The notes beneath the pieces are model-generated. The model was not told the origin of the DNA and searched no databases. It was given only the letters and a program-made list of their open reading frames with translations. This document shows positions 1 through 64,000 of a stretch of DNA of 64,000 nucleotides, one piece after another. This DNA is from an uncultured Methanobrevibacter sp. (lineage in GTDB: Archaea; Methanobacteriota; Methanobacteria; Methanobacteriales; Methanobacteriaceae): the NCBI RefSeq assembly GCF_947170395.1, contig NZ_CAMVTE010000010.1, forward strand, positions 1 to 64,000, read 5' to 3'. The first letter of the stretch is position 1. Each line of letters starts with the position of its first letter. The position numbers and the translations under genes are program-made.

Positions 1-1
1 A

Positions 2-1501
2 TATGACTTCATTACAGAAGGCCATGACCAGACCAGAGGATGGTTCTACTCACAGCTCGGAACAGGAGTAATCTCAATGGGTAAAAGTCCATATAAAAAA
101 GTGCTGATGCACGGATTTGTTCTCGATGAAAACGGAAACAAGATGTCAAAATCCCTGGGAAACGTTGTCTCTCCCGAAGAGGTAATCGAAAAATACGGAG
201 CCGACGTCTTAAGGTTCTACCTCCTGTGGGCTTCAAAGCCATGGGACGACCTCAAGTTCGTATGGGAGGAAATTTTAAACATCAACAAGATGTTCAACAT
301 CCTATGGAACATCTACGTATTCTCAACAACCTACATGTCCCTAGATAACTTCAACCCAATCGGACTAACAGAAGACGACATGATTTTAAGGGCGGAAGAT
401 AAATGGATTATCTCAAAAGCCAATTCCCTTGTAAAAGACGTCGGAGAGGACCTCGACAACGTATTCTTCCACAAGGCAACAAGAAAAATCAACAACTTCA
501 TACTTGAAGACTTGAGCCGCTGGTATGTAAGGTTAATCCGTGGAAGGACCTGGGTTGAAAGCGACGACCCGGACAAACTCGGCGCTTATTACAGCTTATA
601 CACTGCACTGGTAAAGTTAATCTCAGTATTATGTCCAATAGCTCCTCACATATCAGAGGAAATCTATGAAAACCTTGTAAAAGGAGTAAACCCGGAGGCT
701 CCAGAGAGCATTCACATGAACGACTGGGGATATGACGGGGATGCAATCGATGAGGAACTGGAAGCCAGGATGGACGTCGCCCGTGAAGTGATTGACGCAT
801 CCATAAGGGCAAGGGACATGGCACAGTACAAACTCAGATGGCCGGTATCAGACATCACTGTCGTATCACAGGATGAAAATGTCCTAAGCGCAATAGATGA
901 GCTTACAGACATCATCAAGGACCAGTCAAATACCAAAGAGGTAATATGCGCAAGCGAATTTGAAAAACTCTCATTCATCGCAAAGCCTAACCTCAAGATT
1001 TTAGGCCCTAAACTTAAAGGAGACATGGGCAAAGTTGTAGGTGGCCTAAAAACAGCTGATGGCAATCAGATAAAAGCTGATTTGGATGCAAACGGTACAG
1101 TAACAGTTGCAGGCATTGAATTAAACTCTGAAGAAATATTGTTTGACTCAGAACTTCCCGACGACTTTGTATCATCAGAGTTTGAAGGCGGAAACGTGTT
1201 TGTAAATACCAACGTCACTCTTGAAATCAGACAGGAAGCGATGGCCCGTGAACTCATAAGAAGAATTCAGGACATGAGAAAGGACATGGACCTTGACGTT
1301 GAAGCAAACATCAGCGTGGACGTTGAAACCTCAGCCGAATTCAAGGAACTGATTGTTCCGCAATCAGAAGTGATCTCTCATGAGGTAAGGGCAAAAAGCC
1401 TGATTATAACCGACACAGAAGAGTGCAGTAAAGATTCTAAAGATTATACTAAACAATGGGATATCGAAGGAGAAAAGGTAATTATTTCAATTAAAAATTA
1501 A
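2..1501 (+). CDS. ileS: Isoleucyl-tRNA synthetase, 3' part (5' end outside window)
   Basis: Class I aminoacyl-tRNA synthetase that charges tRNA-Ile in the cytoplasm. The reading frame is open from base 2 and upstream of the track's internal ATG it encodes [15 protein letters not shown], typical of IleRS just before the KMSKS loop. The KMSKS motif itself ([11 protein letters not shown]) lies near base 140. The rest is the anticodon-binding and C-terminal part ([28 protein letters not shown]). About 499 residues are visible, so roughly half of a ~1040-residue enzyme is present. The track's ATG at 77 is internal, not a start. purL follows 10 bases after the stop, so the two are probably cotranscribed. 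Confidence 0.95.
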
Positions 1502-1511
1502 GGGTGTTAAA

Positions 1512-3653
1512 ATGACTTTAGCTGATTCTGAAATAGAATACATTGAAGGAATTCTCGGCAGGCAAATGAACGAGCTTGAAGAGGGCATGCTTGACGTGAT
1601 GTTTTCAGAACATTGCTCATACAAAAGCAGCAGGCCATTTTTAAGGGCATTTCCTACAGAAGGAGAAAACATTATTTTAGGTCCCGGCGATGACGCAGGA
1701 CTTGTAAGCGTAACAGACAAATATGCACTTGCAGTTGGAATGGAATCCCACAACCACCCGTCCGCTATCGAACCATACGGCGGAGCAGGTACAGGTATCG
1801 GTGGAATATTAAGGGACATCATTTCCATGGGAGCAATGCCAATAGCGCTTCTCGATTCACTTAGATTCGGACCTCTTGAAGAAGATGAAAAATCAAGATA
1901 CTTATTTGAGCATGTCGTAAAAGGAATTTCCGATTACGGAAACCGTGTAGGGGTACCTACCGTAGCAGGTGAAATCGAATTCGACGAATCATTCAGGACA
2001 AACCCTCTTGTCAACGTAATGTGTGTGGGACTTGTCGAAAAGGATAAGATTGTAAGGGCAGAGGCACCTAACATCGGCGACGTATTTCTGTTGATGGGAG
2101 GAACAACAGGCCGTGACGGAATCCACGGAGTAACATTCGCATCAGAAGAATTGACTTCTGACTCTGAAACCGAAGACCGTCCTGCAGTTCAGGTTGCAGA
2201 TCCGTTTACCAAAAAAAGAGTATTGGAAGCATCCCTGGAAATATTGGAAAAAATCAACGTAAGCGGTGTAAAGGACCTCGGTGGAGGAGGCCTTACATGC
2301 TGCATTTCAGAGCTTGTCGACTCATCAGACAACGGAGCACTGGTTGACTTGCGCGCAATTCCTTTAAGGGAAACCGGAATGACTCCTTATGAAATAATGC
2401 TTTCAGAGTCCCAGGAAAGAATGGTATTCGTCATAAACCCTGACGATGTCGAGCTGGCGCAAAAAATCTGCGACAAGCATGAAATCACATCATCAGTAAT
2501 CGGTGAGGTAATCGAAGGAAACAACATGATCATTTCAGATGAAGGTGAAGAGCTTGCAAACCTTCCAACAATTCTTTTAGCAGACCCTCCTTCAATCGAC
2601 AGGCCGATAGCTGAAGTTCCGGAAGACACACAAAAAATAGAACTTAAGGAACCTGGAGTTTACAAATCCCTGCCAAAATTATTATCCTCTCCAAACATCG
2701 CTTCAAAAGAGTGGGTATACAAACAGTACGACCATGAGGTACAGGTAAGGACAGTCGTAAAGCCTGGCGATGACGCTGCAGTATTGAGAATAGATGATGA
2801 AACAGCAATCGCACTTACAACAGATTCAAACACAATCCACACAAAGCTCTCCCCATTCGACGGGGCAGCAGGATGCGTTGCCGAAGCCATCAGAAATGTG
2901 ATTTCAATGGGAGCAACACCTTATGCGGTTGTTGACTGTCTCAACTTCGGAAATCCTGAAACACCTGAAATATTATGGCAATTCAAAACAGCAATTGAAG
3001 GAATGGCTTTGGTTGCAGAAAAATTCAATGCTCCGGTAATCAGCGGAAATGTAAGTTTCTACAACGAAACAGAAGGAATCAAAATCAATCCAACCCCTGC
3101 AGTTGGAGTAATCGGTGTTGAAAAGATTGAAAACATCAGAACCATGGACTTTAAAAATGAAGGGGACAAAATCATTTTAATCGGTAAGACCTATGATGAG
3201 CTTACAGGTTCAGAATACCACAGAGCCATTCATAATTTGGAAGTTGGAACCGCTCCAAGAATCAGAATAGATGAGGAACTAGCTAATGGTCAGACTGTAT
3301 TGAAGCTTATCGATGAAGACACTGACAAAAACATCACTGCAGTTCACGACGTTTCAGCAGGAGGTCTTGCTGTGGCACTTTCAGAAATGGTAATCAAATC
3401 CGGTTTGGGTTGTGATGTAACATTAACCGATGATGAACTGGATAAAATCCAATTGCTTTACTCAGAAAGTCATGGAAGATATCTTTTAACCGTTAAGGCA
3501 GATGCAGCTGATGATATCATGGCAAAAATAGATGTTGAAGCACAAATCATAGGTGAAGTCAAGGGCACCAGCCTGAACATTAACGATCACGAATTCAGCT
3601 TTGATGACTTGAATGATGCATATCACGGAGTTTTAGAACAGTACATGGCTTAA
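1512..3653 (+). CDS. purL: Phosphoribosylformylglycinamidine synthase subunit PurL
   Basis: Catalyses the ATP- and glutamine-dependent amidation of FGAR to FGAM in purine synthesis; in archaea it works with separate PurQ and PurS subunits, which are not in this window. The 713-residue length fits the small, stand-alone PurL. Visible motifs are the N-terminal GPGDDAG, the substrate loop [21 protein letters not shown] and the second-half [14 protein letters not shown], so both AIRS-like halves are complete. A purine-rich GGGTG sits 5 bases before the ATG. It lies 10 bases after ileS and 22 bases before moeA on the same strand. Confidence 0.96.
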
Positions 3654-3675
3654 ACAACTTGGGGGAGTTTTTTAC

Positions 3676-4893
3676 ATGTTTTTATCAAAATTGGATTCGC
3701 TGTCAAACGCTTTAAAGATTATCAATGACAATCAGAAATTCACAGGCGTGGAGGAAATATCAATACACGATTGTCACAAAAGGGTATTGGCTGAAGACAT
3801 TAAGGCCTATCATAACTCTCCACCTTTCGATAAATCTGCAATGGACGGTTTCGCTGTTATCGGTGAAAATACCTTTGGAGCGTCACAGTCAGCTCCAAAA
3901 CAGCTGAAGGTTATAGATGCAATCGGTGCGGGGGATTTTTCACAAAAGACTGTCGGGCAAAACGAGGCTATCGTTATTGCTACAGGAGCTCCGATTCCTA
4001 AGGGCGCCAATGCGGTCATAATGAAGGAATACACCACAACCGACGGGGATGACTTGACAATTTATTCCCAGGTCACTCCCGGTGAGAATGTCAGCCCAAA
4101 GGCCGAGGACATCAAAAAGGGAGAGACAATCCTTTCGAAAAACACCTTCATCAGATATTCCGAGATGGGTCTGATTGCATCAGCGGGTTATGACAGGGTA
4201 AAGGTTTTCAAAAAGCCTAAAATCAAGCTTATCATAACAGGAAATGAACTGGTGGAGCCGACAAAAGAGGAAATTGACAAGGCAAAAATTATCAATTCCA
4301 ATCAGTTTACAATTAAGGCAATGATTGAGGATTCAGGGGCAACCTGTGATATTTCACATGCAGGAGACACATTCGATGAAGTCAGGGATGCAATACTTGA
4401 AGCTTCAAGAGATTATGATGTCATAATGACCACCGGAGGAACAGCCATAAGTAAGGGAGATGTTGTTCTTGATGTGGTTGATGATATCGGTGAGATATTG
4501 TTCCACGGCGTTGCAATAAGGCCGGGCAAACCTATAGGTGCCGGAATTGTAAACGATAAAATGGTATTTACATTTTCAGGCCAGCCTGTAGCGGCAATGT
4601 CTCAGTTTGACATTTTTGCAAGAAAATACCTGTTTGAAATGCAGGGAAGGCCGTTTGACTTCAGCATAGTCAAAAAGGTATCTCAGCTTAAGGTTCCCTC
4701 CCAGCTCGGACGTACAGATTTCATCCGTTCGGTTACCGATGAGGAATATACAAGGCATGTCCTCAACAGGGGTTCCGGCATCATAAGGTCAATGGTTGAG
4801 GCGAACAGCTATATCATCATAGACGAAAATGATGAAGGATATCAGAAGGGCGATATAGTTGATGTTGTCTTCTTTGATTCACTACTTTGGTAG
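3676..4893 (+). CDS. moeA: Molybdopterin molybdenumtransferase MoeA
   Basis: Inserts molybdenum (or tungsten) into adenylated molybdopterin. The 405-residue protein shows the MoeA N-terminal signature (SAMDGFAV near residue 55), the central MoCF-fold domain with GNELVEPTKEEI (about 193-204) and TTGGTAISKGD (about 253-263), and the C-terminal barrel. A strong GGGGG ribosome-binding tract precedes the ATG by about 10 bases. Cofactor made by this pathway would be needed by the formate dehydrogenase encoded at the far end of the window; moaC is also in the window. Confidence 0.94.
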   Translation: MFLSKLDSLSNALKIINDNQKFTGVEEISIHDCHKRVLAEDIKAYHNSPPFDKSAMDGFAVIGENTFGASQSAPKQLKVIDAIGAGDFSQKTVGQNEAIVIATGAPIPKGANAVIMKEYTTTDGDDLTIYSQVTPGENVSPKAEDIKKGETILSKNTFIRYSEMGLIASAGYDRVKVFKKPKIKLIITGNELVEPTKEEIDKAKIINSNQFTIKAMIEDSGATCDISHAGDTFDEVRDAILEASRDYDVIMTTGGTAISKGDVVLDVVDDIGEILFHGVAIRPGKPIGAGIVNDKMVFTFSGQPVAAMSQFDIFARKYLFEMQGRPFDFSIVKKVSQLKVPSQLGRTDFIRSVTDEEYTRHVLNRGSGIIRSMVEANSYIIIDENDEGYQKGDIVDVVFFDSLLW

Positions 4894-4909
4894 GTAAAGA
4901 GGCATTTTA

Positions 4910-6040
4910 ATGAATGGGATTTATTATTATTTGATAGCTTTTGCTGTCATCTGGATATTGGCTTTAACATTGAATACAAGACTTGAAAAGTACGGTGTCG
5001 AAACCAACTTTCCAATCATAATGTGGAAGACCAAAAGGCTGAGGGGCCTTATATCCAGAATATCTAATTTTTCACCTAAATTCTGGCGATGGTTCATGAA
5101 TGCGGGCATTGTAGTGTCATTTTTGGCAATGATATTCATTACATGGACGATACTGAGTTCGCTGCCGTCAGTTTTTGAAACACCTGCGGTATCCATTGTG
5201 GTTCCGGGCGTGGAAATGCCGGGTTCATCAATCTACATTCCATTCGTATACGGTCTTCTTGCGCTTGCAAGCGTGCTTATAGTTCATGAATTTTCACATG
5301 GTATACAGGCCGTCGGAGAAAAGATTTCCATAAAATCAATAGGACTGCTTCTTTTTGCAATTTTGCCGGGAGCGTTCGTCGAGCCTGATGAGGAGGAACT
5401 TAAGCAGGCCAAAAAGTCATCACAGCTTAGGGTCTATGCGGCAGGATCTGTTGCAAACATGTCACTTGCACTTATAGCTCTTGTTTTGGTATCGTTAATA
5501 TCTGCAGGAATTCCAACATTTTTTGCAGAAGACGGTATTGCAATCGACAGGATTGTTTCAGATTCACCTTCCGACGGAATTTTAAAGGAAGGAATGATTC
5601 TGCAGGAAATAGACAATCATAAAATAACAAATTCGACAGATTACGGTGAGGTTGTAAGCTCATTTGCTCCGAAAGACAACGTAACTGTCAAAACGGACCA
5701 GGGCACATATACGATTACGCTGGATAAAAACCCAAGCAACGAATCAAGAGGATTTTTCGGAATACAGGCAACCAAACATTTCAAGTTAATAAACGACAGT
5801 CTCGGACCTATACCATGGATTCTGTTTGAGCTTTCCGAGCTGTTTGAATGGATGTTCATGCTGAATCTGGGAATAGGACTGTTCAACCTGCTTCCGCTCA
5901 AACCTTTGGATGGAGGCCACATGCTTGAAATACTGCTCAGATATAAACTGTCCGAAGAAAAGGCAAAGCCAATCGTAAACGCATTGTCTGTAGTAATGGG
6001 TATGGTAATCGTTTTCAGTCTGGGGGCCGGTTTTATTTAA
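4910..6040 (+). CDS. Site-2 protease-like M50 membrane metalloprotease with PDZ domain
   Basis: An intramembrane zinc protease, 376 residues. Visible are an N-terminal hydrophobic segment, a second at about 60-80, then the zinc-binding HEFSH (about residue 126) in a membrane segment, a PDZ-like region (about 200-290; EGMILQEIDNHKI), and the second metal-ligand motif NLLPLKPLDGG near residue 330. This layout matches the archaeal M50/S2P family. GAGG lies about 8 bases before the ATG. The gene begins 16 bases after moeA and ends at a hairpin shared with the convergent rubrerythrin gene. The substrate is unknown. Confidence 0.9.
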   Translation: MNGIYYYLIAFAVIWILALTLNTRLEKYGVETNFPIIMWKTKRLRGLISRISNFSPKFWRWFMNAGIVVSFLAMIFITWTILSSLPSVFETPAVSIVVPGVEMPGSSIYIPFVYGLLALASVLIVHEFSHGIQAVGEKISIKSIGLLLFAILPGAFVEPDEEELKQAKKSSQLRVYAAGSVANMSLALIALVLVSLISAGIPTFFAEDGIAIDRIVSDSPSDGILKEGMILQEIDNHKITNSTDYGEVVSSFAPKDNVTVKTDQGTYTITLDKNPSNESRGFFGIQATKHFKLINDSLGPIPWILFELSELFEWMFMLNLGIGLFNLLPLKPLDGGHMLEILLRYKLSEEKAKPIVNALSVVMGMVIVFSLGAGFI

Positions 6041-6056
6041 AAAAAGAAAAAATAAG

Positions 6057-6078
6057 GAAAGAATATTTAAATTCTTTC
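6057..6078. terminator. Bidirectional terminator-like hairpin
   Basis: GAAAGAAT and ATTCTTTC form a perfect 8-bp stem around a 6-base ATTTAA loop, in the 41-base gap between the convergent M50 protease and rubrerythrin genes. On the minus strand it is followed by a T-rich run. It can serve both genes. Confidence 0.6.
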
Positions 6079-6081
6079 GGT

Positions 6082-6495
6082 TTAGAAGTATCTTTCCAGG
6101 ATACCTTCAAGGATTTTGTAGTGACGGCCTTCGTCTTTGGAGCTTTCACGGAAGAAATCAGCAGCGGTTTCAATTCCGGCTTCTTCAGCTTTGTCAGCTG
6201 CTTCTCTTTTTTCAGCGTTAGCCATTTTTTCTCCGCCCATCATCCATTCGATGTTGGCTTTGAGGTCGTCTTTGATGATTCCGTTCATTTCACAGAATCT
6301 TGCAGCATGTTCAGCTTCTTCCCATGCTAATCTTTTGAATACTTCAGCTAATTCTCCGTAACCTGCTCTGGAAGCCTGTCTGGACATAGCTAAGTAAATA
6401 CCAACTTCGTTGGTTTCTCCTTCAAAGTTTCCTGCAACGTAGTTTTCTACAGGAGTGTCTTTTGTAATTCCGATTTCATGTTCGTATTTTACCAT
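6082..6495 (-). CDS. Rubrerythrin-like ferritin-family diiron protein
   Basis: Ferritin-like four-helix protein of about 137 residues with the diiron ligands typical of the rubrerythrin family: [17 protein letters not shown] and EGRHYKILE. It lacks the C-terminal rubredoxin domain of classical rubrerythrin, so it probably takes electrons from a separate donor to reduce peroxide. The track starts at 6504, but AAAGGA directly abuts that ATG, whereas the in-frame ATG at 6495 has 9-base spacing, so 6495 is preferred. It lies 28-37 bases after fprA on the same strand, so the two form an oxygen/peroxide-detoxification operon. Confidence 0.9.
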
Positions 6496-6532
6496 AATAA
6501 TCATTCCTTTAATATTATTTTAGTTTTTAATA

Positions 6533-7759
6533 TTATAATTCTTTACATGCCTGAGCCAGTTTTTTACCTAACTCGTAGCTTGCTTCGTCTTCTTCAGCGT
6601 TTGGAACGAAAGTAATTTCCTGGGTGTCAACTACATCGAATCCGCAGTTTCCTAATTCTTCAGCAAGCATTGCAGGAGTTCCTCCTTTTCCACCCATTGA
6701 ACCGAAGGTAACTGCTTTTCTCACAATTCCGGTTCTGTTAAAGAGCAATCCTTTAAGGTAGTACATGATGTCTCCGATACTTGGGTATGGCACATCGTTG
6801 ATGGTAGGGTCTCCAACAGCAATTCCTTTACTGGTGAGGATGCTTTTGACGATTTCAGATCTTTCATCTTCGTGAAGGAAGAAGATTTCAACGTCGTATC
6901 CTTCAGATATTGCACCTTCTGCAATTTCATGAGCCATCTGCTGGGTTGAGTAGTGCATGGTATCGTAGATAATGGTAATCTTGTCTTCACATACTCCTGT
7001 TGCCCAGTTCTGGTAAGCGCCAATAACCTGCATAGGGTCGGTCCAGATTTGACCGTGGGACGGTGCAATCATTTTAATTGAGTCTAATAATCCCAATTCC
7101 ACAACTTCATTTAATTTTTTAAGCACAAGCTTTGAAAGCGGGGTAATAAGGTTTGCATAGAACTTCTGAGCGGCATCCATCAATACGTATTCAGGGATTT
7201 CATCAGAAAATCTCTGGGTGAAACATAAGTGCTGACCGAATGCGTCGTTAGGGAATAAGATGCCTGTTTCATCAGCAAGCAAGGTAAACATGCTGTCCGG
7301 CCAGTGCAGGAGGAATGCATCCAGGAATGCTAAGGTTCTTCCGCCAACATCCAAGCTGTCACCTGTTCCGACAGTGATGAATTCAGCGCCTTCAAGTGCA
7401 GGGTAGTGTTTTAAAAGTCCGTTTACTGCAATTTTGGTACAGTAGATTGGTGCTTCCGGGAATCTTTTGTGCAAGTCCACCAAAACACCGGAGTGGTCTT
7501 TTTCAACGTGGTTTTGGATGATGTAGTCAACTTTTACATCTCTTCCTTCCTGTGCGAATGCGTCATCGATACGTGCCATCATTTCCTTTGTTTTTCCAGG
7601 GTAGGCATTGTCAATGATTGCCACTTCGTCTTCTCCAAATACAATGTATGCGTTGTATGTGGTTCCGTCTAAGGTATATCCGTGGTAGGATCTTAAATCC
7701 CAATCGAGTACACCAATCCAGTATACTCCATCAGCTATTTTTTGTGCGTTAGCTTTCAT
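6533..7759 (-). CDS. fprA: F420H2 oxidase (A-type flavoprotein) FprA
   Basis: Reduces O2 to water with electrons from coenzyme F420H2, the main oxygen-scavenging enzyme of many methanogens. The 408-residue protein has an N-terminal metallo-beta-lactamase-like diiron domain (NHVEKDHSG at about 84-92) and a C-terminal flavodoxin domain beginning near residue 255 ([14 protein letters not shown]), ending in the family-typical FGSMGGKGG region. GGAG precedes the ATG by about 8 bases. Upstream are a TATA-like TTTATATAAAG and the palindrome ACGAATTGTTCGT. The homologous gene is known to be controlled by MsvR in Methanothermobacter; MsvR is encoded 13 kb away here. Confidence 0.95.
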
Positions 7760-7841
7760 TTTAAAATCTCCGTTTTTTTGGTTAATTCTTTACGAATTAA
7801 TAATTATTTGTGTTATATTATTATATATAATTTTGTTTTAT

Positions 7842-7854
7842 ACGAATTGTTCGT
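7842..7854. promoter_or_regulatory. MsvR-like palindrome upstream of fprA
   Basis: ACGAATTGTTCGT, a palindrome of two ACGAA/TTCGT half-sites separated by 3 bases, about 85 bases upstream of the fprA start and just downstream (in fprA orientation) of a TTTATATAAAG TATA-like element near 7871-7881. The same palindrome type occurs before msvR and inside two repeat copies further along. Assignment to MsvR is inference from the encoded regulator, the known fprA target and half-site similarity. Confidence 0.6.
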
Positions 7855-7902
7855 GTTATTTTTGGGTTTCTTTATATAAATTAAAGGGTTTTTAGAGGTT
7901 AA

Positions 7903-7924
7903 AAATCGATAAGTATTGGAACTT
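7903..7924 (+). repeat. Intergenic repeat, module 1 (copy A)
   Basis: AATCGATAAGTATTGGAAC, the first module of a repeat seen in fuller form at 9473 and 10883 and in weaker form at 15693. Here the module is separated from, and lies after, the ACGAA-N3-TTCGT palindrome, the reverse of the order in the other copies. Confidence 0.6.
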
Positions 7925-8053
7925 GTGGGGGTTTATATGAAACTTTCTAGATTCTTGAAAAAATAAGTAAAATGAATAGTAATGCTGATTTAAAAATAAA
8001 ATTAGAAGAGTTAATAACTTTAATGGACTCTTAAAACAAAATAAAAAATTAAA

Positions 8054-8071
8054 AAATGATTTGCATCATTT
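8054..8071 (-). terminator. Hairpin overlapping the acyltransferase stop codon
   Basis: AAATGAT and ATCATTT pair over a 4-base TTGC loop. The stem includes bases of the stop codon of the acyltransferase gene, and on the minus strand it is followed by TTTTTTAATTTTTTATTTTG. Confidence 0.5.
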
Positions 8072-9200
8072 AAGTATCTGAATTAAGATAATTATCAAAT
8101 TTCAAGTATACATTTTCTTCAAATTTTGCAAACCTATCTTTAACTTTTAATTTTCTGAATAATAATTCTCTTATCCAGTCAACTAAACCACAAACAACAA
8201 ATATTCCTGCTCCAATAAGAATTACACTTATAAACAATGAAATTGGATCCATTTGAGCTATAAATTCAAATTTACCATCAAAGAAGAAATATGCAAGTGA
8301 CATGTTATTGTGGATAAGATAAACCCCAAAACAAACTGGAGTAAAGAATTTGATAATGGATATAATTCCTGATTTAGTAATATTCATTTTTTTGAAGAAA
8401 CAGAATAATGCAATGCCTCCAATGAAATATAATGGGGATAAATAACAATTAAAGGAATATAAATTAAATCCAGGTTCTATTAAACCTGATACATCAAGCG
8501 CATATCTCAATATCCAAGACATTAAGAAACATGCAACATATATCAAAAGCCATTTGTAACCTTTTAATTTTTTAAATATTTCATATTTATGTAAAAGACC
8601 TCCTGTGTAATATAAAACAACAAACCACAAAACACTGTATCCCTGATTAAGAGTGAATGCCATATCCTGATTTAAAACAGCAGGCAATAATGAAAATATA
8701 ATAAATACGCTTAAGAATACTGAGAGATCTTGTTTTTTATTAAAATGTTTTAATCCAAGGTTTATGAATGGTGAAATTAAGAACATTCCTACATAGGCTG
8801 TAAAGAACCAATACCTACTAAATTGAGCTTTAGTAAAAAATGTAGGGATAATTGCTTTCCAATATTGTTCCAAACCAATTTCACTAGGGAATATGAATTT
8901 CAACGCAATTATAATAATTATAGAATAAAATAAAACCTCCGCCCATAGTGTTAACAAACGATAATATCTAGTTTCTTTACCATAATAAACATAACCAGTA
9001 ATTAAAACAAAACAATTAACAGCGACCAATAATATTGATTCTAATAACCATGCAGATTCATATTGTGGTGAAAGTGGCACAGTAGCACCAATCACTCCCC
9101 CTTGGCCCAATATATGAACCATAGGCACCATCAACATTGATACAATCCTAAGCAAATCTATTCCATAATCCCTTTTAGAAGGGCTTTTATTAGTAAACAT
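8070..9200 (-). CDS. Acyltransferase 3 family membrane protein
   Basis: A polytopic membrane protein (376 residues, about ten hydrophobic segments) with the family-typical N terminus (GIDLLRIVSMLMVPMVHILG). Members of this OafA/WecH-like family O-acetylate or otherwise acylate cell-surface glycans; the exact substrate cannot be read from the sequence. GTGAGGAT lies 6-8 bases before the ATG. The gene is monocistronic, with 310 bases of non-coding DNA downstream towards fprA and 478 bases upstream towards the divergent PAP2 gene. The low-GC, accessory setting with repeats on both sides suggests a lineage-specific surface-modification gene. Confidence 0.82.
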   Translation of the reverse strand: MFTNKSPSKRDYGIDLLRIVSMLMVPMVHILGQGGVIGATVPLSPQYESAWLLESILLVAVNCFVLITGYVYYGKETRYYRLLTLWAEVLFYSIIIIIALKFIFPSEIGLEQYWKAIIPTFFTKAQFSRYWFFTAYVGMFLISPFINLGLKHFNKKQDLSVFLSVFIIFSLLPAVLNQDMAFTLNQGYSVLWFVVLYYTGGLLHKYEIFKKLKGYKWLLIYVACFLMSWILRYALDVSGLIEPGFNLYSFNCYLSPLYFIGGIALFCFFKKMNITKSGIISIIKFFTPVCFGVYLIHNNMSLAYFFFDGKFEFIAQMDPISLFISVILIGAGIFVVCGLVDWIRELLFRKLKVKDRFAKFEENVYLKFDNYLNSDT

Positions 9201-9678
9201 TGTTCATCCTCACAAATTTTTTAAAAAAATATTAAACTAACTGATATTAATTAAATAATACTTTGTTTTTATGGATATAAATAATTATTTTTTTTAATTT
9301 CATTTAATAATGCAGTTTTGCACAAACTCATATGACTAATTTGCATATAATTACTGGGAAGATTTGTATTATATTTTGTGACTAAATTGCATAAAGTAAA
9401 TTGGGATTTGGAATGACTTGCAAAATTTCTAATTACCAAAAAAATAAATTCTCTATAGAGTTTTGGTGTCAGAAATCGATAAGCATCGGAACTTTTTTAT
9501 AAGTTTTATACGAATTATTCGTATTTTTCAGGTTTAATCAAAAAATTGTTTTCAATGTTATTTTTCAATAGATAATTGTCATATGCTTATTGGAACAAAA
9601 ATTATCAAAAGAAAAATATAAACTATGAAAAGATATATAATCTTAAATGAGGTGATTTGAATTTTAACAAATGTATTT
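9201..9678. other. Intergenic region between divergent acyltransferase and PAP2 genes
   Basis: AT-rich spacer of about 478 bases with no supported ORF. It holds the repeat copy B at 9473-9525 and, near 9645-9655, GAGGTGAT, the likely ribosome-binding site of the PAP2 gene. No tRNA-like or other structured RNA was recognised. Confidence 0.5.
9473..9525 (+). repeat. Intergenic repeat copy B (two modules with MsvR-like palindrome)
   Basis: Module 1 (AAATCGATAAGCATCGGAAC) is joined through a T-rich spacer and TTTTATA to the palindrome ACGAATTATTCGT (9510-9522). Copy C at 10883 matches over about 50 bases with only a few differences. It lies about 150 bases upstream of the PAP2 gene. Confidence 0.75.
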
Positions 9679-10629
9679 TTGTTATTTTTACAGGGACTTC
9701 GTGAAGCCTCAGGGGGCTTTTTTGACCAATTTTTCATGAGCTGTACTGAATTTGGAAATATACATATAATCCTATTTTTAATAGGAATACTCTATTGGGC
9801 ATATGATAAAAAATTTGGAGAATATCTATTGGTATCTTTTGCATTTTCACGTCTTTTAAATAGTTTTATTAAACTTACAACATGCGTATATCGTCCTTGG
9901 ATTGAAGACCCTAAAATTCATCCATACGAAGGAGCTTTAAAAGATGCAACTGGATATTCACTTCCTAGTGGACATGCAACATCTTCGGGAATATTGTTCC
10001 TGGGAACATTTCTTAAAGGAAATTTCACAAAAGGATTTAAAATTTTTTCAATAATCTGTTTATTGTTAATCTGTTTTTCCCGTTGTTATCTTGGAGTTCA
10101 CAGTTTATTGGATATTGTTGTCGGTTTAGTAATTGCCTTTGCATCATTATGGATTGTTGGAAAATTATTTGAAAAACTAGATGATAACCCTAATTTTGAC
10201 TTAATTTTATTGGGTGCAGGAATAGTATTTTCTATCTTGCTTATAGCATATGCTACATTCAAATCATATCCAATGGATTATAATGCGGCTGGTAAATTAA
10301 TTGTTGAACCTGCTAAAATGGCTGTTGAAGCATATAAAGATGTAGGATTTTGTATGGGCATACTAATATCATGGGTAATTGAAAGAAGGTTCATTAATTT
10401 TTCCTGTGAAGGACCTATTGAACGTAGATTTTTAAGAATTGGTGGGGCTTATATTGGATATATGATTATTATGAACATTTTATATCCATTAATAAAAAGC
10501 AGTTTCAATCCACAAATTTCAAACCTTTTAAATTTCTTCATGTTCCCGTTATTTGTGATGCTAATAATGCCGGCAATTATCAAATTCTTCCAAAATCGAA
10601 ATAAAGATGTTTATGATAATGCATCATGA
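9679..10629 (+). CDS. PAP2-superfamily membrane phosphatase
   Basis: A membrane phosphatase of the phosphatidic acid phosphatase type 2 family, about 316 residues, probably acting on a lipid phosphate such as a polyprenyl diphosphate. All three signature motifs are present and correctly ordered: KLTTCVYRP (K-x6-RP), PSGHAT and SRCYLGVHSLLD (SR-x5-H-x3-D). Roughly eight hydrophobic segments follow. The start is uncertain: the frame contains no ATG near its beginning. TTG at 9679 is 24 bases from the only good ribosome-binding sequence (GAGGTG, 9649-9654), and the in-frame stop at 9658 blocks extension. An ATT start or a small frameshift near the start are alternatives. Confidence 0.85.
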   Translation: MLFLQGLREASGGFFDQFFMSCTEFGNIHIILFLIGILYWAYDKKFGEYLLVSFAFSRLLNSFIKLTTCVYRPWIEDPKIHPYEGALKDATGYSLPSGHATSSGILFLGTFLKGNFTKGFKIFSIICLLLICFSRCYLGVHSLLDIVVGLVIAFASLWIVGKLFEKLDDNPNFDLILLGAGIVFSILLIAYATFKSYPMDYNAAGKLIVEPAKMAVEAYKDVGFCMGILISWVIERRFINFSCEGPIERRFLRIGGAYIGYMIIMNILYPLIKSSFNPQISNLLNFFMFPLFVMLIMPAIIKFFQNRNKDVYDNAS

Positions 10630-10942
10630 ACATTTTTTTATTTTTTTTCTTTTCAAAATGATAAGAATTTTAGGACTCTTTCAAAACTTTGTTTATTTTC
10701 AAAATCCTTTTTGCGATTGTCATTCCAAATTGAATCTCTGCGATAGATTCATTTTAAAACGCCACTTTTGGTCTTGAACCTTCGTTTTTTGATTTGGCAT
10801 TGTTTTTGGAAGATATTTTCAATTATTTGCTTGTTTTTTCAATTTTTATTTCTATTAATTATATATTTGAGTTTTAGTGGGAAAATCGATAAGTATCGGA
10901 ACTTTTTTATAAGTTTTATACGAATTGTTCGTGTTTATTCAG
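10630..10942. other. Intergenic region between convergent PAP2 and frdB genes
   Basis: A 313-base AT-rich gap. The T-rich run just after the PAP2 stop (10628-10650) may end that transcript. Repeat copy C occupies 10883-10933, ending 9 bases before the frdB stop. The track's 77-aa ORF at 10768 is hydrophobic, low-complexity and overlaps frdB, and is not accepted as a gene. Confidence 0.45.
10883..10933 (+). repeat. Intergenic repeat copy C
   Basis: Module 1 (AAATCGATAAGTATCGGAAC), the same T-rich spacer as copy B, then the palindrome ACGAATTGTTCGT at 10920-10932. It lies between two convergent gene ends, so it is not in an obvious promoter position, which argues that at least this copy is a dispersed repeat and not simply an operator. 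Confidence 0.75.
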
Positions 10943-11632
10943 TTATTTTTTCAATAATTTATGGAATTTCCAAATTGAATGGCGATTCATTATTGAAATA
11001 GCTCGTTGTGTTTGAATATTCATTGGACAAACATTTTCACAGGCAAGAGATTTCACACACGCATTATAGAAATGATTACTGTAATTTTCTTTAAGAAACT
11101 TTTGTTTATCCATGTCACCTTCTTGCTTTGATATTTTAGAAGATGTCACAGGTAAAATGGCACCATAGTAGTCATCTTCACCAGTATAGTTAGGACAAGC
11201 CTCCAAACAGCACCCGCACATCAAACATTGTGATACTTCATATTCATATTCTAAATTATCAGTATTAATACTAGCTTCTTCTTCAAGCCATTGGCGGGAA
11301 TTTTTAATATTTTCAAACATGGAAGTTCTATCGACAACCAAGTCGTTTACAATAGGGAACTTGCTTAAGGGTTCTATTGTAATCTTATGGGTTTTTTTGG
11401 TCATTTCTTCTTCATTTACAAATGTTTTGCATGCAAGTCGGGGTAAACCATTGATTATCATTGAACAACTGCCGCACAGTCCTTGAAGACAGCTTGATGA
11501 ATAATGAATTTTTATATCATGTTTCACATTGATTCTTTCCAGTAGGGTAGTTACTGGAATGTTGAGATTTCCTTCATAGGCATATTCCTTCATCCCTTCC
11601 GATGTTTTTATAATTACGGTTATTGACTCCAT
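10943..11632 (-). CDS. frdB: Fumarate reductase / succinate dehydrogenase iron-sulfur subunit
   Basis: Electron-transfer subunit, 229 residues. All three cluster motifs are visible: the ferredoxin-type [2Fe-2S] site (SSCLQGLCGSCSMII with a later Cys in LPRLACKTF), the [4Fe-4S] site CLMCGCCLEACP, and the [3Fe-4S]-type C-x5-C-x3-CP (CVKSLACENVCP). It lacks the C-terminal cysteine-rich (CCG) domains of the thiol:fumarate reductase subunit TfrB of Methanothermobacter, so it looks like a membrane-anchored SdhB/FrdB. It begins one base after the frdA stop, so it is cotranscribed with frdA and the anchor-like gene upstream. Confidence 0.9.
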   Translation of the reverse strand: MESITVIIKTSEGMKEYAYEGNLNIPVTTLLERINVKHDIKIHYSSSCLQGLCGSCSMIINGLPRLACKTFVNEEEMTKKTHKITIEPLSKFPIVNDLVVDRTSMFENIKNSRQWLEEEASINTDNLEYEYEVSQCLMCGCCLEACPNYTGEDDYYGAILPVTSSKISKQEGDMDKQKFLKENYSNHFYNACVKSLACENVCPMNIQTQRAISIMNRHSIWKFHKLLKK

Positions 11633-11633
11633 A

Positions 11634-13325
11634 CTACCATCCCATTCTCTCTTCGGTATCGTTGAATGTAATTTTTAATTTATCATTGTCAAATGATGTT
11701 ACGGTTGTTTTCAGGTATTTGTCATCTGTTTCGGGATAATCTAATCTTTGATGAGCGCCTCTGCTTTCTTTCCTTGCCAATGCTGAGGATAACATTGTTT
11801 TTGCAATACTTATCAATGATTTTAATAAAATGTAATCATAATAGCATCCATGGCTGTTTACATGGATTGTTTCAAGCAAATCCAATCTCCCTAATCCATC
11901 TTTCAGTTCACTTTCCGTTCTGTAAATTCCCATGGTTTTGTTCATTATATCTGCAATTTCTTTTTCTATTTCATATGATGAAACATTGTTGTTCTCTTTT
12001 TGCAATTCTTTCCAATTTTCATAGGCTTCATATTCGCAGTTTAATATTTTTCCATATTCTTTAGAATTGTCATTTTCACATTGTATTTCTTCCAATTGCT
12101 CGGCCACTACCCATCCGCCATGTATGGCTCCAAGCAATGAATTTCCTCCAAGACGATTGGCGCCGTGATATTGGGAGGAACATTCTCCAATAGCAAATAG
12201 GTTCTCAATATTGGTTTTATGCGCATCATCGGTACGTATGCCTCCCATGAAGTAATGGACACCCGGATAAATTGGAATTGGCTCACAAGTGGGGTCAAGA
12301 TTTAGATAATTCATACAAACATCATAAACCTCATCGAGTTTAATTTTGACGGTTTTTTCATCCAGGTGAGTTAAATCCAAATAAACCTTATTTTCACCAT
12401 CAATTCCGAGGCCATATTCATGACATACTCTGTATATGCTTCTAGATACAACATCGCGAGGCATTAGGGCGCCCTGTTCAGGATACCATTCCTCCATGAA
12501 ATACCATTTTTCACAATTGCGCAAAGTGTATAATCTGCCGCCTTCTCCACGGGCTGCTTCAGTAATGAGCATTCGTTTGACAGGGGTTTCTATTGTTGTC
12601 GGATGATACTGTATCATTTCCATATTGGCCAGTTCAACGCCCTGACGTAATAATTTCCCGGTTACAAATCCGTCATTATGCAGGGATCCGCTGATTTTTC
12701 CAAAAACCTTATTCATGCCGCCGGATGCTATGACAACAAAATCAGCATAAAAATCTCTTATTTCCTCCGTATTTTCGTTAATCATGACTACGCCACGACA
12801 AACTTTATTATCATCCAATATTAATGATAAAAATCTCCAGCCAACATATCTTTTAATTTTATCTTTATATTCCCATTTTCTGCATTCGGTGTTGATTGCT
12901 GTTAGAATCTGTTTCCCGGTTCTTGCACCGGCGTAAGCTGTTCTCATCTTCTTTTGCCCGCCAAAGTACCTGATATCCACATTGCCGTTGTCATCTCTTG
13001 TGAAACTTGTTCCAAGTCTGCTTAACCAATCTATTATTTCCGGTGCATCATTTGTCAGTTTTTCAACGGCATTATGGTTATTGATATGCTGTCCTGCATT
13101 AATTGTGTCTGTATAATGTTCATTTACGGAGTCGTCTTCTCCTTTAGTGTTTAATGCGGCGTTTATTCCTCCCATTGCCATTACTGATTGTGAGCGTTCT
13201 GATTGCACCGGTGAAAATAATTTCACATGAATATTTTTACTGGCGGATTTTACGCTGCATGTTAATCCTGCAAGGCCCGCACCAATCACAATAATTTCTT
13301 TTACCATTAAAACCAACTCTTTCAT
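11634..13325 (-). CDS. frdA: Fumarate reductase / succinate dehydrogenase flavoprotein subunit
   Basis: FAD-containing catalytic subunit, 563 residues. It shows the N-terminal dinucleotide-binding fold (VIGAGLAGLTCSVKSA), QYHPTTIETP and the active-site region TEAARGEGGRLYT, and the family's C-terminal region. Overall it resembles the type B (Bacillus/Wolinella) branch. In the segment that normally reads RSHSV, where His carries covalent FAD, it reads ERSQSVMAMGGINA, so His is replaced by Gln. By analogy with known FrdA His mutants, non-covalent FAD and a bias towards fumarate reduction are likely. The ATG overlaps the stop of the upstream anchor-like gene (ATGA), supporting this start over the internal Met 7. 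Confidence 0.92.
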   Translation of the reverse strand: MKELVLMVKEIIVIGAGLAGLTCSVKSASKNIHVKLFSPVQSERSQSVMAMGGINAALNTKGEDDSVNEHYTDTINAGQHINNHNAVEKLTNDAPEIIDWLSRLGTSFTRDDNGNVDIRYFGGQKKMRTAYAGARTGKQILTAINTECRKWEYKDKIKRYVGWRFLSLILDDNKVCRGVVMINENTEEIRDFYADFVVIASGGMNKVFGKISGSLHNDGFVTGKLLRQGVELANMEMIQYHPTTIETPVKRMLITEAARGEGGRLYTLRNCEKWYFMEEWYPEQGALMPRDVVSRSIYRVCHEYGLGIDGENKVYLDLTHLDEKTVKIKLDEVYDVCMNYLNLDPTCEPIPIYPGVHYFMGGIRTDDAHKTNIENLFAIGECSSQYHGANRLGGNSLLGAIHGGWVVAEQLEEIQCENDNSKEYGKILNCEYEAYENWKELQKENNNVSSYEIEKEIADIMNKTMGIYRTESELKDGLGRLDLLETIHVNSHGCYYDYILLKSLISIAKTMLSSALARKESRGAHQRLDYPETDDKYLKTTVTSFDNDKLKITFNDTEERMGW

Positions 13326-13869
13326 AGAATATAATAGGATAATTCTGATAGGAACAATAATGTAAATGTTATACTCAATAGGATTCTAACAACTTTCCTG
13401 CATTTGTTATAATCATTTTTTTCAACTAAAAATCCAAATGAAACCAATAACCTTGGAATGCTTATTTGCAAATGGATGAATAATGTAATAAAGAATAATG
13501 TATCAATAGTCAGATGAGTAATTTGCCAGCTGAAATTCGGAATGTATGCCGGAAGATAAATGTATGATAGAACATGCGCTACAATAAAAATGATTATGAA
13601 TATTCCGCTAATGGCCTGAACTGGCGTATCCTTATTAATTTGGGGATAAATATGTATTTTTTTCTGACTAATCTTGTCTTTAATAAATAGATATAGGCTT
13701 ATGATTATATGGACTATGACAAAGAATAATAGTATTTCACCGGTTACAATAGTATTTGGGTATAGGTAATTAATTCTGCAAGAATTAATCTGGCTAATAA
13801 AGCATGGGATGTGATAATTAGTATGATTATTATGACTAACAATGAATTTAATTTGCGCAATTGAAACAT
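13322..13869 (-). pseudogene. FrdC/SdhC-like membrane anchor with apparent frameshift
   Basis: Not in the ORF track. From ATG 13869 the first frame reads MFQLRKLNSLLVIIIILIIT then SHALLARL, a basic start plus membrane helix, but stops at 13744. From about 13762 the next frame is open for 146 residues (YPNTIVTGEILLFFVIVHI to LSELSYYIL) and its TGA overlaps the frdA ATG as ATGA. Joined near 13760, the product is about 182 residues with about five membrane segments, several carrying His (SHALLAR, VIVHIII, VAHVLSY, THLTIDTL), as in dihaem type B SdhC/FrdC anchors. The total length, 548, is not a multiple of three. It could be a pseudogene, an assembly error or programmed frameshifting. The operon order anchor-A-B matches bacterial sdhCAB/frdCAB. 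Confidence 0.75.
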
Positions 13870-13953
13870 TGTTAATTATTTATGTCCTTATCATATTAAA
13901 GGTATAATTACAATTAACAATATTTAATAGTTATCTGGCTCAAATAATTATTC

Positions 13954-14643
13954 ATGTCAAATATCGATTGGTTTAAGTTTGAAAACAAGGATTTGGATTT
14001 TCCGATTTATAAAAAGAATCCTCGTATTTCAAAAATAGGCTGGATAGTATTATTCCTTGCTCTTGTGATAGGTTATGTTTTTGTACAGGGATCACAGTTT
14101 TGGCATGGAATTATAGCTTGTATTGTCCTTATCGTTCCGGTATTATACTTTTTGAAATGGGATTATAAAGCTATTTTTCAAAAACCTGCCTTAAAAGATG
14201 TTGCTTTAGCAATAGGTCTTTTTATTGCATATATTTTATATGCTTATGTAATGACTATCGTTTTATCAAATTTCGGGATTGTTGGTTCTTCGGATGGAGG
14301 TTCAACAATTACATTCATGGATATTCCTCCACTGATATTTTCATTGATGGGTGAGGAATTCATTAAGTTCATTCCATTCATTTTCTTTTTGAGAATTTTC
14401 TTTAAATACACAGATAATCGTAAATTATCCGTAATAGTATCAGTGCTTGTAGTAATGGTGCTTTTTGCATGCATTCATGCATATGATTTCAAAATGCTTT
14501 TGTTTGCATTATTTATTCAGGGTTTAGGTTCAGTATTTGAGTTTATAGGATATATCAAAACAAAAAATGTCTTGATTTCATACATTACTCATTTGTGTAC
14601 AGATGTGTTTATTTACATGATTATAATTATGGGGATTGGATAG
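13954..14643 (+). CDS. CPBP-family intramembrane protease-like protein (degenerate motif)
   Basis: Polytopic membrane protein, 229 residues, with about seven hydrophobic segments. A GEEFIKFIPF motif corresponds to the family EExxxR motif but with Lys-Phe instead of the usual Arg position; ACIHAYDF and ITHLCTDV supply the expected later His residues. CPBP (Abi/CAAX) proteins are membrane glutamic-type proteases, known for prenyl-protein processing or bacteriocin immunity. No ribosome-binding site is evident before the ATG, so the mRNA may be leaderless. It converges with a second, more canonical CPBP gene and the two share a terminator hairpin. Confidence 0.7.
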   Translation: MSNIDWFKFENKDLDFPIYKKNPRISKIGWIVLFLALVIGYVFVQGSQFWHGIIACIVLIVPVLYFLKWDYKAIFQKPALKDVALAIGLFIAYILYAYVMTIVLSNFGIVGSSDGGSTITFMDIPPLIFSLMGEEFIKFIPFIFFLRIFFKYTDNRKLSVIVSVLVVMVLFACIHAYDFKMLLFALFIQGLGSVFEFIGYIKTKNVLISYITHLCTDVFIYMIIIMGIG

Positions 14644-14669
14644 AAGTAAAATTTACTTCAATATCCAAT
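14635..14669. terminator. Shared hairpin between convergent CPBP genes
   Basis: ATTGGATAGAAGTAAA pairs with ATTTACTTCAATATCCAAT with a small bulge, giving a stem of about 16 bp. It contains the plus-strand gene's stop codon and abuts the minus-strand gene's stop. Confidence 0.65.
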
Positions 14670-15550
14670 TAAATCAATTTACATTTCTCTGTTTTTTCGC
14701 TAAACCATCCTTTTTTGTTACCTATGTAATATAATGCAAATGCAGTAATTAATGTAATGACGATTGTTGATACAAAATTGGTCATGTCAATTGTTGATGT
14801 GGACACGTCAAATCCTAAAGCCACAACCATTGCGATAGTAAAATTATTCACGCTATGGAACGCTGAACCAGGTTCCAAACCGTTTGTCTTCCAAGCAAAA
14901 AATCCTAAAACAAGTCCATCAATAAACACTCCAATTACTCCTAAAATACTGTAGGGGTGCATTAATGCAAAGATTGCTGCTTGAGCTATCAATGCCAGGA
15001 CAGGTATATTAAACCATGATCCTATAGTTTGCATTACAAAACCTCTTAAGAGGTATTCTTCTGCAATACACTGGAGGGGGATGATTATTAAGCATATAAT
15101 GAAGAATGTTGGTGTTAATGTATTTGGACCCTGTCGTCCGGTTATCATGGCAGCTATAACCTGATATATTATGGATATTGCTAATGGAATGGTTAAACAT
15201 TTAAAGTAAAGTTTCCAGTTCCATCCTCCGCGGGATGAGGAGTATGATGAAAAAGGTCTGTCACGAACAATCCTGGAAGCAATATATATTGAAGGAATGA
15301 AAATGGCTACAGACAGATAACCTATATAGCTTCCAAGTTCAGAATTCAATGAACTATATCCTCCACTTACTAAAGGAGAAATAACATCAAAACCATATAT
15401 TATGCCAAAAATTGCAAATATCAAAGTTTGCAATACTAAATAAACAATAGCTCCAATCACAAGTACAATCAATGGTTTATACCATTTATAACTTTCAAAA
15501 GTTCTTGGAAAAGTAATATACTCAGGGAATTTATTATCATTTTCGCTCAT
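14669..15550 (-). CDS. CPBP-family intramembrane metalloprotease
   Basis: Membrane protein of 293 residues with eight or so hydrophobic segments. All three motifs of the CPBP/CAAX family are present: EEYLLRGFVMQ (EExxxR), FALMHPYS (FxxxH) and SAFHSVNNFT (HxxxN). The family cleaves within the membrane; physiological substrates in methanogens are unknown. Upstream of the ATG on the minus strand is a TATA-like TTTAAATAAATATA but no ribosome-binding site, again suggesting a leaderless transcript. Confidence 0.85.
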   Translation of the reverse strand: MSENDNKFPEYITFPRTFESYKWYKPLIVLVIGAIVYLVLQTLIFAIFGIIYGFDVISPLVSGGYSSLNSELGSYIGYLSVAIFIPSIYIASRIVRDRPFSSYSSSRGGWNWKLYFKCLTIPLAISIIYQVIAAMITGRQGPNTLTPTFFIICLIIIPLQCIAEEYLLRGFVMQTIGSWFNIPVLALIAQAAIFALMHPYSILGVIGVFIDGLVLGFFAWKTNGLEPGSAFHSVNNFTIAMVVALGFDVSTSTIDMTNFVSTIVITLITAFALYYIGNKKGWFSEKTEKCKLI

Positions 15551-15660
15551 GAATGTATATTTATTTAAATAACTATATTTACTTTACTTTAATTAATGGA
15601 GGACTTTATTGAGAGCGTTTTGGTGAGTATTTCAAATATTTTATATTTGTCAAAAATTGA

Positions 15661-15693
15661 ACTACTCGAACTCTACAGCTTGAGGTAGTTCAA
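15661..15693. repeat. CTCTACAG hairpin element
   Basis: GAACTAC...GTAGTTC arms enclose an inner imperfect stem around CTCTACAG. A second hairpin with the same CTCTACAG loop but different, still complementary arms occurs at 59274-59296. Both are followed shortly by TTCAA. Confidence 0.45.
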
Positions 15694-15719
15694 ATCGATA
15701 AATATCGCAACTTTTTCAT
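15693..15719 (+). repeat. Intergenic repeat, diverged module 1 (copy D)
   Basis: AAATCGATAAATATCGCAAC followed by a T-run, matching module 1 of copies A to C with two or three differences. The ACGAA/TTCGT palindrome is absent here. The copy directly follows the CTCTACAG hairpin. Confidence 0.55.
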
Positions 15720-15763
15720 CTGACTAGTGCAAGAATTATCAGTCTTATTTAAGTTGGAGAGGT

Positions 15764-16873
15764 TCAATCAATAACAATTTTCGCTGATTCAAATTCGTTA
15801 TTAATTTTCCCGTTACTTTCTTCTAACTTTTTGAAATCCTCTCTGGAAATCACTATCACATCCTCATTTGATATATAATTATCATTTATGTCACAGGATA
15901 TGATCTTACAGCTGCTGCAATTTCTAATAATTATATTGTTTTCATCTCTAAATTGGGATTTTTCAATTTTAAGGTAATATCGGTCTGTAAAACTTGATGG
16001 AGCCTCGTCAATTCCAATGTTTAAAATTTGGCTGTCCTTAAACCAACAGCCGACTATATTAAAATAACCTCCATTACAAATGGATTTTCCATAGCCTTGA
16101 TTTTCGCTTTCAAATTTCGAATCTTTTAAAAAAACATTGCCTGATCTGTTTAGGATGGAGACAAAATATCCTCCATAATCATTGGTGCAAAATTCGTTTC
16201 GGTTGTTGTTGAAGTTGCATTTTTCAATTGTTAAAACGCCTTTTTCATTGTAAATAACACATATGTCATTGTTTCTAGCCAGATTATCATGAAAACTGCA
16301 ATCTGTTATTTTTGAAGTTCCCTTATTGTGAATCAGACCGTCCCCTTTGGTGAAATTTTCACTGAAGGTGGAATTTGAAATAATCAGTGTGGAGTCTTCA
16401 AAATTTTTGCATATGGTTTTTGTATATTCTGCGGAATTGTCTTTAAAGTTTGAATCAATAATCTTCATATTTCCATAGTTTTCATGAATAACGCCGTCAT
16501 TGCCAATGAATTCACAGTTATCTATAATCACGTTTCCCTTGTTTGAAATTAGGCCGTATCCACAATCAAGATTGATGAATTTGCAGTTGATAAATGAAAG
16601 TGTTTTGTTGTTTTTTAGCAATGTCATCAGATATGGCGTTTTAAAATTCTTGAATTCGACATTTCTTACAGTCAGGTTTGAGTTATTGTCCAAATGAAAT
16701 GTTTGGCCGTTGCCGTCAATTGTGTGATTGCATCCTTCAATAACCAAATTGTCCGCATTGGCTGAAGTAAAAGTTTCTTCCTCTAAAATAACATCCTCAG
16801 AAATGGTTATTTTATCATTTCCGAATTCGATTAAATCAGTTAAATCTCTAAAATTCATAAAACACCAATCCAT
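15764..16873 (-). CDS. Right-handed beta-helix protein without signal peptide
   Basis: A protein of about 369 residues made mostly of short repeats of the kind ...NVEFKNF, INCKFINLD, DNCEFIGND, SNSTFSENF, TDCSFHDN, EKCNFNNN, typical of pectate-lyase-like parallel beta-helices. It resembles the passenger region of methanogen adhesin-like proteins, but begins MDWCFMNFRDLTDLIEFG with no signal peptide or membrane anchor. The track starts at a TTG (16897) inside the upstream gene; the ATG at 16873, one base after the upstream stop, is far more likely. It is tightly coupled to the ATPase-less ABC membrane protein, implying joint function. Function unknown. Confidence 0.8.
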   Translation of the reverse strand: MDWCFMNFRDLTDLIEFGNDKITISEDVILEEETFTSANADNLVIEGCNHTIDGNGQTFHLDNNSNLTVRNVEFKNFKTPYLMTLLKNNKTLSFINCKFINLDCGYGLISNKGNVIIDNCEFIGNDGVIHENYGNMKIIDSNFKDNSAEYTKTICKNFEDSTLIISNSTFSENFTKGDGLIHNKGTSKITDCSFHDNLARNNDICVIYNEKGVLTIEKCNFNNNRNEFCTNDYGGYFVSILNRSGNVFLKDSKFESENQGYGKSICNGGYFNIVGCWFKDSQILNIGIDEAPSSFTDRYYLKIEKSQFRDENNIIIRNCSSCKIISCDINDNYISNEDVIVISREDFKKLEESNGKINNEFESAKIVID

Positions 16874-16874
16874 G

Positions 16875-18848
16875 TTATTTAAATTTTTCAAATTCAATTA
16901 TTCCGAATATTCTTTTCATACTTGAAAATGATGTTTCAAGAGAAATCAGTGATGTACTTACTTTTTTAAGTGGTTTTGTTAATAATTGTCCGTAAATAAT
17001 AACGGTAAGGAGAGTTCCCAATTGTATTTCATTAGTCACCAAAAAGTAAAATCCAATAATGTAAACGGAAATGTTACTTAGGTTTGTAAGTAAGGTTGTA
17101 ATCGGAAATACCGCATTGGAAATGTTTCTTGATTTGATGTAATGGTCTGTTACAGTTTCATTGATTTTTTCAAACCCTTTTTCATGGAATTTGCTGCGAT
17201 TAGTCAGGCTTCTTTCAAAATAGCTCATCATTATTCCCAAATTTTTTTTGTGATTTTCATATAGCGTTTTGGACTTTATGTCACTGTAATAAAAACAAAT
17301 GAAATAGATAGGTAAGGTTATAAGATAAATAAGGCTCAGTTTCCAGTCTGTTGTTAAAATCAGCACGATTACAAACAGTATGGATAGGAATTGTGCTATA
17401 ATTTCGGAAATGTGCATTGAAATGAACTCCCTGATGTTCATCAGGTCGTTGTTGAGTCTGGACAGGACATGTCCCTTCGAATTCTTTTGGATAAATGTCT
17501 GACCGATAGTTTCCAGATTATCAAACAGTTCCATTCTTAAATTATAAGCTATCTTTTCACTTACAAAAGCCATAAATCTATTTGAAGGTAATTTAAGCAG
17601 ATAACCCACAGAATATAATGTAAACAATAATCCAATATTTGCTAAAATTGTGTTTGGTGAATCAGAATCAAATAAAAACATATTAACTATGTTTCCTGCA
17701 ACTTTAGGAGCATATACGATGCACAATGTGGATATTGTAAGTAAAACCATCGAGATTATTACATGAATCCTGTAGTGACTCAATACCATGTTGAATTTTC
17801 GCGCAATTTCTTTTCTGTCGACTAATGTGTTTTTATAGTCGTTTTCAATATCTTTTTCAATGATTTCTATTCTTTTTGATGCTTTTTCGTTTTCAATTAC
17901 CTTATCTTCAAGATTTAATACTTCCTCCAAACGTACTGATGTGGCGTATGAACGTGGCCATCTTTCAATCATTGTCGGAACAATCACCAATGTGGTCATG
18001 AAGTAAAGTATGTACTGTATGATGACTACAGAATCAATGATGTTTTCGGCTTCAAAACCGATTGAGTATCCGAAGTTCATCATTGTCAGCAAGACCACAA
18101 TAAGGACATCCAAAACCAACAGAAGTATGGGTCCGAGGTAATACTGGCTTAACAGATAGGTAATGTTTTTGTTATAGGAATCTTCACATGCCTTTTCAAA
18201 TTCACAGTGAGCTTCTTGTCTTTTAAAGGGGATGCCATTGGCTATGTTGCTGATTTTGTTAAAAAACAACTGGTTAATCTTTCCATAAGTCTTTTTTGCC
18301 TTAAAGTATATTTGTGTAAGCTGCTTTAATCTTAAAATTATAATTGCTGTGAGTATGAGGATGACTGTCGCAAACAATGCAGCAAAAGTCATGTCAATCA
18401 AGGCTATTTCAACCACGATAGCTATAAATACAAAGGGAATCACAATAAATTGCTTTAGGATTATGATTAGGAAGCCCTGTTCGGAATATATTCCTCTGGT
18501 TGACCTTGTAATGAGGCCTGTAATTTTAAATTTGTTTATCTCTTCATCAGGAAGGTTCATCAGGATATGGAAGATTTTCTCACGGGTATCGTGTGCGACC
18601 TTTGAAGAAACTTTTGTTGCGAGAACGGAAGTTGCATAAATTGAAATCATTGAAAGCACTGTTAATATCAGCATCAATGCCGCATCATCGAAAAGCAGAT
18701 TAATTTCCTGAGATTTAAGGTCCATCAATGCGGAACTGAACTGGTTAATAATTTCTATTTGAAAAACAGTCTGAAGAATTACCAGCACGAAAATGACTGA
18801 TATTGTCTTCCATTGGGGTTTCAATGCAAATTTCAAAAATTTCTTCAT
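16875..18848 (-). CDS. Fused double ABC-exporter membrane domain lacking any ATPase domain
   Basis: A 657-residue membrane protein consisting of two ABC-exporter transmembrane domains in tandem. The first spans about residues 1-310 (KVAHDTREKIFHILMNLPDE is the characteristic segment after helix 2) and the second about 350-650 (ISTLCIVYAPKVAGNIVN, EKIAYNLRMELFDNLETIG). Each is followed by sequence normally leading into a nucleotide-binding domain (SVRLEEVLN..., SSMKRIFGIIEF), but no Walker A, signature LSGGQ or Walker B motif exists in either place. In normal paired exporters each half would be about 580 residues. The frame is intact, so this looks like a stable architecture and not recent decay. 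A beta-helix gene follows one base after the stop. Confidence 0.85.
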   Translation of the reverse strand: MKKFLKFALKPQWKTISVIFVLVILQTVFQIEIINQFSSALMDLKSQEINLLFDDAALMLILTVLSMISIYATSVLATKVSSKVAHDTREKIFHILMNLPDEEINKFKITGLITRSTRGIYSEQGFLIIILKQFIVIPFVFIAIVVEIALIDMTFAALFATVILILTAIIILRLKQLTQIYFKAKKTYGKINQLFFNKISNIANGIPFKRQEAHCEFEKACEDSYNKNITYLLSQYYLGPILLLVLDVLIVVLLTMMNFGYSIGFEAENIIDSVVIIQYILYFMTTLVIVPTMIERWPRSYATSVRLEEVLNLEDKVIENEKASKRIEIIEKDIENDYKNTLVDRKEIARKFNMVLSHYRIHVIISMVLLTISTLCIVYAPKVAGNIVNMFLFDSDSPNTILANIGLLFTLYSVGYLLKLPSNRFMAFVSEKIAYNLRMELFDNLETIGQTFIQKNSKGHVLSRLNNDLMNIREFISMHISEIIAQFLSILFVIVLILTTDWKLSLIYLITLPIYFICFYYSDIKSKTLYENHKKNLGIMMSYFERSLTNRSKFHEKGFEKINETVTDHYIKSRNISNAVFPITTLLTNLSNISVYIIGFYFLVTNEIQLGTLLTVIIYGQLLTKPLKKVSTSLISLETSFSSMKRIFGIIEFEKFK

Positions 18849-18996
18849 GAATTTAATTTAATCTTCAAAACTAATATATGTTAACATGATATAATATTCA
18901 GTTTCAGGGATGTGTTTTGCTCGGTTATTTTATTGGCATTCTTCTGAAACAGAAGTAGTTAGGCCTTGAACTTCCAATCATCTTTTAGATGGTTGT

Positions 18997-19707
18997 TCAA
19001 TCACCGGCAATATCCTTTATCACTTCGCCGGCAATTATCAGTCCCGCAACTGACGGCACAAAAGAGACGCTACCCTTCACCTTAAACTTTTTGTCCTGAT
19101 TAATGGCACAGTCATTTGTATTTATCGGATGTTCCTGGGAATACACAACCTTTAATTTTTCTATATTCCTCTTTTTAAGGTCCTTTTTCATTATTCTGGC
19201 TAGAGGACATACTGTGGTGTCGTAAATGTCGGCCACTTCAAACATTGTAGGATCCAGTTTGTTGCCTGTTCCCATTGAGGAGATGACAGGAACGTCAAGG
19301 GCATCACATTTGCATATTACCGCAATCTTGGCCATTATGGTATCCACACAGTCAACTGCATATGATAGGTCTTTTGTAATGATGTCAATTTCCGAATCGT
19401 CCATATAGAATTCCCTATAGACTTCAACGTTTGCATCCGGATTGATTTCCAGGATTCTTTGCTTCATCAAATCGGTCTTATATTTGCCTATTGTGTTTAC
19501 TGTTGCTATAAGTTGTCTGTTGATGTTGCTTTCATCTATCTTGTCATAGTCCACCAGAATGAAATTGCCTATTCCGCCTCTGGCAAGTCCTTCACATACA
19601 AAGGAACCTACGCCTCCAATACCAAAAACTGCAACTTTGGAGTTTTTTAACTTTTCCATCCCTTCATTTCCAATCAACATTTCTGTTCTTGAAAACTTCT
19701 CATCCAT
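18997..19707 (-). CDS. ThiF/MoeB-family E1-like enzyme, TcdA-like
   Basis: An adenylating E1-like enzyme of about 236 residues. It has the nucleotide-binding loop AVFGIGGVGSFVCEGLARGG, VDYDKIDESNINRQ and the CVDTIMAK region. The pattern is closest to TcdA/CsdL, which dehydrates tRNA N6-threonylcarbamoyladenosine to its cyclic form, but the archaeal role is not proven. The track start at 19806 would overlap the divergent tatD gene; ATG 19707 (MDEKFSRTEMLIG) has GGTGA about 7 bases upstream and aligns with the family's N terminus, so it is preferred. That leaves a 97-base divergent promoter region. Confidence 0.82.
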   Translation of the reverse strand: MDEKFSRTEMLIGNEGMEKLKNSKVAVFGIGGVGSFVCEGLARGGIGNFILVDYDKIDESNINRQLIATVNTIGKYKTDLMKQRILEINPDANVEVYREFYMDDSEIDIITKDLSYAVDCVDTIMAKIAVICKCDALDVPVISSMGTGNKLDPTMFEVADIYDTTVCPLARIMKKDLKKRNIEKLKVVYSQEHPINTNDCAINQDKKFKVKGSVSFVPSVAGLIIAGEVIKDIAGD

Positions 19708-19804
19708 GTCATTCACCAAAAAATTTAATTTGATTTGATTAATTATATTATTATTAGAAAAACAACAATAAAAACTTAATGCAAAGATTTTCAGAGGATT
19801 TCTC

Positions 19805-20554
19805 ATGATGATTGATACACATTGCCACGTCTACAGCAGTGAAATGGAAGATGCTGAGGAAATAATCCGCCAAGCGGCAAAAAATGACATACATATGATA
19901 TTGAACGGCACAGACCCCCTAAGCAACATGGAAGTGCTGGATTTGGCAGGCAAATATGAAAATGTCCACGGCGCTTTGGGATATTTCTATTCTTTTGCAG
20001 ATGAAATAACTGATGAGGACATTAATCTGTTGGATGAACAGCTTGCTGATGATAATGTGGTTGCAGTAGGCGAAATTGGTCTTGACTATTACCATACAAA
20101 GGACAATATGGGCGCACAGAAGGAATTGTTTGAAAAGATGCTTGATCTGGCTGAAAAACATGATTTGCCGGTAATTGTTCACTCGAGAAAATCAATGCAG
20201 GACACCTTCGACATGATTAAAGGACATGATGTGGTCGGCTCCATGCATGCCTATCAGGGTTCAGCCGAAATGGCTCGTGAATTCGTTAAATTGGGTTTTT
20301 ATATTGGAATTGGGGGACCGATTACCCATCCCAACAACAAAAAAGCAAGAAAAACAGTAAATAATATAGATATTGGCCATGTCCTTGTGGAAACCGATTC
20401 ACCGTACATGGCTCCCAAAGAAACAAAAGGAGAAAGAAACACTCCGCTAAATCTTAAATATGTCATAAGAAAATTGGCTTTGGAGTTGGATTTAAAGGAA
20501 AGCGAAGTTATGGAAATAACCTCTCAAAATGCAAAAGCGCTGTTCAAAATATAG
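19805..20554 (+). CDS. tatD: TatD-family metal-dependent hydrolase
   Basis: A TIM-barrel metallohydrolase of 249 residues. Metal ligands are visible at DTHCHVY (residues 4-10), GEIGLDYYH and VHSRKSMQDTF, and in ETDSPYMAP near residue 198. TatD proteins act as 3'-5' DNases in DNA repair and related processes. GAGG lies about 8 bases before the tandem ATG ATG; either could start. It is transcribed divergently from the TcdA-like gene and followed by the msvR promoter region. Confidence 0.9.
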   Translation: MMIDTHCHVYSSEMEDAEEIIRQAAKNDIHMILNGTDPLSNMEVLDLAGKYENVHGALGYFYSFADEITDEDINLLDEQLADDNVVAVGEIGLDYYHTKDNMGAQKELFEKMLDLAEKHDLPVIVHSRKSMQDTFDMIKGHDVVGSMHAYQGSAEMAREFVKLGFYIGIGGPITHPNNKKARKTVNNIDIGHVLVETDSPYMAPKETKGERNTPLNLKYVIRKLALELDLKESEVMEITSQNAKALFKI

Positions 20555-20604
20555 TGTTTTCCTTGATACTATTTAGGTATACGAACTATTTTATATGTTT
20601 TTAA

Positions 20605-20617
20605 ACGAACAGTTCGT
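20605..20617. promoter_or_regulatory. MsvR-like palindrome upstream of msvR
   Basis: ACGAACAGTTCGT, two half-sites with 3-base spacing, with an additional half-site TACGAAC at 20579-20585. TATA-like TTTATATAAT follows at 20631-20640. Autoregulation of msvR from similar sites is known in Methanothermobacter. Confidence 0.6.
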
Positions 20618-20753
20618 ATTCATTTTGATTTTTATATAATGTTTGTTCATTAAATTTATAAAATTATTAAACAAACATAGCTCTTTCGGTTTATAGATAT
20701 ATTTATAAACCCATTTATATCAAATATAATTATATAATTGGGGGATATTTTAC

Positions 20754-21524
20754 ATGAGCGAACAGAAACCAATTCAGATTTTTTCAAATTCCAACGATAA
20801 TATCGGAGTCAATGTCATCAAAAGCCCCGTAAAGCTTACCATTTTGGAGATGTTAAGGGACAGAGACATGGAATTTGATGAAATAGTTAGCAATACAGGA
20901 AAGTCAAAATCAACAGTATCAGTTCATCTTAAAAGCTTAAGAGAAAGTGGAATAATTTCATATAAGGTTCATCCAGTCGACAACAGGAAAAAGATATTTT
21001 ATTTGAATTCCAAATACATAGGTTCAGTCGACATTTCCGAACCGACACAAATCAAGGAAACCCAGGCCGACTATTTGGTAAAGCACATTGTGGATGAGGA
21101 TGCTGAATTTTCAACATTGCTGTTCCACACTCTCAAGGCCATGCTCATTCAGGAAGGAATAAATATTGACCCTATTTTACAGTCTACAGGCAACAGTATA
21201 GGCAGGTCCATTTTTGACAAGTTATATGATGACGATTTGGATATTTTCATGGACAATCTTGCCGAATTCTGGCAAAGAAAAGGTTTGGGTAGAATGACCT
21301 TCAAGGTTGGTCAGATTATCAAGATTACAACATACGACTGTTTTGAATGTGGTTTGCTTCCAAAAACAGGAAAACCGGCATGCTTTTTGGACACCGGAAT
21401 ACTTGAAGGATTGTTCAGTGAATTTTTCAATCTCCCTGTCAGCGTCATTGAAACCCAATGCTATACAATGGGAGATGAAAAATGTGTGTTTGAAATAGAA
21501 CCGTTAGGAATCAAATCCTACTGA
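20754..21524 (+). CDS. msvR: Methanogen-specific redox regulator MsvR (HTH plus V4R domain)
   Basis: DNA-binding redox sensor of 256 residues. The N terminus (about 20-85) is a winged helix (LTILEMLRDRDMEFDEI, SKSTVSVHLKSLRESG) and the C terminus is a V4R ligand/redox domain (about 120-250) with the cysteine-rich stretch YDCFECGLLPKTGKPACF and the family-typical CYTMGDEKCVFEIEP. In characterised MsvR proteins V4R cysteines control DNA binding in response to oxidation. Known targets are msvR itself and the fpaA/fprA oxygen-defence operon; here an fprA operon is 13 kb away. GGGGG lies about 13 bases before the ATG. It converges with cbiL, with 7 bases of overlap. Confidence 0.9.
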   Translation: MSEQKPIQIFSNSNDNIGVNVIKSPVKLTILEMLRDRDMEFDEIVSNTGKSKSTVSVHLKSLRESGIISYKVHPVDNRKKIFYLNSKYIGSVDISEPTQIKETQADYLVKHIVDEDAEFSTLLFHTLKAMLIQEGINIDPILQSTGNSIGRSIFDKLYDDDLDIFMDNLAEFWQRKGLGRMTFKVGQIIKITTYDCFECGLLPKTGKPACFLDTGILEGLFSEFFNLPVSVIETQCYTMGDEKCVFEIEPLGIKSY

Positions 21525-22225
21525 TCGTTTTCAAACTTGATAATTGTAGTTGTAAGATAAGGTTTTTCGTTTGAAAAGCCTTCAATTATTTTTTCATTTT
21601 CGCGTGTACAGTTCTGCACGGAATATATTTCTTTAGGCCTGTTTTTCTCTTCAATTGTTGATTCCAGTTGTGAAGTGTTTCTTGAAGCTTTCATAAGCAC
21701 AACTGAATCACTGTATTCAAGAACCTGTTCCACCCTGTCGTCAATTTTAGGAACAATTGTTAATATCTGGTTCTGTTCCACCAGTGCCTTGTTTCTGGCA
21801 GCGGCACAGGCTGTAAATGAGGTAATTCCCGGCACGGTTTCGATTTCATACTCGTCAATCAGTTTCTTTTGAACGTATGCATAGGTACTGAATACTGAAG
21901 GATCGCCTAATGTGATGAAAGCCACATCCCTTCCGCTGTTGAGGTATTGGGCTATCATTTCTGATGCGCTTGTCCAGATTTTTTCAAGTTCGTCCTTATC
22001 CTCAATCATTGGAAAAATAGGGGTTACAAGCATTAATCTTTTATAATCGTCTCTTTCTTCAAGTACTGGTTTTACAATGGATAGGGCAATACTTTCTTTT
22101 TCTTTTGATGATTTTGGTGTAAATATGACCGGCACTGTTTTTAAAATTCTTGCCGCTTTTAAAGTTAATAATTCTGTATCTCCGGGTCCAACACCAATTC
22201 CATATAATTTTCCTTTTTCAGCCAT
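21518..22225 (-). CDS. cbiL: Cobalt-factor II / precorrin-2 C20-methyltransferase
   Basis: SAM-dependent methyltransferase of corrin-ring (B12) synthesis, about 235 residues. Signatures are YGIGVGPGDTELLTLKAARIL at the N terminus, LGDPSVFSTYAYV in the middle and VPGITSFTACAAA. Methanogens need corrinoids for the methyltransferase Mtr. The track ATG at 22240 has no ribosome-binding site; ATG 22225 (MAEKGKLYGIG) follows GTGAT and matches the family start. No other cobalamin gene adjoins it. Confidence 0.9.
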   Translation of the reverse strand: MAEKGKLYGIGVGPGDTELLTLKAARILKTVPVIFTPKSSKEKESIALSIVKPVLEERDDYKRLMLVTPIFPMIEDKDELEKIWTSASEMIAQYLNSGRDVAFITLGDPSVFSTYAYVQKKLIDEYEIETVPGITSFTACAAARNKALVEQNQILTIVPKIDDRVEQVLEYSDSVVLMKASRNTSQLESTIEEKNRPKEIYSVQNCTRENEKIIEGFSNEKPYLTTTIIKFENDQ

Positions 22226-22266
22226 ATAATCACTTTGCATTACAATATTTTATTTTTGGTTTTATT

Positions 22267-22279
22267 CTCCAAATGCTCT
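22267..22279 (+). repeat. CTCCAAATGCTCT motif, third occurrence
   Basis: An exact 13-base match to the minus-strand element at 56299-56311 and one mismatch from 46482-46494. Here it lies between divergent cbiL and the helicase gene, unlike the other two, which directly follow stop codons. Confidence 0.4.
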
Positions 22280-22319
22280 TTCTATAATTTATTTATAGGA
22301 TATCAACTAATATAATGTT

Positions 22320-24149
22320 ATGGCTAATTCTATGTTTTGTCCGAATTGCGGAATGTTAAAGGTTAACTGTACTTGCGGAATGTCTGGTAATAATAAAAGT
22401 AAAGGACCAACTAATTTGTTTAGTTTTTCCAAACCTAGAACATCTTCCATTTTGGATGATGAGATTCCGGAGGTTTATGCAGTCGAAAACCACAAGTTAG
22501 ATGAAGGAACCGCAGCATATCTAAAGGAGATTCACCCTTCAATAGATGATGAAATCATAGAAAACTTCCCTTTTACAGAACCTAGGGTAGGTCAGCTTGA
22601 AATCATACAGGATATAAACGATGCAATCAGGCAGGGATACAAATACATTATTCTTGAGGCCGGAACAGGTACAGGAAAGTCAGCGATAGCCACAACCCTT
22701 GCCAAAATGTATGAATCAGCATATATCCTGACAATGACAAAACAGCTGCAGGCCCAGTATTCCAATGAGTTTGATTTTCCTTTGGTTAAGGGTAGGGGAA
22801 ACTTTGCCTGCCTGAATGATAATCTGGAGACAACCTGTGATATGGGTGCATGTAAGACAACACCTACATCCAGCAACTTTTTCTGCCGTTACGGAATTGC
22901 TAAAAATCCTACATTGGATGCTGAACTTGCATTTGAAGATTCATTCGGCGGAGCCGTTTTCTATCAGTCTCCAAGCCACTGCCATTACTGGAACCAAAAG
23001 GCAAATGCAATCAACTCTCCAATCACACTGATGAACTATGATTATGCAATCGTTGAGCTCAATTATGTAAAGCATTTCGCTCCACGTTCATTGCTGATAT
23101 TGGATGAGGCCCATAACATCGAAAACAAGCTGATGGCGACAATGGAGGTTACATTATACAACAGAACCCTTGAAAAGGACATCAGCAAACGCATATCCGA
23201 AGAAACATTAAAGGATGGGGAACTTCCAGAATGGAAAATGGAAATTGAAGCCATTCGTGAAAGCTATGAGGACATAGACCTGAAGGATGTTTCAAAAAAC
23301 AAGGCTGACAGAATCAGATCAACCATTTCAAGGCTGAAAACCCTGACCAACAATCTTGAAAAGGAACCAAAAAATTGGGTAATTGATGCCGATGAAAGCG
23401 GAGTGGTATTCAAACCGTTAAGGGTTCATCACTATGCCAAGGATAATCTGTTGAAGTATGGGGACGTTGTCATTTTCATGAGCGCTACAATACTTTCACA
23501 CAAGATGTTTTCAAAATGGCTGGGTCTGAATCCGAATGAAGTCTATCACATCAAGGTGGACAGTCCGTTTACAAAGGAAAAGAGGCCTATAATTTTGGAT
23601 TTGGCCGGAAAAATGTCAGCCAACAGAATAAAAAACACAGCTCCCAACACCATTCCGATTCTGCAGGAAATCCTTAAAAAGCATGAGGGCGACAAGGGGT
23701 TAATCCATACTCACAGCTATAAATGCCAGCAGTACATTCTCAATAACCTCTATAATTCAAGGTTAATTTCACATTCATCTAAAAACAGGGAACAGATTCT
23801 TAATTTCTTTGAAAAAGATGAAAATCCATTGGTTTTGGTTTCACCGTCCATGAGTGAAGGTGTGGATTTGCCATATGACAAATGCAGATTCCAGGTAATC
23901 TATAAGATACCGTTCCCTTATCTCGGTGACAAGCAGGTCAACATGAGAATGAAAAGGGATAAGAAATGGTATGCCTACAAAACAGTAATGACCCTGATGC
24001 AGGCCTATGGGCGTGGTATGAGGGCCGAAGACGATTCATGCTACACATACATCATTGACAGCGACATTAACATGCTGTTCAAAAGCCCGATGTACAGATC
24101 ATTGATACCTGATTTCTTTAAGGAAGCGGTTGTTAGGGTTAAGAAATAG
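22320..24149 (+). CDS. DinG/XPD-family superfamily 2 DNA helicase
   Basis: A 609-residue ATP-dependent 5'-3' helicase of the XPD/DinG type. Order of features: a zinc-ribbon-like N terminus (CPNCGMLKVNCTCGM), Walker A EAGTGTGKSAIA (about 117), cysteines in NFACLND, TTCDMGAC, FFCRYG and SHCHYW that suggest the family's [4Fe-4S] domain, the DEAH box (LILDEAHN, about 262), SPSMSEGVDLP and motif VI QAYGRGMRAEDD (about 562). Likely roles are DNA repair or resolving replication obstacles. The stop codon directly abuts a tRNA gene on the other strand. Confidence 0.88.
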   Translation: MANSMFCPNCGMLKVNCTCGMSGNNKSKGPTNLFSFSKPRTSSILDDEIPEVYAVENHKLDEGTAAYLKEIHPSIDDEIIENFPFTEPRVGQLEIIQDINDAIRQGYKYIILEAGTGTGKSAIATTLAKMYESAYILTMTKQLQAQYSNEFDFPLVKGRGNFACLNDNLETTCDMGACKTTPTSSNFFCRYGIAKNPTLDAELAFEDSFGGAVFYQSPSHCHYWNQKANAINSPITLMNYDYAIVELNYVKHFAPRSLLILDEAHNIENKLMATMEVTLYNRTLEKDISKRISEETLKDGELPEWKMEIEAIRESYEDIDLKDVSKNKADRIRSTISRLKTLTNNLEKEPKNWVIDADESGVVFKPLRVHHYAKDNLLKYGDVVIFMSATILSHKMFSKWLGLNPNEVYHIKVDSPFTKEKRPIILDLAGKMSANRIKNTAPNTIPILQEILKKHEGDKGLIHTHSYKCQQYILNNLYNSRLISHSSKNREQILNFFEKDENPLVLVSPSMSEGVDLPYDKCRFQVIYKIPFPYLGDKQVNMRMKRDKKWYAYKTVMTLMQAYGRGMRAEDDSCYTYIIDSDINMLFKSPMYRSLIPDFFKEAVVRVKK

Positions 24150-24224
24150 CGGACCTGGAGGGATTTGAACCCCCGATCTCAGGATCCGAAGTCCTGCGTC
24201 ATATCCTGACTAGACTACAGGCCC
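24150..24224 (-). tRNA. tRNA-Arg (anticodon UCG)
   Basis: On the minus strand the 75-nt sequence folds as a cloverleaf: acceptor GGGCCTG pairs with CAGGTCC, the anticodon stem CAGGA/TCCTG encloses loop CTTCGGA (anticodon TCG, reading CGA), and the T arm is GGGGG-TTCAAAT-CCCTC. The discriminator is G and CCA is not encoded. There is no intron. It starts 17 bases before a membrane-protein gene and its 3' end touches the helicase stop codon. Confidence 0.93.
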
Positions 24225-24240
24225 GTTTAAAAAAGTAATT

Positions 24241-25230
24241 TTATTTTTCGATTTTATCTTGACTGTCAACAGAAATGATAGGCATGTCCTCGATATCTTC
24301 AACTTCGGCAAAAATGTCGTCAATGGATTCGCCTTCACGAACCGCCTGTTCATATTCAATCTCTTCAATTTCGTCAGCGGTCAAACCTTTCTTGTCTTCA
24401 GGCTTTTCACGTGCTGGAGGAATTTTATCAAGTTCTTCTTGAGTCGGTGGCGCTGGTTTTTTCGGTTTGGATGGTTTTCTTAATTTGTTTTTCAAATCTT
24501 TGATGTTGAATTCGCCGATTTTGTAGGATTCCTTGTCTAGAGGAATGTTGCTTTTTGGGATAACTTTTGGGTCAGGTTCTTCTTTAGCGGATGTTTTTTT
24601 ATCTTTTTCATCCTTTTCGATAGAATCTATACTGTTTGTTATCCCTTCAAGAGGATTTCTGAATCCAATTATCTTGTATAATCCGTAAATTAAGAGTAAT
24701 AATCCAAATATAAAGAATATGACTGAAATAAAGTTGGTTTCGCCTGAAACAACATTGTCTATAACTCTATCACTGCGTGATGAGAAAATGAATGCGCCAA
24801 TGGCCACAAGCAGCAATCCTAGAAAGGCACTTATGATTGCTAAAACAGGAGTTCTTCCAACCTTTGCATTAATGAAATTGTCAAAGCCTTCTGTCATTTC
24901 GCTTGTAATGTCTTCAAAGATATCATCGCTTTCATAAGCCTCATCATCATTTTCACTTTCTTTTTCATCAGGAGTTTTGATTATAAAATCTTCATCGATA
25001 TTTTCTTCTAAATTAATAGCATTTTCGTCGTCATCTCCTGGATGATAGATAAATTCATCATCTATCTCAAGATCATCATATTCATCATGATTTTCGTTGA
25101 GATAGTTAATCAATTCGATATCCTCTTCAAATTCTTCAGAGTTGTCACTAGGCTCCTGCTCATTTGAAATGTTGTCTATCATGTCCTTAAGATTAGAAAT
25201 CCTATGCTCTTTTTCTTTAGAATCCTTCAT
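24241..25230 (-). CDS. Acidic two-helix membrane protein, unknown function
   Basis: Not recognised as a named family. The 329-residue protein has a very acidic N-terminal third (runs such as NSEEFEEDIELINYLNEN), two adjacent membrane helices (VLAIISAFLGLLLVAIGAFI near 130-150 and VIFFIFGLLLLIYGLYKII near 165-185), then a charged tail rich in K, P and E (KPSKPKKPAPPTQEEL). It begins 8 bases after the TFS gene, so it is the last gene of an information-processing cluster. Both charged regions may lie on the same side of the membrane with the helices forming a hairpin. Confidence 0.75.
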   Translation of the reverse strand: MKDSKEKEHRISNLKDMIDNISNEQEPSDNSEEFEEDIELINYLNENHDEYDDLEIDDEFIYHPGDDDENAINLEENIDEDFIIKTPDEKESENDDEAYESDDIFEDITSEMTEGFDNFINAKVGRTPVLAIISAFLGLLLVAIGAFIFSSRSDRVIDNVVSGETNFISVIFFIFGLLLLIYGLYKIIGFRNPLEGITNSIDSIEKDEKDKKTSAKEEPDPKVIPKSNIPLDKESYKIGEFNIKDLKNKLRKPSKPKKPAPPTQEELDKIPPAREKPEDKKGLTADEIEEIEYEQAVREGESIDDIFAEVEDIEDMPIISVDSQDKIEK

Positions 25231-25238
25231 AAAAAACC

Positions 25239-25550
25239 TCAGTGATAGGCTCTCCAGGTATGTTTACATTTTGCGCATGTAAAAATACGTGTAGGTGCTT
25301 CATCAGCACTACGGGTTTGTTTCAATTCATAATAAGCTTCATCATGTCCGCATTCAGGACAGGTTTCCTTGATGGTTGAACGCATATCATCAACTTCACC
25401 AAGCATTTTAACACTTTCATGTTCTTCTATTTCACCGGCAACCTTGTATTCGTCACCTAATTCTTGTTCATTAGAATATCCACATGAATTGCATTTCAAA
25501 ATTCCGTTATTAGGAAGCATCATTGCTCCGCATTCAGGACAAAATTCCAT
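25239..25550 (-). CDS. tfs: Transcription factor S (TFIIS/RPB9-like)
   Basis: Archaeal transcript-cleavage factor, 103 residues, that rescues backtracked RNA polymerase. It has an N-terminal zinc ribbon (CPECG...CNSCG) and a C-terminal TFIIS-type ribbon (CPECGHDEAYY ... CAKCKHTW), the latter carrying the catalytic acidic hairpin RSADEAPT. It sits in a minus-strand group with a Nudix gene, rpoL and csl4. Confidence 0.93.
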   Translation of the reverse strand: MEFCPECGAMMLPNNGILKCNSCGYSNEQELGDEYKVAGEIEEHESVKMLGEVDDMRSTIKETCPECGHDEAYYELKQTRSADEAPTRIFTCAKCKHTWRAYH

Positions 25551-25630
25551 TTAACTCTCCTCTATAATTTTTTAACATATACTCTATATATTCTATAAAT
25601 CTTTTTTTCAAATTATTTAAATATATAGCA

Positions 25631-26053
25631 TTATTTGTTCTTTTTTAATGTTTTTAAGCAATCTCTAATAATTTTTTCATGGTCAAAAGCAAGATTGATT
25701 TCATCAAGTTTTTCACTTGAAAAGATTGCAATGTCACAGGCATCGTCATCAGCTTTTCTATTTGTGAAATCTCCTGTGGCGGTGTATACTATACTGACAG
25801 TATGTCCCCTTGAATCCCTGTCCGGTTCGGAATAAACATTGACCAGATTTTTAAGTTCCACATCAATGCTGGTTTCTTCCTTTGCTTCACGTATGGCTGC
25901 ATTTTCTACTTTTTCACCGTAGTCAACAAATCCTCCCGGAAGCGCCCAATATCCTTTGTAAGGGTCGTTTTTTCTTTTTATCAAAATAAAGTTTAAATTG
26001 TCATCAAAAATAAATATGTCTGTGGTTAGGGAAGGTTTTTTGTAATTTGCCAT
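25631..26053 (-). CDS. Nudix hydrolase (ADP-ribose pyrophosphatase-like)
   Basis: Hydrolyses nucleoside diphosphates linked to another moiety. The 140-residue protein contains a complete Nudix box, GGFVDYGEKVENAAIREAKE followed by ET, and an N-terminal KKPSLTTDIFIF strand typical of ADP-ribose pyrophosphatase-like members. The ATG at 26053 is preferred to the TTG one codon upstream that the track uses. It lies in line with rpoL (upstream) and tfs (downstream). Confidence 0.85.
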   Translation of the reverse strand: MANYKKPSLTTDIFIFDDNLNFILIKRKNDPYKGYWALPGGFVDYGEKVENAAIREAKEETSIDVELKNLVNVYSEPDRDSRGHTVSIVYTATGDFTNRKADDDACDIAIFSSEKLDEINLAFDHEKIIRDCLKTLKKNK

Positions 26054-26082
26054 CAAATCACATTAAAAAAAATAATAGGAAG

Positions 26083-26361
26083 CTATAAAGCTTCATCGAT
26101 AAGTTTTTTAAAGTCTGCACTTTCTTTTTGGAGTTCTTCAGCTGCTTTTTTAAGAACAATTCTTGGTCTTTTTCCTCTTTTTGTTTTGATGGTCATTTCC
26201 GGTTTGCCGGTAAGAGGGTGATCAATATTGTAAACAGCGTATTCCACGTCAGGGTCCTGCATTAAGATATGTCTTAAAGCGTTGCAGACTCCATGACTTT
26301 CATCCTTTACAATAAAGGTTAATTCTAAAGTTTTATCTTCAATAATTTCAATATTTTCCAT
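26083..26361 (-). CDS. rpoL: DNA-directed RNA polymerase subunit L (Rpo11)
   Basis: Small assembly subunit that pairs with RpoD, equivalent to eukaryotic RPB11. The 92-residue length is typical, and the core DESHGVCNALRHILMQDPDVEYAVYNIDHP is the alpha-like dimerisation motif. It begins 14 bases after csl4 on the same strand, a pairing common in euryarchaea. Confidence 0.94.
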   Translation of the reverse strand: MENIEIIEDKTLELTFIVKDESHGVCNALRHILMQDPDVEYAVYNIDHPLTGKPEMTIKTKRGKRPRIVLKKAAEELQKESADFKKLIDEAL

Positions 26362-26375
26362 TTTATCAACCTAAA

Positions 26376-26945
26376 TTAATCATTAACATAGTTTTTAGAG
26401 ACTTTACGTCTTTCCTTTTTATTACATGAATTGCACTGAAGTTCATTATTTTTTGAGGTTGTATGCATGTAGTCCCTACAGCGTGTACACATTGCCTTAA
26501 GCACTCCACAGTCATCATCAACGGTGCCCAAATCAACATTATCTCCTGTAATTTTTACTACTTTAGCTTGGATAATGTCTCCTATCCTAAAGGCATCGGA
26601 TAACTTTTCAAGATAATCTTTTTTAGCTTGAGATATGTGGATTGCACCCATATAAGGTAGTGCCAGTGGCCTTGCATTGTCTTTAATACAGTCGATTTTG
26701 ACATTTGCCCTTTGAGGCTTGATGTCGGTAATTTGACCGTATACTACATCTCCAACTTCAAGTAGTGCGGGTTTAGCATTACCCTCAACAGTAATAACCT
26801 TCATTTTTTGATTAATTTTAACATTACCAAGTACTGATGCTTTTATGTCGCCATTATCGTCATAAGTACCGTCTCCTGGAAGATACTGTTCGATTATTCC
26901 TAATTTATCTCCAGGCATTACTATTTTTTCCTCTTTGTCATTCAA
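26376..26945 (-). CDS. csl4: Exosome RNA-binding subunit Csl4
   Basis: Cap protein of the archaeal RNA exosome, 189 residues: an N-terminal domain (MPGDKLGIIEQYLPGDGTYD), a central S1 RNA-binding fold (VGDVVYGQITDIKPQRANVKI) and a C-terminal zinc ribbon (CTRCRDYM ... CNSCNKKERR). The start appears to be TTG at 26945: GGTGAT lies 5 bases upstream and the nearby ATG is out of frame. Confidence 0.92.
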   Translation of the reverse strand: MNDKEEKIVMPGDKLGIIEQYLPGDGTYDDNGDIKASVLGNVKINQKMKVITVEGNAKPALLEVGDVVYGQITDIKPQRANVKIDCIKDNARPLALPYMGAIHISQAKKDYLEKLSDAFRIGDIIQAKVVKITGDNVDLGTVDDDCGVLKAMCTRCRDYMHTTSKNNELQCNSCNKKERRKVSKNYVND

Positions 26946-27017
26946 TTAAAATCACCAAAATAAAGATTTATAAAAAATTTCTTAATATAATAATTTTATT
27001 TATATTAATATTTAAAG

Positions 27018-28022
27018 CTATTTGTAGCGTTCATGGAATAAAATTTCATCCAGCTGATAGTTTTCCCACTCCCTTTTGTTCAATACAATCTCCAATTCCT
27101 GTGGAGTCAGAAGTGGTTTTTTATACATTTGCGAATCGTCAATGGCTATTCTCGGACATGCGCTAACTACAAATGCTTCAAGTTCAAGATAAGGAAGCAA
27201 TATGTCCGGATTGATGTTGTCTGCCAGAATTATGTATGCCTCCATACCGTTGTCCTCTAGGTTTTTCTTGATTGCCTTTGCAAGTTCCATCCTGTATTGG
27301 CCTTCCTTTGAAGACACTATTATTCCCCATTTGGTTGCACTTCTTGCCTTGGTTATTCTTGCAAACCGAATTCTAAGTATTCTATCTGCATATTCGTCCA
27401 TGGTTCTTACTTCGTTGTTGTACGGGTCAAGAGCCAAAACGGGAGTGTTTGAGAATAGATTAATGCCCAATGGGTGGAAATTTCCGCTTCCGACAAACAG
27501 AAATATTTCAACGTCCAAATCCTTGATGGATGAGAAGTTGCAGCCTAGAACCTGTCCTTTTCTGGTTGATGGGGAAGATCCCAAAATCACTTCCTTGCCA
27601 TTGTCTTCAAGATAATCCTTGATTTCAGCCAAAAGATGCAGGTGCTGGGTTGTTGTTACAAGTCCTACTCTTGAGTAATCCTTAAGTTCTTCCAGGGACT
27701 TTTCAAGGCTTTTTTTAATGTCAATTTTTGAGAATGCTTCAATGAAAAGTGTTGGAACTTCATACTTAAGTGGAAGAGGGGTGTGTCCGTAGTGGATTAT
27801 CAGGTCAACTGATCCCTTCATTTTCCAGTCACTTACGTCACAGGCTCCAAAGCAGGGATCGCCTGAAATGATAACGGTGGCATCCGTTTCATCTTCAATG
27901 TGTTTTGCAATCTTTACGGCCTGCATTTTAAGGCCTTCGGGAAACTGAAGGCCAACGGTCTTCACGTCCCTTGAATTGATTTTACGGATTGCCCTGTCCA
28001 AATCCATATCATACATTGACAT
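27018..28022 (-). CDS. dph2: Diphthamide biosynthesis radical-SAM enzyme Dph2
   Basis: Transfers the 3-amino-3-carboxypropyl group of SAM to a His of elongation factor 2, the first step of diphthamide formation, using a [4Fe-4S] cluster. Two of the three expected cysteine sites are clear ([10 protein letters not shown] and [10 protein letters not shown]). Length about 334 residues is usual for archaeal Dph2. The track start at 28046 lies inside the upstream gene; ATG 28022, one base after that gene's stop, or ATG 28016, is more plausible. Confidence 0.92.
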
Positions 28023-28023
28023 T

Positions 28024-28593
28024 TTAATCTTCAATAGTTTTTTCAATCACGACTTTTCCATCAATGACATCCAGTTTTACAATGGACAATACTTCCATGC
28101 CGGTTTCCTTTTCAACAATTTCCTTTCCTTCACCCTTTTCAATGACTGCCACTACTGATTTGATTTCAAGACCCAAATCCTGCAGAGTTCTGATAAGGGC
28201 TATCAGTGTTCCTCCTGTACTTACAACGTCATCGATGAGCAATATCTTTTCTCCTTCATGCAAATCGTTGATGTAAAGGTTTGATGAGCCGTAGCCGGTT
28301 TTCTGATATACTTCAAATTCACCTTCAAGACCATATTGCCTTTTACGTATCACAACAAATGGAATGTCGGTTGCAAGAGATAGTGCGGTAGCTAAATGTA
28401 TTCCCATAGCTTCAACAGCCACAATTTTATCAACGTCCAAATCTGCATGTTTATGTACAGCTAAAGACAATTCACGCAACATTTTAGGATCCATTGCAGG
28501 AACTCCATCACTGATCGGATTTACAAAGTAGTTGTAGTCACCTTTTTTCACAATCGGTGATGCCTCTAAAGATTTTTTTACTTCCTCTAACAT
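28024..28593 (-). CDS. hpt: Hypoxanthine/adenine phosphoribosyltransferase
   Basis: Purine salvage enzyme that joins a purine base to PRPP. The 189-residue protein has the PRPP-binding loop [18 protein letters not shown] and the [16 protein letters not shown] segment typical of the archaeal Hpt/Apt family. The track uses TTG 28605; ATG 28593 ([20 protein letters not shown]) follows GTGTGAGACT and is preferred. The stop is one base before dph2, so the two are cotranscribed. Base preference (hypoxanthine versus adenine) is from family knowledge only. Confidence 0.88.
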
Positions 28594-28692
28594 AGTCTCA
28601 CACAAAAAATTTTAAAACTTAGATAAATATAAATATATTTTAATATAATTATATAATTTTGCTAACATTAATTTATACGATAAAGTGATACA

Positions 28693-30042
28693 ATGGCAAT
28701 GCTCGGAAACTTAGGAGAAAATCTTACTAATACCATGAAAAAATTAGTGGGAATGTCTGTTATTGATAAAAAAACAATAAAAGAGGTTGTAAAAGACATA
28801 CAACGTGCATTAATTCAATCAGACGTTAATATTAAATTAGTTTTAGATTTATCAAAAAAAATTGAGGAAAGGGCTCTTGAAGAGGAACCTCCAAAAGGAA
28901 TCACTCCAAGGGAACATGTTATAACTATTATTTACGAGGAAATGGTGAACCTTTTAGGTAAGGACGCCGCAGGTCTTGACATTAACGAAAGGCCTTACAA
29001 GATTCTGTTCTTGGGTCTTCAGGGTAGTGGTAAGACAACCACTATAGGTAAGCTATGCAGATACCTGCAGAAAAAGGGTTTCAACCCTGCAGTTGTCTGT
29101 ACAGACACATGGAGGCCTGCAGCTTACGAACAGCTGAGGCAGCTCACTGAAGAGATGGATGTTCCTTTGTACGGAGATCCGGATAACAAGGATGCTTTGG
29201 ATTTGGCCGAAAAAGGTCTGCAGGAATTCAAAAACAGAAAAGTCATCATTTTCGATACTGCAGGTAGGCACAAGCAGGAAGAGGATTTGATTGCTGAAAT
29301 GGATGAATTGGACAACATCATCAATCCTACAGAAGCCATTCTTGTCATTGACGGTACCATCGGTCAGCAGGCCGGGGAACAGGCAAGAGCATTTTCACAG
29401 GCCACAGACATAGGGTCAATCATAATTACAAAACTTGACGGTTCAGCAAAAGGTGGGGGCGCAATGTCAGCAGTTGCAGAAACAGGCGCACCAATCAAGT
29501 TCATAGGTACCGGTGAGAGAATCGATGACTTTGAACTGTTTGATCCTGAAAGATTCATTTCAAGACTGCTTGGAATGGGAGACATCAAATCCCTTATAGA
29601 AAAGGCAGAAGAAAACATTGACGAGGACATTGCCGAAAAGACAATGAACAACATGCTTACCGGAAAATTCACCCTGATGGACATGAAAAACCAGTTCGAG
29701 ATGATGAACAGCATGGGTCCGATGCAGCAGGTTCTAAACATGATTCCTGGAATGGGAAACAAGATTTCCAAGGAAGCATCCAAGATGACTGAAGATAAAA
29801 TCGATTCCTATAAAGTCATGATGTCTTCAATGACCGAAGAGGAAATGATGAATCCGAAAATCATCAAGCAGTCACGTATAAGAAGAATTGCGCGCGGATC
29901 CGGTGTCGATGAAAGTGAAGTGAAGGAACTTCTAAGATACTACAACAACACCAAAAAGACCATGAAGGGCATTGGAAAACGTGGAAGCCGTTTGGGCGGC
30001 GGTGCAATGAACCGTATGATGGGCCAGTTCATGAACAGATAA
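28693..30042 (+). CDS. srp54: Signal recognition particle GTPase SRP54
   Basis: Recognises signal peptides and targets ribosomes to the membrane with 7S RNA. The 449-residue protein has the N domain, the GTPase G domain ([14 protein letters not shown] near residue 105, [35 protein letters not shown]) and the methionine-rich M domain ([20 protein letters not shown] onwards, ending [13 protein letters not shown]). GTGAT precedes the ATG. Pus10 follows one base after the stop. Confidence 0.97.
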
Positions 30043-30043
30043 C

Positions 30044-31252
30044 ATGTATGAGTTAGCTAAAAAAATATTGGACGAAACAGATGGGAAAATCTGTAAAAAC
30101 TGCCTTGGCCGTAAGCTGTCCAAGACAGTTGAAGGCTCAAACAACATTGAAAGGGCAGAAAAGGTATGTGCCGAATTGAACATCAATCTCGACGATAGCG
30201 AATGTGTGATTTGCGATAATCTCTTTGACAAGATTGATGATGAGCTATACAAAAAAATAGACGATAAGATAAATCAGCTGGGAGTTGAATTTGAAACCTT
30301 TCTTGTAGGTTCACAGATTGACAAGGAAATCCAAAAGCGCGATGACGAGTTTTCCGAAAAATTCGATTTGGGTGTTGAAACCATCAAAAAGGAAGTCAAC
30401 AGGCTGATAGGACTTGGAATTTGGGAAATATATGATAAGGAAGCCGAGTTCGAAAGGCAGGACATAGTATTCAATGTTGATTTAAGAAAAAAACCAAAGG
30501 TTAAGATTCAAATAAATCCTCTCTACATTGAGGGAAGATACAACAAGCTGAAACGTGGAATTCCTCAAACCAAATGGCCATGTACAAAATGTAAGGGCAG
30601 AGGCTGTGAGGAGTGCAATTTCACAGGCAAACAGTATCCTGAATCCGTTGAAGAGTTAATATCCGAGCATGTATTGAAATTAACCAAAGGCCGTGAAGCA
30701 AAGTTCCACGGTGCCGGACGTGAAGACATTGATGTTTTGATGTTGGGTACGGGCAGACCATTCGTTTTGGAGATAAAGGAACCGAGAATCAGAAACCTGG
30801 ACTATCCAAAATTGGAATCAGAAATAAACAGAATCAATGAAGGAAAGACTGCCTATCACAATCTCCATCCTTGCGAGAGGCCAAGAAAGGCAGAAATCAA
30901 ACAGTCCTCTCCAGATACTTATAAGGTTTACAATGCAATTGTCAAATGTGATGAGGCGTTTGACGAATCCAAACTTGATGAGATAACTAAATTGAATGAA
31001 ATCCACCAGCAAACCCCATTGAGGGTGCTTAGAAGACGTACGGATATGGTAAGGATAAAGCATGTTCTTGACCTGTCATATGAAATAATTGACGAGCAGA
31101 CATTCTCCATGACCATCAAGACAGAAGGTGGACTCTACATTAAGGAACTGATTTCCGGTGATGAAGGAAGAAGCAATCCAAACGTTTCACAGATATTGGG
31201 CGTTAGGGCCATCTGCGAACAGTTGGATGTAATAGAAGTGAGTGAGAAGTAG
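30044..31252 (+). CDS. pus10: tRNA pseudouridine synthase Pus10
   Basis: Makes pseudouridine at positions 54/55 of archaeal tRNA, replacing bacterial TruB. The 402-residue protein has the N-terminal zinc site ([13 protein letters not shown] ... CVICD), a THUMP-like region, a second Cys-rich insert ([16 protein letters not shown]) and the catalytic-domain segment [22 protein letters not shown], whose Asp is the catalytic residue. Tightly linked to srp54 and moaC. Confidence 0.92.
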
Positions 31253-31257
31253 ATATT

Positions 31258-31725
31258 ATGGCAGATGAATTTACACATTTAACAGACAGCGGAGTACATA
31301 TGGTTGAAGTTGGGGAAAAACCCGATCAGAAAAGAAGAGCAATTGCAAGTGGCAGTATCTTTCTGGACAAAAATACTATAGATTTAATACAAAATGAAGA
31401 AATCAAGAAAGGAAACGTTTTAACTACTGCTCAAATTGCAGGAATTCAGGCCGTTAAAAACACTTCTTCAATAATTCCACTTTGCCATCCTTTGGCCTTG
31501 ACAGGAATCGAGCTTGATTTCGAAGTCAAACCAACTGAAATAATAGCTACATGTGCTGTCAATACATTGGGAAAAACAGGTGTTGAGATGGAAGCCATTA
31601 CAGGTGTCAGTGTGGCATTGCTTACAGTGTGGGATATGGTAAAGGCTGTTGAAAAGGATGAGGACGGACAATATCCGGATACCCGAATCAGCGATATTAA
31701 AGTTATCAGAAAGGAAAAAATTTAA
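31258..31725 (+). CDS. moaC: Cyclic pyranopterin monophosphate synthase MoaC
   Basis: Works with MoaA in the first step of molybdopterin synthesis. The 155-residue protein has the signatures [18 protein letters not shown] and [19 protein letters not shown]. It follows pus10 by 5 bases. Together with moeA it supports the molybdopterin-dependent formate dehydrogenase. Confidence 0.95.
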
Positions 31726-31794
31726 ACTTTATATACTAGGAATAAAATAATTATATACAGTTATTTTTATTGATTAATTTATGGGAGAATTATT

Positions 31795-31956
31795 ATGGCG
31801 AAAAAAAATGATAAGATTTCTATGCCTCAAACCGGTGCAGGTTTAGTAAGATACTTTGATGAAGAAAGTTTAGGTCCAAAACTTTCCCCTGAGCATGTTA
31901 TTATTGCTACTATAGTTTTAGCTATATTTTGTTTTGTTTTAAGATATTCAGCTTAG
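31795..31956 (+). CDS. secG: Preprotein translocase subunit Sec61-beta (SecG)
   Basis: Too short for the ORF track. It encodes 53 residues beginning MAKKNDKISMPQTGAGLVRY, then FDEESLGPKLSPEHVI and one C-terminal membrane helix (IATIVLAIFCFVLRYSA). This is the archaeal Sec61-beta pattern: the conserved MPQTGAGLVRYFDEE stretch followed by a tail anchor. GGGAGA lies about 7 bases before the ATG. It forms part of the SecYE-beta protein-conducting channel. Confidence 0.95.
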   Translation: MAKKNDKISMPQTGAGLVRYFDEESLGPKLSPEHVIIATIVLAIFCFVLRYSA

Positions 31957-32003
31957 ATATTGTTTTTTAAAACAATACTACTTTTTTTATTTATTTGATT
32001 ATT

Positions 32004-32828
32004 ATGTTAACCAAAAGAATTATTCCTTGTCTAGATTGTGATTTGCAGGTTCCTGAAGGCAGAGTCGTCAAAGGCGTTGAATTTAAGCAGATCAGATATG
32101 CCGGAAACCCGGTAGACCTTGCAACACGCTACTATGAGGAAGGTGCTGATGAGGTTGTCGTATTGGATATTACAGCATCACATGAAAGACGTGCCACCAT
32201 GGCTGATGTCATTGACAGGCTAACAGAAAACGTTTTCATGCCTATCTGTGTAGGTGGAGGAATAAGAAAGGTTGACGATTACATCAAGATGTTAAAGGCT
32301 GGAGCGGACAAATGCTCAACAAACACTGCTGCCATCAAAAACCCGCAGCTTTTGACTGAAGCTTCAAAGGTCGTTGGCTCACAGGCAGTTGTAATTGGAA
32401 TAGATGCCAAAAGAAGATATGTTGACCATCCCGATGATGCGAAAGACAAGATAGTCATTGAAACTGAAAAGGGATACTGCTGGTTTGATACAAGCATTTA
32501 CGGCGGACGTGAATTTACAGGCATCGATGCGATTGCGTGGGCAGTAAAATGTCAGGATTTGGGTGCAGGTGAGATTCTTTTAACCAGTATGGACGGAGAT
32601 GGAACCCAAAACGGATATGACATTGAACTTAACAGGGCCATTAATGATGCGGTGGATATTCCGGTCATTGCAAGTGGCGGTGTTGGCGAACCGAAACATA
32701 TTCTTGATGTGTTTGAAAAAACAGATGTTTCCGCAGCTCTTGCTGCAAGTATATTTCATTTTAACCAATATTCAATCGGGGAAGTTAAGCAGTACCTCAA
32801 AGAAAATAATGTAGCTGTTCGATTATGA
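32004..32828 (+). CDS. hisF: Imidazole glycerol phosphate synthase subunit HisF
   Basis: Cyclase subunit of histidine synthesis; uses ammonia from HisH. The 274-residue barrel starts [20 protein letters not shown] with the catalytic Asp in the LDCD region, and has [24 protein letters not shown] and [11 protein letters not shown] phosphate-binding loops. The track begins at TTG 31995; ATG 32004 is the natural start. The stop overlaps the ATG of the next gene by 4 bases. Confidence 0.95.
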
Positions 32829-33730
32829 TAATTAAGGCTCCGATTGATTTAGAATTAACCCAAATGTCCGGTCAGACTTCACAGCCTCCATGGCTTAGGC
32901 AGGAGGATTCATTTAGAGAGGTTGTCATGGTTGGCGATAAGCCGGTTCTTTTTGATGTTAGCCAGTCAGGCGATTATCTTGATTTTGATTTTACAGGCGA
33001 CATTTCAAAAAAGCAGGCCATTTCAAAATTAAACCATATTTACGATTTGGATTTTGATTTAAACAAATTTTATAAATATTTGTCAAATCAATCAGAACTC
33101 GCTGAGATGTCTGAGTTTTGCAGAGGTCTGAGGCTGTTTCTTGCAAAGGATGAATTTGAGTGCATCATCTCATCAATTTCATCGGCCAACAATTCCATCA
33201 GGAGATGGACAAAATCCATGTGCGATATGAAAGAGAAATGGGGAAATAAATATTTCGATAATTATTACACATTTCCGGATAAAGTAATAATTAAGGATTT
33301 ATTTGAAGATGAAGTGGAAGAATCGTTGGTTTGCGGTGAAACTTGTGGAAATAACTTGAAATCATGTGGGGTGGGATATCGAGCACCCTATATGAAAAAA
33401 GCTTCAGAATTATTTACAGTTGAAATGGACCTCTCGGAAATCTACAAAATGAGCTATGATGAAGCATTTGAAACCATTTTGAAAGTTCCGGGCGTAGGTC
33501 CGAAGGTGGCCGACTGCATATTGCTTTACGGTTTCAATTTTAAGGAAGCGTTCCCCTCAGATGTATGGATAAAGCGTATTGTTTCTCACCTCTACTTTGA
33601 TGGAAAGGATATAAGCGTGTCCAAGGTAAGGGACTTTGGAATGGAACAGTTCGGGGACAATGCAGGTTATGTTCAGCTCTATATGTTTCACTATGCCCGC
33701 ATGTCCGGTTTGATGCAGAAATTGAAATAG
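32825..33730 (+). CDS. 8-oxoguanine DNA glycosylase/AP lyase-like (HhH family)
   Basis: Base-excision repair enzyme of the helix-hairpin-helix superfamily, 301 residues. The HhH motif is [18 protein letters not shown] followed by the catalytic-Asp region [12 protein letters not shown]. The N-terminal domain ([21 protein letters not shown]) resembles OGG1-type proteins and not Nth. It overlaps hisF by ATGA, so it is translationally coupled to it. Substrate preference for 8-oxoguanine is inferred from domain layout. Confidence 0.83.
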
Positions 33731-33766
33731 AATTTATTATATCTAATAATAAACATACTATTTTTT

Positions 33767-34117
33767 ATGAAAATCAGATACGCTACCATGATTGTCAATG
33801 ATATGGCTGAAAGTGTTAAATATTACACAGAAACTTTTGACTTTACCTTTGATGAGGAATTTGATGTTCCTGGAGGTAAGATTACATTACTTAACGGCGA
33901 TGGATTTGCAGGCCTTGAGCTAATACAAAGCACAGCCTTTGAAACAGGAATCTATTCAATCGGAATGGACGTTGAAGACATCAACGAAGAAATTAAAAAA
34001 CTTGAAGAAAAAGGAGCAAACATTGCTCTAAAGCCTGTTGAAACTCAGGTGGGCTATATGGCAAGAGTCATTGATCCAAATGGCATTAATATTGTTTTGG
34101 TCCAGCATACTAGATAA
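33767..34117 (+). CDS. VOC-family (glyoxalase/bleomycin-resistance fold) protein
   Basis: A single vicinal-oxygen-chelate unit pair, 116 residues, beginning MKIRYATMIVNDMAESVKYY and ending ARVIDPNGINIVLVQ, which is the usual glyoxalase I-like pattern with metal-ligand Glu in GLELIQ. The substrate is unknown. It is 2 bases before the MFS transporter start, so the two are probably one transcript. Confidence 0.82.
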   Translation: MKIRYATMIVNDMAESVKYYTETFDFTFDEEFDVPGGKITLLNGDGFAGLELIQSTAFETGIYSIGMDVEDINEEIKKLEEKGANIALKPVETQVGYMARVIDPNGINIVLVQHTR

Positions 34118-34119
34118 AA

Positions 34120-35487
34120 ATGAAATCTGAAAACATTATCCTTTTAATCTGTACGGTACTGTCATTTTTTGCGGTATTTGCGGTAAATGCAGTCATGGTT
34201 GTAATTCCTTCAATCGCTGCGGAATTTCACATGAGCAATATTGTTCAAAATTGGGCAATAATCATCTTTTTATTGGTAGTTGCAGTACTGTCCGTTCCGG
34301 CAGGTCAGATTTCAGGAAAATACGGTCTTAAAAAAGTCACCATCATCAGTGTCGTGCTGTTTATCATAATTTCTATTGCCAATGTCCTTGTCACAAATTC
34401 CGAACAGTTTTTAATTTGCCGTTTGATATTGGGAATTTCTCTCGCATTTTTCAATGTCACTTCAATGGCAATGGTTGTATCTGCATTTCCTCCACAGGAA
34501 AGGGGTAAGGCATTAGGAATAGTCATCACCGGAGTCTACATCGGACTATCGCTGTCTCCGGTTCTTGGAGGGGTTCTCAATTACCATCTGGGCTGGAGGT
34601 CTGTAGTGCTGTTTGGAGTTCCGTTCCTTTTGGCCACACTGGTTCTGATTTTAACCAAAGTCGATGAAGAGTGGATTACCTTTGAAAACGTTCCCCTTGA
34701 CATTAAGGGATCGGTTTCATATGGAATCGGAATGGTGCTTTTCATGTACGGATTTACTATACTCAATGAGACATTGGGTGTTGTATTGGCAGTTTTGGGC
34801 ATAATGTTTCTGATTGTATTCGGATGGATTGAACTGAGGCAGGCCCATCCTGTGTTTGACATAAGGTTTTTTAAAAACCGAAAATTCTTCTCCGCCAATT
34901 TTGCATCATTGTGCGCATATCTGGCTACTTTTGCTGTCACAACAATTCTAAATTATCATCTGCAATACATCAAGGGTCTGGATTCGCAGACAGCAGGAAT
35001 AATTTTGCTTGCAGCACCGCTTTGTCAGGTGGTTTTGGCTCCGATTGCAGGAAGATTGTCGGACAGATATGTTCCGCAGATTCTTGCAGCCATTGGAATG
35101 GGTCTTGGAACAGTTTCCCTATGTTTATTTGCATTCTTAAATGAAGCTACATCCATGGAATTCCTTATTGTGTCCATGATTATTTACGGTATAGGTTTCG
35201 GATTGTTTTCACCGCCGAATACGAATGTTATAATGAGTTCCGTTCCGCCGAAAGACACATCAGTTGCATCAGCATCCGTTGCAACCATGAGAACTGTCGG
35301 TCAGGCATTGAGTTTGGGGATATTGACTCTTGTATTCGCATTTGTGATGGGTGATGTTCCTATTGTGGAGCAATATTATCCTTTACTGATCAGCAGCTGC
35401 CAAATAACATGTCTGATATGTGTGGTATTATGTGTTGCTTCCGTATTTGCTTCATTTGTAGGAATCAAATCTAAAAAGAGCGTTTAG
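34120..35487 (+). CDS. MFS transporter, DHA2 (EmrB/QacA-like) family
   Basis: A 455-residue membrane protein with about 14 hydrophobic segments. Motif A-like GQISGKYGLKKV lies after helix 2, motif C-like GVYIGLSLSPVLGGVL in helix 5, and a second A-like GRLSDRYVPQ in the second half. These mark drug:H+ antiporters of the 14-helix type. The coupled VOC protein suggests handling of a small toxic compound, but this is inference. It ends at a hairpin shared with the convergent cyclophilin gene. Confidence 0.88.
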   Translation: MKSENIILLICTVLSFFAVFAVNAVMVVIPSIAAEFHMSNIVQNWAIIIFLLVVAVLSVPAGQISGKYGLKKVTIISVVLFIIISIANVLVTNSEQFLICRLILGISLAFFNVTSMAMVVSAFPPQERGKALGIVITGVYIGLSLSPVLGGVLNYHLGWRSVVLFGVPFLLATLVLILTKVDEEWITFENVPLDIKGSVSYGIGMVLFMYGFTILNETLGVVLAVLGIMFLIVFGWIELRQAHPVFDIRFFKNRKFFSANFASLCAYLATFAVTTILNYHLQYIKGLDSQTAGIILLAAPLCQVVLAPIAGRLSDRYVPQILAAIGMGLGTVSLCLFAFLNEATSMEFLIVSMIIYGIGFGLFSPPNTNVIMSSVPPKDTSVASASVATMRTVGQALSLGILTLVFAFVMGDVPIVEQYYPLLISSCQITCLICVVLCVASVFASFVGIKSKKSV

Positions 35488-35504
35488 AGTTAAAAAAATA
35501 AGAT

Positions 35505-35525
35505 GAAAGATAATAATTATCTTTC
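35505..35525. terminator. Hairpin overlapping cyclophilin stop codon
   Basis: GAAAGATAAT and ATTATCTTTC form a perfect 10-bp stem around one base; on the minus strand a TTTTTTT run follows. It covers the last bases of the cyclophilin gene. Confidence 0.65.
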
Positions 35526-35948
35526 TTCGATGGTGACTCTGTTCATTTTGTCACCCTGTTGGATAGCGTTTACAACATCTTGGCCTTCAATAACTTGGCC
35601 GAATACGGTGTGAACACCATCTAAGTGAGGTTGTGGTGAATGGGTAATAAAGAATTGGCTTCCACCAGTGTCTTTACCTGCGTGTGCCATTGATAATGCA
35701 CCGGTACCGTGTTTGTGTGGGTTTCCTTCAGTTTCACATTTTATGGTGTAACCAGGTCCTCCGGTTCCGTTTCCGACAGGGCATCCGCCTTGGATTACGA
35801 AGTTTGGAATAACTCTGTGGAAGGTTAATCCATCGTAAAAACCTTCTTTGATTAATTTTTCGAAGTTGGCTACAGTTCCAGGTGCTTCATTCGGGAATAA
35901 TTCTAAAACGATATTCCCTTTATCAGTTTCTATTGTTGCGACTTTCAT
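35517..35948 (-). CDS. Cyclophilin-type peptidyl-prolyl cis-trans isomerase
   Basis: Cytoplasmic protein-folding enzyme, 143 residues, no signal peptide. Core motifs are [38 protein letters not shown] and [14 protein letters not shown], with the catalytic Arg in FHRV. It is a minimal single-domain cyclophilin of the PpiB type. Confidence 0.94.
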
Positions 35949-36017
35949 TTTATCACCAATTTTAAATAATATTATTATTATAAATGTTAATGATTAAATA
36001 GTTTATGGAGGATAAAA

Positions 36018-37178
36018 ATGAATACTCAGGAATTAATTAAAATTGAAGATGATTATTTCATTAACACTTTCACAAGACAACCAATCGTTTTGGACCACGG
36101 GGAAGGTGTTAAGGTAACTGATATTGATGGAAATGAATACTTGGACATGTTTGCCGGTATTGCAGTTAATGCATTGGGTCATAATCATCCAGCATTGGTC
36201 AAAGCTATTCAGGACCAGGCAGAAAAGCTCATTCACATTTCAAGCATTTATTACAACGAACCTGCATTGGTTTATGCTAAAAAATTAATTGATTTAACCA
36301 GTTTCGATAGAATATTTTATGCAAACAGCGGAGCCGAGGCAAATGAAGGTGCAATCAAGCTTGCAGTAAAATACACAGGAAAAAGCGAAGTCATCTCCAC
36401 TGTCGATTCATTCCACGGAAGAACAATAATGACATTGGCAGCTACAGGTCACGAGGAATATCATGAACCATTCAAGGCTGTAATGCCAGAAGGTTTCATC
36501 AATGTTCCATACAATGACATTGAAGCCATTAAGGATGCAGTAACCGAAAACACTGCAGCAATCATCGTTGAACCTATTCAGGGTGAAGGTGGAGTTAATG
36601 TTCCTGATGCAGATTATCTAAAGCAGATTGAAGAGCTCTGTCATGAAAAGGACATTGTATTCATTGTAGATGAGGTTCAAACAGGATTTGGAAGATGCGG
36701 AACATTATTTGCACACGAACTGTTTGGAGTAAAGCCTGATATCATGACCATGGCCAAAGGTATTGGTGGAGGAGTCCCTATGGGCGGAATCCTTGCAACC
36801 GAAAAGGTGGCAGGTGCATTTGTACCTGGAGATCACGGAACCACTTTCGGAGGCGGTCCTTTGGTATGCGCTGCTGCAAACGCTGTTTTGGACACTTTCA
36901 TTGACGAAAACATCCTGGATAACGTAAATGAAGTCGGCGAATATTTCATCGCTGAATTGAAAAAATTGGACAAGGAAATCATTGCCGATGTGCGAGGTAA
37001 AGGTCTGATGGTCGGTTTGGAGTTAACCAAGCCTGGAGCGGAATACGTTGACAAGCTTCGCGAAGCAGGATTTTTAATCAACTGCACTGCAGACAACGTT
37101 TTACGATTCGTGCCTCCATTGATAATTACAAAAGAAGAAATCGATGAGTTTGTTAATGCTTTGGATGAAATATTATAG
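36018..37178 (+). CDS. argD: Acetylornithine aminotransferase ArgD
   Basis: PLP-dependent transaminase of arginine synthesis; the family can also act in lysine synthesis (succinyl-DAP). The 386-residue protein has FYANSGAEANEGAIKLA, the PLP-contact segment FIVDEVQTGFGRCG and MAKGIGGGVPMGG with the Schiff-base Lys. GGAGG lies 7 bases before the ATG. A zinc-ribbon protein follows 8 bases after the stop. Confidence 0.95.
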   Translation: MNTQELIKIEDDYFINTFTRQPIVLDHGEGVKVTDIDGNEYLDMFAGIAVNALGHNHPALVKAIQDQAEKLIHISSIYYNEPALVYAKKLIDLTSFDRIFYANSGAEANEGAIKLAVKYTGKSEVISTVDSFHGRTIMTLAATGHEEYHEPFKAVMPEGFINVPYNDIEAIKDAVTENTAAIIVEPIQGEGGVNVPDADYLKQIEELCHEKDIVFIVDEVQTGFGRCGTLFAHELFGVKPDIMTMAKGIGGGVPMGGILATEKVAGAFVPGDHGTTFGGGPLVCAAANAVLDTFIDENILDNVNEVGEYFIAELKKLDKEIIADVRGKGLMVGLELTKPGAEYVDKLREAGFLINCTADNVLRFVPPLIITKEEIDEFVNALDEIL

Positions 37179-37186
37179 GTGATAAG

Positions 37187-37888
37187 ATGGGTATCCATAC
37201 TGAATATTCTTGCAGTAACTGTGAATTTAAATACAAGGATTCATCCGATATTTTCTGGATTGACCGTGAAGGAATTGTTCATGTGGGTATGTTGGCCGTC
37301 AGTTCATCTGAAAAGGCTTCAGAATCTCTTGTTTCCGGAGGAATCTATAAATTCTACTGCTACAACTGCAGGAAATTTGTCTATAACTTCCATGTTACAG
37401 AAAAATCACAAAGCATTTCAAAGGAACTAATAATCCAAATCATAGAAAACCTTGATGACAACACAAAAATCATCGATTTCGACAACAAGTTTCAGAACTG
37501 CATTAGCTGCGGCAAGGATTTGGATTTGAAGCTTGAAAAGGCATTTGCCCTTGATGGTGAAGGGGAGTTTCATGTTGGTGATGTTGAGTTAAACGATTTT
37601 GAAGACAAGCCAAATGACTTTTCCGGAAAATATTACGGATATTACTGTAAGGACTGCTCAAGGCAAATAAACAAATTCGTCATTTATGAAAACAATGCAA
37701 ACTTAGAAGATTCCCTGATGAGGGAAATCCTAAAGGATCACACCAATGACCTGACAGTGTTTATTGACGACAGCTATGAATACTGTCCGGATTGCGGTGA
37801 TGAGCTTCACGTATTGGGTGAATCATCACTGTGTCCGAAATGTAGAATAGGTGTTTTGGGTATTGAAAATCAACGTTTCGTTGATTAG
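37187..37888 (+). CDS. Multi-zinc-ribbon protein of unknown function
   Basis: Not recognised as a named family. The 233-residue protein has two similar halves, each with paired CxxC sites: CSNC ... CYNC in the first, CISC ... CKDC in the second, then a C-terminal ribbon CPDCGDEL ... CPKCRIG. Both halves share the pattern D-G/R-E-G-x-F/V-HVG (REGIVHVGML and GEGEFHVGDV), so the protein arose by internal duplication. AGGTGAT lies just before the ATG. It is cotranscribed with argD and overlaps the convergent Nudix gene by 4 bases. Confidence 0.75.
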   Translation: MGIHTEYSCSNCEFKYKDSSDIFWIDREGIVHVGMLAVSSSEKASESLVSGGIYKFYCYNCRKFVYNFHVTEKSQSISKELIIQIIENLDDNTKIIDFDNKFQNCISCGKDLDLKLEKAFALDGEGEFHVGDVELNDFEDKPNDFSGKYYGYYCKDCSRQINKFVIYENNANLEDSLMREILKDHTNDLTVFIDDSYEYCPDCGDELHVLGESSLCPKCRIGVLGIENQRFVD

Positions 37889-38289
37889 ATTTCCCAATTT
37901 CTTTTTTTCAATACTTTTTTAAGTGATGTTGATATATCAAGTGTCCTTATTTTGTCAATGTCTGCCCACATCCAGTCTGTGTGCTCTTCGCTGATTTTTA
38001 CCTCACCTTCAACGTCAACCAAATACATCATCAGCTGCACGGTTCTTTTGTGCATGTAATCGTTCTGGATAGCTTCTGCAAAGTCTCCAACATTAACGTC
38101 AAGTGATGTTTCCTCCTTAATTTCGCGAACCAGCGCGTCGGCAAAGAATTCGCCAGCTTCCACTTTTCCTCCCGGAAGCTCCCACATTTCAGGGTCGGTT
38201 CTGGATTTCGGATGTCTTTTCACTATCAATATCTCATTGTTATCGTTTTTTATTATTCCTCGAACGGTAAGGCCATAGGGTTTTTGCAT
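37885..38289 (-). CDS. Nudix hydrolase (MutT/CTP pyrophosphohydrolase-like)
   Basis: A 134-residue Nudix protein with a complete box (GGKVEAGEFFADALVREIKE then ET). The N terminus VRGIIKNDNNEILIVKRHP resembles 8-oxo-dGTP or CTP pyrophosphohydrolases that cleanse nucleotide pools. Substrate is not determinable from sequence alone. It is convergent with the zinc-ribbon gene. Confidence 0.85.
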   Translation of the reverse strand: MQKPYGLTVRGIIKNDNNEILIVKRHPKSRTDPEMWELPGGKVEAGEFFADALVREIKEETSLDVNVGDFAEAIQNDYMHKRTVQLMMYLVDVEGEVKISEEHTDWMWADIDKIRTLDISTSLKKVLKKRNWEI

Positions 38290-38420
38290 ATTTTCACCTT
38301 ATTAATACTTTCATTTCAATATTATTAATTTTAATCGGCAAAACTCTTTCCTTCACTAGTTTTAAATAGATTGAAGTTGATATGTAAAATTATAATGTAA
38401 CTTTTTATAGGAGTTTAATT

Positions 38421-39704
38421 ATGGATTTGAATATTAAAACTAATGATAAAAACCACTTGGATATAGGTGGAGCCGATGCGGTTGAAATCGCAGAGGAATT
38501 TGGAACTCCGACCTATGTGATTGATGAGGCTAGGATAAGGGATAACTATAACAGATTTTATTCTGCATTTACAAAATATTACTCTGATTTCAAAGTCTTT
38601 TACGCATGTAAAGCAAATACCAACCTTGCAGTAATGAAAATATTGGAGTCTGAAGGTTGCTGTATTGATGCTGTATCTCCTGGAGAAGTTCACATATCCA
38701 AAATGCTTGGATTTTCAGGAGACAGAATATTATTTACAGGTAACAACATTACCAACGATGAATTGAAATTTGTCCACGATGAAGGAGCGGTTTTAAACAT
38801 CGATTCCGTATCAGCACTTAAAAGACTGGCCAAAGTGATTGATCCTGAAGGATTGAAAATCTCATTTAGGGTAAACCCAATGGTAGGTGCAGGACACCAC
38901 GACCACTGTATTACAGGTGGAGTAATGAGTAAATTCGGTATTATGGACAATGAAGCTGTAGAAGTTTATGAGATGGCAAAAGAACTGGGATTCAACCCTA
39001 TCGGTATGCACTCCCATATAGGATCAGGAATATTGGACCCTGAACCTTTCAAATTGGCTATCGAATCAACAATGGACATTGCCGGAAAAGTTCACCAGGA
39101 AGCTGGAATTGACTTTGAATTCGTTGATTTCGGTGGTGGAGTAGGTATTCCATACACTCCCGAAGAAAACATTGTGGATTTGGACAAATTTGCTGAAGTC
39201 AATATCGGTTTATTTAAAGAAAAATTGGAACAGTATGACATGGGCAATCCTACAATGTATCTGGAACCTGGAAGATACATTGTCGGGGATGCAAGCGTAC
39301 TTCTCGTAACAGTTAACAGCTTAAAACAAAGTTACAGAAAATTCATAGGTGTAGATGCAGGTTTCCACACACTTCTAAGACCTGCAATGTATGATTCATA
39401 CCACCACATTGTCAATGCAAGCAAAATGGATGCTGAAAACACTCAGGAAGTTGACATTGCAGGAAACGTATGTGAATCAGGAGACCTCTTCGCACGTGAC
39501 AGGCCAATGCCTGATGTTGAGGAAGGAGACATTTTGGCTATATTGAATGCCGGTGCATACGGATTTACAATGTCATCCAACTATAATTCAAGGCCTTTAG
39601 CTTCAGAAATACTGGTCAGTGACGGCGAATGCAATGTAGTACGTGAAAGACAGACCTTTGAAGACTTATATGCAAAACAATCCCTCCCGCCACATTTAAA
39701 ATAA
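38421..39704 (+). CDS. lysA: Diaminopimelate decarboxylase
   Basis: Final step of lysine synthesis, meso-diaminopimelate to lysine, PLP-dependent. The 427-residue protein has the Schiff-base Lys in [41 protein letters not shown] and GNVCESGD motifs. AGGAG precedes the ATG by 7 bases. It is followed 12 bases later by dapF, so both last steps of lysine synthesis are coupled. Confidence 0.96.
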
Positions 39705-39716
39705 GAGTTGATTGCT

Positions 39717-40577
39717 ATGGTTGATTTAAAAGGATTGAAATTTTCAAAAATGCACGGCATAGGCAATGACTTTCCAATTATCGATGAAAGTAAAGGGGAA
39801 GTCATTCCGGAAGCGGACAAGCCTGAAGCATGCAGAATATTATGCCACAGAAACTTTGGAGTAGGTGGAGATGGTGTTTTATTTGTAGAGCCTTCTGAAG
39901 TGGCTGACATCGGTTACAGAATGTTCAATCCCGATGGAAGCGAAGCTGAAATGTGCGGTAATGGAATAAGATGCTTTGGAGATTTCGTATACAGAAAAGG
40001 CATTTTAAAACAGGAAAAGATGACTGTCGAGACAAGGGCTGGAATAAAAACAATCGAAATTACCCTTGATGACGGTGAACCGGTACTGTTTAAGGTGGAT
40101 ATGGGTCTTTCAACATTCAAAACTCCTGAAATTCCAATGATTTCAGATAAGGACGAGTTTCTTGATGGGGAGCTGGAAGTTATTGATACAACATTCAACG
40201 TGACAGCTATCAGTGTCGGCAATCCTCATGCAATAATTTTCGTTGATGACGTTGATGAAATCGACATTAACAAATACGGTCCGGCCATTGAAGCCCATGA
40301 AGTGTTTCCTGAAAAAATCAATGTGCACTTTGTAGAGGTAATTTCCAAAAATGAAGGCAAAATGATTACCTGGGAGCGTGGAGCAGGTGTGACACTTGCA
40401 TGCGGTACAGGCGCAACCTCCACAGCAATTTCAGGCTATAAGCTAGGCTTATTTGATGAAGATATATTGCTTCACTTGCCTGGCGGAGACTTAAAATTCA
40501 ATGTTTATGAAAAAGAAGATTCTTTAGGAGCCTTCATGGAAGGTCCTGCAGAACTTGTCTTTGATGGAGAATTATAA
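39717..40577 (+). CDS. dapF: Diaminopimelate epimerase
   Basis: Converts LL- to meso-diaminopimelate. The 286-residue protein shows KMHGIGNDF at the start, the first catalytic Cys in AEMCGNGIRCFGDF and the second in GVTLACGTGATSTAI. The track begins at TTG 39708; ATG 39717 (MVDLKGLKFSKMHG) is preferred. Cotranscribed with lysA. Confidence 0.95.
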   Translation: MVDLKGLKFSKMHGIGNDFPIIDESKGEVIPEADKPEACRILCHRNFGVGGDGVLFVEPSEVADIGYRMFNPDGSEAEMCGNGIRCFGDFVYRKGILKQEKMTVETRAGIKTIEITLDDGEPVLFKVDMGLSTFKTPEIPMISDKDEFLDGELEVIDTTFNVTAISVGNPHAIIFVDDVDEIDINKYGPAIEAHEVFPEKINVHFVEVISKNEGKMITWERGAGVTLACGTGATSTAISGYKLGLFDEDILLHLPGGDLKFNVYEKEDSLGAFMEGPAELVFDGEL

Positions 40578-40586
40578 TTCTCCAAA

Positions 40587-40745
40587 CTATCTATTTTTTC
40601 TTACCAATCCGAGGACAATATCGATTATACCCAATATTATTACTATTGCAAGCCAAATGCTGATGTGGCCCCTAAGTATAATGAAAATTACTCCAAGGAT
40701 TATTAGTGCAATTCCTGTTAAAATTGACATTTTCCATTGTTCCAT
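40587..40745 (-). CDS. Small membrane protein, 52 residues
   Basis: Missed by the ORF track, where only an antisense shadow is shown. GGTGAT lies 4 bases before ATG 40745, an excellent ribosome-binding site. The product starts MEQWKMSILTGIALIILGVI and continues FIILRGHISIWLAIVIILGI with a short basic tail (LVRKNR): two membrane helices linked by a short basic loop. It follows the HemK-like methyltransferase by 13 bases and is convergent with dapF. Function unknown. Confidence 0.75.
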   Translation of the reverse strand: MEQWKMSILTGIALIILGVIFIILRGHISIWLAIVIILGIIDIVLGLVRKNR

Positions 40746-40758
40746 ACTGATCACCTTT

Positions 40759-41343
40759 TTATATTTTATATGCGTTAATTAATGTAATGTCTTCAAAAAA
40801 GAAGTGTTCTGAAGCTGAAATTTCAGCTATAAAACCGTTTTCATCCAGAATATTCAATGTCTTTTCGTTGTCTGAAAATGAAGACTGAATCATCTGGACA
40901 ATTCCACCATCATTTAAATGATTTGACACTTCATTTAAAAATAAATCTATGACTTTCCTTCCATTTAATCCACCGTCGAATGCATAATTTAAATTGCTAT
41001 CGATAACTTCATCTTCTTCGGTAGGTAGATATGGAGTATTAAATAAAATTACATCAAACTTTCTATTTTTCACAGGTTCAAACAGGTTGCCGAACAAAAT
41101 TTCTATGTTTTCGATGTGGTTCGCCTCAAAGTTTTTTCGTGCAAGCTCGCATGCATCGAAGTTGATGTCGGTTACAGTGATTTTATCTGTTAATCTTGAG
41201 GCATACATTGCAACTATTCCGGATCCTGTGCCTATTTCCAAAACGCTTTGACCTTTTTGGATTTCCAAATTCTCTGCCAACAGGTAGCTGTCTTCAGCGG
41301 GAATATAAACGTTGTCGTCTGTATTGATGATAAAGTCACTCAT
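40759..41343 (-). CDS. HemK/PrmC-like class I methyltransferase
   Basis: SAM-dependent methyltransferase of 194 residues, with the SAM loop VLEIGTGSGIVAMYA and acidic ITVTDINFDA. The catalytic NPPY motif reads NTPYLPTEED, as in the archaeal HemK2/Mtq2-like branch that methylates Gln of release factor. It begins 5 bases after rsmA. Conserved operon position with rpl21e, rpoF and rsmA supports a translation-related role. Confidence 0.87.
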   Translation of the reverse strand: MSDFIINTDDNVYIPAEDSYLLAENLEIQKGQSVLEIGTGSGIVAMYASRLTDKITVTDINFDACELARKNFEANHIENIEILFGNLFEPVKNRKFDVILFNTPYLPTEEDEVIDSNLNYAFDGGLNGRKVIDLFLNEVSNHLNDGGIVQMIQSSFSDNEKTLNILDENGFIAEISASEHFFFEDITLINAYKI

Positions 41344-41348
41344 GATAT

Positions 41349-42221
41349 CTACTCATTTAAAATCAGATTCAGTTCTTTTGATAAAAACAGTATTTCCTCA
41401 GGGCTGATGGCTATTACCCTTTGTTTGAGGTAGTCATTGAGCCTGTCGGATTCGATACTGTTGATTTTTTCTTTTATCTCCTTTTTGTCAAGTCTGCAGA
41501 TGATGTGTCTGGAATCAATCAGGGCATTTCTGATTTTTTTGTTTCTATGCTGAAAAAGAGCCTTTGTAAAATCGGAATATATCTTAAAGTCATCGTCGGA
41601 AATTTTATTTTCTTTCGGAGTTAATTTTACAACGGTAGAATCGATTTTCGGTTTTGGAATGAAGCTTTCAGAGCTTACATCAGTCAATGTTTCCACACCA
41701 CATTTGAAATAAAGCATCGCCGAAAGCCTTGAGTAATCTTTGCTTCCGACCGTACCGTTCATGCGTCTTGCAAACTCTTTTTGATACATTAAAATAGCTA
41801 AGTCAAAATCGTAATTCAAAAATTTAAAGGTTATTGGTGATGAGATTTGATAAGGTAGATTTGAGATGATCTTATTGAATTTGGGAAATTCAACATTCAA
41901 TGCATCATCGTTGATTAACTCTACGTTATCTATTTTTTCTTTTTTAAGTCTTTCATTCAATATATTTGCAATATTGGTGTCCTGTTCTATTGCTATTACT
42001 TTTCCAGCTCTTTTGGCAAGTTCAATTGTTAGTGTTCCTATCCCTGTTCCTATCTCGAGAACAGTATCGTTTTTATCAACATTTCCGAAGTTAATTATCT
42101 GGTCACGCTTATTTTTGTCAATCAGATAATTCTGACCAAGATTTTTGTTTAACTTTATGCCATGTTGGTTTAGGATATTTTTGGTTTCTTTTGATAGGGA
42201 TTGGGAAGATTCACTATTCAA
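41349..42221 (-). CDS. rsmA: 16S rRNA dimethyladenosine transferase RsmA (KsgA/Dim1)
   Basis: Dimethylates two adjacent adenosines near the 3' end of 16S rRNA. The 290-residue protein has NLGQNYLIDKNK, the SAM site VLEIGTGIGTLTIELAKRAG and the catalytic NLPYQISSPI. It is the fourth gene of the rpl21e-rpoF-DUF655-rsmA-methyltransferase operon. Confidence 0.95.
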   Translation of the reverse strand: MNSESSQSLSKETKNILNQHGIKLNKNLGQNYLIDKNKRDQIINFGNVDKNDTVLEIGTGIGTLTIELAKRAGKVIAIEQDTNIANILNERLKKEKIDNVELINDDALNVEFPKFNKIISNLPYQISSPITFKFLNYDFDLAILMYQKEFARRMNGTVGSKDYSRLSAMLYFKCGVETLTDVSSESFIPKPKIDSTVVKLTPKENKISDDDFKIYSDFTKALFQHRNKKIRNALIDSRHIICRLDKKEIKEKINSIESDRLNDYLKQRVIAISPEEILFLSKELNLILNE

Positions 42222-42230
42222 TTTATCACT

Positions 42231-42860
42231 TTATCTTGACCTTCTTTGATTTCTTGGAGGCTGTGTAAATATGTAATATTTACTTTTGCCTCTTCTGACT
42301 GTTGTAGTATCCAATTCTTGTTTGACTCTGTTGACAATCATTCCTGCAGGATCTGTTAAGGTAGGAAGTCTTTCGGTAATGTCTTCAAAACTTTCGAAAG
42401 GTTTTTCCTCTCTTGCTTTAATAATGTCCCACATGTATTTTTTACCAATTCCTGGAATTAGCTCTAAACTGTGTAATCTTGTACTTACTGAGTCGGCAGT
42501 ATTGAAGAATTCAACATATTTTTCCTCTTCTGCTTCGACAATGTCACGGATGGCATATTCAAGTTCTATTCTACTTGTTGCAGTGAGATTTTCGAAATTT
42601 AGTTTGCCGAGAACTCTAAAAATTTTATCTCTTTTTCCTTTTCCGATATATACGGTGTCTTGAATCTCTAAATCCACTCCATTTTTAGGAGCTAATTCTA
42701 GTAAAGTGAATTGTTCTGTACCAATAGCTTGAGCAATAGCTTTTCCACCAAATTTGGACATATCTGATTTGACATATCCTCTGCTTAAATAATCAAGAAT
42801 AACAGCATTTTCTTCTTTTTTCACTGTTGATGTTCTCTCTTTTTTGTTATTATCTTTCAT
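42231..42860 (-). CDS. DUF655 helix-hairpin-helix protein
   Basis: An archaea-specific conserved protein of 209 residues. It has an N-terminal strand-rich segment (VILDYLSRGYVKSDM; YIGKGKRDKIFRVLGK) and a C-terminal helix-hairpin-helix motif LIPGIGKKYMWDIIKARE, suggesting nucleic-acid binding. Its fixed position between rpoF and rsmA in archaeal genomes suggests a role in transcription or ribosome biogenesis. The biochemical function is not established to my knowledge. Confidence 0.88.
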   Translation of the reverse strand: MKDNNKKERTSTVKKEENAVILDYLSRGYVKSDMSKFGGKAIAQAIGTEQFTLLELAPKNGVDLEIQDTVYIGKGKRDKIFRVLGKLNFENLTATSRIELEYAIRDIVEAEEEKYVEFFNTADSVSTRLHSLELIPGIGKKYMWDIIKAREEKPFESFEDITERLPTLTDPAGMIVNRVKQELDTTTVRRGKSKYYIFTQPPRNQRRSR

Positions 42861-43007
42861 GGTATCACTTCACTATTGTTTTTGGTTATGTCAAAAATTG
42901 ACCATAACATAAATCTTATTATTAGTTTTTATTTTTAAATGTAATAAACATATCTAAAAAAAGAGAGTATAAATTGGATTTGGTTAGGGTAAATAAATAA
43001 AAAAAGT

Positions 43008-43026
43008 GAATAGTTTGTAACTATTC
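43008..43026 (-). terminator. Hairpin at the rpoF 3' end
   Basis: GAATAGTT and AACTATTC pair over a 3-base loop, including the rpoF stop codon; the minus strand continues ACTTTTTTTATTTATTT. As rpoF is followed by DUF655 on the same strand, this may reduce read-through within the operon or mark a processed end. Confidence 0.5.
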
Positions 43027-43365
43027 GATAATATCATATTGTTCTAAAAGTTCAAGAATTTTTTCCATTTCTTCTTTATCGACTTGGCCAGGTTCTTTTG
43101 CGAAAATTAATCTTAAATCGGCCAAATCTTGTGGAACTAAATCTACAATATGAACAGCGACTTTTGGTCTTAAGTTAAATTCACTTTGAAGTTTTTCAAG
43201 AATCTCTTCTGAATCTTCAAGAGAAAATCTTTTGAACCTTGCAAGATGGTTTAAAGTGACGTTCTGTTCATAATTCAATTCATTGTCTTCTGAAAACTCT
43301 TCAAGAACTTCTTTAACTTTAGCACCTGGAATAGGTTCACTTTCAATTATATTTTTTCCGATCAT
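43021..43365 (-). CDS. rpoF: DNA-directed RNA polymerase subunit F (Rpo4)
   Basis: RPB4-like stalk subunit that pairs with RpoE. The 114-residue protein (MIGKNIIESEPIPGAKVKEV at the start, LVPQDLADLRLIFAKEPG in the HRDC-like C-terminal half) matches the archaeal family. It begins 5 bases after rpl21e. Confidence 0.93.
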   Translation of the reverse strand: MIGKNIIESEPIPGAKVKEVLEEFSEDNELNYEQNVTLNHLARFKRFSLEDSEEILEKLQSEFNLRPKVAVHIVDLVPQDLADLRLIFAKEPGQVDKEEMEKILELLEQYDIIE

Positions 43366-43370
43366 AAAAA

Positions 43371-43661
43371 TCAGTTTTGTAATTTTAAGTGGTCTGGTCT
43401 AACAATTAATTCTTTTGCTTTGTTTCCATCTTTTAAAGTTACGATATAAGCTTTACCTTTTTGACCAATGACTTTACCAGTTTTTCCATGGAATCTAGGA
43501 GCTGGCTGTCCTTTTTGGATAGATGGGTTGATAGTAATGTGAACTAAGTCTCCTTCTTCAAATTTTTGGAGTCTGTTGGTAATAGGGTTAGTTCTACCCG
43601 GTCTTTGTACTTTAGTCATTTTTTTTCTTGATCTACTTTTTAATCCTCTTGATCTTTGCAT
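43371..43661 (-). CDS. rpl21e: 50S ribosomal protein L21e
   Basis: Large-subunit ribosomal protein of 96 residues, basic, starting [17 protein letters not shown] and containing [17 protein letters not shown], the archaeal/eukaryotic L21e signature. First gene of the rpl21e-rpoF-DUF655-rsmA operon; GAGG lies about 6 bases before its ATG. Confidence 0.95.
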
Positions 43662-43722
43662 TGTATAACCTCTTTAATCAGTTCTCGTCTGGGTATATCG
43701 TTAAATCTATGTTATCAGCGAC

Positions 43723-43751
43723 CTAGTATTAAAAAAGCCCATAAATACTAG
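43723..43751. promoter_or_regulatory. Inverted repeat upstream of rpl21e
   Basis: CTAGTATT and AATACTAG flank a 13-base AAAAAAGCCCATA core, about 60-90 bases before the rpl21e start. The position suits an operator or a leader hairpin of the ribosomal operon. No assigned regulator. Confidence 0.35.
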
Positions 43752-43916
43752 TAACATAGAATATGAAAATAATAAATTATCACCAGTGATATGATAATAT
43801 TATAATTTTAGTTTGATGGTATTAATATACTTTTACTTTTTCGGCGATTTTTAAAAATAATTCTGTATTTGAAAAATATTATATGATGGTTTCGGTTTTA
43901 AAAAAAATGGTGTGAA

Positions 43917-43940
43917 GAAGATAACTGTTTAGTTATCTTC
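43917..43940 (-). terminator. Terminator-like hairpin overlapping the nrdD stop
   Basis: GAAGATAACT and AGTTATCTTC form a perfect 10-bp stem with a GTTT loop that spans the nrdD stop; the minus strand continues to a TTTTTTTT run. Confidence 0.7.
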
Positions 43941-46247
43941 AAATCTTCTTCTGTCAATTAATTCTTGACGTTTACCTGGGTTCCAGCCTCCGGATGCAGA
44001 TTTTGCACGTCCAACTTGTTGAACGTATCCGGTAATCCTATCATACCATTCTACATCTTCGCTTTCACCACAGGTAGGGCATGTATTATTTAACCCTTTC
44101 ATTAAAGTTTTACATTTAAGACAGAAACTTAAAGCTGAGCTGTAAGCCCAAAATCCGATGTCAGATTTTCTGGCTATTTTATTGGTTAAGCTCATTAATG
44201 AATCTGGATCTGAGTATGATTCTCCCATGAATGCATGGAAGATGTGTCCACCAGGAGTTAAGCTGTGATATTGCTCTTCAATTTTGATTTTTTCAATTAA
44301 AGAAGCGTTGGTATCTACTGGTACGTGTGAGGAGTTTGTGTAGTAGTTAGCATTTCCGTCACCTTGTACAATAACTTCGTCTCCGAATTGTTTTTTGTCA
44401 AGAGTTGCAAACCTGTATGCAGTGGATTCTGCAGGGGTTTGTAAAACAGACCATCTAAGGCCGGTTTCATCTTTCAATTGTTCAGCTCTTTGATTAACGT
44501 ATTCGAGACATTTGATACCGAATTTGTTAGCATCAGGATTTTCAATACCTTCGCCGAATAAGGATAATAACATTTCGTTAAGTCCAACAAAACCAAAGGA
44601 CAAGGTTGAGTTTTGGATTCTGTAGTATGAATCTTCAGCTACTTGTTGTTTTAAGAATGGTAAAATGTGGAAATCGTTTAAACATTTTAATCCTTGTTCT
44701 CTTCTAAGCATTAAGGTTTCAACTGCTAAATCCATGTATTCATCCAAGTATTCGAACACTTGGGATTCGTCTTTGGATTGGTATCCGATTCTTGGGAAGT
44801 TTAAGGTTACGTATGCAAGGTTACCGGTTCTTAAACAGTCTTGATCCCAGTCTCCGGTCCAGGTGTCTTGTAAACAGGTTCTGCAACCCATGTAGTTTGC
44901 CATTTTTCCTCTGTATTTAGGGAACATGTTTACAAAGTATGAGGAACCGTATTTTGCAGATAATTCGTGTACTAAACGGATGTCATCTTCGTATTCACTT
45001 GTCATGGTTTCTTTACGGAGGGTGTAAATAGTATTTGGGAATAAATGAGGTTTACCTTCGTTGTCTCCGTCAAGTAAAGTTTCAGTGAATGCTCTTTGGA
45101 TTAATCTGGTTTCTTCTTCATAGTCTGCATAAGTTCCAACGACTTTACCTTTTGGTCCGTAAGCGGTTTCATCTTTTAAGAAATCAGGAACACCGAATTC
45201 CAATGCCATACTTGTGAATGGTACTTGGGATCCTCTTGCAGCATATGCCATGTTTAGGTTGTAAACGAGCATTTGCACGGATTGTTTGATTTCATCATAA
45301 CTTCTTCCTCTTGCAAATGGTGCAACAAACACGTTCCATAAGGACATTCCCTGTCCACCGGACATGTTCTGTTGTGCTGCAAGCATGATTTCACCGGTGT
45401 GGTTCATTAAAGTTTCCATGTGGTTTGGTGCACCTGCAATGGAGGTGTGGTCACCTGTACCATCTACTTTAAGACCATATTTGATGAATGTTCTGATATC
45501 ATGTTGCATACAGTTTAAAGGTCTTCCAGCGAAGAATTCCAAATCGTGAATGTGAATGTCACCAGACATGTGTGCATCAGCTAAGTGTGCAGGTAACATT
45601 TTTAAAAGTGCATATTGTTTTAATGCTTCGTCTGCTACATGTTTGTGGATACTTTCAGGGTTGTGAATCATGTTTGCGTTGTCCCTGTTACCGTTTTCAA
45701 TTAAGGAGGTAATGTTGTATACCGGAATACCTAAACGTGTGTAACGGCTTCTTAAGTCTTCGAGACCGTATTCGATAAGTTTGGTGTTAACCATTTCCCT
45801 AATCATTGGAGCGGTCAAGTATTCTACATTTAATTTTTTGAGTTCTTTCCAGGTTTCGGTAGCAATTTCAAAAGCAGTTTCTTGGCTAGCACCGGTTTCT
45901 TCAATAAGGGTGTTAGCGATTTTTGATAAATCAAATGCTTCAATGGTATCTCTTGAGGTACGTACTTTCAATTGTGTACTTGCCAGGTATTTGTTTGCGA
46001 TTTCAGGATCGATGTCTTCAAGGCATTCGTATACGATTTTTTTGATTTCTTTGGTTTTAATTCCATCGTATAATTGAGATACTACAGTAGCTACGATTTT
46101 ATCAGATTCAAAGAATGGGGTTTCTACCATTACTAATGATTTGACTAGCTTTTCATAGCTAAATCTTTCTTTGATACCGTTATTTTTTTCTACGTTAATT
46201 TTAACGGTCTCATTTAAATTATTTCCTAATTCTGAGATTTTTTCCAT
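43929..46247 (-). CDS. nrdD: Anaerobic ribonucleoside-triphosphate reductase NrdD
   Basis: Glycyl-radical enzyme making deoxynucleotides without oxygen. About 772 residues: an N-terminal ATP-cone (about 15-105), the catalytic barrel, a four-Cys zinc site (CLKCKTLMKGLNNTCPTC) and the C-terminal glycyl-radical loop RITGYVQQVG. GTG 46256 is the track start; ATG 46247, with GGTG 8 bases upstream, is more likely. The activase gene nrdG is not nearby. Two TTCG-N8-CGAA boxes flank the TATA box, implying redox control by MsvR, fitting an enzyme that oxygen destroys. Confidence 0.95.
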   Translation of the reverse strand: MEKISELGNNLNETVKINVEKNNGIKERFSYEKLVKSLVMVETPFFESDKIVATVVSQLYDGIKTKEIKKIVYECLEDIDPEIANKYLASTQLKVRTSRDTIEAFDLSKIANTLIEETGASQETAFEIATETWKELKKLNVEYLTAPMIREMVNTKLIEYGLEDLRSRYTRLGIPVYNITSLIENGNRDNANMIHNPESIHKHVADEALKQYALLKMLPAHLADAHMSGDIHIHDLEFFAGRPLNCMQHDIRTFIKYGLKVDGTGDHTSIAGAPNHMETLMNHTGEIMLAAQQNMSGGQGMSLWNVFVAPFARGRSYDEIKQSVQMLVYNLNMAYAARGSQVPFTSMALEFGVPDFLKDETAYGPKGKVVGTYADYEEETRLIQRAFTETLLDGDNEGKPHLFPNTIYTLRKETMTSEYEDDIRLVHELSAKYGSSYFVNMFPKYRGKMANYMGCRTCLQDTWTGDWDQDCLRTGNLAYVTLNFPRIGYQSKDESQVFEYLDEYMDLAVETLMLRREQGLKCLNDFHILPFLKQQVAEDSYYRIQNSTLSFGFVGLNEMLLSLFGEGIENPDANKFGIKCLEYVNQRAEQLKDETGLRWSVLQTPAESTAYRFATLDKKQFGDEVIVQGDGNANYYTNSSHVPVDTNASLIEKIKIEEQYHSLTPGGHIFHAFMGESYSDPDSLMSLTNKIARKSDIGFWAYSSALSFCLKCKTLMKGLNNTCPTCGESEDVEWYDRITGYVQQVGRAKSASGGWNPGKRQELIDRRRFEDN

Positions 46248-46350
46248 ATTTTTCACACCATTTTTCCTACGTTTTTGAATAAGTATAATAAGTAAACGAG
46301 AGAGTACTCTCAGTTGTAATTACTATATGTTTGCACTTGTATAATTATCG

Positions 46351-46366
46351 TTCGTATTTACACGAA
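46351..46366. promoter_or_regulatory. MsvR-like box 1 of nrdD promoter
   Basis: TTCGTATTTACACGAA, half-sites TTCG and CGAA separated by 8 bases, about 105 bases upstream of the nrdD start and downstream of the TATA-like AATTTATATACC (46397-46408, minus strand). Binding here would block transcription initiation or early elongation. Confidence 0.65.
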
Positions 46367-46396
46367 CAACTTACAATTAATACTTGGGATTTTTTG

Positions 46397-46408
46397 GTAT
46401 ATAAATTG
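46397..46408 (-). promoter_or_regulatory. nrdD TATA box
   Basis: AATTTATATACC on the minus strand, directly against box 2 and about 30 bases before box 1, giving a predicted start of transcription near 46370-46380, which falls next to box 1. Confidence 0.55.
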
Positions 46409-46424
46409 TTCGTCTTGATTCGAA
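46409..46424. promoter_or_regulatory. MsvR-like box 2 of nrdD promoter
   Basis: TTCGTCTTGATTCGAA, the same TTCG-N8-CGAA layout as box 1, immediately upstream of the TATA box, 58 bases centre-to-centre from box 1. Binding here would compete with TFB/TBP. Confidence 0.65.
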
Positions 46425-46481
46425 CATTATTTATATACTCTGAAATTTACTATGTTTTTTATATTTAAAACAAAAAGTCCT

Positions 46482-46503
46482 AGAGCATTTGAAGAGTAAT
46501 ATT
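46482..46503 (-). repeat. 22-base element directly after the polC stop
   Basis: On the minus strand AATATTACTCTTCAAATGCTCT follows the polC TGA. The same element with one mismatch follows the stop of the ModE-like gene at 56299-56320. Possibly a shared termination or processing signal. Confidence 0.5.
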
Positions 46504-49500
46504 CAGAAGAATATGTCCAGGGAACTCTGTTTGGATTTGTCACTTTCAAACAGTGATTTGATACCGAACTCCTGAATCTCCAGACGCTGCCTTAGGTATG
46601 GGGAAATCGGATATTTGTTAATAAGTTCCTGTGAAATTTCAAGATACTTGGTAACTGATCCTTTTGAAACGGAGAGAATCAGATTTCCTCCGCATGTACA
46701 TTTTCCGGTAAGAGGCATTCTTCTGTATTTTGCACCACACTTGGTACATCTTACCTTCTGTTTGGAAAAGGCCCTTGAATTTCCCATTATGTCCGGTAAA
46801 AAGTGGGATGAGAGAACTTTTTCAACAACTCCCCTTTGGTCGACAGCCCTGATTTTTTCTGCAAGAGCAATCTGGGCATCCACCTTTTCTTTCATTGACG
46901 GCAATGTTTTATAAAGACAGATTGTCGGCCCTGCATGAATATTTGAAGTATGGTGGGAAAACATCAGTCCTTCATACTGCTCAGGGGTTCCCAAATGCAT
47001 TTCCACATTGTCGATGTATTCCAGAACCTCGGCAGGTTTGTGAGGAGTATATGTTTCCTCATAAAATTCAACAGGGAATCTTTCAAAGATATCCAGGTTA
47101 TGGGATTCGTCGTCTATCTCTTCAGGGTCTATTCTTGAGGATAAAACCAAAGGAGCATCCATACTTCCTCCCCTGGTATTTGGTAAGTATGATTTTGAGA
47201 AGTTCATCAATGCATCCAACAGAAGCATGACCGCATCTTCGTCACTGTCACAGTTTCTACGTTTTGCGGAGTGGAAATAAGGATGTGCATAACAGCCCAG
47301 TGCCTTTGTAAATCCTACAATTCTTCCAAGCACTCCTGCAGAGGTGTGCGGCGCAAGACCTGCCACCAGATGTCCAATCAAATCGCTTTTTTCCTTAACG
47401 TTGTAGAACGGCTCCATGCCGTAGAATCTTGTAAGCTCATCATCAATGAACTGTGCTGTTCTAAGCAGGTATTCTCCACAGTTGTCTGAAATTACAATGT
47501 CCTGAACCCTAAGTTCAATAATTTGGTCCTCATTTTCAATAGGATTTCCATAACAGTCCTTTTCATAACCCATTTCAAGGAGCTTTTCGACACTGACACC
47601 AATTTCTTTCGGTATGAAGTGTGTAAGCGGCAAATCGGTTGAATCGTGGCGTATTGTTCCGTCCTTGAATGTGAACACTTCATTTTTGGACCTGAGTATT
47701 CCTTTTTCAAGAGGTTCCGCCAATTTTGATTCGGAAATCATACCTACAACACCTTTTACCTCATCAACCCTTCTTACTTTCACATTGTCGGATGCCTTTT
47801 TAAGCATTGACGCTAAAGGTATGCTCTTTTGGCTGTGTGGACTGATTTCGGTAGGACTTCCACATTTAGGGCAAAGGGAATTGTTGGAACTGATTCCACA
47901 TTCTGGATTTGTACATTTCCTTCTTGCAATGTCTACCTTGATGCTGCCTTTCTTGGCGGCTGTTGCAATCAACCTTCTTGAACCTCCGTTGTTTCCAATA
48001 GGAAACAGTCCATGAGGTGCAGGCTTCATCAGTCTTTCCTTGGATTTTTCAGGCCTTCCTACACGGGTTCCGATGTATGCCGGAGCCTTGTTTTTGATTT
48101 CAACAGGTGAAACTTCATTAACGGCTTCAATTGTTGTTTCCTTTTCAGGCAATTTGTTTGATAAGGTAACAAGCAATGCATAGGAGTGATCCTTGTCAAT
48201 GATGATTTTGCCGTCCCTGACGGTATGAGGCACTCCGATGATTTCGAGAACTCTTTTCGGATAGGACATATCCAATTTTATTCCTTCATCAGGCTTATAG
48301 CTTGATTTGCATGATATTATCAAATCAATCAGTGAATTTAAATCGTCAATTGTCACGTCATTGTAGCAGTAGGTATATTTCGGATGCAGAGGTATTTCGT
48401 ACTCTTTGGACAGCTTGAAAGCCTCAATGGAAGGTAGGTATTCATATTCCAGTTTGTGCAAATCCAGATCACTTGTGTTTTCGTCGAATTTTTCGCTGTG
48501 CATCAGCAGCTGAATCCACCATTCTTCACACCATCCTGAAGGGTATAAAGGCTGGTTGTTTCTTAAAAATTCTCCAAATGCAACAAGCATATCTCCCAAA
48601 AACAGTATTTCAACAACGTCTTTTTTAACTTCACGTGCCTTTTTAACGCTGTCAAGTATCAATACATCCCCGTTTTTAAGTTTGACTGTAGGTCCTTCAA
48701 TGGAATCGACAGGAACTACACAGTTTCCCTTACCGGGATATTCGATTTTAAGCTGTGTTCCGACGGCTAAAAATTCAAGCAATGCCATTGTTGCAGGATG
48801 AACTCCCATGGTAGCAAGTCCTGTATTTCTTGACCGTCCATACCTTAGCCTGAAGCCTCCCTTTTCGGAAGGATATCCCAGGATAGGTCTTCCTCCAATG
48901 ATATCCTGAATGTATTTAGGTTCGCTTACAACATCGCTGTCGCCACTGTCCTCGCTTTTGGAATCCTCTTTAGGCTTGGAGTATTCGCTGAGCCATTCCC
49001 AGTCAAGATTTAATTTTTTGGATATTTTGTGAATCTTTTTGGATTTCTGGATTACTCCTTCAACCATCGCAAGCAGCGCTCCACCACGGATGTTGTTTGT
49101 TTCAACACGTTCCAAATCCCTGTGGGACACTTCAACCTGGTCTGTCTGTTCTCCTGAAACCTCTACTGGAATGTTGTTTGCGGCAAATCTCACTTCTTCT
49201 GGTGTTGGTGAGTATTGCAGGTTTGTAACTTCGGATTCGTAAAGCTCTACTTCTTCCACATATCTTTCAATTTCATCGTCGATAGGTTTGAATCTGTCGA
49301 TGTTGATTGCCTGTCTGATTTTATCTCCCAAAAGAACGGCCAATGCAGCTGCGGTACCTCCCGCACTTCTGATAGGTCCTGCAAAATAAACTCCAATGTA
49401 TTTTGTACCATCAAAGTTATCCTTAATTTTAACCGCAGAAATTCCTTCAAGCGGTGCTGCTACAACACCTTCTGTTAAAATCGCCAATGCGGTTCTAAGA

Positions 49501-49799
49501 CCCTGGTCACATCTCTGTTCTTCATCGTAATCCGCCTTTTCGCCGGTCAGTTCAAATTTGCCGGATGCAATTTCAGCTGCAATCTCAAATGCAACGGATT
49601 CCCTATCCATATCCTTTTCCAATTCCTTAATCCTTAGTGCAACACCTTCTGGACCAACAAGCCCTTCTACTCTTTCGGCTAAATCCTTTGCAAGTGGCAC
49701 TTCTGTTTCTGTTTCAACATCCAACCCTTTTGATCTAGCTTCATTAGCTATTTCGTATAGGTGATGGGTTTCTGCTTCTAATCTATCAAAATAATCCAT
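46503..49799 (-). CDS. polC: DNA polymerase II (PolD) large subunit DP2
   Basis: Catalytic subunit of the euryarchaeal replicative polymerase PolD. The 1098-residue length is that of an intein-free DP2. Visible features are the N-terminal KYIGVYFAGPIRSAGGTAAA, GGRPILGYPSEKGGFRLRYG, zinc ribbons (CTNPECGISSNNSLCPKC; CTKCGAKYRRMPLTGKCTC) and the conserved NTRGGSMDAPLVL and ALMNFSKSYLPN catalytic region. The C terminus (SSLDIFF) resembles a PIP-like PCNA-binding peptide. The small subunit DP1 is not in the window. Confidence 0.96.
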   Translation of the reverse strand: MDYFDRLEAETHHLYEIANEARSKGLDVETETEVPLAKDLAERVEGLVGPEGVALRIKELEKDMDRESVAFEIAAEIASGKFELTGEKADYDEEQRCDQGLRTALAILTEGVVAAPLEGISAVKIKDNFDGTKYIGVYFAGPIRSAGGTAAALAVLLGDKIRQAINIDRFKPIDDEIERYVEEVELYESEVTNLQYSPTPEEVRFAANNIPVEVSGEQTDQVEVSHRDLERVETNNIRGGALLAMVEGVIQKSKKIHKISKKLNLDWEWLSEYSKPKEDSKSEDSGDSDVVSEPKYIQDIIGGRPILGYPSEKGGFRLRYGRSRNTGLATMGVHPATMALLEFLAVGTQLKIEYPGKGNCVVPVDSIEGPTVKLKNGDVLILDSVKKAREVKKDVVEILFLGDMLVAFGEFLRNNQPLYPSGWCEEWWIQLLMHSEKFDENTSDLDLHKLEYEYLPSIEAFKLSKEYEIPLHPKYTYCYNDVTIDDLNSLIDLIISCKSSYKPDEGIKLDMSYPKRVLEIIGVPHTVRDGKIIIDKDHSYALLVTLSNKLPEKETTIEAVNEVSPVEIKNKAPAYIGTRVGRPEKSKERLMKPAPHGLFPIGNNGGSRRLIATAAKKGSIKVDIARRKCTNPECGISSNNSLCPKCGSPTEISPHSQKSIPLASMLKKASDNVKVRRVDEVKGVVGMISESKLAEPLEKGILRSKNEVFTFKDGTIRHDSTDLPLTHFIPKEIGVSVEKLLEMGYEKDCYGNPIENEDQIIELRVQDIVISDNCGEYLLRTAQFIDDELTRFYGMEPFYNVKEKSDLIGHLVAGLAPHTSAGVLGRIVGFTKALGCYAHPYFHSAKRRNCDSDEDAVMLLLDALMNFSKSYLPNTRGGSMDAPLVLSSRIDPEEIDDESHNLDIFERFPVEFYEETYTPHKPAEVLEYIDNVEMHLGTPEQYEGLMFSHHTSNIHAGPTICLYKTLPSMKEKVDAQIALAEKIRAVDQRGVVEKVLSSHFLPDIMGNSRAFSKQKVRCTKCGAKYRRMPLTGKCTCGGNLILSVSKGSVTKYLEISQELINKYPISPYLRQRLEIQEFGIKSLFESDKSKQSSLDIFF

Positions 49800-49979
49800 G
49801 GTATCGCCATAAGTTACAAAATTAATTCAGTATATAACTATTGATTTTCATGATATTAATAATATTTGCAAGTGCGCAAAGTCACTTTTAAAAATAGTTA
49901 AATATGTTGTTGACTAAAACTTTATTATTGTATATAGTTGTTGAATTTTTAAATTATTATTGCTATTTTGGTGATTTTA

Positions 49980-51005
49980 ATGTCTGATGAAAAACCTATT
50001 AATGCCATGATTGGGCAAAAAGTGAAATTAGATTTGGATAAAATTAAAAATAGAAAAAAAGAGGCTAAAGAAGCTGCTGAAACTCCTGTAGAGGAAGTTG
50101 TTTCTGAGCCTGTTGTAGAAGAAGTTCCTGAAAAACCTGTAGAAGAGGTTGTCGAAGAGGAACCTGTAGAGGAAGTTCCTGAAGAGCCTGCTGAAGAGGT
50201 TGAGGAAGAAGTTGTGGATGACGTTCCTGAAGAGGTTGAGGAAAAACCTGTAGAGGAAGTTCCTAAAGAAAAACCTGCCAAAAAACAAAATTCACAGGTT
50301 GATGACTTGAAAAGGAAACTCAAGGAAAAAGATGAAAAATTATCTAATCAGTCAAGTGAGCTTAATTACTTAACAAATAAAATCATTCCTAAACTCAAAA
50401 AGGAAAACGCCGAATTAAACGGCCTTAAAGTTGAACTGACTGATGCATTGGAAAAATCCACTAGAAAATATTTCGATCAACTTGATATTAATGCAGATTT
50501 AAGTAATAAAATAGGAAAACTCGGTGCTGAAGGTGCTGTAAATAAGGTAAGGGCAGACAAATTGGAAGCCGAACTAAGTACTATTAAAGAAGAATACGAA
50601 TCTGAAATTAATAGTTATAAGGAAAAATTGGCAGCTGTTAATGTTGATGATGTTAAAAATGAAAACAAACAGTTATCAGCTGAAATTGAAGATGCTAAAG
50701 AAAAATTAGCCAGTGCAAGAAAAGAAAACATAGAGCTTTCTGAAGAAGTTGACAAACTTAGAGCGGAACTCATTGAAGTGGGCAACTACAAAGAGGAAGT
50801 TGATGCTCAAAACAAAAAGGAAATTGAAGGATACAAAGAAGAGATATCCTCACTTAGAACTCAACTCAAACTTAAAGAAAGCAGCTATGACAAATTGTCC
50901 AATGAATCCAAAAGTAAAATCAGTGATTTAAACAGCACTATTAAAAAGCTTGAAGAGGAATTGGAAAAACAATCCAGCAAAGGATTATTCAATAGATTCA
51001 AATAG
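49980..51005 (+). CDS. EPV-repeat coiled-coil protein, unknown function
   Basis: Not recognised. The 341-residue protein starts MSDEKPINAMIGQKVKLDLD, continues with an acidic proline/valine repeat region of about 75 residues built from units like EEVPEKPV and EEVPEEPA, then about 230 residues of charged heptad-type coiled coil (LKRKLKEKDEKLSNQSSELN; SAEIEDAKEKLASARKENIE), ending SSKGLFNRFK. No membrane segment. The track start at 49968 is replaced by ATG 49980, which has GGTGAT 5 bases upstream. Divergent from polC. A structural or scaffold role is conceivable but unproven. Confidence 0.8.
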   Translation: MSDEKPINAMIGQKVKLDLDKIKNRKKEAKEAAETPVEEVVSEPVVEEVPEKPVEEVVEEEPVEEVPEEPAEEVEEEVVDDVPEEVEEKPVEEVPKEKPAKKQNSQVDDLKRKLKEKDEKLSNQSSELNYLTNKIIPKLKKENAELNGLKVELTDALEKSTRKYFDQLDINADLSNKIGKLGAEGAVNKVRADKLEAELSTIKEEYESEINSYKEKLAAVNVDDVKNENKQLSAEIEDAKEKLASARKENIELSEEVDKLRAELIEVGNYKEEVDAQNKKEIEGYKEEISSLRTQLKLKESSYDKLSNESKSKISDLNSTIKKLEEELEKQSSKGLFNRFK

Positions 51006-51038
51006 ATGATTTAATTCATCTAATCTATTCTTTTTTTT
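50990..51038 (+). terminator. Two-part hairpin terminator after the coiled-coil gene
   Basis: AATAGATT pairs with AATCTATT and, inside, AGATGA pairs with TCATCT around TTTAAT; a run of eight T follows. The stem overlaps the last codons. The next gene's ATG starts within 5 bases of the T-run, so it needs its own promoter or read-through. Confidence 0.65.
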
Positions 51039-51041
51039 AAC

Positions 51042-51512
51042 ATGACAGATGATGCTTATTTTATTGATGAGGCTATTAAAGAAGCGGAAAAATCTTTAGG
51101 CGAAGGCGGTCTTCCAATCGGTGCGGTTTTGGTTAAGGATGGCAAAATCATATCCAGAGGCCACAACAGATTGATTCAGGATAATTCCGTTGTATTGCAT
51201 GCTGAAATGGATGCAATCGAAAATGCTGGCCGTCTGAACTATGATGATTACATTAAGTGCACGTTATATACTACTTTATCACCATGTCCGATGTGTTCCG
51301 GAGCTGTGATATTGTATAACATTCCCCGTGTAGTTATTGGAGAAAATACTACATTGATGGGAGCAGAAAACCTGCTTAAATGCAATGATGTTGAAGTGGT
51401 CGTTTTAAATGATTTGAGATGCAGAGATTTGTTTTTAAAGTTTACATGCAACAATTCTGAAATTTGGGATGAGGAGCTTGCCAAGGTAGGCAATACTACG
51501 GAGGTTAAATGA
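51042..51512 (+). CDS. Cytosine deaminase-like zinc nucleoside/base deaminase
   Basis: A 156-residue member of the cytidine/deoxycytidylate deaminase superfamily. Zinc ligands and catalytic Glu are in LHAEMDAIENAG and SPCPMCSGAVILY. The layout (GGLPIGAVLVKDGKIISRGHN, then DNSVVLHAEMDAIENAGRL) is closest to fungal-type cytosine deaminase, so pyrimidine salvage is likely; tRNA adenosine deaminase is less likely in an archaeon. Its stop overlaps the next gene's ATG by ATGA. Confidence 0.83.
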   Translation: MTDDAYFIDEAIKEAEKSLGEGGLPIGAVLVKDGKIISRGHNRLIQDNSVVLHAEMDAIENAGRLNYDDYIKCTLYTTLSPCPMCSGAVILYNIPRVVIGENTTLMGAENLLKCNDVEVVVLNDLRCRDLFLKFTCNNSEIWDEELAKVGNTTEVK

Positions 51513-51889
51513 TGGAAATTGTAGTAACTGATGAAAGAGATGAAAGGTTTATCCAATTTTGCGATTCCTTTGGATGTATGATAACAGAACCGCAGGTAGT
51601 TTTGCTTTTGATGAATTTTGGAAAAACAGTTGGTTGCACAAGTTTCAAGGTATATGATGCCAATTCAGCAGAAATTACAACTTTATTTTTAAATTCCTAT
51701 GACGATAGGGACAGGATAGCTTATAAATTAATTAGACAGCTTGAAAAAATAGCCATTGATTATGAATTCAGTCGGATTCTGGTTAGCTTTGAGAGTGAAG
51801 AGGATATCCTGATTGATGTATTCAAAAAACTGGATTATGAATTCATTGACGGTTTTTGGATGGCTAAAGAGTTTAAAAGTTTAATTTAA
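51509..51889 (+). CDS. Small protein with possible acetyltransferase-like fold, unknown
   Basis: Not recognised. The 126-residue soluble protein has mixed alpha/beta composition; its C-terminal half (YELEK-type helix IAYKLIRQLEKIAIDYEF, then SRILVSFESEEDILIDVFKK and LDYEFIDGFWMAKEF) resembles the end of GNAT acetyltransferases, but no acetyl-CoA loop (Q/RxxGxG/A) is evident. GGAGG lies directly upstream and translation is coupled to the deaminase gene, so they may act together. Confidence 0.65.
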   Translation: MMEIVVTDERDERFIQFCDSFGCMITEPQVVLLLMNFGKTVGCTSFKVYDANSAEITTLFLNSYDDRDRIAYKLIRQLEKIAIDYEFSRILVSFESEEDILIDVFKKLDYEFIDGFWMAKEFKSLI

Positions 51890-51902
51890 AAAAAGAAAAG
51901 AT

Positions 51903-51932
51903 AAAAGATTAAGCTTCTTGTCTTAATCTTTT
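51903..51932 (-). terminator. Terminator hairpin overlapping the lysS stop
   Basis: AAAAGATTAAG and CTTAATCTTTT pair over an 8-base loop, covering about 24 bases of the lysS coding end; a T-rich run follows on the minus strand. Confidence 0.6.
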
Positions 51933-53492
51933 TACAACAAAGTCCTTATCTAAGCTTAACAGGAATGATGCTGCTCTAGGGCCTTGTTTTTGACCAAGAA
52001 TCATTTTGTAGATAGCTTGGAATCCTTTTTGTGGTTTTAGACCTTGAGCTTCTAGAATTTCATACATTGCATCGTGAAGTGCAGTAGCATCACTGAATTC
52101 AGTGTTTTCCATCAGGTCAGCCAAATCAGATAGGAACTTGGTTTGTTCATCGGTCAATGGCAATTTAGGAACGCTTTTTGTTTGAACCTGGAATTTCACA
52201 AATTTAGGAGCATAGGTATCCAACCAGTAGATTACGTTGTCAACTCTTTCCCTGTATTGTGCAAGTTCCAGGTCTGTTAAATCACCAAAGTCCTTGTCTT
52301 TAAAGCTTTTGGTTAATTGTGAGTTTTTCTTTAGGATTTCAAAGATTTTTTCCAAATCATCTCCTGCAATCTGGTAGGCATTGACCAGGAATCTGAATGG
52401 AGGTCTGAACGGTAGCGGACTTCCCTCATTGATTTGGACGATTTCATAGATTTCCTTGAATTTTCTTGCTTCTTTTTCTGATGGAGCTTCTTCTTCTCCA
52501 TAGAATACTTTTTCAACAGTATCAAATTGATCAATAAAGTCTAAGAAAGGCATTTTTGGTGAGAAATCTTTTGCTTTCATAGGTTTTGATCTAAATAAGT
52601 AGTAATGGAGACTTTCAGCAGGTCCGATTTTCAGCCATTCGTCAGGAGCAAAGAATACTCCATGGGATTTACTCATTGCTTCTCCGTCAAGGGTAATCCA
52701 TTCGTATGGTACTGGATAAGGTGCTGGATAGTCAAATATCTTTTCGGATATTACGCTACTTACGTCGTATGATCCTCCACTTGCTGCGTGGTCTTTTCCG
52801 AACGGTTCGCAGGTAGTTCCGAATATTTTCCATCTTGCCGCCCATTCAACTCTCCAGGTTAGCTTACCGTTTCCGGATTTTATGTCCATTTCACCTTCAT
52901 GACCGCATTCACATCTGTATTTGATGATGTCTCCGTCGTAGTCATAAGCCTGAGTGGTATTTACCCTACCACACTCATCACAGATAGGGTTGTAAGGCAA
53001 CCAATCATCAGCCAAAGGCTCTCTTCTGTACTGGTTGAAGATTTCCTTTATTTCTTCAACTTTTTCAAGTGAAGTTCTTATATAATCGTTATAAATTCCG
53101 GATTTATACATTTCAAAACCGGATTTGGTTTCCATTTCAATTCCATAGTCGTCCATTACTGAAAGTAAAGGTTTTTCGAAGTGTTCTACAAAGTTAGCAC
53201 AGCATCCGTCAGGACATGGAATCATTGAATATGGCATTCCTAAGTATTTATCGTAAGATTCTGGCAATGGATATGGAACTTTTCTTAAAGGGTCGTGGTC
53301 ATCTGCAATCCATATTGTTTTAGCTTTTTTTCCTTTTTCTCTTAATTTCTTTCCAATTCCGTTAGCTACAAATATGTCGCAAGAGTTTCCAATGTGTATT
53401 GAACCTGATATTGAGGTTCCACTTGCAATGATATGTTCTTCTACATCCATTTTACTTAATTCATTAGCTATGTTTTCTATCCAATGTGTCAT
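51909..53492 (-). CDS. lysS: Class I lysyl-tRNA synthetase
   Basis: Charges tRNA-Lys; the class I form is characteristic of most archaea. The 527-residue protein has the HIGH-type motif [11 protein letters not shown] near residue 28, a zinc-binding pair (CDECGRV ... CECGHEG) and the KMSKS-type loop [12 protein letters not shown] near residue 278. Monocistronic, with a 212-base gap to thiC upstream. Confidence 0.96.
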
Positions 53493-53685
53493 CTGTTCTC
53501 ACCATTATTTAATAAAAAAATTATCATAAAATAAGTATGCAATTATTTTTGTTGCTATTGATATAAAAAGATTAGTTTAATTTGAAATATTGTCCATAAT
53601 CTTATCGATTGCATCAAGGAAATCTTTGGTGATTATATGGAATGTATTAAATGTTAATGTATAGGTTAAAAATTAAAAAAAGAAG

Positions 53686-53712
53686 TTAAATAGATAGAAT
53701 CTATCTATTTAA
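53686..53712 (-). terminator. Perfect palindromic terminator overlapping the thiC stop
   Basis: TTAAATAGATAGA and TCTATCTATTTAA form a 13-bp perfect stem around a single base; on the minus strand CTTCTTTTTTTAATTTTTAA follows. Confidence 0.75.
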
Positions 53713-55003
53713 TTAGGTCAGAATCGGATTGGTCCAACCATTCGTTAACGATTTTCACTGCACAGTAGTTACCGCACATTGTACATGTGTCTTCTTCTTC
53801 AGGAGGTCTTTGATCTCTTTTTGCACGTGCAGCTTCAGGGAACATTGCACATTCATATTGTGCTTCCCAATCAAGTTTTTTACGAGCTTCAGCCATTGCA
53901 AGGTCTTGTGAACCGTCAATTTGGCCGGTTGCTAAGTCTCCAGCATAAGCTCCGATTTTGGTGGCGATTACACCTTCCCTTACATCATCAGGGTCAGGGA
54001 GAGCCAAGTGTTCTGCAGGAGTTACGTAACAGATGAAGTCAGCTCCGGCTTTTGCGGAAGATGCTGCACCGATTGCAGATACTATGTGGTCATAACCTGG
54101 TGCTACATCACATACAATAGGTCCTAACATGTAGAACGGAGCATTTGAACACATTTTCTTTTGAATCATTACATTTGTTGGAATTTCATTGATTGGAATG
54201 TGTCCTGGTCCTTCAATCATACATTGTACTCCGGCTTCACGGGATCTGTCAATCAATTCTCCTAAAATGATCAATTCTTGTATTTGTGCCCTGTCAGTTG
54301 AATCGGCAATAGATCCAGCTCTCATACCGTTTGCAAGGGAAAGAACAACATCGTGTTCTTTTGCAATTTCCAATACGTAATCGAAGTTTTCATATAACGG
54401 ATTTTCTTTTTCATTTTCAACAATCCATCCGGACATGAATGAACCTCCCCTAGACACAAGGCCGGTTACACGACCCTGTCTTTTAAGCCTGGTTAAGGTT
54501 TCAATGTTGATACTACTGTGGATTGCCATAAAGTCAATACCATCTTTTGCCTGTTTTTCGATGGTGTTGAACAAATCATCTTCAGTCATGTAAATTACAG
54601 AACCGTCTCTTCTGATACTTTCGATAGCGGCCTGGTAAACAGGTACTGAACCCACTGGTAAAGGAGACATGTCCAATACTCTTCTTCTGATAACATCCAA
54701 GTCCCCACCAATACTCAATTCCATCAAACAGTCTGCACCGTGGTCAATTGCAATCTGTGCTTTTTTGACTTCTTCGTCAAAGTTGACAATATCGGTTGAG
54801 GTACCTACGGTTGCATTAACTTTTGTTCTTAATCCTGCACCAATACCTGCTGCTTCGATATCTCTGTGAACATTACCTGGAATTACGATAGTTCCGTTTG
54901 CTACTGATTTTAAAATAAAATCTTCTGAAACATTTTCTATTTTAGCTACATGTTTCATCTCATCGGTTAAAATACCTTTTTTTGCATCACTAATTTGTGT
55001 CAT
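53705..55003 (-). CDS. thiC: Phosphomethylpyrimidine synthase ThiC
   Basis: Radical-SAM enzyme converting AIR to HMP-phosphate in thiamine synthesis. About 432 residues, the compact form without a bacterial N-terminal extension. The Fe-S motif is C-terminal ([13 protein letters not shown]), and [17 protein letters not shown] is highly characteristic. The ATG at 55003 has GAGGG 6 bases upstream, better than the track ATG at 55009. No riboswitch-like conserved sequence was seen upstream. Confidence 0.96.
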
Positions 55004-55236
55004 ATACATCCCTCAATAAGAATTAAAACAGCCAATTTTATTTTATAATATTCTCATGTTAGTTTGATAATCACTTATTTTTATTTAATAGTATTTAAAT
55101 TAATTGGATTTATTCTAATTCAAACTTTATTGATATAAGTAAATTGTTTTTTAAAAAATAGTAATTTTTAGTTTGTTATAACAAAATTAAAGACATATTG
55201 ATAAAAATAAAGTTTACTTTAAAAATTAAAAAAAGG

Positions 55237-55260
55237 GAATAGATTCAGTAAAATCTATTC
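55237..55260 (-). terminator. Terminator hairpin overlapping the PfkB kinase stop
   Basis: GAATAGATT and AATCTATTC pair over a short loop; the minus strand continues CCCTTTTTTTAATTTTTAAA, the same tail as after thiC. Confidence 0.65.
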
Positions 55261-56159
55261 ATTCTCTCAAATGCATCATCAAAGCTAGGCATGTTTGTTT
55301 GACATCCTTGATGTTCAATGATGAATGATGATACTGTTGATGCGAACTTGGCGGATTCCTCAAGGGACTCACCATTCAGGAATCTTGATAGGAATCCGGC
55401 TCTATAGGAGTCACCTGCTCCGGTCGGATCAACAACATCGGTTTTGATTGCATCGATTTTGATTTTATCTTCATTGGAATATATTTCACTGCCGTTGGAA
55501 CCGCAGGTTTTAACAATTATCTTAGGTCCCAATTCTCTAAGACCATCCAAGTCAACTTCCAAAGCAGTCAGTATTCTTTCAATTTCATGATGGTTTCCAA
55601 AAAGAATTGTAGTGTTTTGCAAAACATCCCTTAACTTTTTGGTTTCATACATTCCAAGGTCCTGGCCGGGGTCGAATGATACAAGCAAGTCCTCACCCTT
55701 TGCCTCTTCTGAACATTTCCAGTTAAAATCAGGGTCTCCGGTTGCCAAATGAATCGCTTCAACATTTTTAATTGCATTTGTCGGAACTTTGCTTTCTGCA
55801 AATTCACGTGCTGCACCCCAATAGAAATAACTGATTTGGTCATCATTATCGTCGGTTAGGACAAATGCGGTAGGTGTGGCCTCACCCGGAACGATAATGA
55901 GTGAATCGGTGTCAATGCCTAAATTTTGCATATGTTCAAAGTATTCTGTTTTTTTAAAGTCACCGCCAACGGCTGAAACCAATGAAGTTTTCAGTCCTAA
56001 TTTGGCTCCAACACATGCCACATTGGCCGCCGCTCCACCATTAAAGGTTTTCATTTTTGTAATTGGTGCTGAAAAGTTTGCTTTTGGAAATTCAGGCACT
56101 CTAATAATATAATCATGAGCAGAATGGCCGATTGCTAATAAATCTCTGTTTTTAACCAT
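55245..56159 (-). CDS. PfkB-family carbohydrate/nucleoside kinase
   Basis: ATP-dependent sugar or nucleoside kinase of the ribokinase family, 304 residues. Family motifs are FNGGAAANVACVGAKLG (N-terminal) and the catalytic DPTGAGDSYRAGFLSRFL near residue 240. Methanogen homologues of this kind (such as the MJ0406 type) phosphorylate nucleosides, but the substrate cannot be assigned here. Separate transcription unit, 85 bases before the gap to the ModE-like gene. Confidence 0.88.
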   Translation of the reverse strand: MVKNRDLLAIGHSAHDYIIRVPEFPKANFSAPITKMKTFNGGAAANVACVGAKLGLKTSLVSAVGGDFKKTEYFEHMQNLGIDTDSLIIVPGEATPTAFVLTDDNDDQISYFYWGAAREFAESKVPTNAIKNVEAIHLATGDPDFNWKCSEEAKGEDLLVSFDPGQDLGMYETKKLRDVLQNTTILFGNHHEIERILTALEVDLDGLRELGPKIIVKTCGSNGSEIYSNEDKIKIDAIKTDVVDPTGAGDSYRAGFLSRFLNGESLEESAKFASTVSSFIIEHQGCQTNMPSFDDAFERMNRFY

Positions 56160-56298
56160 AATATCGCCTTTTTAATATTCAATTTTATATTGTGTTTCAT
56201 TGTTATTTAATGTTTTGAAAATACATATTGACACAGTTGTGCAATGTCACAGTTGCGTAATGTTAATATATATCTTAATGATAGTTTCATTTTTTCCG

Positions 56299-56320
56299 AG
56301 AGCATTTGGAGAGTAATATT
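56299..56320 (-). repeat. 22-base element directly after the ModE-like gene stop
   Basis: AATATTACTCTCCAAATGCTCT on the minus strand immediately after TAA, matching the polC downstream element with one mismatch and sharing CTCCAAATGCTCT with 22267-22279. Confidence 0.5.
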
Positions 56321-57186
56321 TACAATGGTTCAAAACCCTGCTTAATTATCTCTTGCTGGCCTTCATTTAACAGATAGTCAATGAATTCATCAACTTCGCT
56401 TTTATCTTCGTTTACTTTAACCAAACTGATTACATGTCTGGTATCAAATCTTAAAAGCTCATTTCCTTTAAAATAACTTGCATTTAAAAAACAGTTCAGA
56501 TTTTCGGAATTTCTGACAAGTTTGAACGCATCAAACTGTGAGCTGACCTTATATTTTATATTGTAATCTATATCATAATGCTTCAATGTGTTCCAGGCAA
56601 GCCTTTGGGCCGAACCGGTAACATTAACGAAATCAAGGCTGTTCAAATCATTGATGCTTTCAATTTCATTTGAGTTGGGACTTGAAATCAAAACGAGATG
56701 GTCATATGCAATTGGGGTAAAGTCAATGTCCCGTTCATATGCTATCAAAGGATCATCCAAAGTCAATATGTCGACTGCACCTCTTTTTGCCAGTTCAAAC
56801 GCATCCTTGTCGCTGCTGCTGTAGACATTTGTACTGAATGGGTGTCTGATTGTTTCAAGGAGTCCGGAACTGATGTGTCCTCCGGCAATGGTGATGTTGT
56901 TTGTTTTTTCGATTTTCACCAGATATTTTTGATATTCCTCAAGCAATTGAAGACCTTCACGTGTAAGTGAGGTGCCGTTTCCCACTTTTTGGGAAATCTT
57001 AAATCCCAGTTTGGCTTCTGCTTTAAGTATTCTTCTGTTGAAAACCGTATGTGAAATGTTCAGTTCTTTAGCGGATTGTCTTTGGGACCTTGTTCTGGAT
57101 AAGGATTCCAGACTTTGGTATAACTTATAGTCAAAGATGTTACCATTTATATCTAGGCTTATTAATCCTCTGCTTTGCAATTTCAT
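56320..57186 (-). CDS. ModE/LysR-like regulator with substrate-binding domain
   Basis: A 288-residue regulator. The N-terminal winged helix (LSRTRSQRQSAKELNISHTVFN ... ILKAEAKLGFKISQKVGNGTSLT) has the ModE-type pattern. Instead of ModE's small molybdate domains, the C-terminal 190 residues look like a periplasmic-binding-type fold (ITIAGGHISSGLLE, VDILTLDDPLIAYERDIDFT, LDFVNVTGSAQRLAW), as in molybdate/tungstate-responsive or LysR-type effectors. Located 3 kb from the molybdopterin-dependent fdh genes. The effector is therefore plausibly molybdate, tungstate or a pterin cofactor; this is inference. Confidence 0.72.
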   Translation of the reverse strand: MKLQSRGLISLDINGNIFDYKLYQSLESLSRTRSQRQSAKELNISHTVFNRRILKAEAKLGFKISQKVGNGTSLTREGLQLLEEYQKYLVKIEKTNNITIAGGHISSGLLETIRHPFSTNVYSSSDKDAFELAKRGAVDILTLDDPLIAYERDIDFTPIAYDHLVLISSPNSNEIESINDLNSLDFVNVTGSAQRLAWNTLKHYDIDYNIKYKVSSQFDAFKLVRNSENLNCFLNASYFKGNELLRFDTRHVISLVKVNEDKSEVDEFIDYLLNEGQQEIIKQGFEPL

Positions 57187-57244
57187 TAATTATATATAAA
57201 GATTAAATCAAATATAATTATAACTATTTTGGGATTAAGATAAA

Positions 57245-57835
57245 ATGGAAATAATGAAAACTTCTATTAAAGCTATATTGGACAATATCGTAAGTGCTGA
57301 GGAATTTTTAGATGAAAAGACAATAGATGAATTTGAAAATATCATCATAGGTGCAAATAACGTATTTGTGACTGGTGCGGGGAGGTCCGGTCTTGCAGCA
57401 AAAGCGTTTGCCATGAGGTTGATGCATTTGGGTTTGAGTTCCTATGTTGTAGGGGAGACAATCTCTCCAGCTATTTACAAAGATGACTGTATTATAGCCA
57501 TTTCAGGTTCAGGTGAAACCAATACCATAGTTTCTGCAGCACGTATAGCTAAAGCAAGAGGTTCTAAAGTTTTAGCCGTTACTTCCTATCCCGAATCCAC
57601 TCTCGGACAGTTGGCTGACAGTTACCTTCTCGTTAAGGGCAGAACAAAAAAAGAAGTTGACGATGAAAATTATATGAAACGTCAAATTCATGGTAATTAT
57701 ACATCCTTAACCCCGCTCGGTACAGCATTTGAGCTGACCACTTTGGTATTTTTGGATGCAATCGTATCAGAACTGATGGAGAAAATGCAACAGACTGAAA
57801 GCGATTTGAAAGCCAGACACACTGTTTTGGAGTAA
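57245..57835 (+). CDS. hxlB: 6-phospho-3-hexuloisomerase (SIS domain)
   Basis: Isomerises 3-hexulose 6-phosphate to fructose 6-phosphate in the ribulose monophosphate route, which archaea run in reverse to make ribulose 5-phosphate. The 196-residue SIS domain has VFVTGAGRSGLAAKAFAMRL and IIAISGSGETNTIVSAARIA, then the family C terminus. The partner synthase (HxlA or an Fae-Hps fusion) is not in this window. It is convergent with fdhD, with one base between stops. Confidence 0.92.
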   Translation: MEIMKTSIKAILDNIVSAEEFLDEKTIDEFENIIIGANNVFVTGAGRSGLAAKAFAMRLMHLGLSSYVVGETISPAIYKDDCIIAISGSGETNTIVSAARIAKARGSKVLAVTSYPESTLGQLADSYLLVKGRTKKEVDDENYMKRQIHGNYTSLTPLGTAFELTTLVFLDAIVSELMEKMQQTESDLKARHTVLE

Positions 57836-57836
57836 T

Positions 57837-58586
57837 TCAGTCAAAAATTACTCTATTTTGATTATTATATATATTACAGCGTTGGCCTCTTAAAAATCCA
57901 ACCAATGTGATATTTCCTTTTTTTGCAATATTGTAGCCTGAATTGGCCGGTGCTGCATTTGATGCCAGGATTGGAACTCCTGCCCGTGTCATTTTGATGA
58001 CCATGTCTGCAGGCATCCTGCCGCTATAGATTACATAGGATTTTGACAAATCGAAGTTGTGCAGTAGCCCATATCCGATGACTTTATCGACAGCCACATG
58101 GCGGCTGACGTCTTCTTTTACGATAAATTGGTCTTCGTATACGATTCCAGCTACATGTGTTCCTCCTGTTGCCTGCCAGATTTCGGCGTTATCCTTCAGT
58201 TCTTCAATTCTATCTATCAGCTCGTTTACATTGACCTGAAAATCGGATTCGACAGGATTGACATGTTTGATTTTGCTTCTCCAACCTCCTGCAGAATCTG
58301 AGCATAATACGGTTTCATTTGTTTTTAAAAGAGTATCATCAATTTCGGCATTGATTTGCACGCCGTTTACTTCTATTTTTTTAATGTCATCCATTGATTT
58401 TACCATATTTTCATTAAAAAGATATCCTACGGTAAATTCTTCAAGGGAGTCCTCTATTGCAGACAGGCTTCGGCTGATTTCGTTGTTTATTGTTAATGTG
58501 ATTGTTTCATCCAGTACAACTTGCTCTTTTGCATTTTCAGCCTTACCATTTTTATAATTTATAGCATCAATTTCTTCGACTTTCAT
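57837..58586 (-). CDS. fdhD: Formate dehydrogenase accessory sulfur carrier FdhD
   Basis: Transfers sulfur to the molybdenum cofactor of formate dehydrogenase. The 249-residue protein shows LSAIEDSLEEFTVGYLFNE, IWQATGGTHVAGIV, EDVSRHVAVDKVIGYGL and SGRMPADMVIKMTRAGVPIL, the typical FdhD blocks. In place of the usual CGxC active-site pair it reads ETVLCSDSAGGWRS, with a single Cys, so the sulfur-relay chemistry may differ. GAGGAG lies 5 bases before the ATG. The fdh genes are 2 kb downstream on the other strand. Confidence 0.9.
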   Translation of the reverse strand: MKVEEIDAINYKNGKAENAKEQVVLDETITLTINNEISRSLSAIEDSLEEFTVGYLFNENMVKSMDDIKKIEVNGVQINAEIDDTLLKTNETVLCSDSAGGWRSKIKHVNPVESDFQVNVNELIDRIEELKDNAEIWQATGGTHVAGIVYEDQFIVKEDVSRHVAVDKVIGYGLLHNFDLSKSYVIYSGRMPADMVIKMTRAGVPILASNAAPANSGYNIAKKGNITLVGFLRGQRCNIYNNQNRVIFD

Positions 58587-58848
58587 ACTTTCTCCTCTGA
58601 TATAATATATATCTATATTAATTTTAAATAAGGTTTCGATATTCCTTAATAGAATATGGATGATAGAAAATTTTAATATAATTTGTTTATATTATTATTA
58701 AACTAAATTATAATGATTTTTTTTAATATTTATGATAATTTAATTTGTTAATTTTATTTTAACTAATTTTTAATCATTTGATTTTTTAATAAATTATTTA
58801 AAATGTTATAAAAAAAGATATTCATTGTAAAATTATGTTGTGGTTGTC

Positions 58849-59248
58849 ATGAATAAGAAAAGTAAAATTATTGTTGATATTAATTATTTTGGTCGTGGCA
58901 GGCATTGCAACTCATTTGTTTTTAACTCCTTCCAGTGTTCAGACAGAAGGATCTAAAAATATTACCGATATGGTGGCTAAAACTGTAACAGTTCCTGCTT
59001 CTGTTGATAATGTTGTTGCTACAAGCCCTCCAATGACTACTGTGTTGTATATGATTGCTCTGGATAAGGTAAAGGCGGTCAATTTCCACTGGACTGATGA
59101 TGAATTGAAATATGTTCCGAGTCAATATGCCAATTATCCTGTTGTTGGAGGTTGGTATGGTTCACAGGAGGGCAGTTATGAAGAATTCATAGCTATTGGT
59201 AGTTTCAATTATTATTGTTCTTTTGGCTTTCGGTGGAATAATCAATGA
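58849..59248 (+). pseudogene. Truncated, frameshifted ABC substrate-binding protein (iron-complex/cobalamin type)
   Basis: From ATG 58849 the frame reads MNKKSKII, then a shift is needed to continue into LLILIILVVAGIATHLFLTP, a lipoprotein-like or anchored N terminus. The following ATVPASVDNV-like start of a BtuF/FepB-type binding fold (SPPMTTVLYMIALDKVKAVN; YANYPVVGGWYGSQEGSYEE) breaks off after about 115 residues and runs into a different gene's sequence. A complete binding protein would be about three times longer, so this is a remnant created by a frameshift and a deletion. Confidence 0.75.
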
Positions 59249-59591
59249 ATTTATCTTAAATGTGAAAGAATACTCCGACCTCTACAGGTCGGAGAGGTTC
59301 AATTCAAGAAAACCAATCAAATCAAAAGAATTGGAGGAGTTGGTCCGCAATATTTCATTTTCCAACAATGTTTCTCAAATGAAAGAAAATGTTGAAAAAA
59401 GTAATTTGTTTGATTTTCAAAAGAATATTCTAACTAGAATTGCAAACAATCATGACATCGGGCTGGATGCAAGAAAGGCTTTGGCCAGCGATTTGATTTC
59501 CAAATTCAGAAAACAATGGTATGAATCAGATTTGATAACAGTCGAAACACTTGCTGAGGCGGAATTGGAGACAATAAATAACTGGAAGTGA
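59196..59591 (+). pseudogene. Remnant of MotA/TolQ/ExbB-like channel protein
   Basis: A 131-residue frame starting at TTG, with one membrane helix (VVSIIIVLLAFGGIINEF) and a charged region (SRKPIKSKELEELVRNISFS ... RKALASDLISKFRKQWYE). Similarity to the ExbB/MotA-like proteins that accompany DUF2149 genes in methanogens is a judgement from context and pattern. No start codon with a ribosome-binding site exists; the 5' end is fused to the truncated binding protein, so the gene is probably dead. Confidence 0.55.
59274..59296. repeat. CTCTACAG hairpin inside the ExbB-like remnant
   Basis: CTCCGACC-TCTACA-GGTCGGAG, a strong stem with the same CTCTACAG core as the hairpin at 15661, and followed by GTTCAA. 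The arms differ between the two copies but remain complementary. Confidence 0.45.
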
Positions 59592-59595
59592 GTGT

Positions 59596-59897
59596 ATGCT
59601 TAGAAAAAGAAGAAGAATATCCGATTCGGTTGATGACGATCCTATGGGAGGACTTAATAACCTTTCCGATGCAATGCTTGTGTTGGTTTTGGGATTTTTA
59701 ATTTTTGCAATTTTGGCATTGTCCGTAAATCCCGATATGTTGGAAGATGCAAAATCCACAACTCAGGATGTTTCCACTGCAGATACTTTTCACAAAATTA
59801 CACAGATGCAGGTGGAATTGAAGAGAGTGGTTACAACGAAATAGGTAAAGTTTATGAAGATCCGACTACTGGCGAATTAGTGATGGTTTCGGGTTAA
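59596..59897 (+). pseudogene. DUF2149-like membrane protein with C-terminal frameshift
   Basis: ATG 59596 gives MLRKRRRISDSVDDDPMGGL and a single helix (DAMLVLVLGFLIFAILALSV), resembling the DUF2149 (ExbD-like) family. The track frame ends at 59844, but the next frame continues GIEESGYNEIGKVYEDPTTG then ELVMVSG and a TAA at 59895-59897, the expected family C terminus. The shift lies near 59808-59815. The span of 302 bases is not a multiple of three, consistent with a single indel. Confidence 0.65.
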
Positions 59898-60374
59898 TTA
59901 AAGATTTTTAATTCGATTTACAGTTTAAGTTTATATCGATTTATTTTTTTTACTATTTTTTATTTTTTTGATGTAAAGATTATTTTCCAAATATTTAAAT
60001 ATTTGATATGTAAATTGATTATATTCGGTTTTTTTAAAATTATTTAAATAGTATGTAATTTAGTTTTACATTATATGCAACATTTTTTTATTAAAATTTA
60101 TGTTTAAATTAGAAATATTATATTAAATAGAATAATAACAATTTAAATCTAAAAAAAAGAAACATTTTCGATGTGATAGTTAATTAATAATGATTTATCA
60201 TTACATATTATATAACTTGATTATCCTATTTAAATATTTCTTTTGGAGATTGATAAGAAAGCCTTTTTATATATAAAAAATAAATATAATTTCATAATAC
60301 TTTGGACTGTTTTATACAGGGATTTCATTAGTATTATAAAAAATTAATAAAAAAGGGAATAAGAGGTTGATAAT
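59898..60374. other. Long AT-rich leader region upstream of fdhC
   Basis: A 477-base gap of very high AT content with no supported ORF. It contains TATA-like elements and the likely fdhC promoter near 60264. No palindrome of the MsvR type was seen here. Its length and AT-richness suit a regulated promoter region. Confidence 0.45.
60264..60280 (+). promoter_or_regulatory. Probable fdhC TATA box
   Basis: TTTTTATATATAAAAAA preceded by a purine-rich AAGAAAG that could be the TFB-recognition element. It would place the transcript start near 60300, about 75 bases upstream of the fdhC ATG. Confidence 0.45.
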
Positions 60375-61172
60375 ATGAGTTCATCTTTTAAAAGTCCAGT
60401 TGATACCGCAAAAGCAATTTCCGGTACTGCTGGCGCAAAAGACTCTGCTAATATTGTCAATGTAATATTACTCTCCTTCTTAGCAGGAGCTTACATTGCA
60501 TTTGGTGGATTATTAGCAGTAGTTGCAAGTGCAGGTATGTTAAAAGCAGGTGCGCCAATAGGTTTAGAAAAATTCGTATTCGGTGCAGTGTTCCCTGTAG
60601 GTTTGATTATCGTAGTACTCGCAGGATCTGAACTATTTACTGGTAACGTAATGTTCATGACCCTCGGTGTATTAGATGGTTCCGCTTCCGTAGGCGGACT
60701 CGCTAAAAACTGGGTAATCAGTTGGATTTTCAACTTTGTAGGTGCTTTATTCGTTGCTTATGTCCTTGCTTTCATGGGCGGAATTGTTCCTGCTGACCCA
60801 ACAAACGCTATCGCTGCTAAAGCTATTGCAGTATCCGAAGCTAAGGTTAAATTAGACTTCGTAACCGCAATGATTAGAGGTATAGGTTGTAACTGGTTGG
60901 TATGTTTAGCTGTATGGTTAGCTAACGCATCCGACGATATCATCGGTAAAATCGTTGGTATTTGGTTCCCAATCATGGCGTTTGTATGTATTGGATTTGA
61001 GCACAGTGTTGCAAATATGTTCTTCATACCATTAGGTATGTTCTTAGGTGCTGAAGGTGTAAACTGGGGAACTATCATCATTAATAACTTAGTTCCTGTA
61101 ACTATCGGTAACATCATCGGTGGAGCAATCTTTGTAGCATGTATCTACTGGTACACTTACCTCAAAGATTAG
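60375..61172 (+). CDS. fdhC: Formate transporter FdhC (FNT family)
   Basis: Imports formate for the formate dehydrogenase. The 265-residue protein has six membrane segments and FNT signatures ([49 protein letters not shown]). GAGGT lies 7 bases before the ATG. The nucleotide composition is noticeably different from upstream genes, with few AGG and CUG codons, consistent with high expression. A terminator-like hairpin separates it from fdhA. Confidence 0.95.
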
Positions 61173-61191
61173 ATTAGAAAACAAAAATTTT

Positions 61192-61219
61192 AAAGAAGCT
61201 TTTTAAAAGCTTCTTTTTT
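61192..61219 (+). terminator. Hairpin with T-run between fdhC and fdhA
   Basis: AAGAAGCTTTT pairs with AAAAGCTTCTT and is followed by a TTTTTT run, a strong intrinsic-like terminator or attenuator. It would allow different levels of transporter and dehydrogenase. Confidence 0.65.
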
Positions 61220-61265
61220 AAAATTATTATTTAAATAATAACAAATATGTTTTGGAGATTATAAA

Positions 61266-63431
61266 ATGGTTGAAATTAAATATGTACCAACAATCTGTCC
61301 GTACTGTGGTACTGGTTGTGGACTCAACTTTGTTGTAAAAGACGGCAAAATTGTTGGTGTAGAACCTTTAAAAAGACACCCTGTAAATGAGGGTAAAGTA
61401 TGTCCAAAAGGTAACTTTGGATATCAGTTTATTAATAGGGAAGACAGATTAACTACTCCTTTAATAAAAGAAAACGGTGAATTCAGAGAAGCTTCTTGGG
61501 ATGAAGCATTAGACCTTGTTGCTAACAAACTCAAAGAAGTATCTGACGAAGATCCAAACAAAGTTGGATTCTACGCATGTGCTCGTTCACCAAACGAAAA
61601 CATTTACATCACTCAAAAATTAGCAAGAGTAGCTTGTCAAACTCAAAACGTAGACCACTGTGCACGTATCTGTCACGGTCCTACTGTAGCAGGTTTGGCT
61701 AACACTTTCGGATCCGGTGCTATGACCAACGGATTTGACAGTATCAAAGAAGCAGACTACATATTCTGTATCGGATCCAACAACATGGAAGCACACCCAT
61801 TGTTCGGACGTAAATTAATCCAAGCAAAACAAAACGGTGCTAAATTAGTTGTATTAGACCCAAGATTTACTCCTACTGCTAAAATTGCAGACGAATATGT
61901 ACAATTTGAAACCGGTACTGACGTAGCTTTAATGAACGCAATGATTAAAGTAATCATCGACAAAGACTTACAAGATGACGAATTCATTGCAAACAGAACC
62001 AAAGGTTTCGAAGAAATGAAAGAAACCGTTCAAAAATACACCTTAGATATGGCTTCTGAAATTACTGGTATCAAACCTGAAGTAATCGAACACTTAGCTG
62101 TAGAATACGCATCTGCTGACAAAGCAGCTATCGTATACTCCTTAGGTATTACAGAACACTCCCACGGTGCAGACAACGTTATGTCCACTGCAAACCTTGC
62201 AATGTTAACCGGTAACATTGGTAGACAAGGTACTGGTGTAAACCCATTAAGAGGACAAAACAACGTACAAGGTGCTTGTGATATGGGTGCATTACCTTCC
62301 GATTACGTAGGTTACAGAAAAGTTAAAGACCCAGAAACTACTGCATGGTTCAACGACTACTACAGTGGATACGGATACGAAGTAAACTTACCTACCACTC
62401 CTGGTTTAACCTTAGTTGAAATGATGAATGCTGCTCACGCTGGAGACTTAAAAGTATTATACATCCACGGGGAAGACCCAGTTCTCTCTGATGCAGACGT
62501 ACAACACACCAAAGAAGCACTCGCAAACTTAGACATGTTAATTGTACAAGAATGTTTCTTAACTGATACCGCACAATGTGCTGATGTAGTACTTCCTGCA
62601 GCAGGTTGGGGTGAACAAGAAGGTACCTTCACCAGTGGTGAAAGAAGAGTACAATGCTTACACAAAGCTCAAGAACCACCTGAAGGCGCATGGTTAGATT
62701 GGAAGATTATGGAAGAAATCGCTGTAAGAATGGGCGTACCAAGAGAATTATTCCACTACGAAACCTCTGAAGACATCTTTAACGAAATCAGAGAATGCGC
62801 ACCTATCATGGCAGGTATGGACCGTAAAAGATTAGACACTCCAGAAGCACTTCACTGGCCTTGTCCTTCCGAAGACGACCCATGTCAACCATTAATGCAC
62901 AAAGAAAAATTCGCACACCCTGATGGTTTAGGTGTCTTCCAAGCATTAGAACACAAAGGACCTGTTGAAACCGTAGATGAAGAATACCCATTATTATTAA
63001 CTACTACAAGAATATTGTTCCACTACCACGCAGCAATGACCAGAAGATGTGAAACCTTATCCAATGAGGTAAAAACTGGATTCATCGAAATCAACACTAA
63101 AGATGCTGAAGCTAGAGGAATCATAAATGGTGAAGTTGTAAGAGCTTTCTCTAGAAGAGGAGAAATCGCAATTCCTGCTCGTGTAACTGATGACATCAGA
63201 GAAGGTATTGTAAACATTCCAATGCACTTCGTAGAATGTGCTGCAAATGTATTAACCAACTCCGATTCTTTCGACCCTAAATCCAAAATGGTTGAATTAA
63301 AAGCTTGTGCTATTCAAGTAGAAAAACTCCCTGAAGTATTAGAAATGAAAGGAGAAGTCTACAAAGATGGTACTGACACTGAAATTAAAGCAGAAAACAT
63401 GTCAACTACTACCGTACAAGTAGGAAAATAA
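61266..63431 (+). CDS. fdhA: Formate dehydrogenase alpha (catalytic) subunit FdhA
   Basis: Molybdopterin-dependent, F420-reducing formate dehydrogenase catalytic subunit, 721 residues. It has the N-terminal [4Fe-4S] site [12 protein letters not shown] ... KVCPKGNFG, the active-site region [17 protein letters not shown] in which Cys occupies the position held by selenocysteine in some methanogens, and the C-terminal pterin-binding domain. The codons are biased to a preferred set as in fdhC, indicating a highly expressed gene. GGAG lies about 9 bases before the ATG. fdhB follows 17 bases after the stop. Confidence 0.97.
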
Positions 63432-63448
63432 ATGAGGAGTAGATTTAA

Positions 63449-64000
63449 ATGAGCGCAAAAATTAACGATATGTACTACGCATACTCTGCTATTGAAGATA
63501 TCAAAGAAAAAGGAGAATACGGTGGAGTAGTAACTACTATCATGAAATACTTATTAGAAGAAGGTATCGTTGACGGTGTTGTAGGTGTAACCCAAGGACA
63601 CGATATCTATGATGGTGTACCAACTCTTATAACTGACCCTGCAGATGTTATTAAAACCGCTGGTTCAATTCACTGTGGTACCTTAAACATTGCTAAATTT
63701 GTATCCAAATACTTAGATGGTGCAAGATACATGAAACTCGCTGTTGCATGTAAACCATGTGATGCAATGACCATCAGAGAATTAATGAAAAAAGGTAAAA
63801 TCATCGAAGATAACGTAATTATGATTGGTGTAAACTGTGGTGGAACCATGTCACCTGTTCCAACCATGAACATGATTAGAGATGTATACGAATTAGATCC
63901 TAAAGACGTTATCAAAGAAGAAATTGCTAAAGGTAAACTCATCATGGAAACCGCAGACGGGGAAAAAGGTTTCAAAATTGATGAATTAGAAGAACAAGGT
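63449..64000 (+). CDS. fdhB: Formate dehydrogenase beta subunit FdhB, 5' part
   Basis: F420-binding, iron-sulfur flavoprotein subunit that passes electrons from FdhA to F420 (FrhB/FdhB family). The frame is open from ATG 63449, with GAGGAG 9 bases upstream, to the window end (184 codons visible). It starts [20 protein letters not shown] and includes [20 protein letters not shown] and [12 protein letters not shown], which are family-typical. The remainder lies outside the window; the track shows only an antisense shadow. Confidence 0.95.

Follow-up and report, generated by a model that had tools for sequence, protein, structure and literature searches.

The window, by which we mean the whole 64,000-nucleotide stretch of DNA that was analyzed, encodes a membrane protein, here called X, that very probably descends from a Methanobrevibacter TM287/288-type heterodimeric ABC exporter and is now ATPase-free, conserved and horizontally mobile; we consider the case for this identity and origin strong. 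The gene and its parts are as follows.

16875..18848, minus strand: X, two type IV ABC-exporter membrane domains fused in one 657-residue protein that has no nucleotide-binding domains (NBDs)
17901..18848, minus strand: N half of X (residues 1-316), a TM287-like membrane domain with elbow helix and TM1-6, assigned from the PDB profile match 3qf4_A, the AlphaFold2 helices and the tree
18513..18557, minus strand: coupling helix 1 region of the N half (residues 98-112), retained, within the most conserved region of the family
17829..17900, minus strand: linker (residues 317-340), the site of the missing first NBD, with low model confidence
16878..17828, minus strand: C half of X (residues 341-657), a TM288-like membrane domain, assigned from the PDB profile match 3qf4_B and the tree
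17472..17504, minus strand: coupling helix 1 region of the C half (residues 449-459, directly before the LSRLNND motif), retained
17181..17204, minus strand: coupling helix 2 of the C half (residues about 549-556), short by 8 residues

A Pfam search of X returned ABC_membrane (PF00664, E=5.4e-36) over two stretches and no ABC_tran, and its NCBIfam matches are exporters whose alignment with X is confined to their membrane parts, bearing out the first-pass annotation's description of a double exporter membrane domain without an ATPase. The frame, which had also been called intact, indeed runs from its ATG for 657 residues at 16875-18848 on the minus strand, and dN/dS indicates that it is under selection. 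Both halves stop a few residues beyond the usual membrane-to-ATPase boundary (...SVRLEEVLNLEDK and ...SSMKRIFGIIEFEKFK). A profile search against the PDB paired TM287 (3qf4_A, residues 13-332) with the N half and TM288 (3qf4_B, residues 31-339) with the C half, indicating that X is a fused TM287/288-type heterodimer that has kept neither NBD. The AlphaFold2 model, built from 14 family members (pLDDT 72.6, pTM 0.70), contains two exporter domains of six helices each, plus elbow helices and long extensions into the cytoplasm. For this 12-TM exporter architecture, Foldseek ranked the P-glycoprotein membrane domain first (8y6i, TM-score 0.69). A defence-library search gave no match for X or for the product of the neighboring gene, BH.

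We found matches to X at E<=1e-100 in 34 of 67 same-genus genomes and, counting from the same table, 32 near-full-length copies without an internal stop in 27 of the 67. A phylum set of 152 genomes added to the family only the sister-genus genomes G109 and G120, plus a remnant in G097, and the viral contigs searched contained no X. The relatives, found in dozens of genomes, are about 645-700 residues long and share 50-75% identity (most 50-60%); the named X loci are all from Methanobrevibacter, many of them from the guts of goat, roe deer and water buffalo. Because the family is conserved across dozens of genomes, the observation is far from chance. Conservation is uneven along the protein: the linker (residues 317-340) is the least conserved region, whereas the NBD-docking cytoplasmic loops are among the most conserved parts, with the N-half ICD1 foremost (mean identity 0.89 versus 0.76-0.85 in the membrane spans), and Tyr, Gln and Asn are invariant at many positions in TM1, TM2, TM5 and TM6.

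The family is under purifying selection and is not a local oddity, with dN/dS between 0.09 and 0.31 among the 30 closest family pairs; for the window copy we measured 0.17 against L094 (one frameshift in the pair) and 0.15 against L095 (one stop). The first-pass annotation had proposed that relatives with full NBDs, together with relaxed selection, would mark X as the decaying remnant of a full exporter. Full-length relatives whose halves bear NBDs do exist, and stops or frameshifts occur in a few copies (G007, G066), so X is dispensable in places. However, selection is not relaxed, the ATPase domains of the nearest clade are themselves dead, and the 32 genus copies keep a clean frame over their whole length, each half terminating at the domain boundary. 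In addition, a block of about 6.3 kb that includes X aligns gap-free among G109, G064 and G089, and the X DNA within it is 100% identical across two genera, so that X has probably moved between genera recently. Decay is refuted for the X family as a whole, and as an account of X we regard it as extremely improbable. The 6.3-kb block (L187:6516-12176, L196:4689-10349, L197:5352-11012) also contains two flavodoxin-like proteins, a winged-helix protein and a RhuM protein.

A maximum-likelihood tree of the N and C membrane domains, in which some long branches are flagged, has mirrored topologies in its two halves, with starred branches for X and the dead-exporter groups. From the outermost branch inward, the order is canonical heterodimeric exporters, the L057 pair, the L044, L050, L055 and L056 pairs, the G032 pair (L052) and X; within the X clade, L048 is basal and the window copy follows. 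In both tree halves, X and the G032 pair together have the exporters of L044, L050, L055 and L056 as their sister clade. The exporters of L060, L057 and L189 have the usual NBD arrangement with one consensus site. In the four sister-clade exporters this site is destroyed, through loss of Walker A in subunit b, the signature in subunit a, the Walker B glutamate and the H-loop, and the only surviving motif is the non-catalytic Walker A of subunit a. Their dead NBDs evolve at a dN/dS of 0.18-0.29, about equal to or below that of their own membrane domains, and since this is no laxer than in the membrane domains, the dead domains are kept. In the G032 pair, one NBD is additionally frameshifted.

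The dead-NBD heterodimers under purifying selection lie at L044:10039-13288, L050:10976-14180, L055:7149-10353 and L056:2130-5428, and in L044 and L050 the heterodimer adjoins X tail-to-tail. The canonical TM287/288-type exporter occurs in a recurring operon (L057:4942-14121, L189:1704-9883, L190:3692-11871) together with GH3-type synthetases, a RimK-like ATP-grasp protein and a STAS protein, with an NRPS alongside in L057.

The sequence, tree and motif data show the order of the loss steps in this lineage: the catalytic ATP site went first, while selection still acted on the dead domains; both NBDs were then lost by deletion and the subunits joined in one chain without a change of order; and one NBD-docking coupling loop was trimmed later. 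The C-half coupling helix 2 carries a deletion of 8 residues in comparison to ABC exporters, the dead heterodimers and the basal X copies L048 and L121; it is trimmed in all X examined except these two basal copies, and the other three coupling helices are retained and conserved. The apparent intermediates (a live pump, a dead-ATPase pump under selection, a frameshifted pair and an ATPase-free fusion) coexist in one genus, making the order of events directly testable. The dead-NBD clade also raises the question of what role an ABC exporter with dead NBDs plays.

We then consider whether X is an ordinary split ABC exporter, powered in trans by NBDs that are encoded elsewhere or borrowed, since energizing in trans was among the possibilities raised by the first-pass annotation. 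In its favor, three of the four coupling helices are retained and conserved, and canonical exporters with intact NBDs are encoded in the same genome (G000:C25). However, an exporter-NBD profile search over five genomes found no detached exporter-type NBD pair. In the window genome (G000, 88.8% complete) and in a complete X-bearing genome (G014, a single 2.54-Mb contig), exporter-type NBDs occur only within TMD-NBD proteins, scoring above 225 bits, or 86 bits for the dead G014 subunit b. The best soluble NBDs score about 120-147 bits against the same profile, more than 70 bits weaker; they are of other ABC types and are equally present in the complete X-less genomes G011 and G034. A detached pair is thus not supported, bearing in mind the 88.8% completeness of G000, and the co-occurring detached NBD genes that would have made X a split transporter were found neither there nor in the complete G014. 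Deletion of one docking loop in all but the basal copies, and the dead NBDs of the nearest NBD-bearing relatives, further disfavor energizing in trans, which we judge improbable. Because X has no NBDs of its own and no detached exporter NBD was found, we do not class it functionally as an ABC transporter.

The gene downstream of X lies on the same strand.

15764..16858, minus strand: BH, a signal-less right-handed beta-helix protein of 364 residues from the family-consistent start

Its description as a signal-less beta-helix protein agrees with a Pfam match (PF13229, E=1.9e-9), a model consisting of a right-handed beta-helix and an N-terminal helix (pLDDT 79, pTM 0.84), and the lack of any hydrophobic signal segment in its sequence; Foldseek returned only generic beta-helix matches. 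The reading frame is also open from an ATG at 16873 and a TTG at 16897. The earlier placement of this gene one base after the X stop corresponds to the ATG at 16873, but relatives of BH align from an 'MNF'-type start, which in the window is at 16858 and is preceded by GGTG, so the gap between X and BH is likely 16 bases.

A dedicated complex of X and BH, in which the beta-helix protein replaces the ATPase, was the first-pass annotation's reading of this neighborhood, and the shared strand and 16-base gap suggest that the two genes are probably co-transcribed in the window genome. However, of the 36 other X loci at which the downstream gene can be read, none has a BH-type neighbor in that place, so the gene pair sought in other genomes did not recur. 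DNA alignment of the window to its two closest relatives (L094 and L095) stops at the stop codon of X, and BH-like proteins are multicopy and found elsewhere in the genome, some of them beside other genes or carrying a fused TIR or DUF285 domain. The coupling is not supported by these data; we consider such a complex very improbable, and BH looks like a recent, lineage-specific, incidental neighbor of X and not a subunit.

The BH family is multicopy and signal-less, with members that start 'MNF(R/K)..'; it forms arrays, and TIR or DUF285 domains are present in some of its proteins. Methanobrevibacter adhesin-like proteins are marked by a signal peptide and cell-surface beta-helix repeats; BH has the beta-helix but no signal segment, and it groups with short signal-less beta-helix proteins. 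This signal-less family is genus-wide, with arrays in L076, L078, L079, L080 and L092. A member at L083:17935-19611 (minus strand) has an N-terminal TIR domain (TIR_2, 2.1e-16), another has DUF285, and stand-alone TIR proteins lie near one member in L075.

Two other candidate partners were considered and rejected. A giant signal-bearing adhesin-like protein is encoded next to X on the same strand in eight loci, mostly of one clade and with a gap of 319-459 bp; it is absent from most other loci and is therefore not a general partner of X. In the one clade, the adhesin-like genes, encoding over 2,600 to over 4,000 residues, lie downstream of X with little variation in this gap (L031:1-8299, L038:11503-19501, L040:11191-19901 and L041:7195-19237). 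Similarly, an NRPS fragment lies directly upstream of X in L034, and NRPS genes lie near L052, L054 and L057, a link that is not general across X loci.

Taken as a whole, the data are best explained, with a moderate degree of confidence, by a TM287/288-derived ATPase-free family that would act as an ATP-independent transporter or facilitator, with BH as an incidental neighbor. X would form a 12-helix pseudo-heterodimer that retains a ligand cavity and a cytoplasmic gate and would need no ATP hydrolysis to act as a secondary transporter or facilitator, in parallel to the isolated MsbA membrane domain (MsbA-MD) and to SbmA/BacA; its cargo may be a small lipophilic or peptidic compound, driven by its own gradient or by an ion gradient. 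Alignment to E. coli MsbA places its proton-coupling acids D41, E149 and D252 at Q30, I137 and G239 in the N half of X, and at a hydrophobic residue, Q486 and a variable residue in the C half. By sequence, X has no conserved mid-membrane acid ladder, its conserved acids lying at the membrane interfaces or in the cytoplasm. Since the MsbA positions are not acidic and no such ladder is seen in the sequence, X cannot simply copy the mechanisms of MsbA or SbmA.

The lack of conserved ion-coupling acids would also fit a non-transporting pseudo-transporter, that is, a ligand receptor, regulator or scaffold that signals via its cytoplasmic loops to a cytosolic partner. That the N-half ICD1 exceeds all membrane spans in conservation though no NBD binds there points in the same direction; together with the three retained coupling-helix regions, it makes an unknown cytosolic partner possible. 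A sister clade without catalysis that keeps its NBDs under selection suggests that a non-pumping role may predate NBD loss. However, the neighborhoods of X vary (MFS efflux genes, adhesins, CstA, TetR) and contain no constant signaling partner, and transport by exporter membrane domains that lack an NBD is known (PMC4979069). We regard a receptor or scaffold role as rather unlikely, and the best reading of X is a heterodimer-derived parallel to SbmA/BacA, with an energy source and substrate as proposed above for an ATP-independent transporter.

Our literature search found no papers on archaeal NBD-less exporters, and the nearest comparisons come from three known systems and from the dead exporters of the same genus. 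X resembles the TM287/288 exporters (PDB 3qf4) in that both halves match the subunit membrane domains, the model has the 12-TM architecture and the tree joins them; it differs in having no NBDs, in the fusion of the subunits into one chain and in the trimmed coupling helix 2 of its second half. The dead exporters of L044, L050, L055 and L056, its sister clade, still have both NBDs, with a dead consensus site and under purifying selection. MsbA-MD has undergone the same type of truncation as X. MsbA without its NBD still exports ethidium in a manner dependent on the pH gradient (PMC4979069), although it fails to rescue the lipid-transport defect (PMC8660845). A membrane domain of this type can move drugs using the proton gradient (PMC4979069, PMC8660845). 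Unlike X, MsbA-MD is engineered and homodimeric, and the acids D41, E149 and D252, mutation of all three of which abolishes transport, have non-acidic counterparts in X.

A natural example is the proton-driven SbmA, an exporter-fold transporter in which the NBD and coupling helices have been lost (PMC13316013). The SbmA/BacA family (SLiPT) consists of natural peptide transporters; like X, they have an exporter-type membrane domain, lost the NBD in evolution and must work without hydrolyzing ATP themselves (PMC13316013). SbmA homodimerizes, has an additional TM0 and a glutamate ladder, and lacks an elbow helix and coupling helices, whereas in X a heterodimer is fused in one chain that has elbow helices, keeps most of the coupling helices and shows no obvious acid ladder. 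The model of X starts at the elbow helix and TM1, includes coupling helices and has no SbmA-type TM0; X has no Pfam match to the SbmA/BacA family at E<=1, ABC_membrane being its sole significant family. X and SbmA/BacA are of independent origin. Conversion of a primary pump into a secondary transporter is an open question for which SbmA/BacA is the main natural example. We tentatively suggest that Methanobrevibacter may preserve a stepwise record of passage from an ATP-driven heterodimeric exporter to an ATP-free membrane protein that has started to lose its docking loops, and that X may represent a second class of natural exporter-fold transporters without NBDs, one that arose independently and from a heterodimer, with a coupling unlike the glutamate ladder of SbmA.
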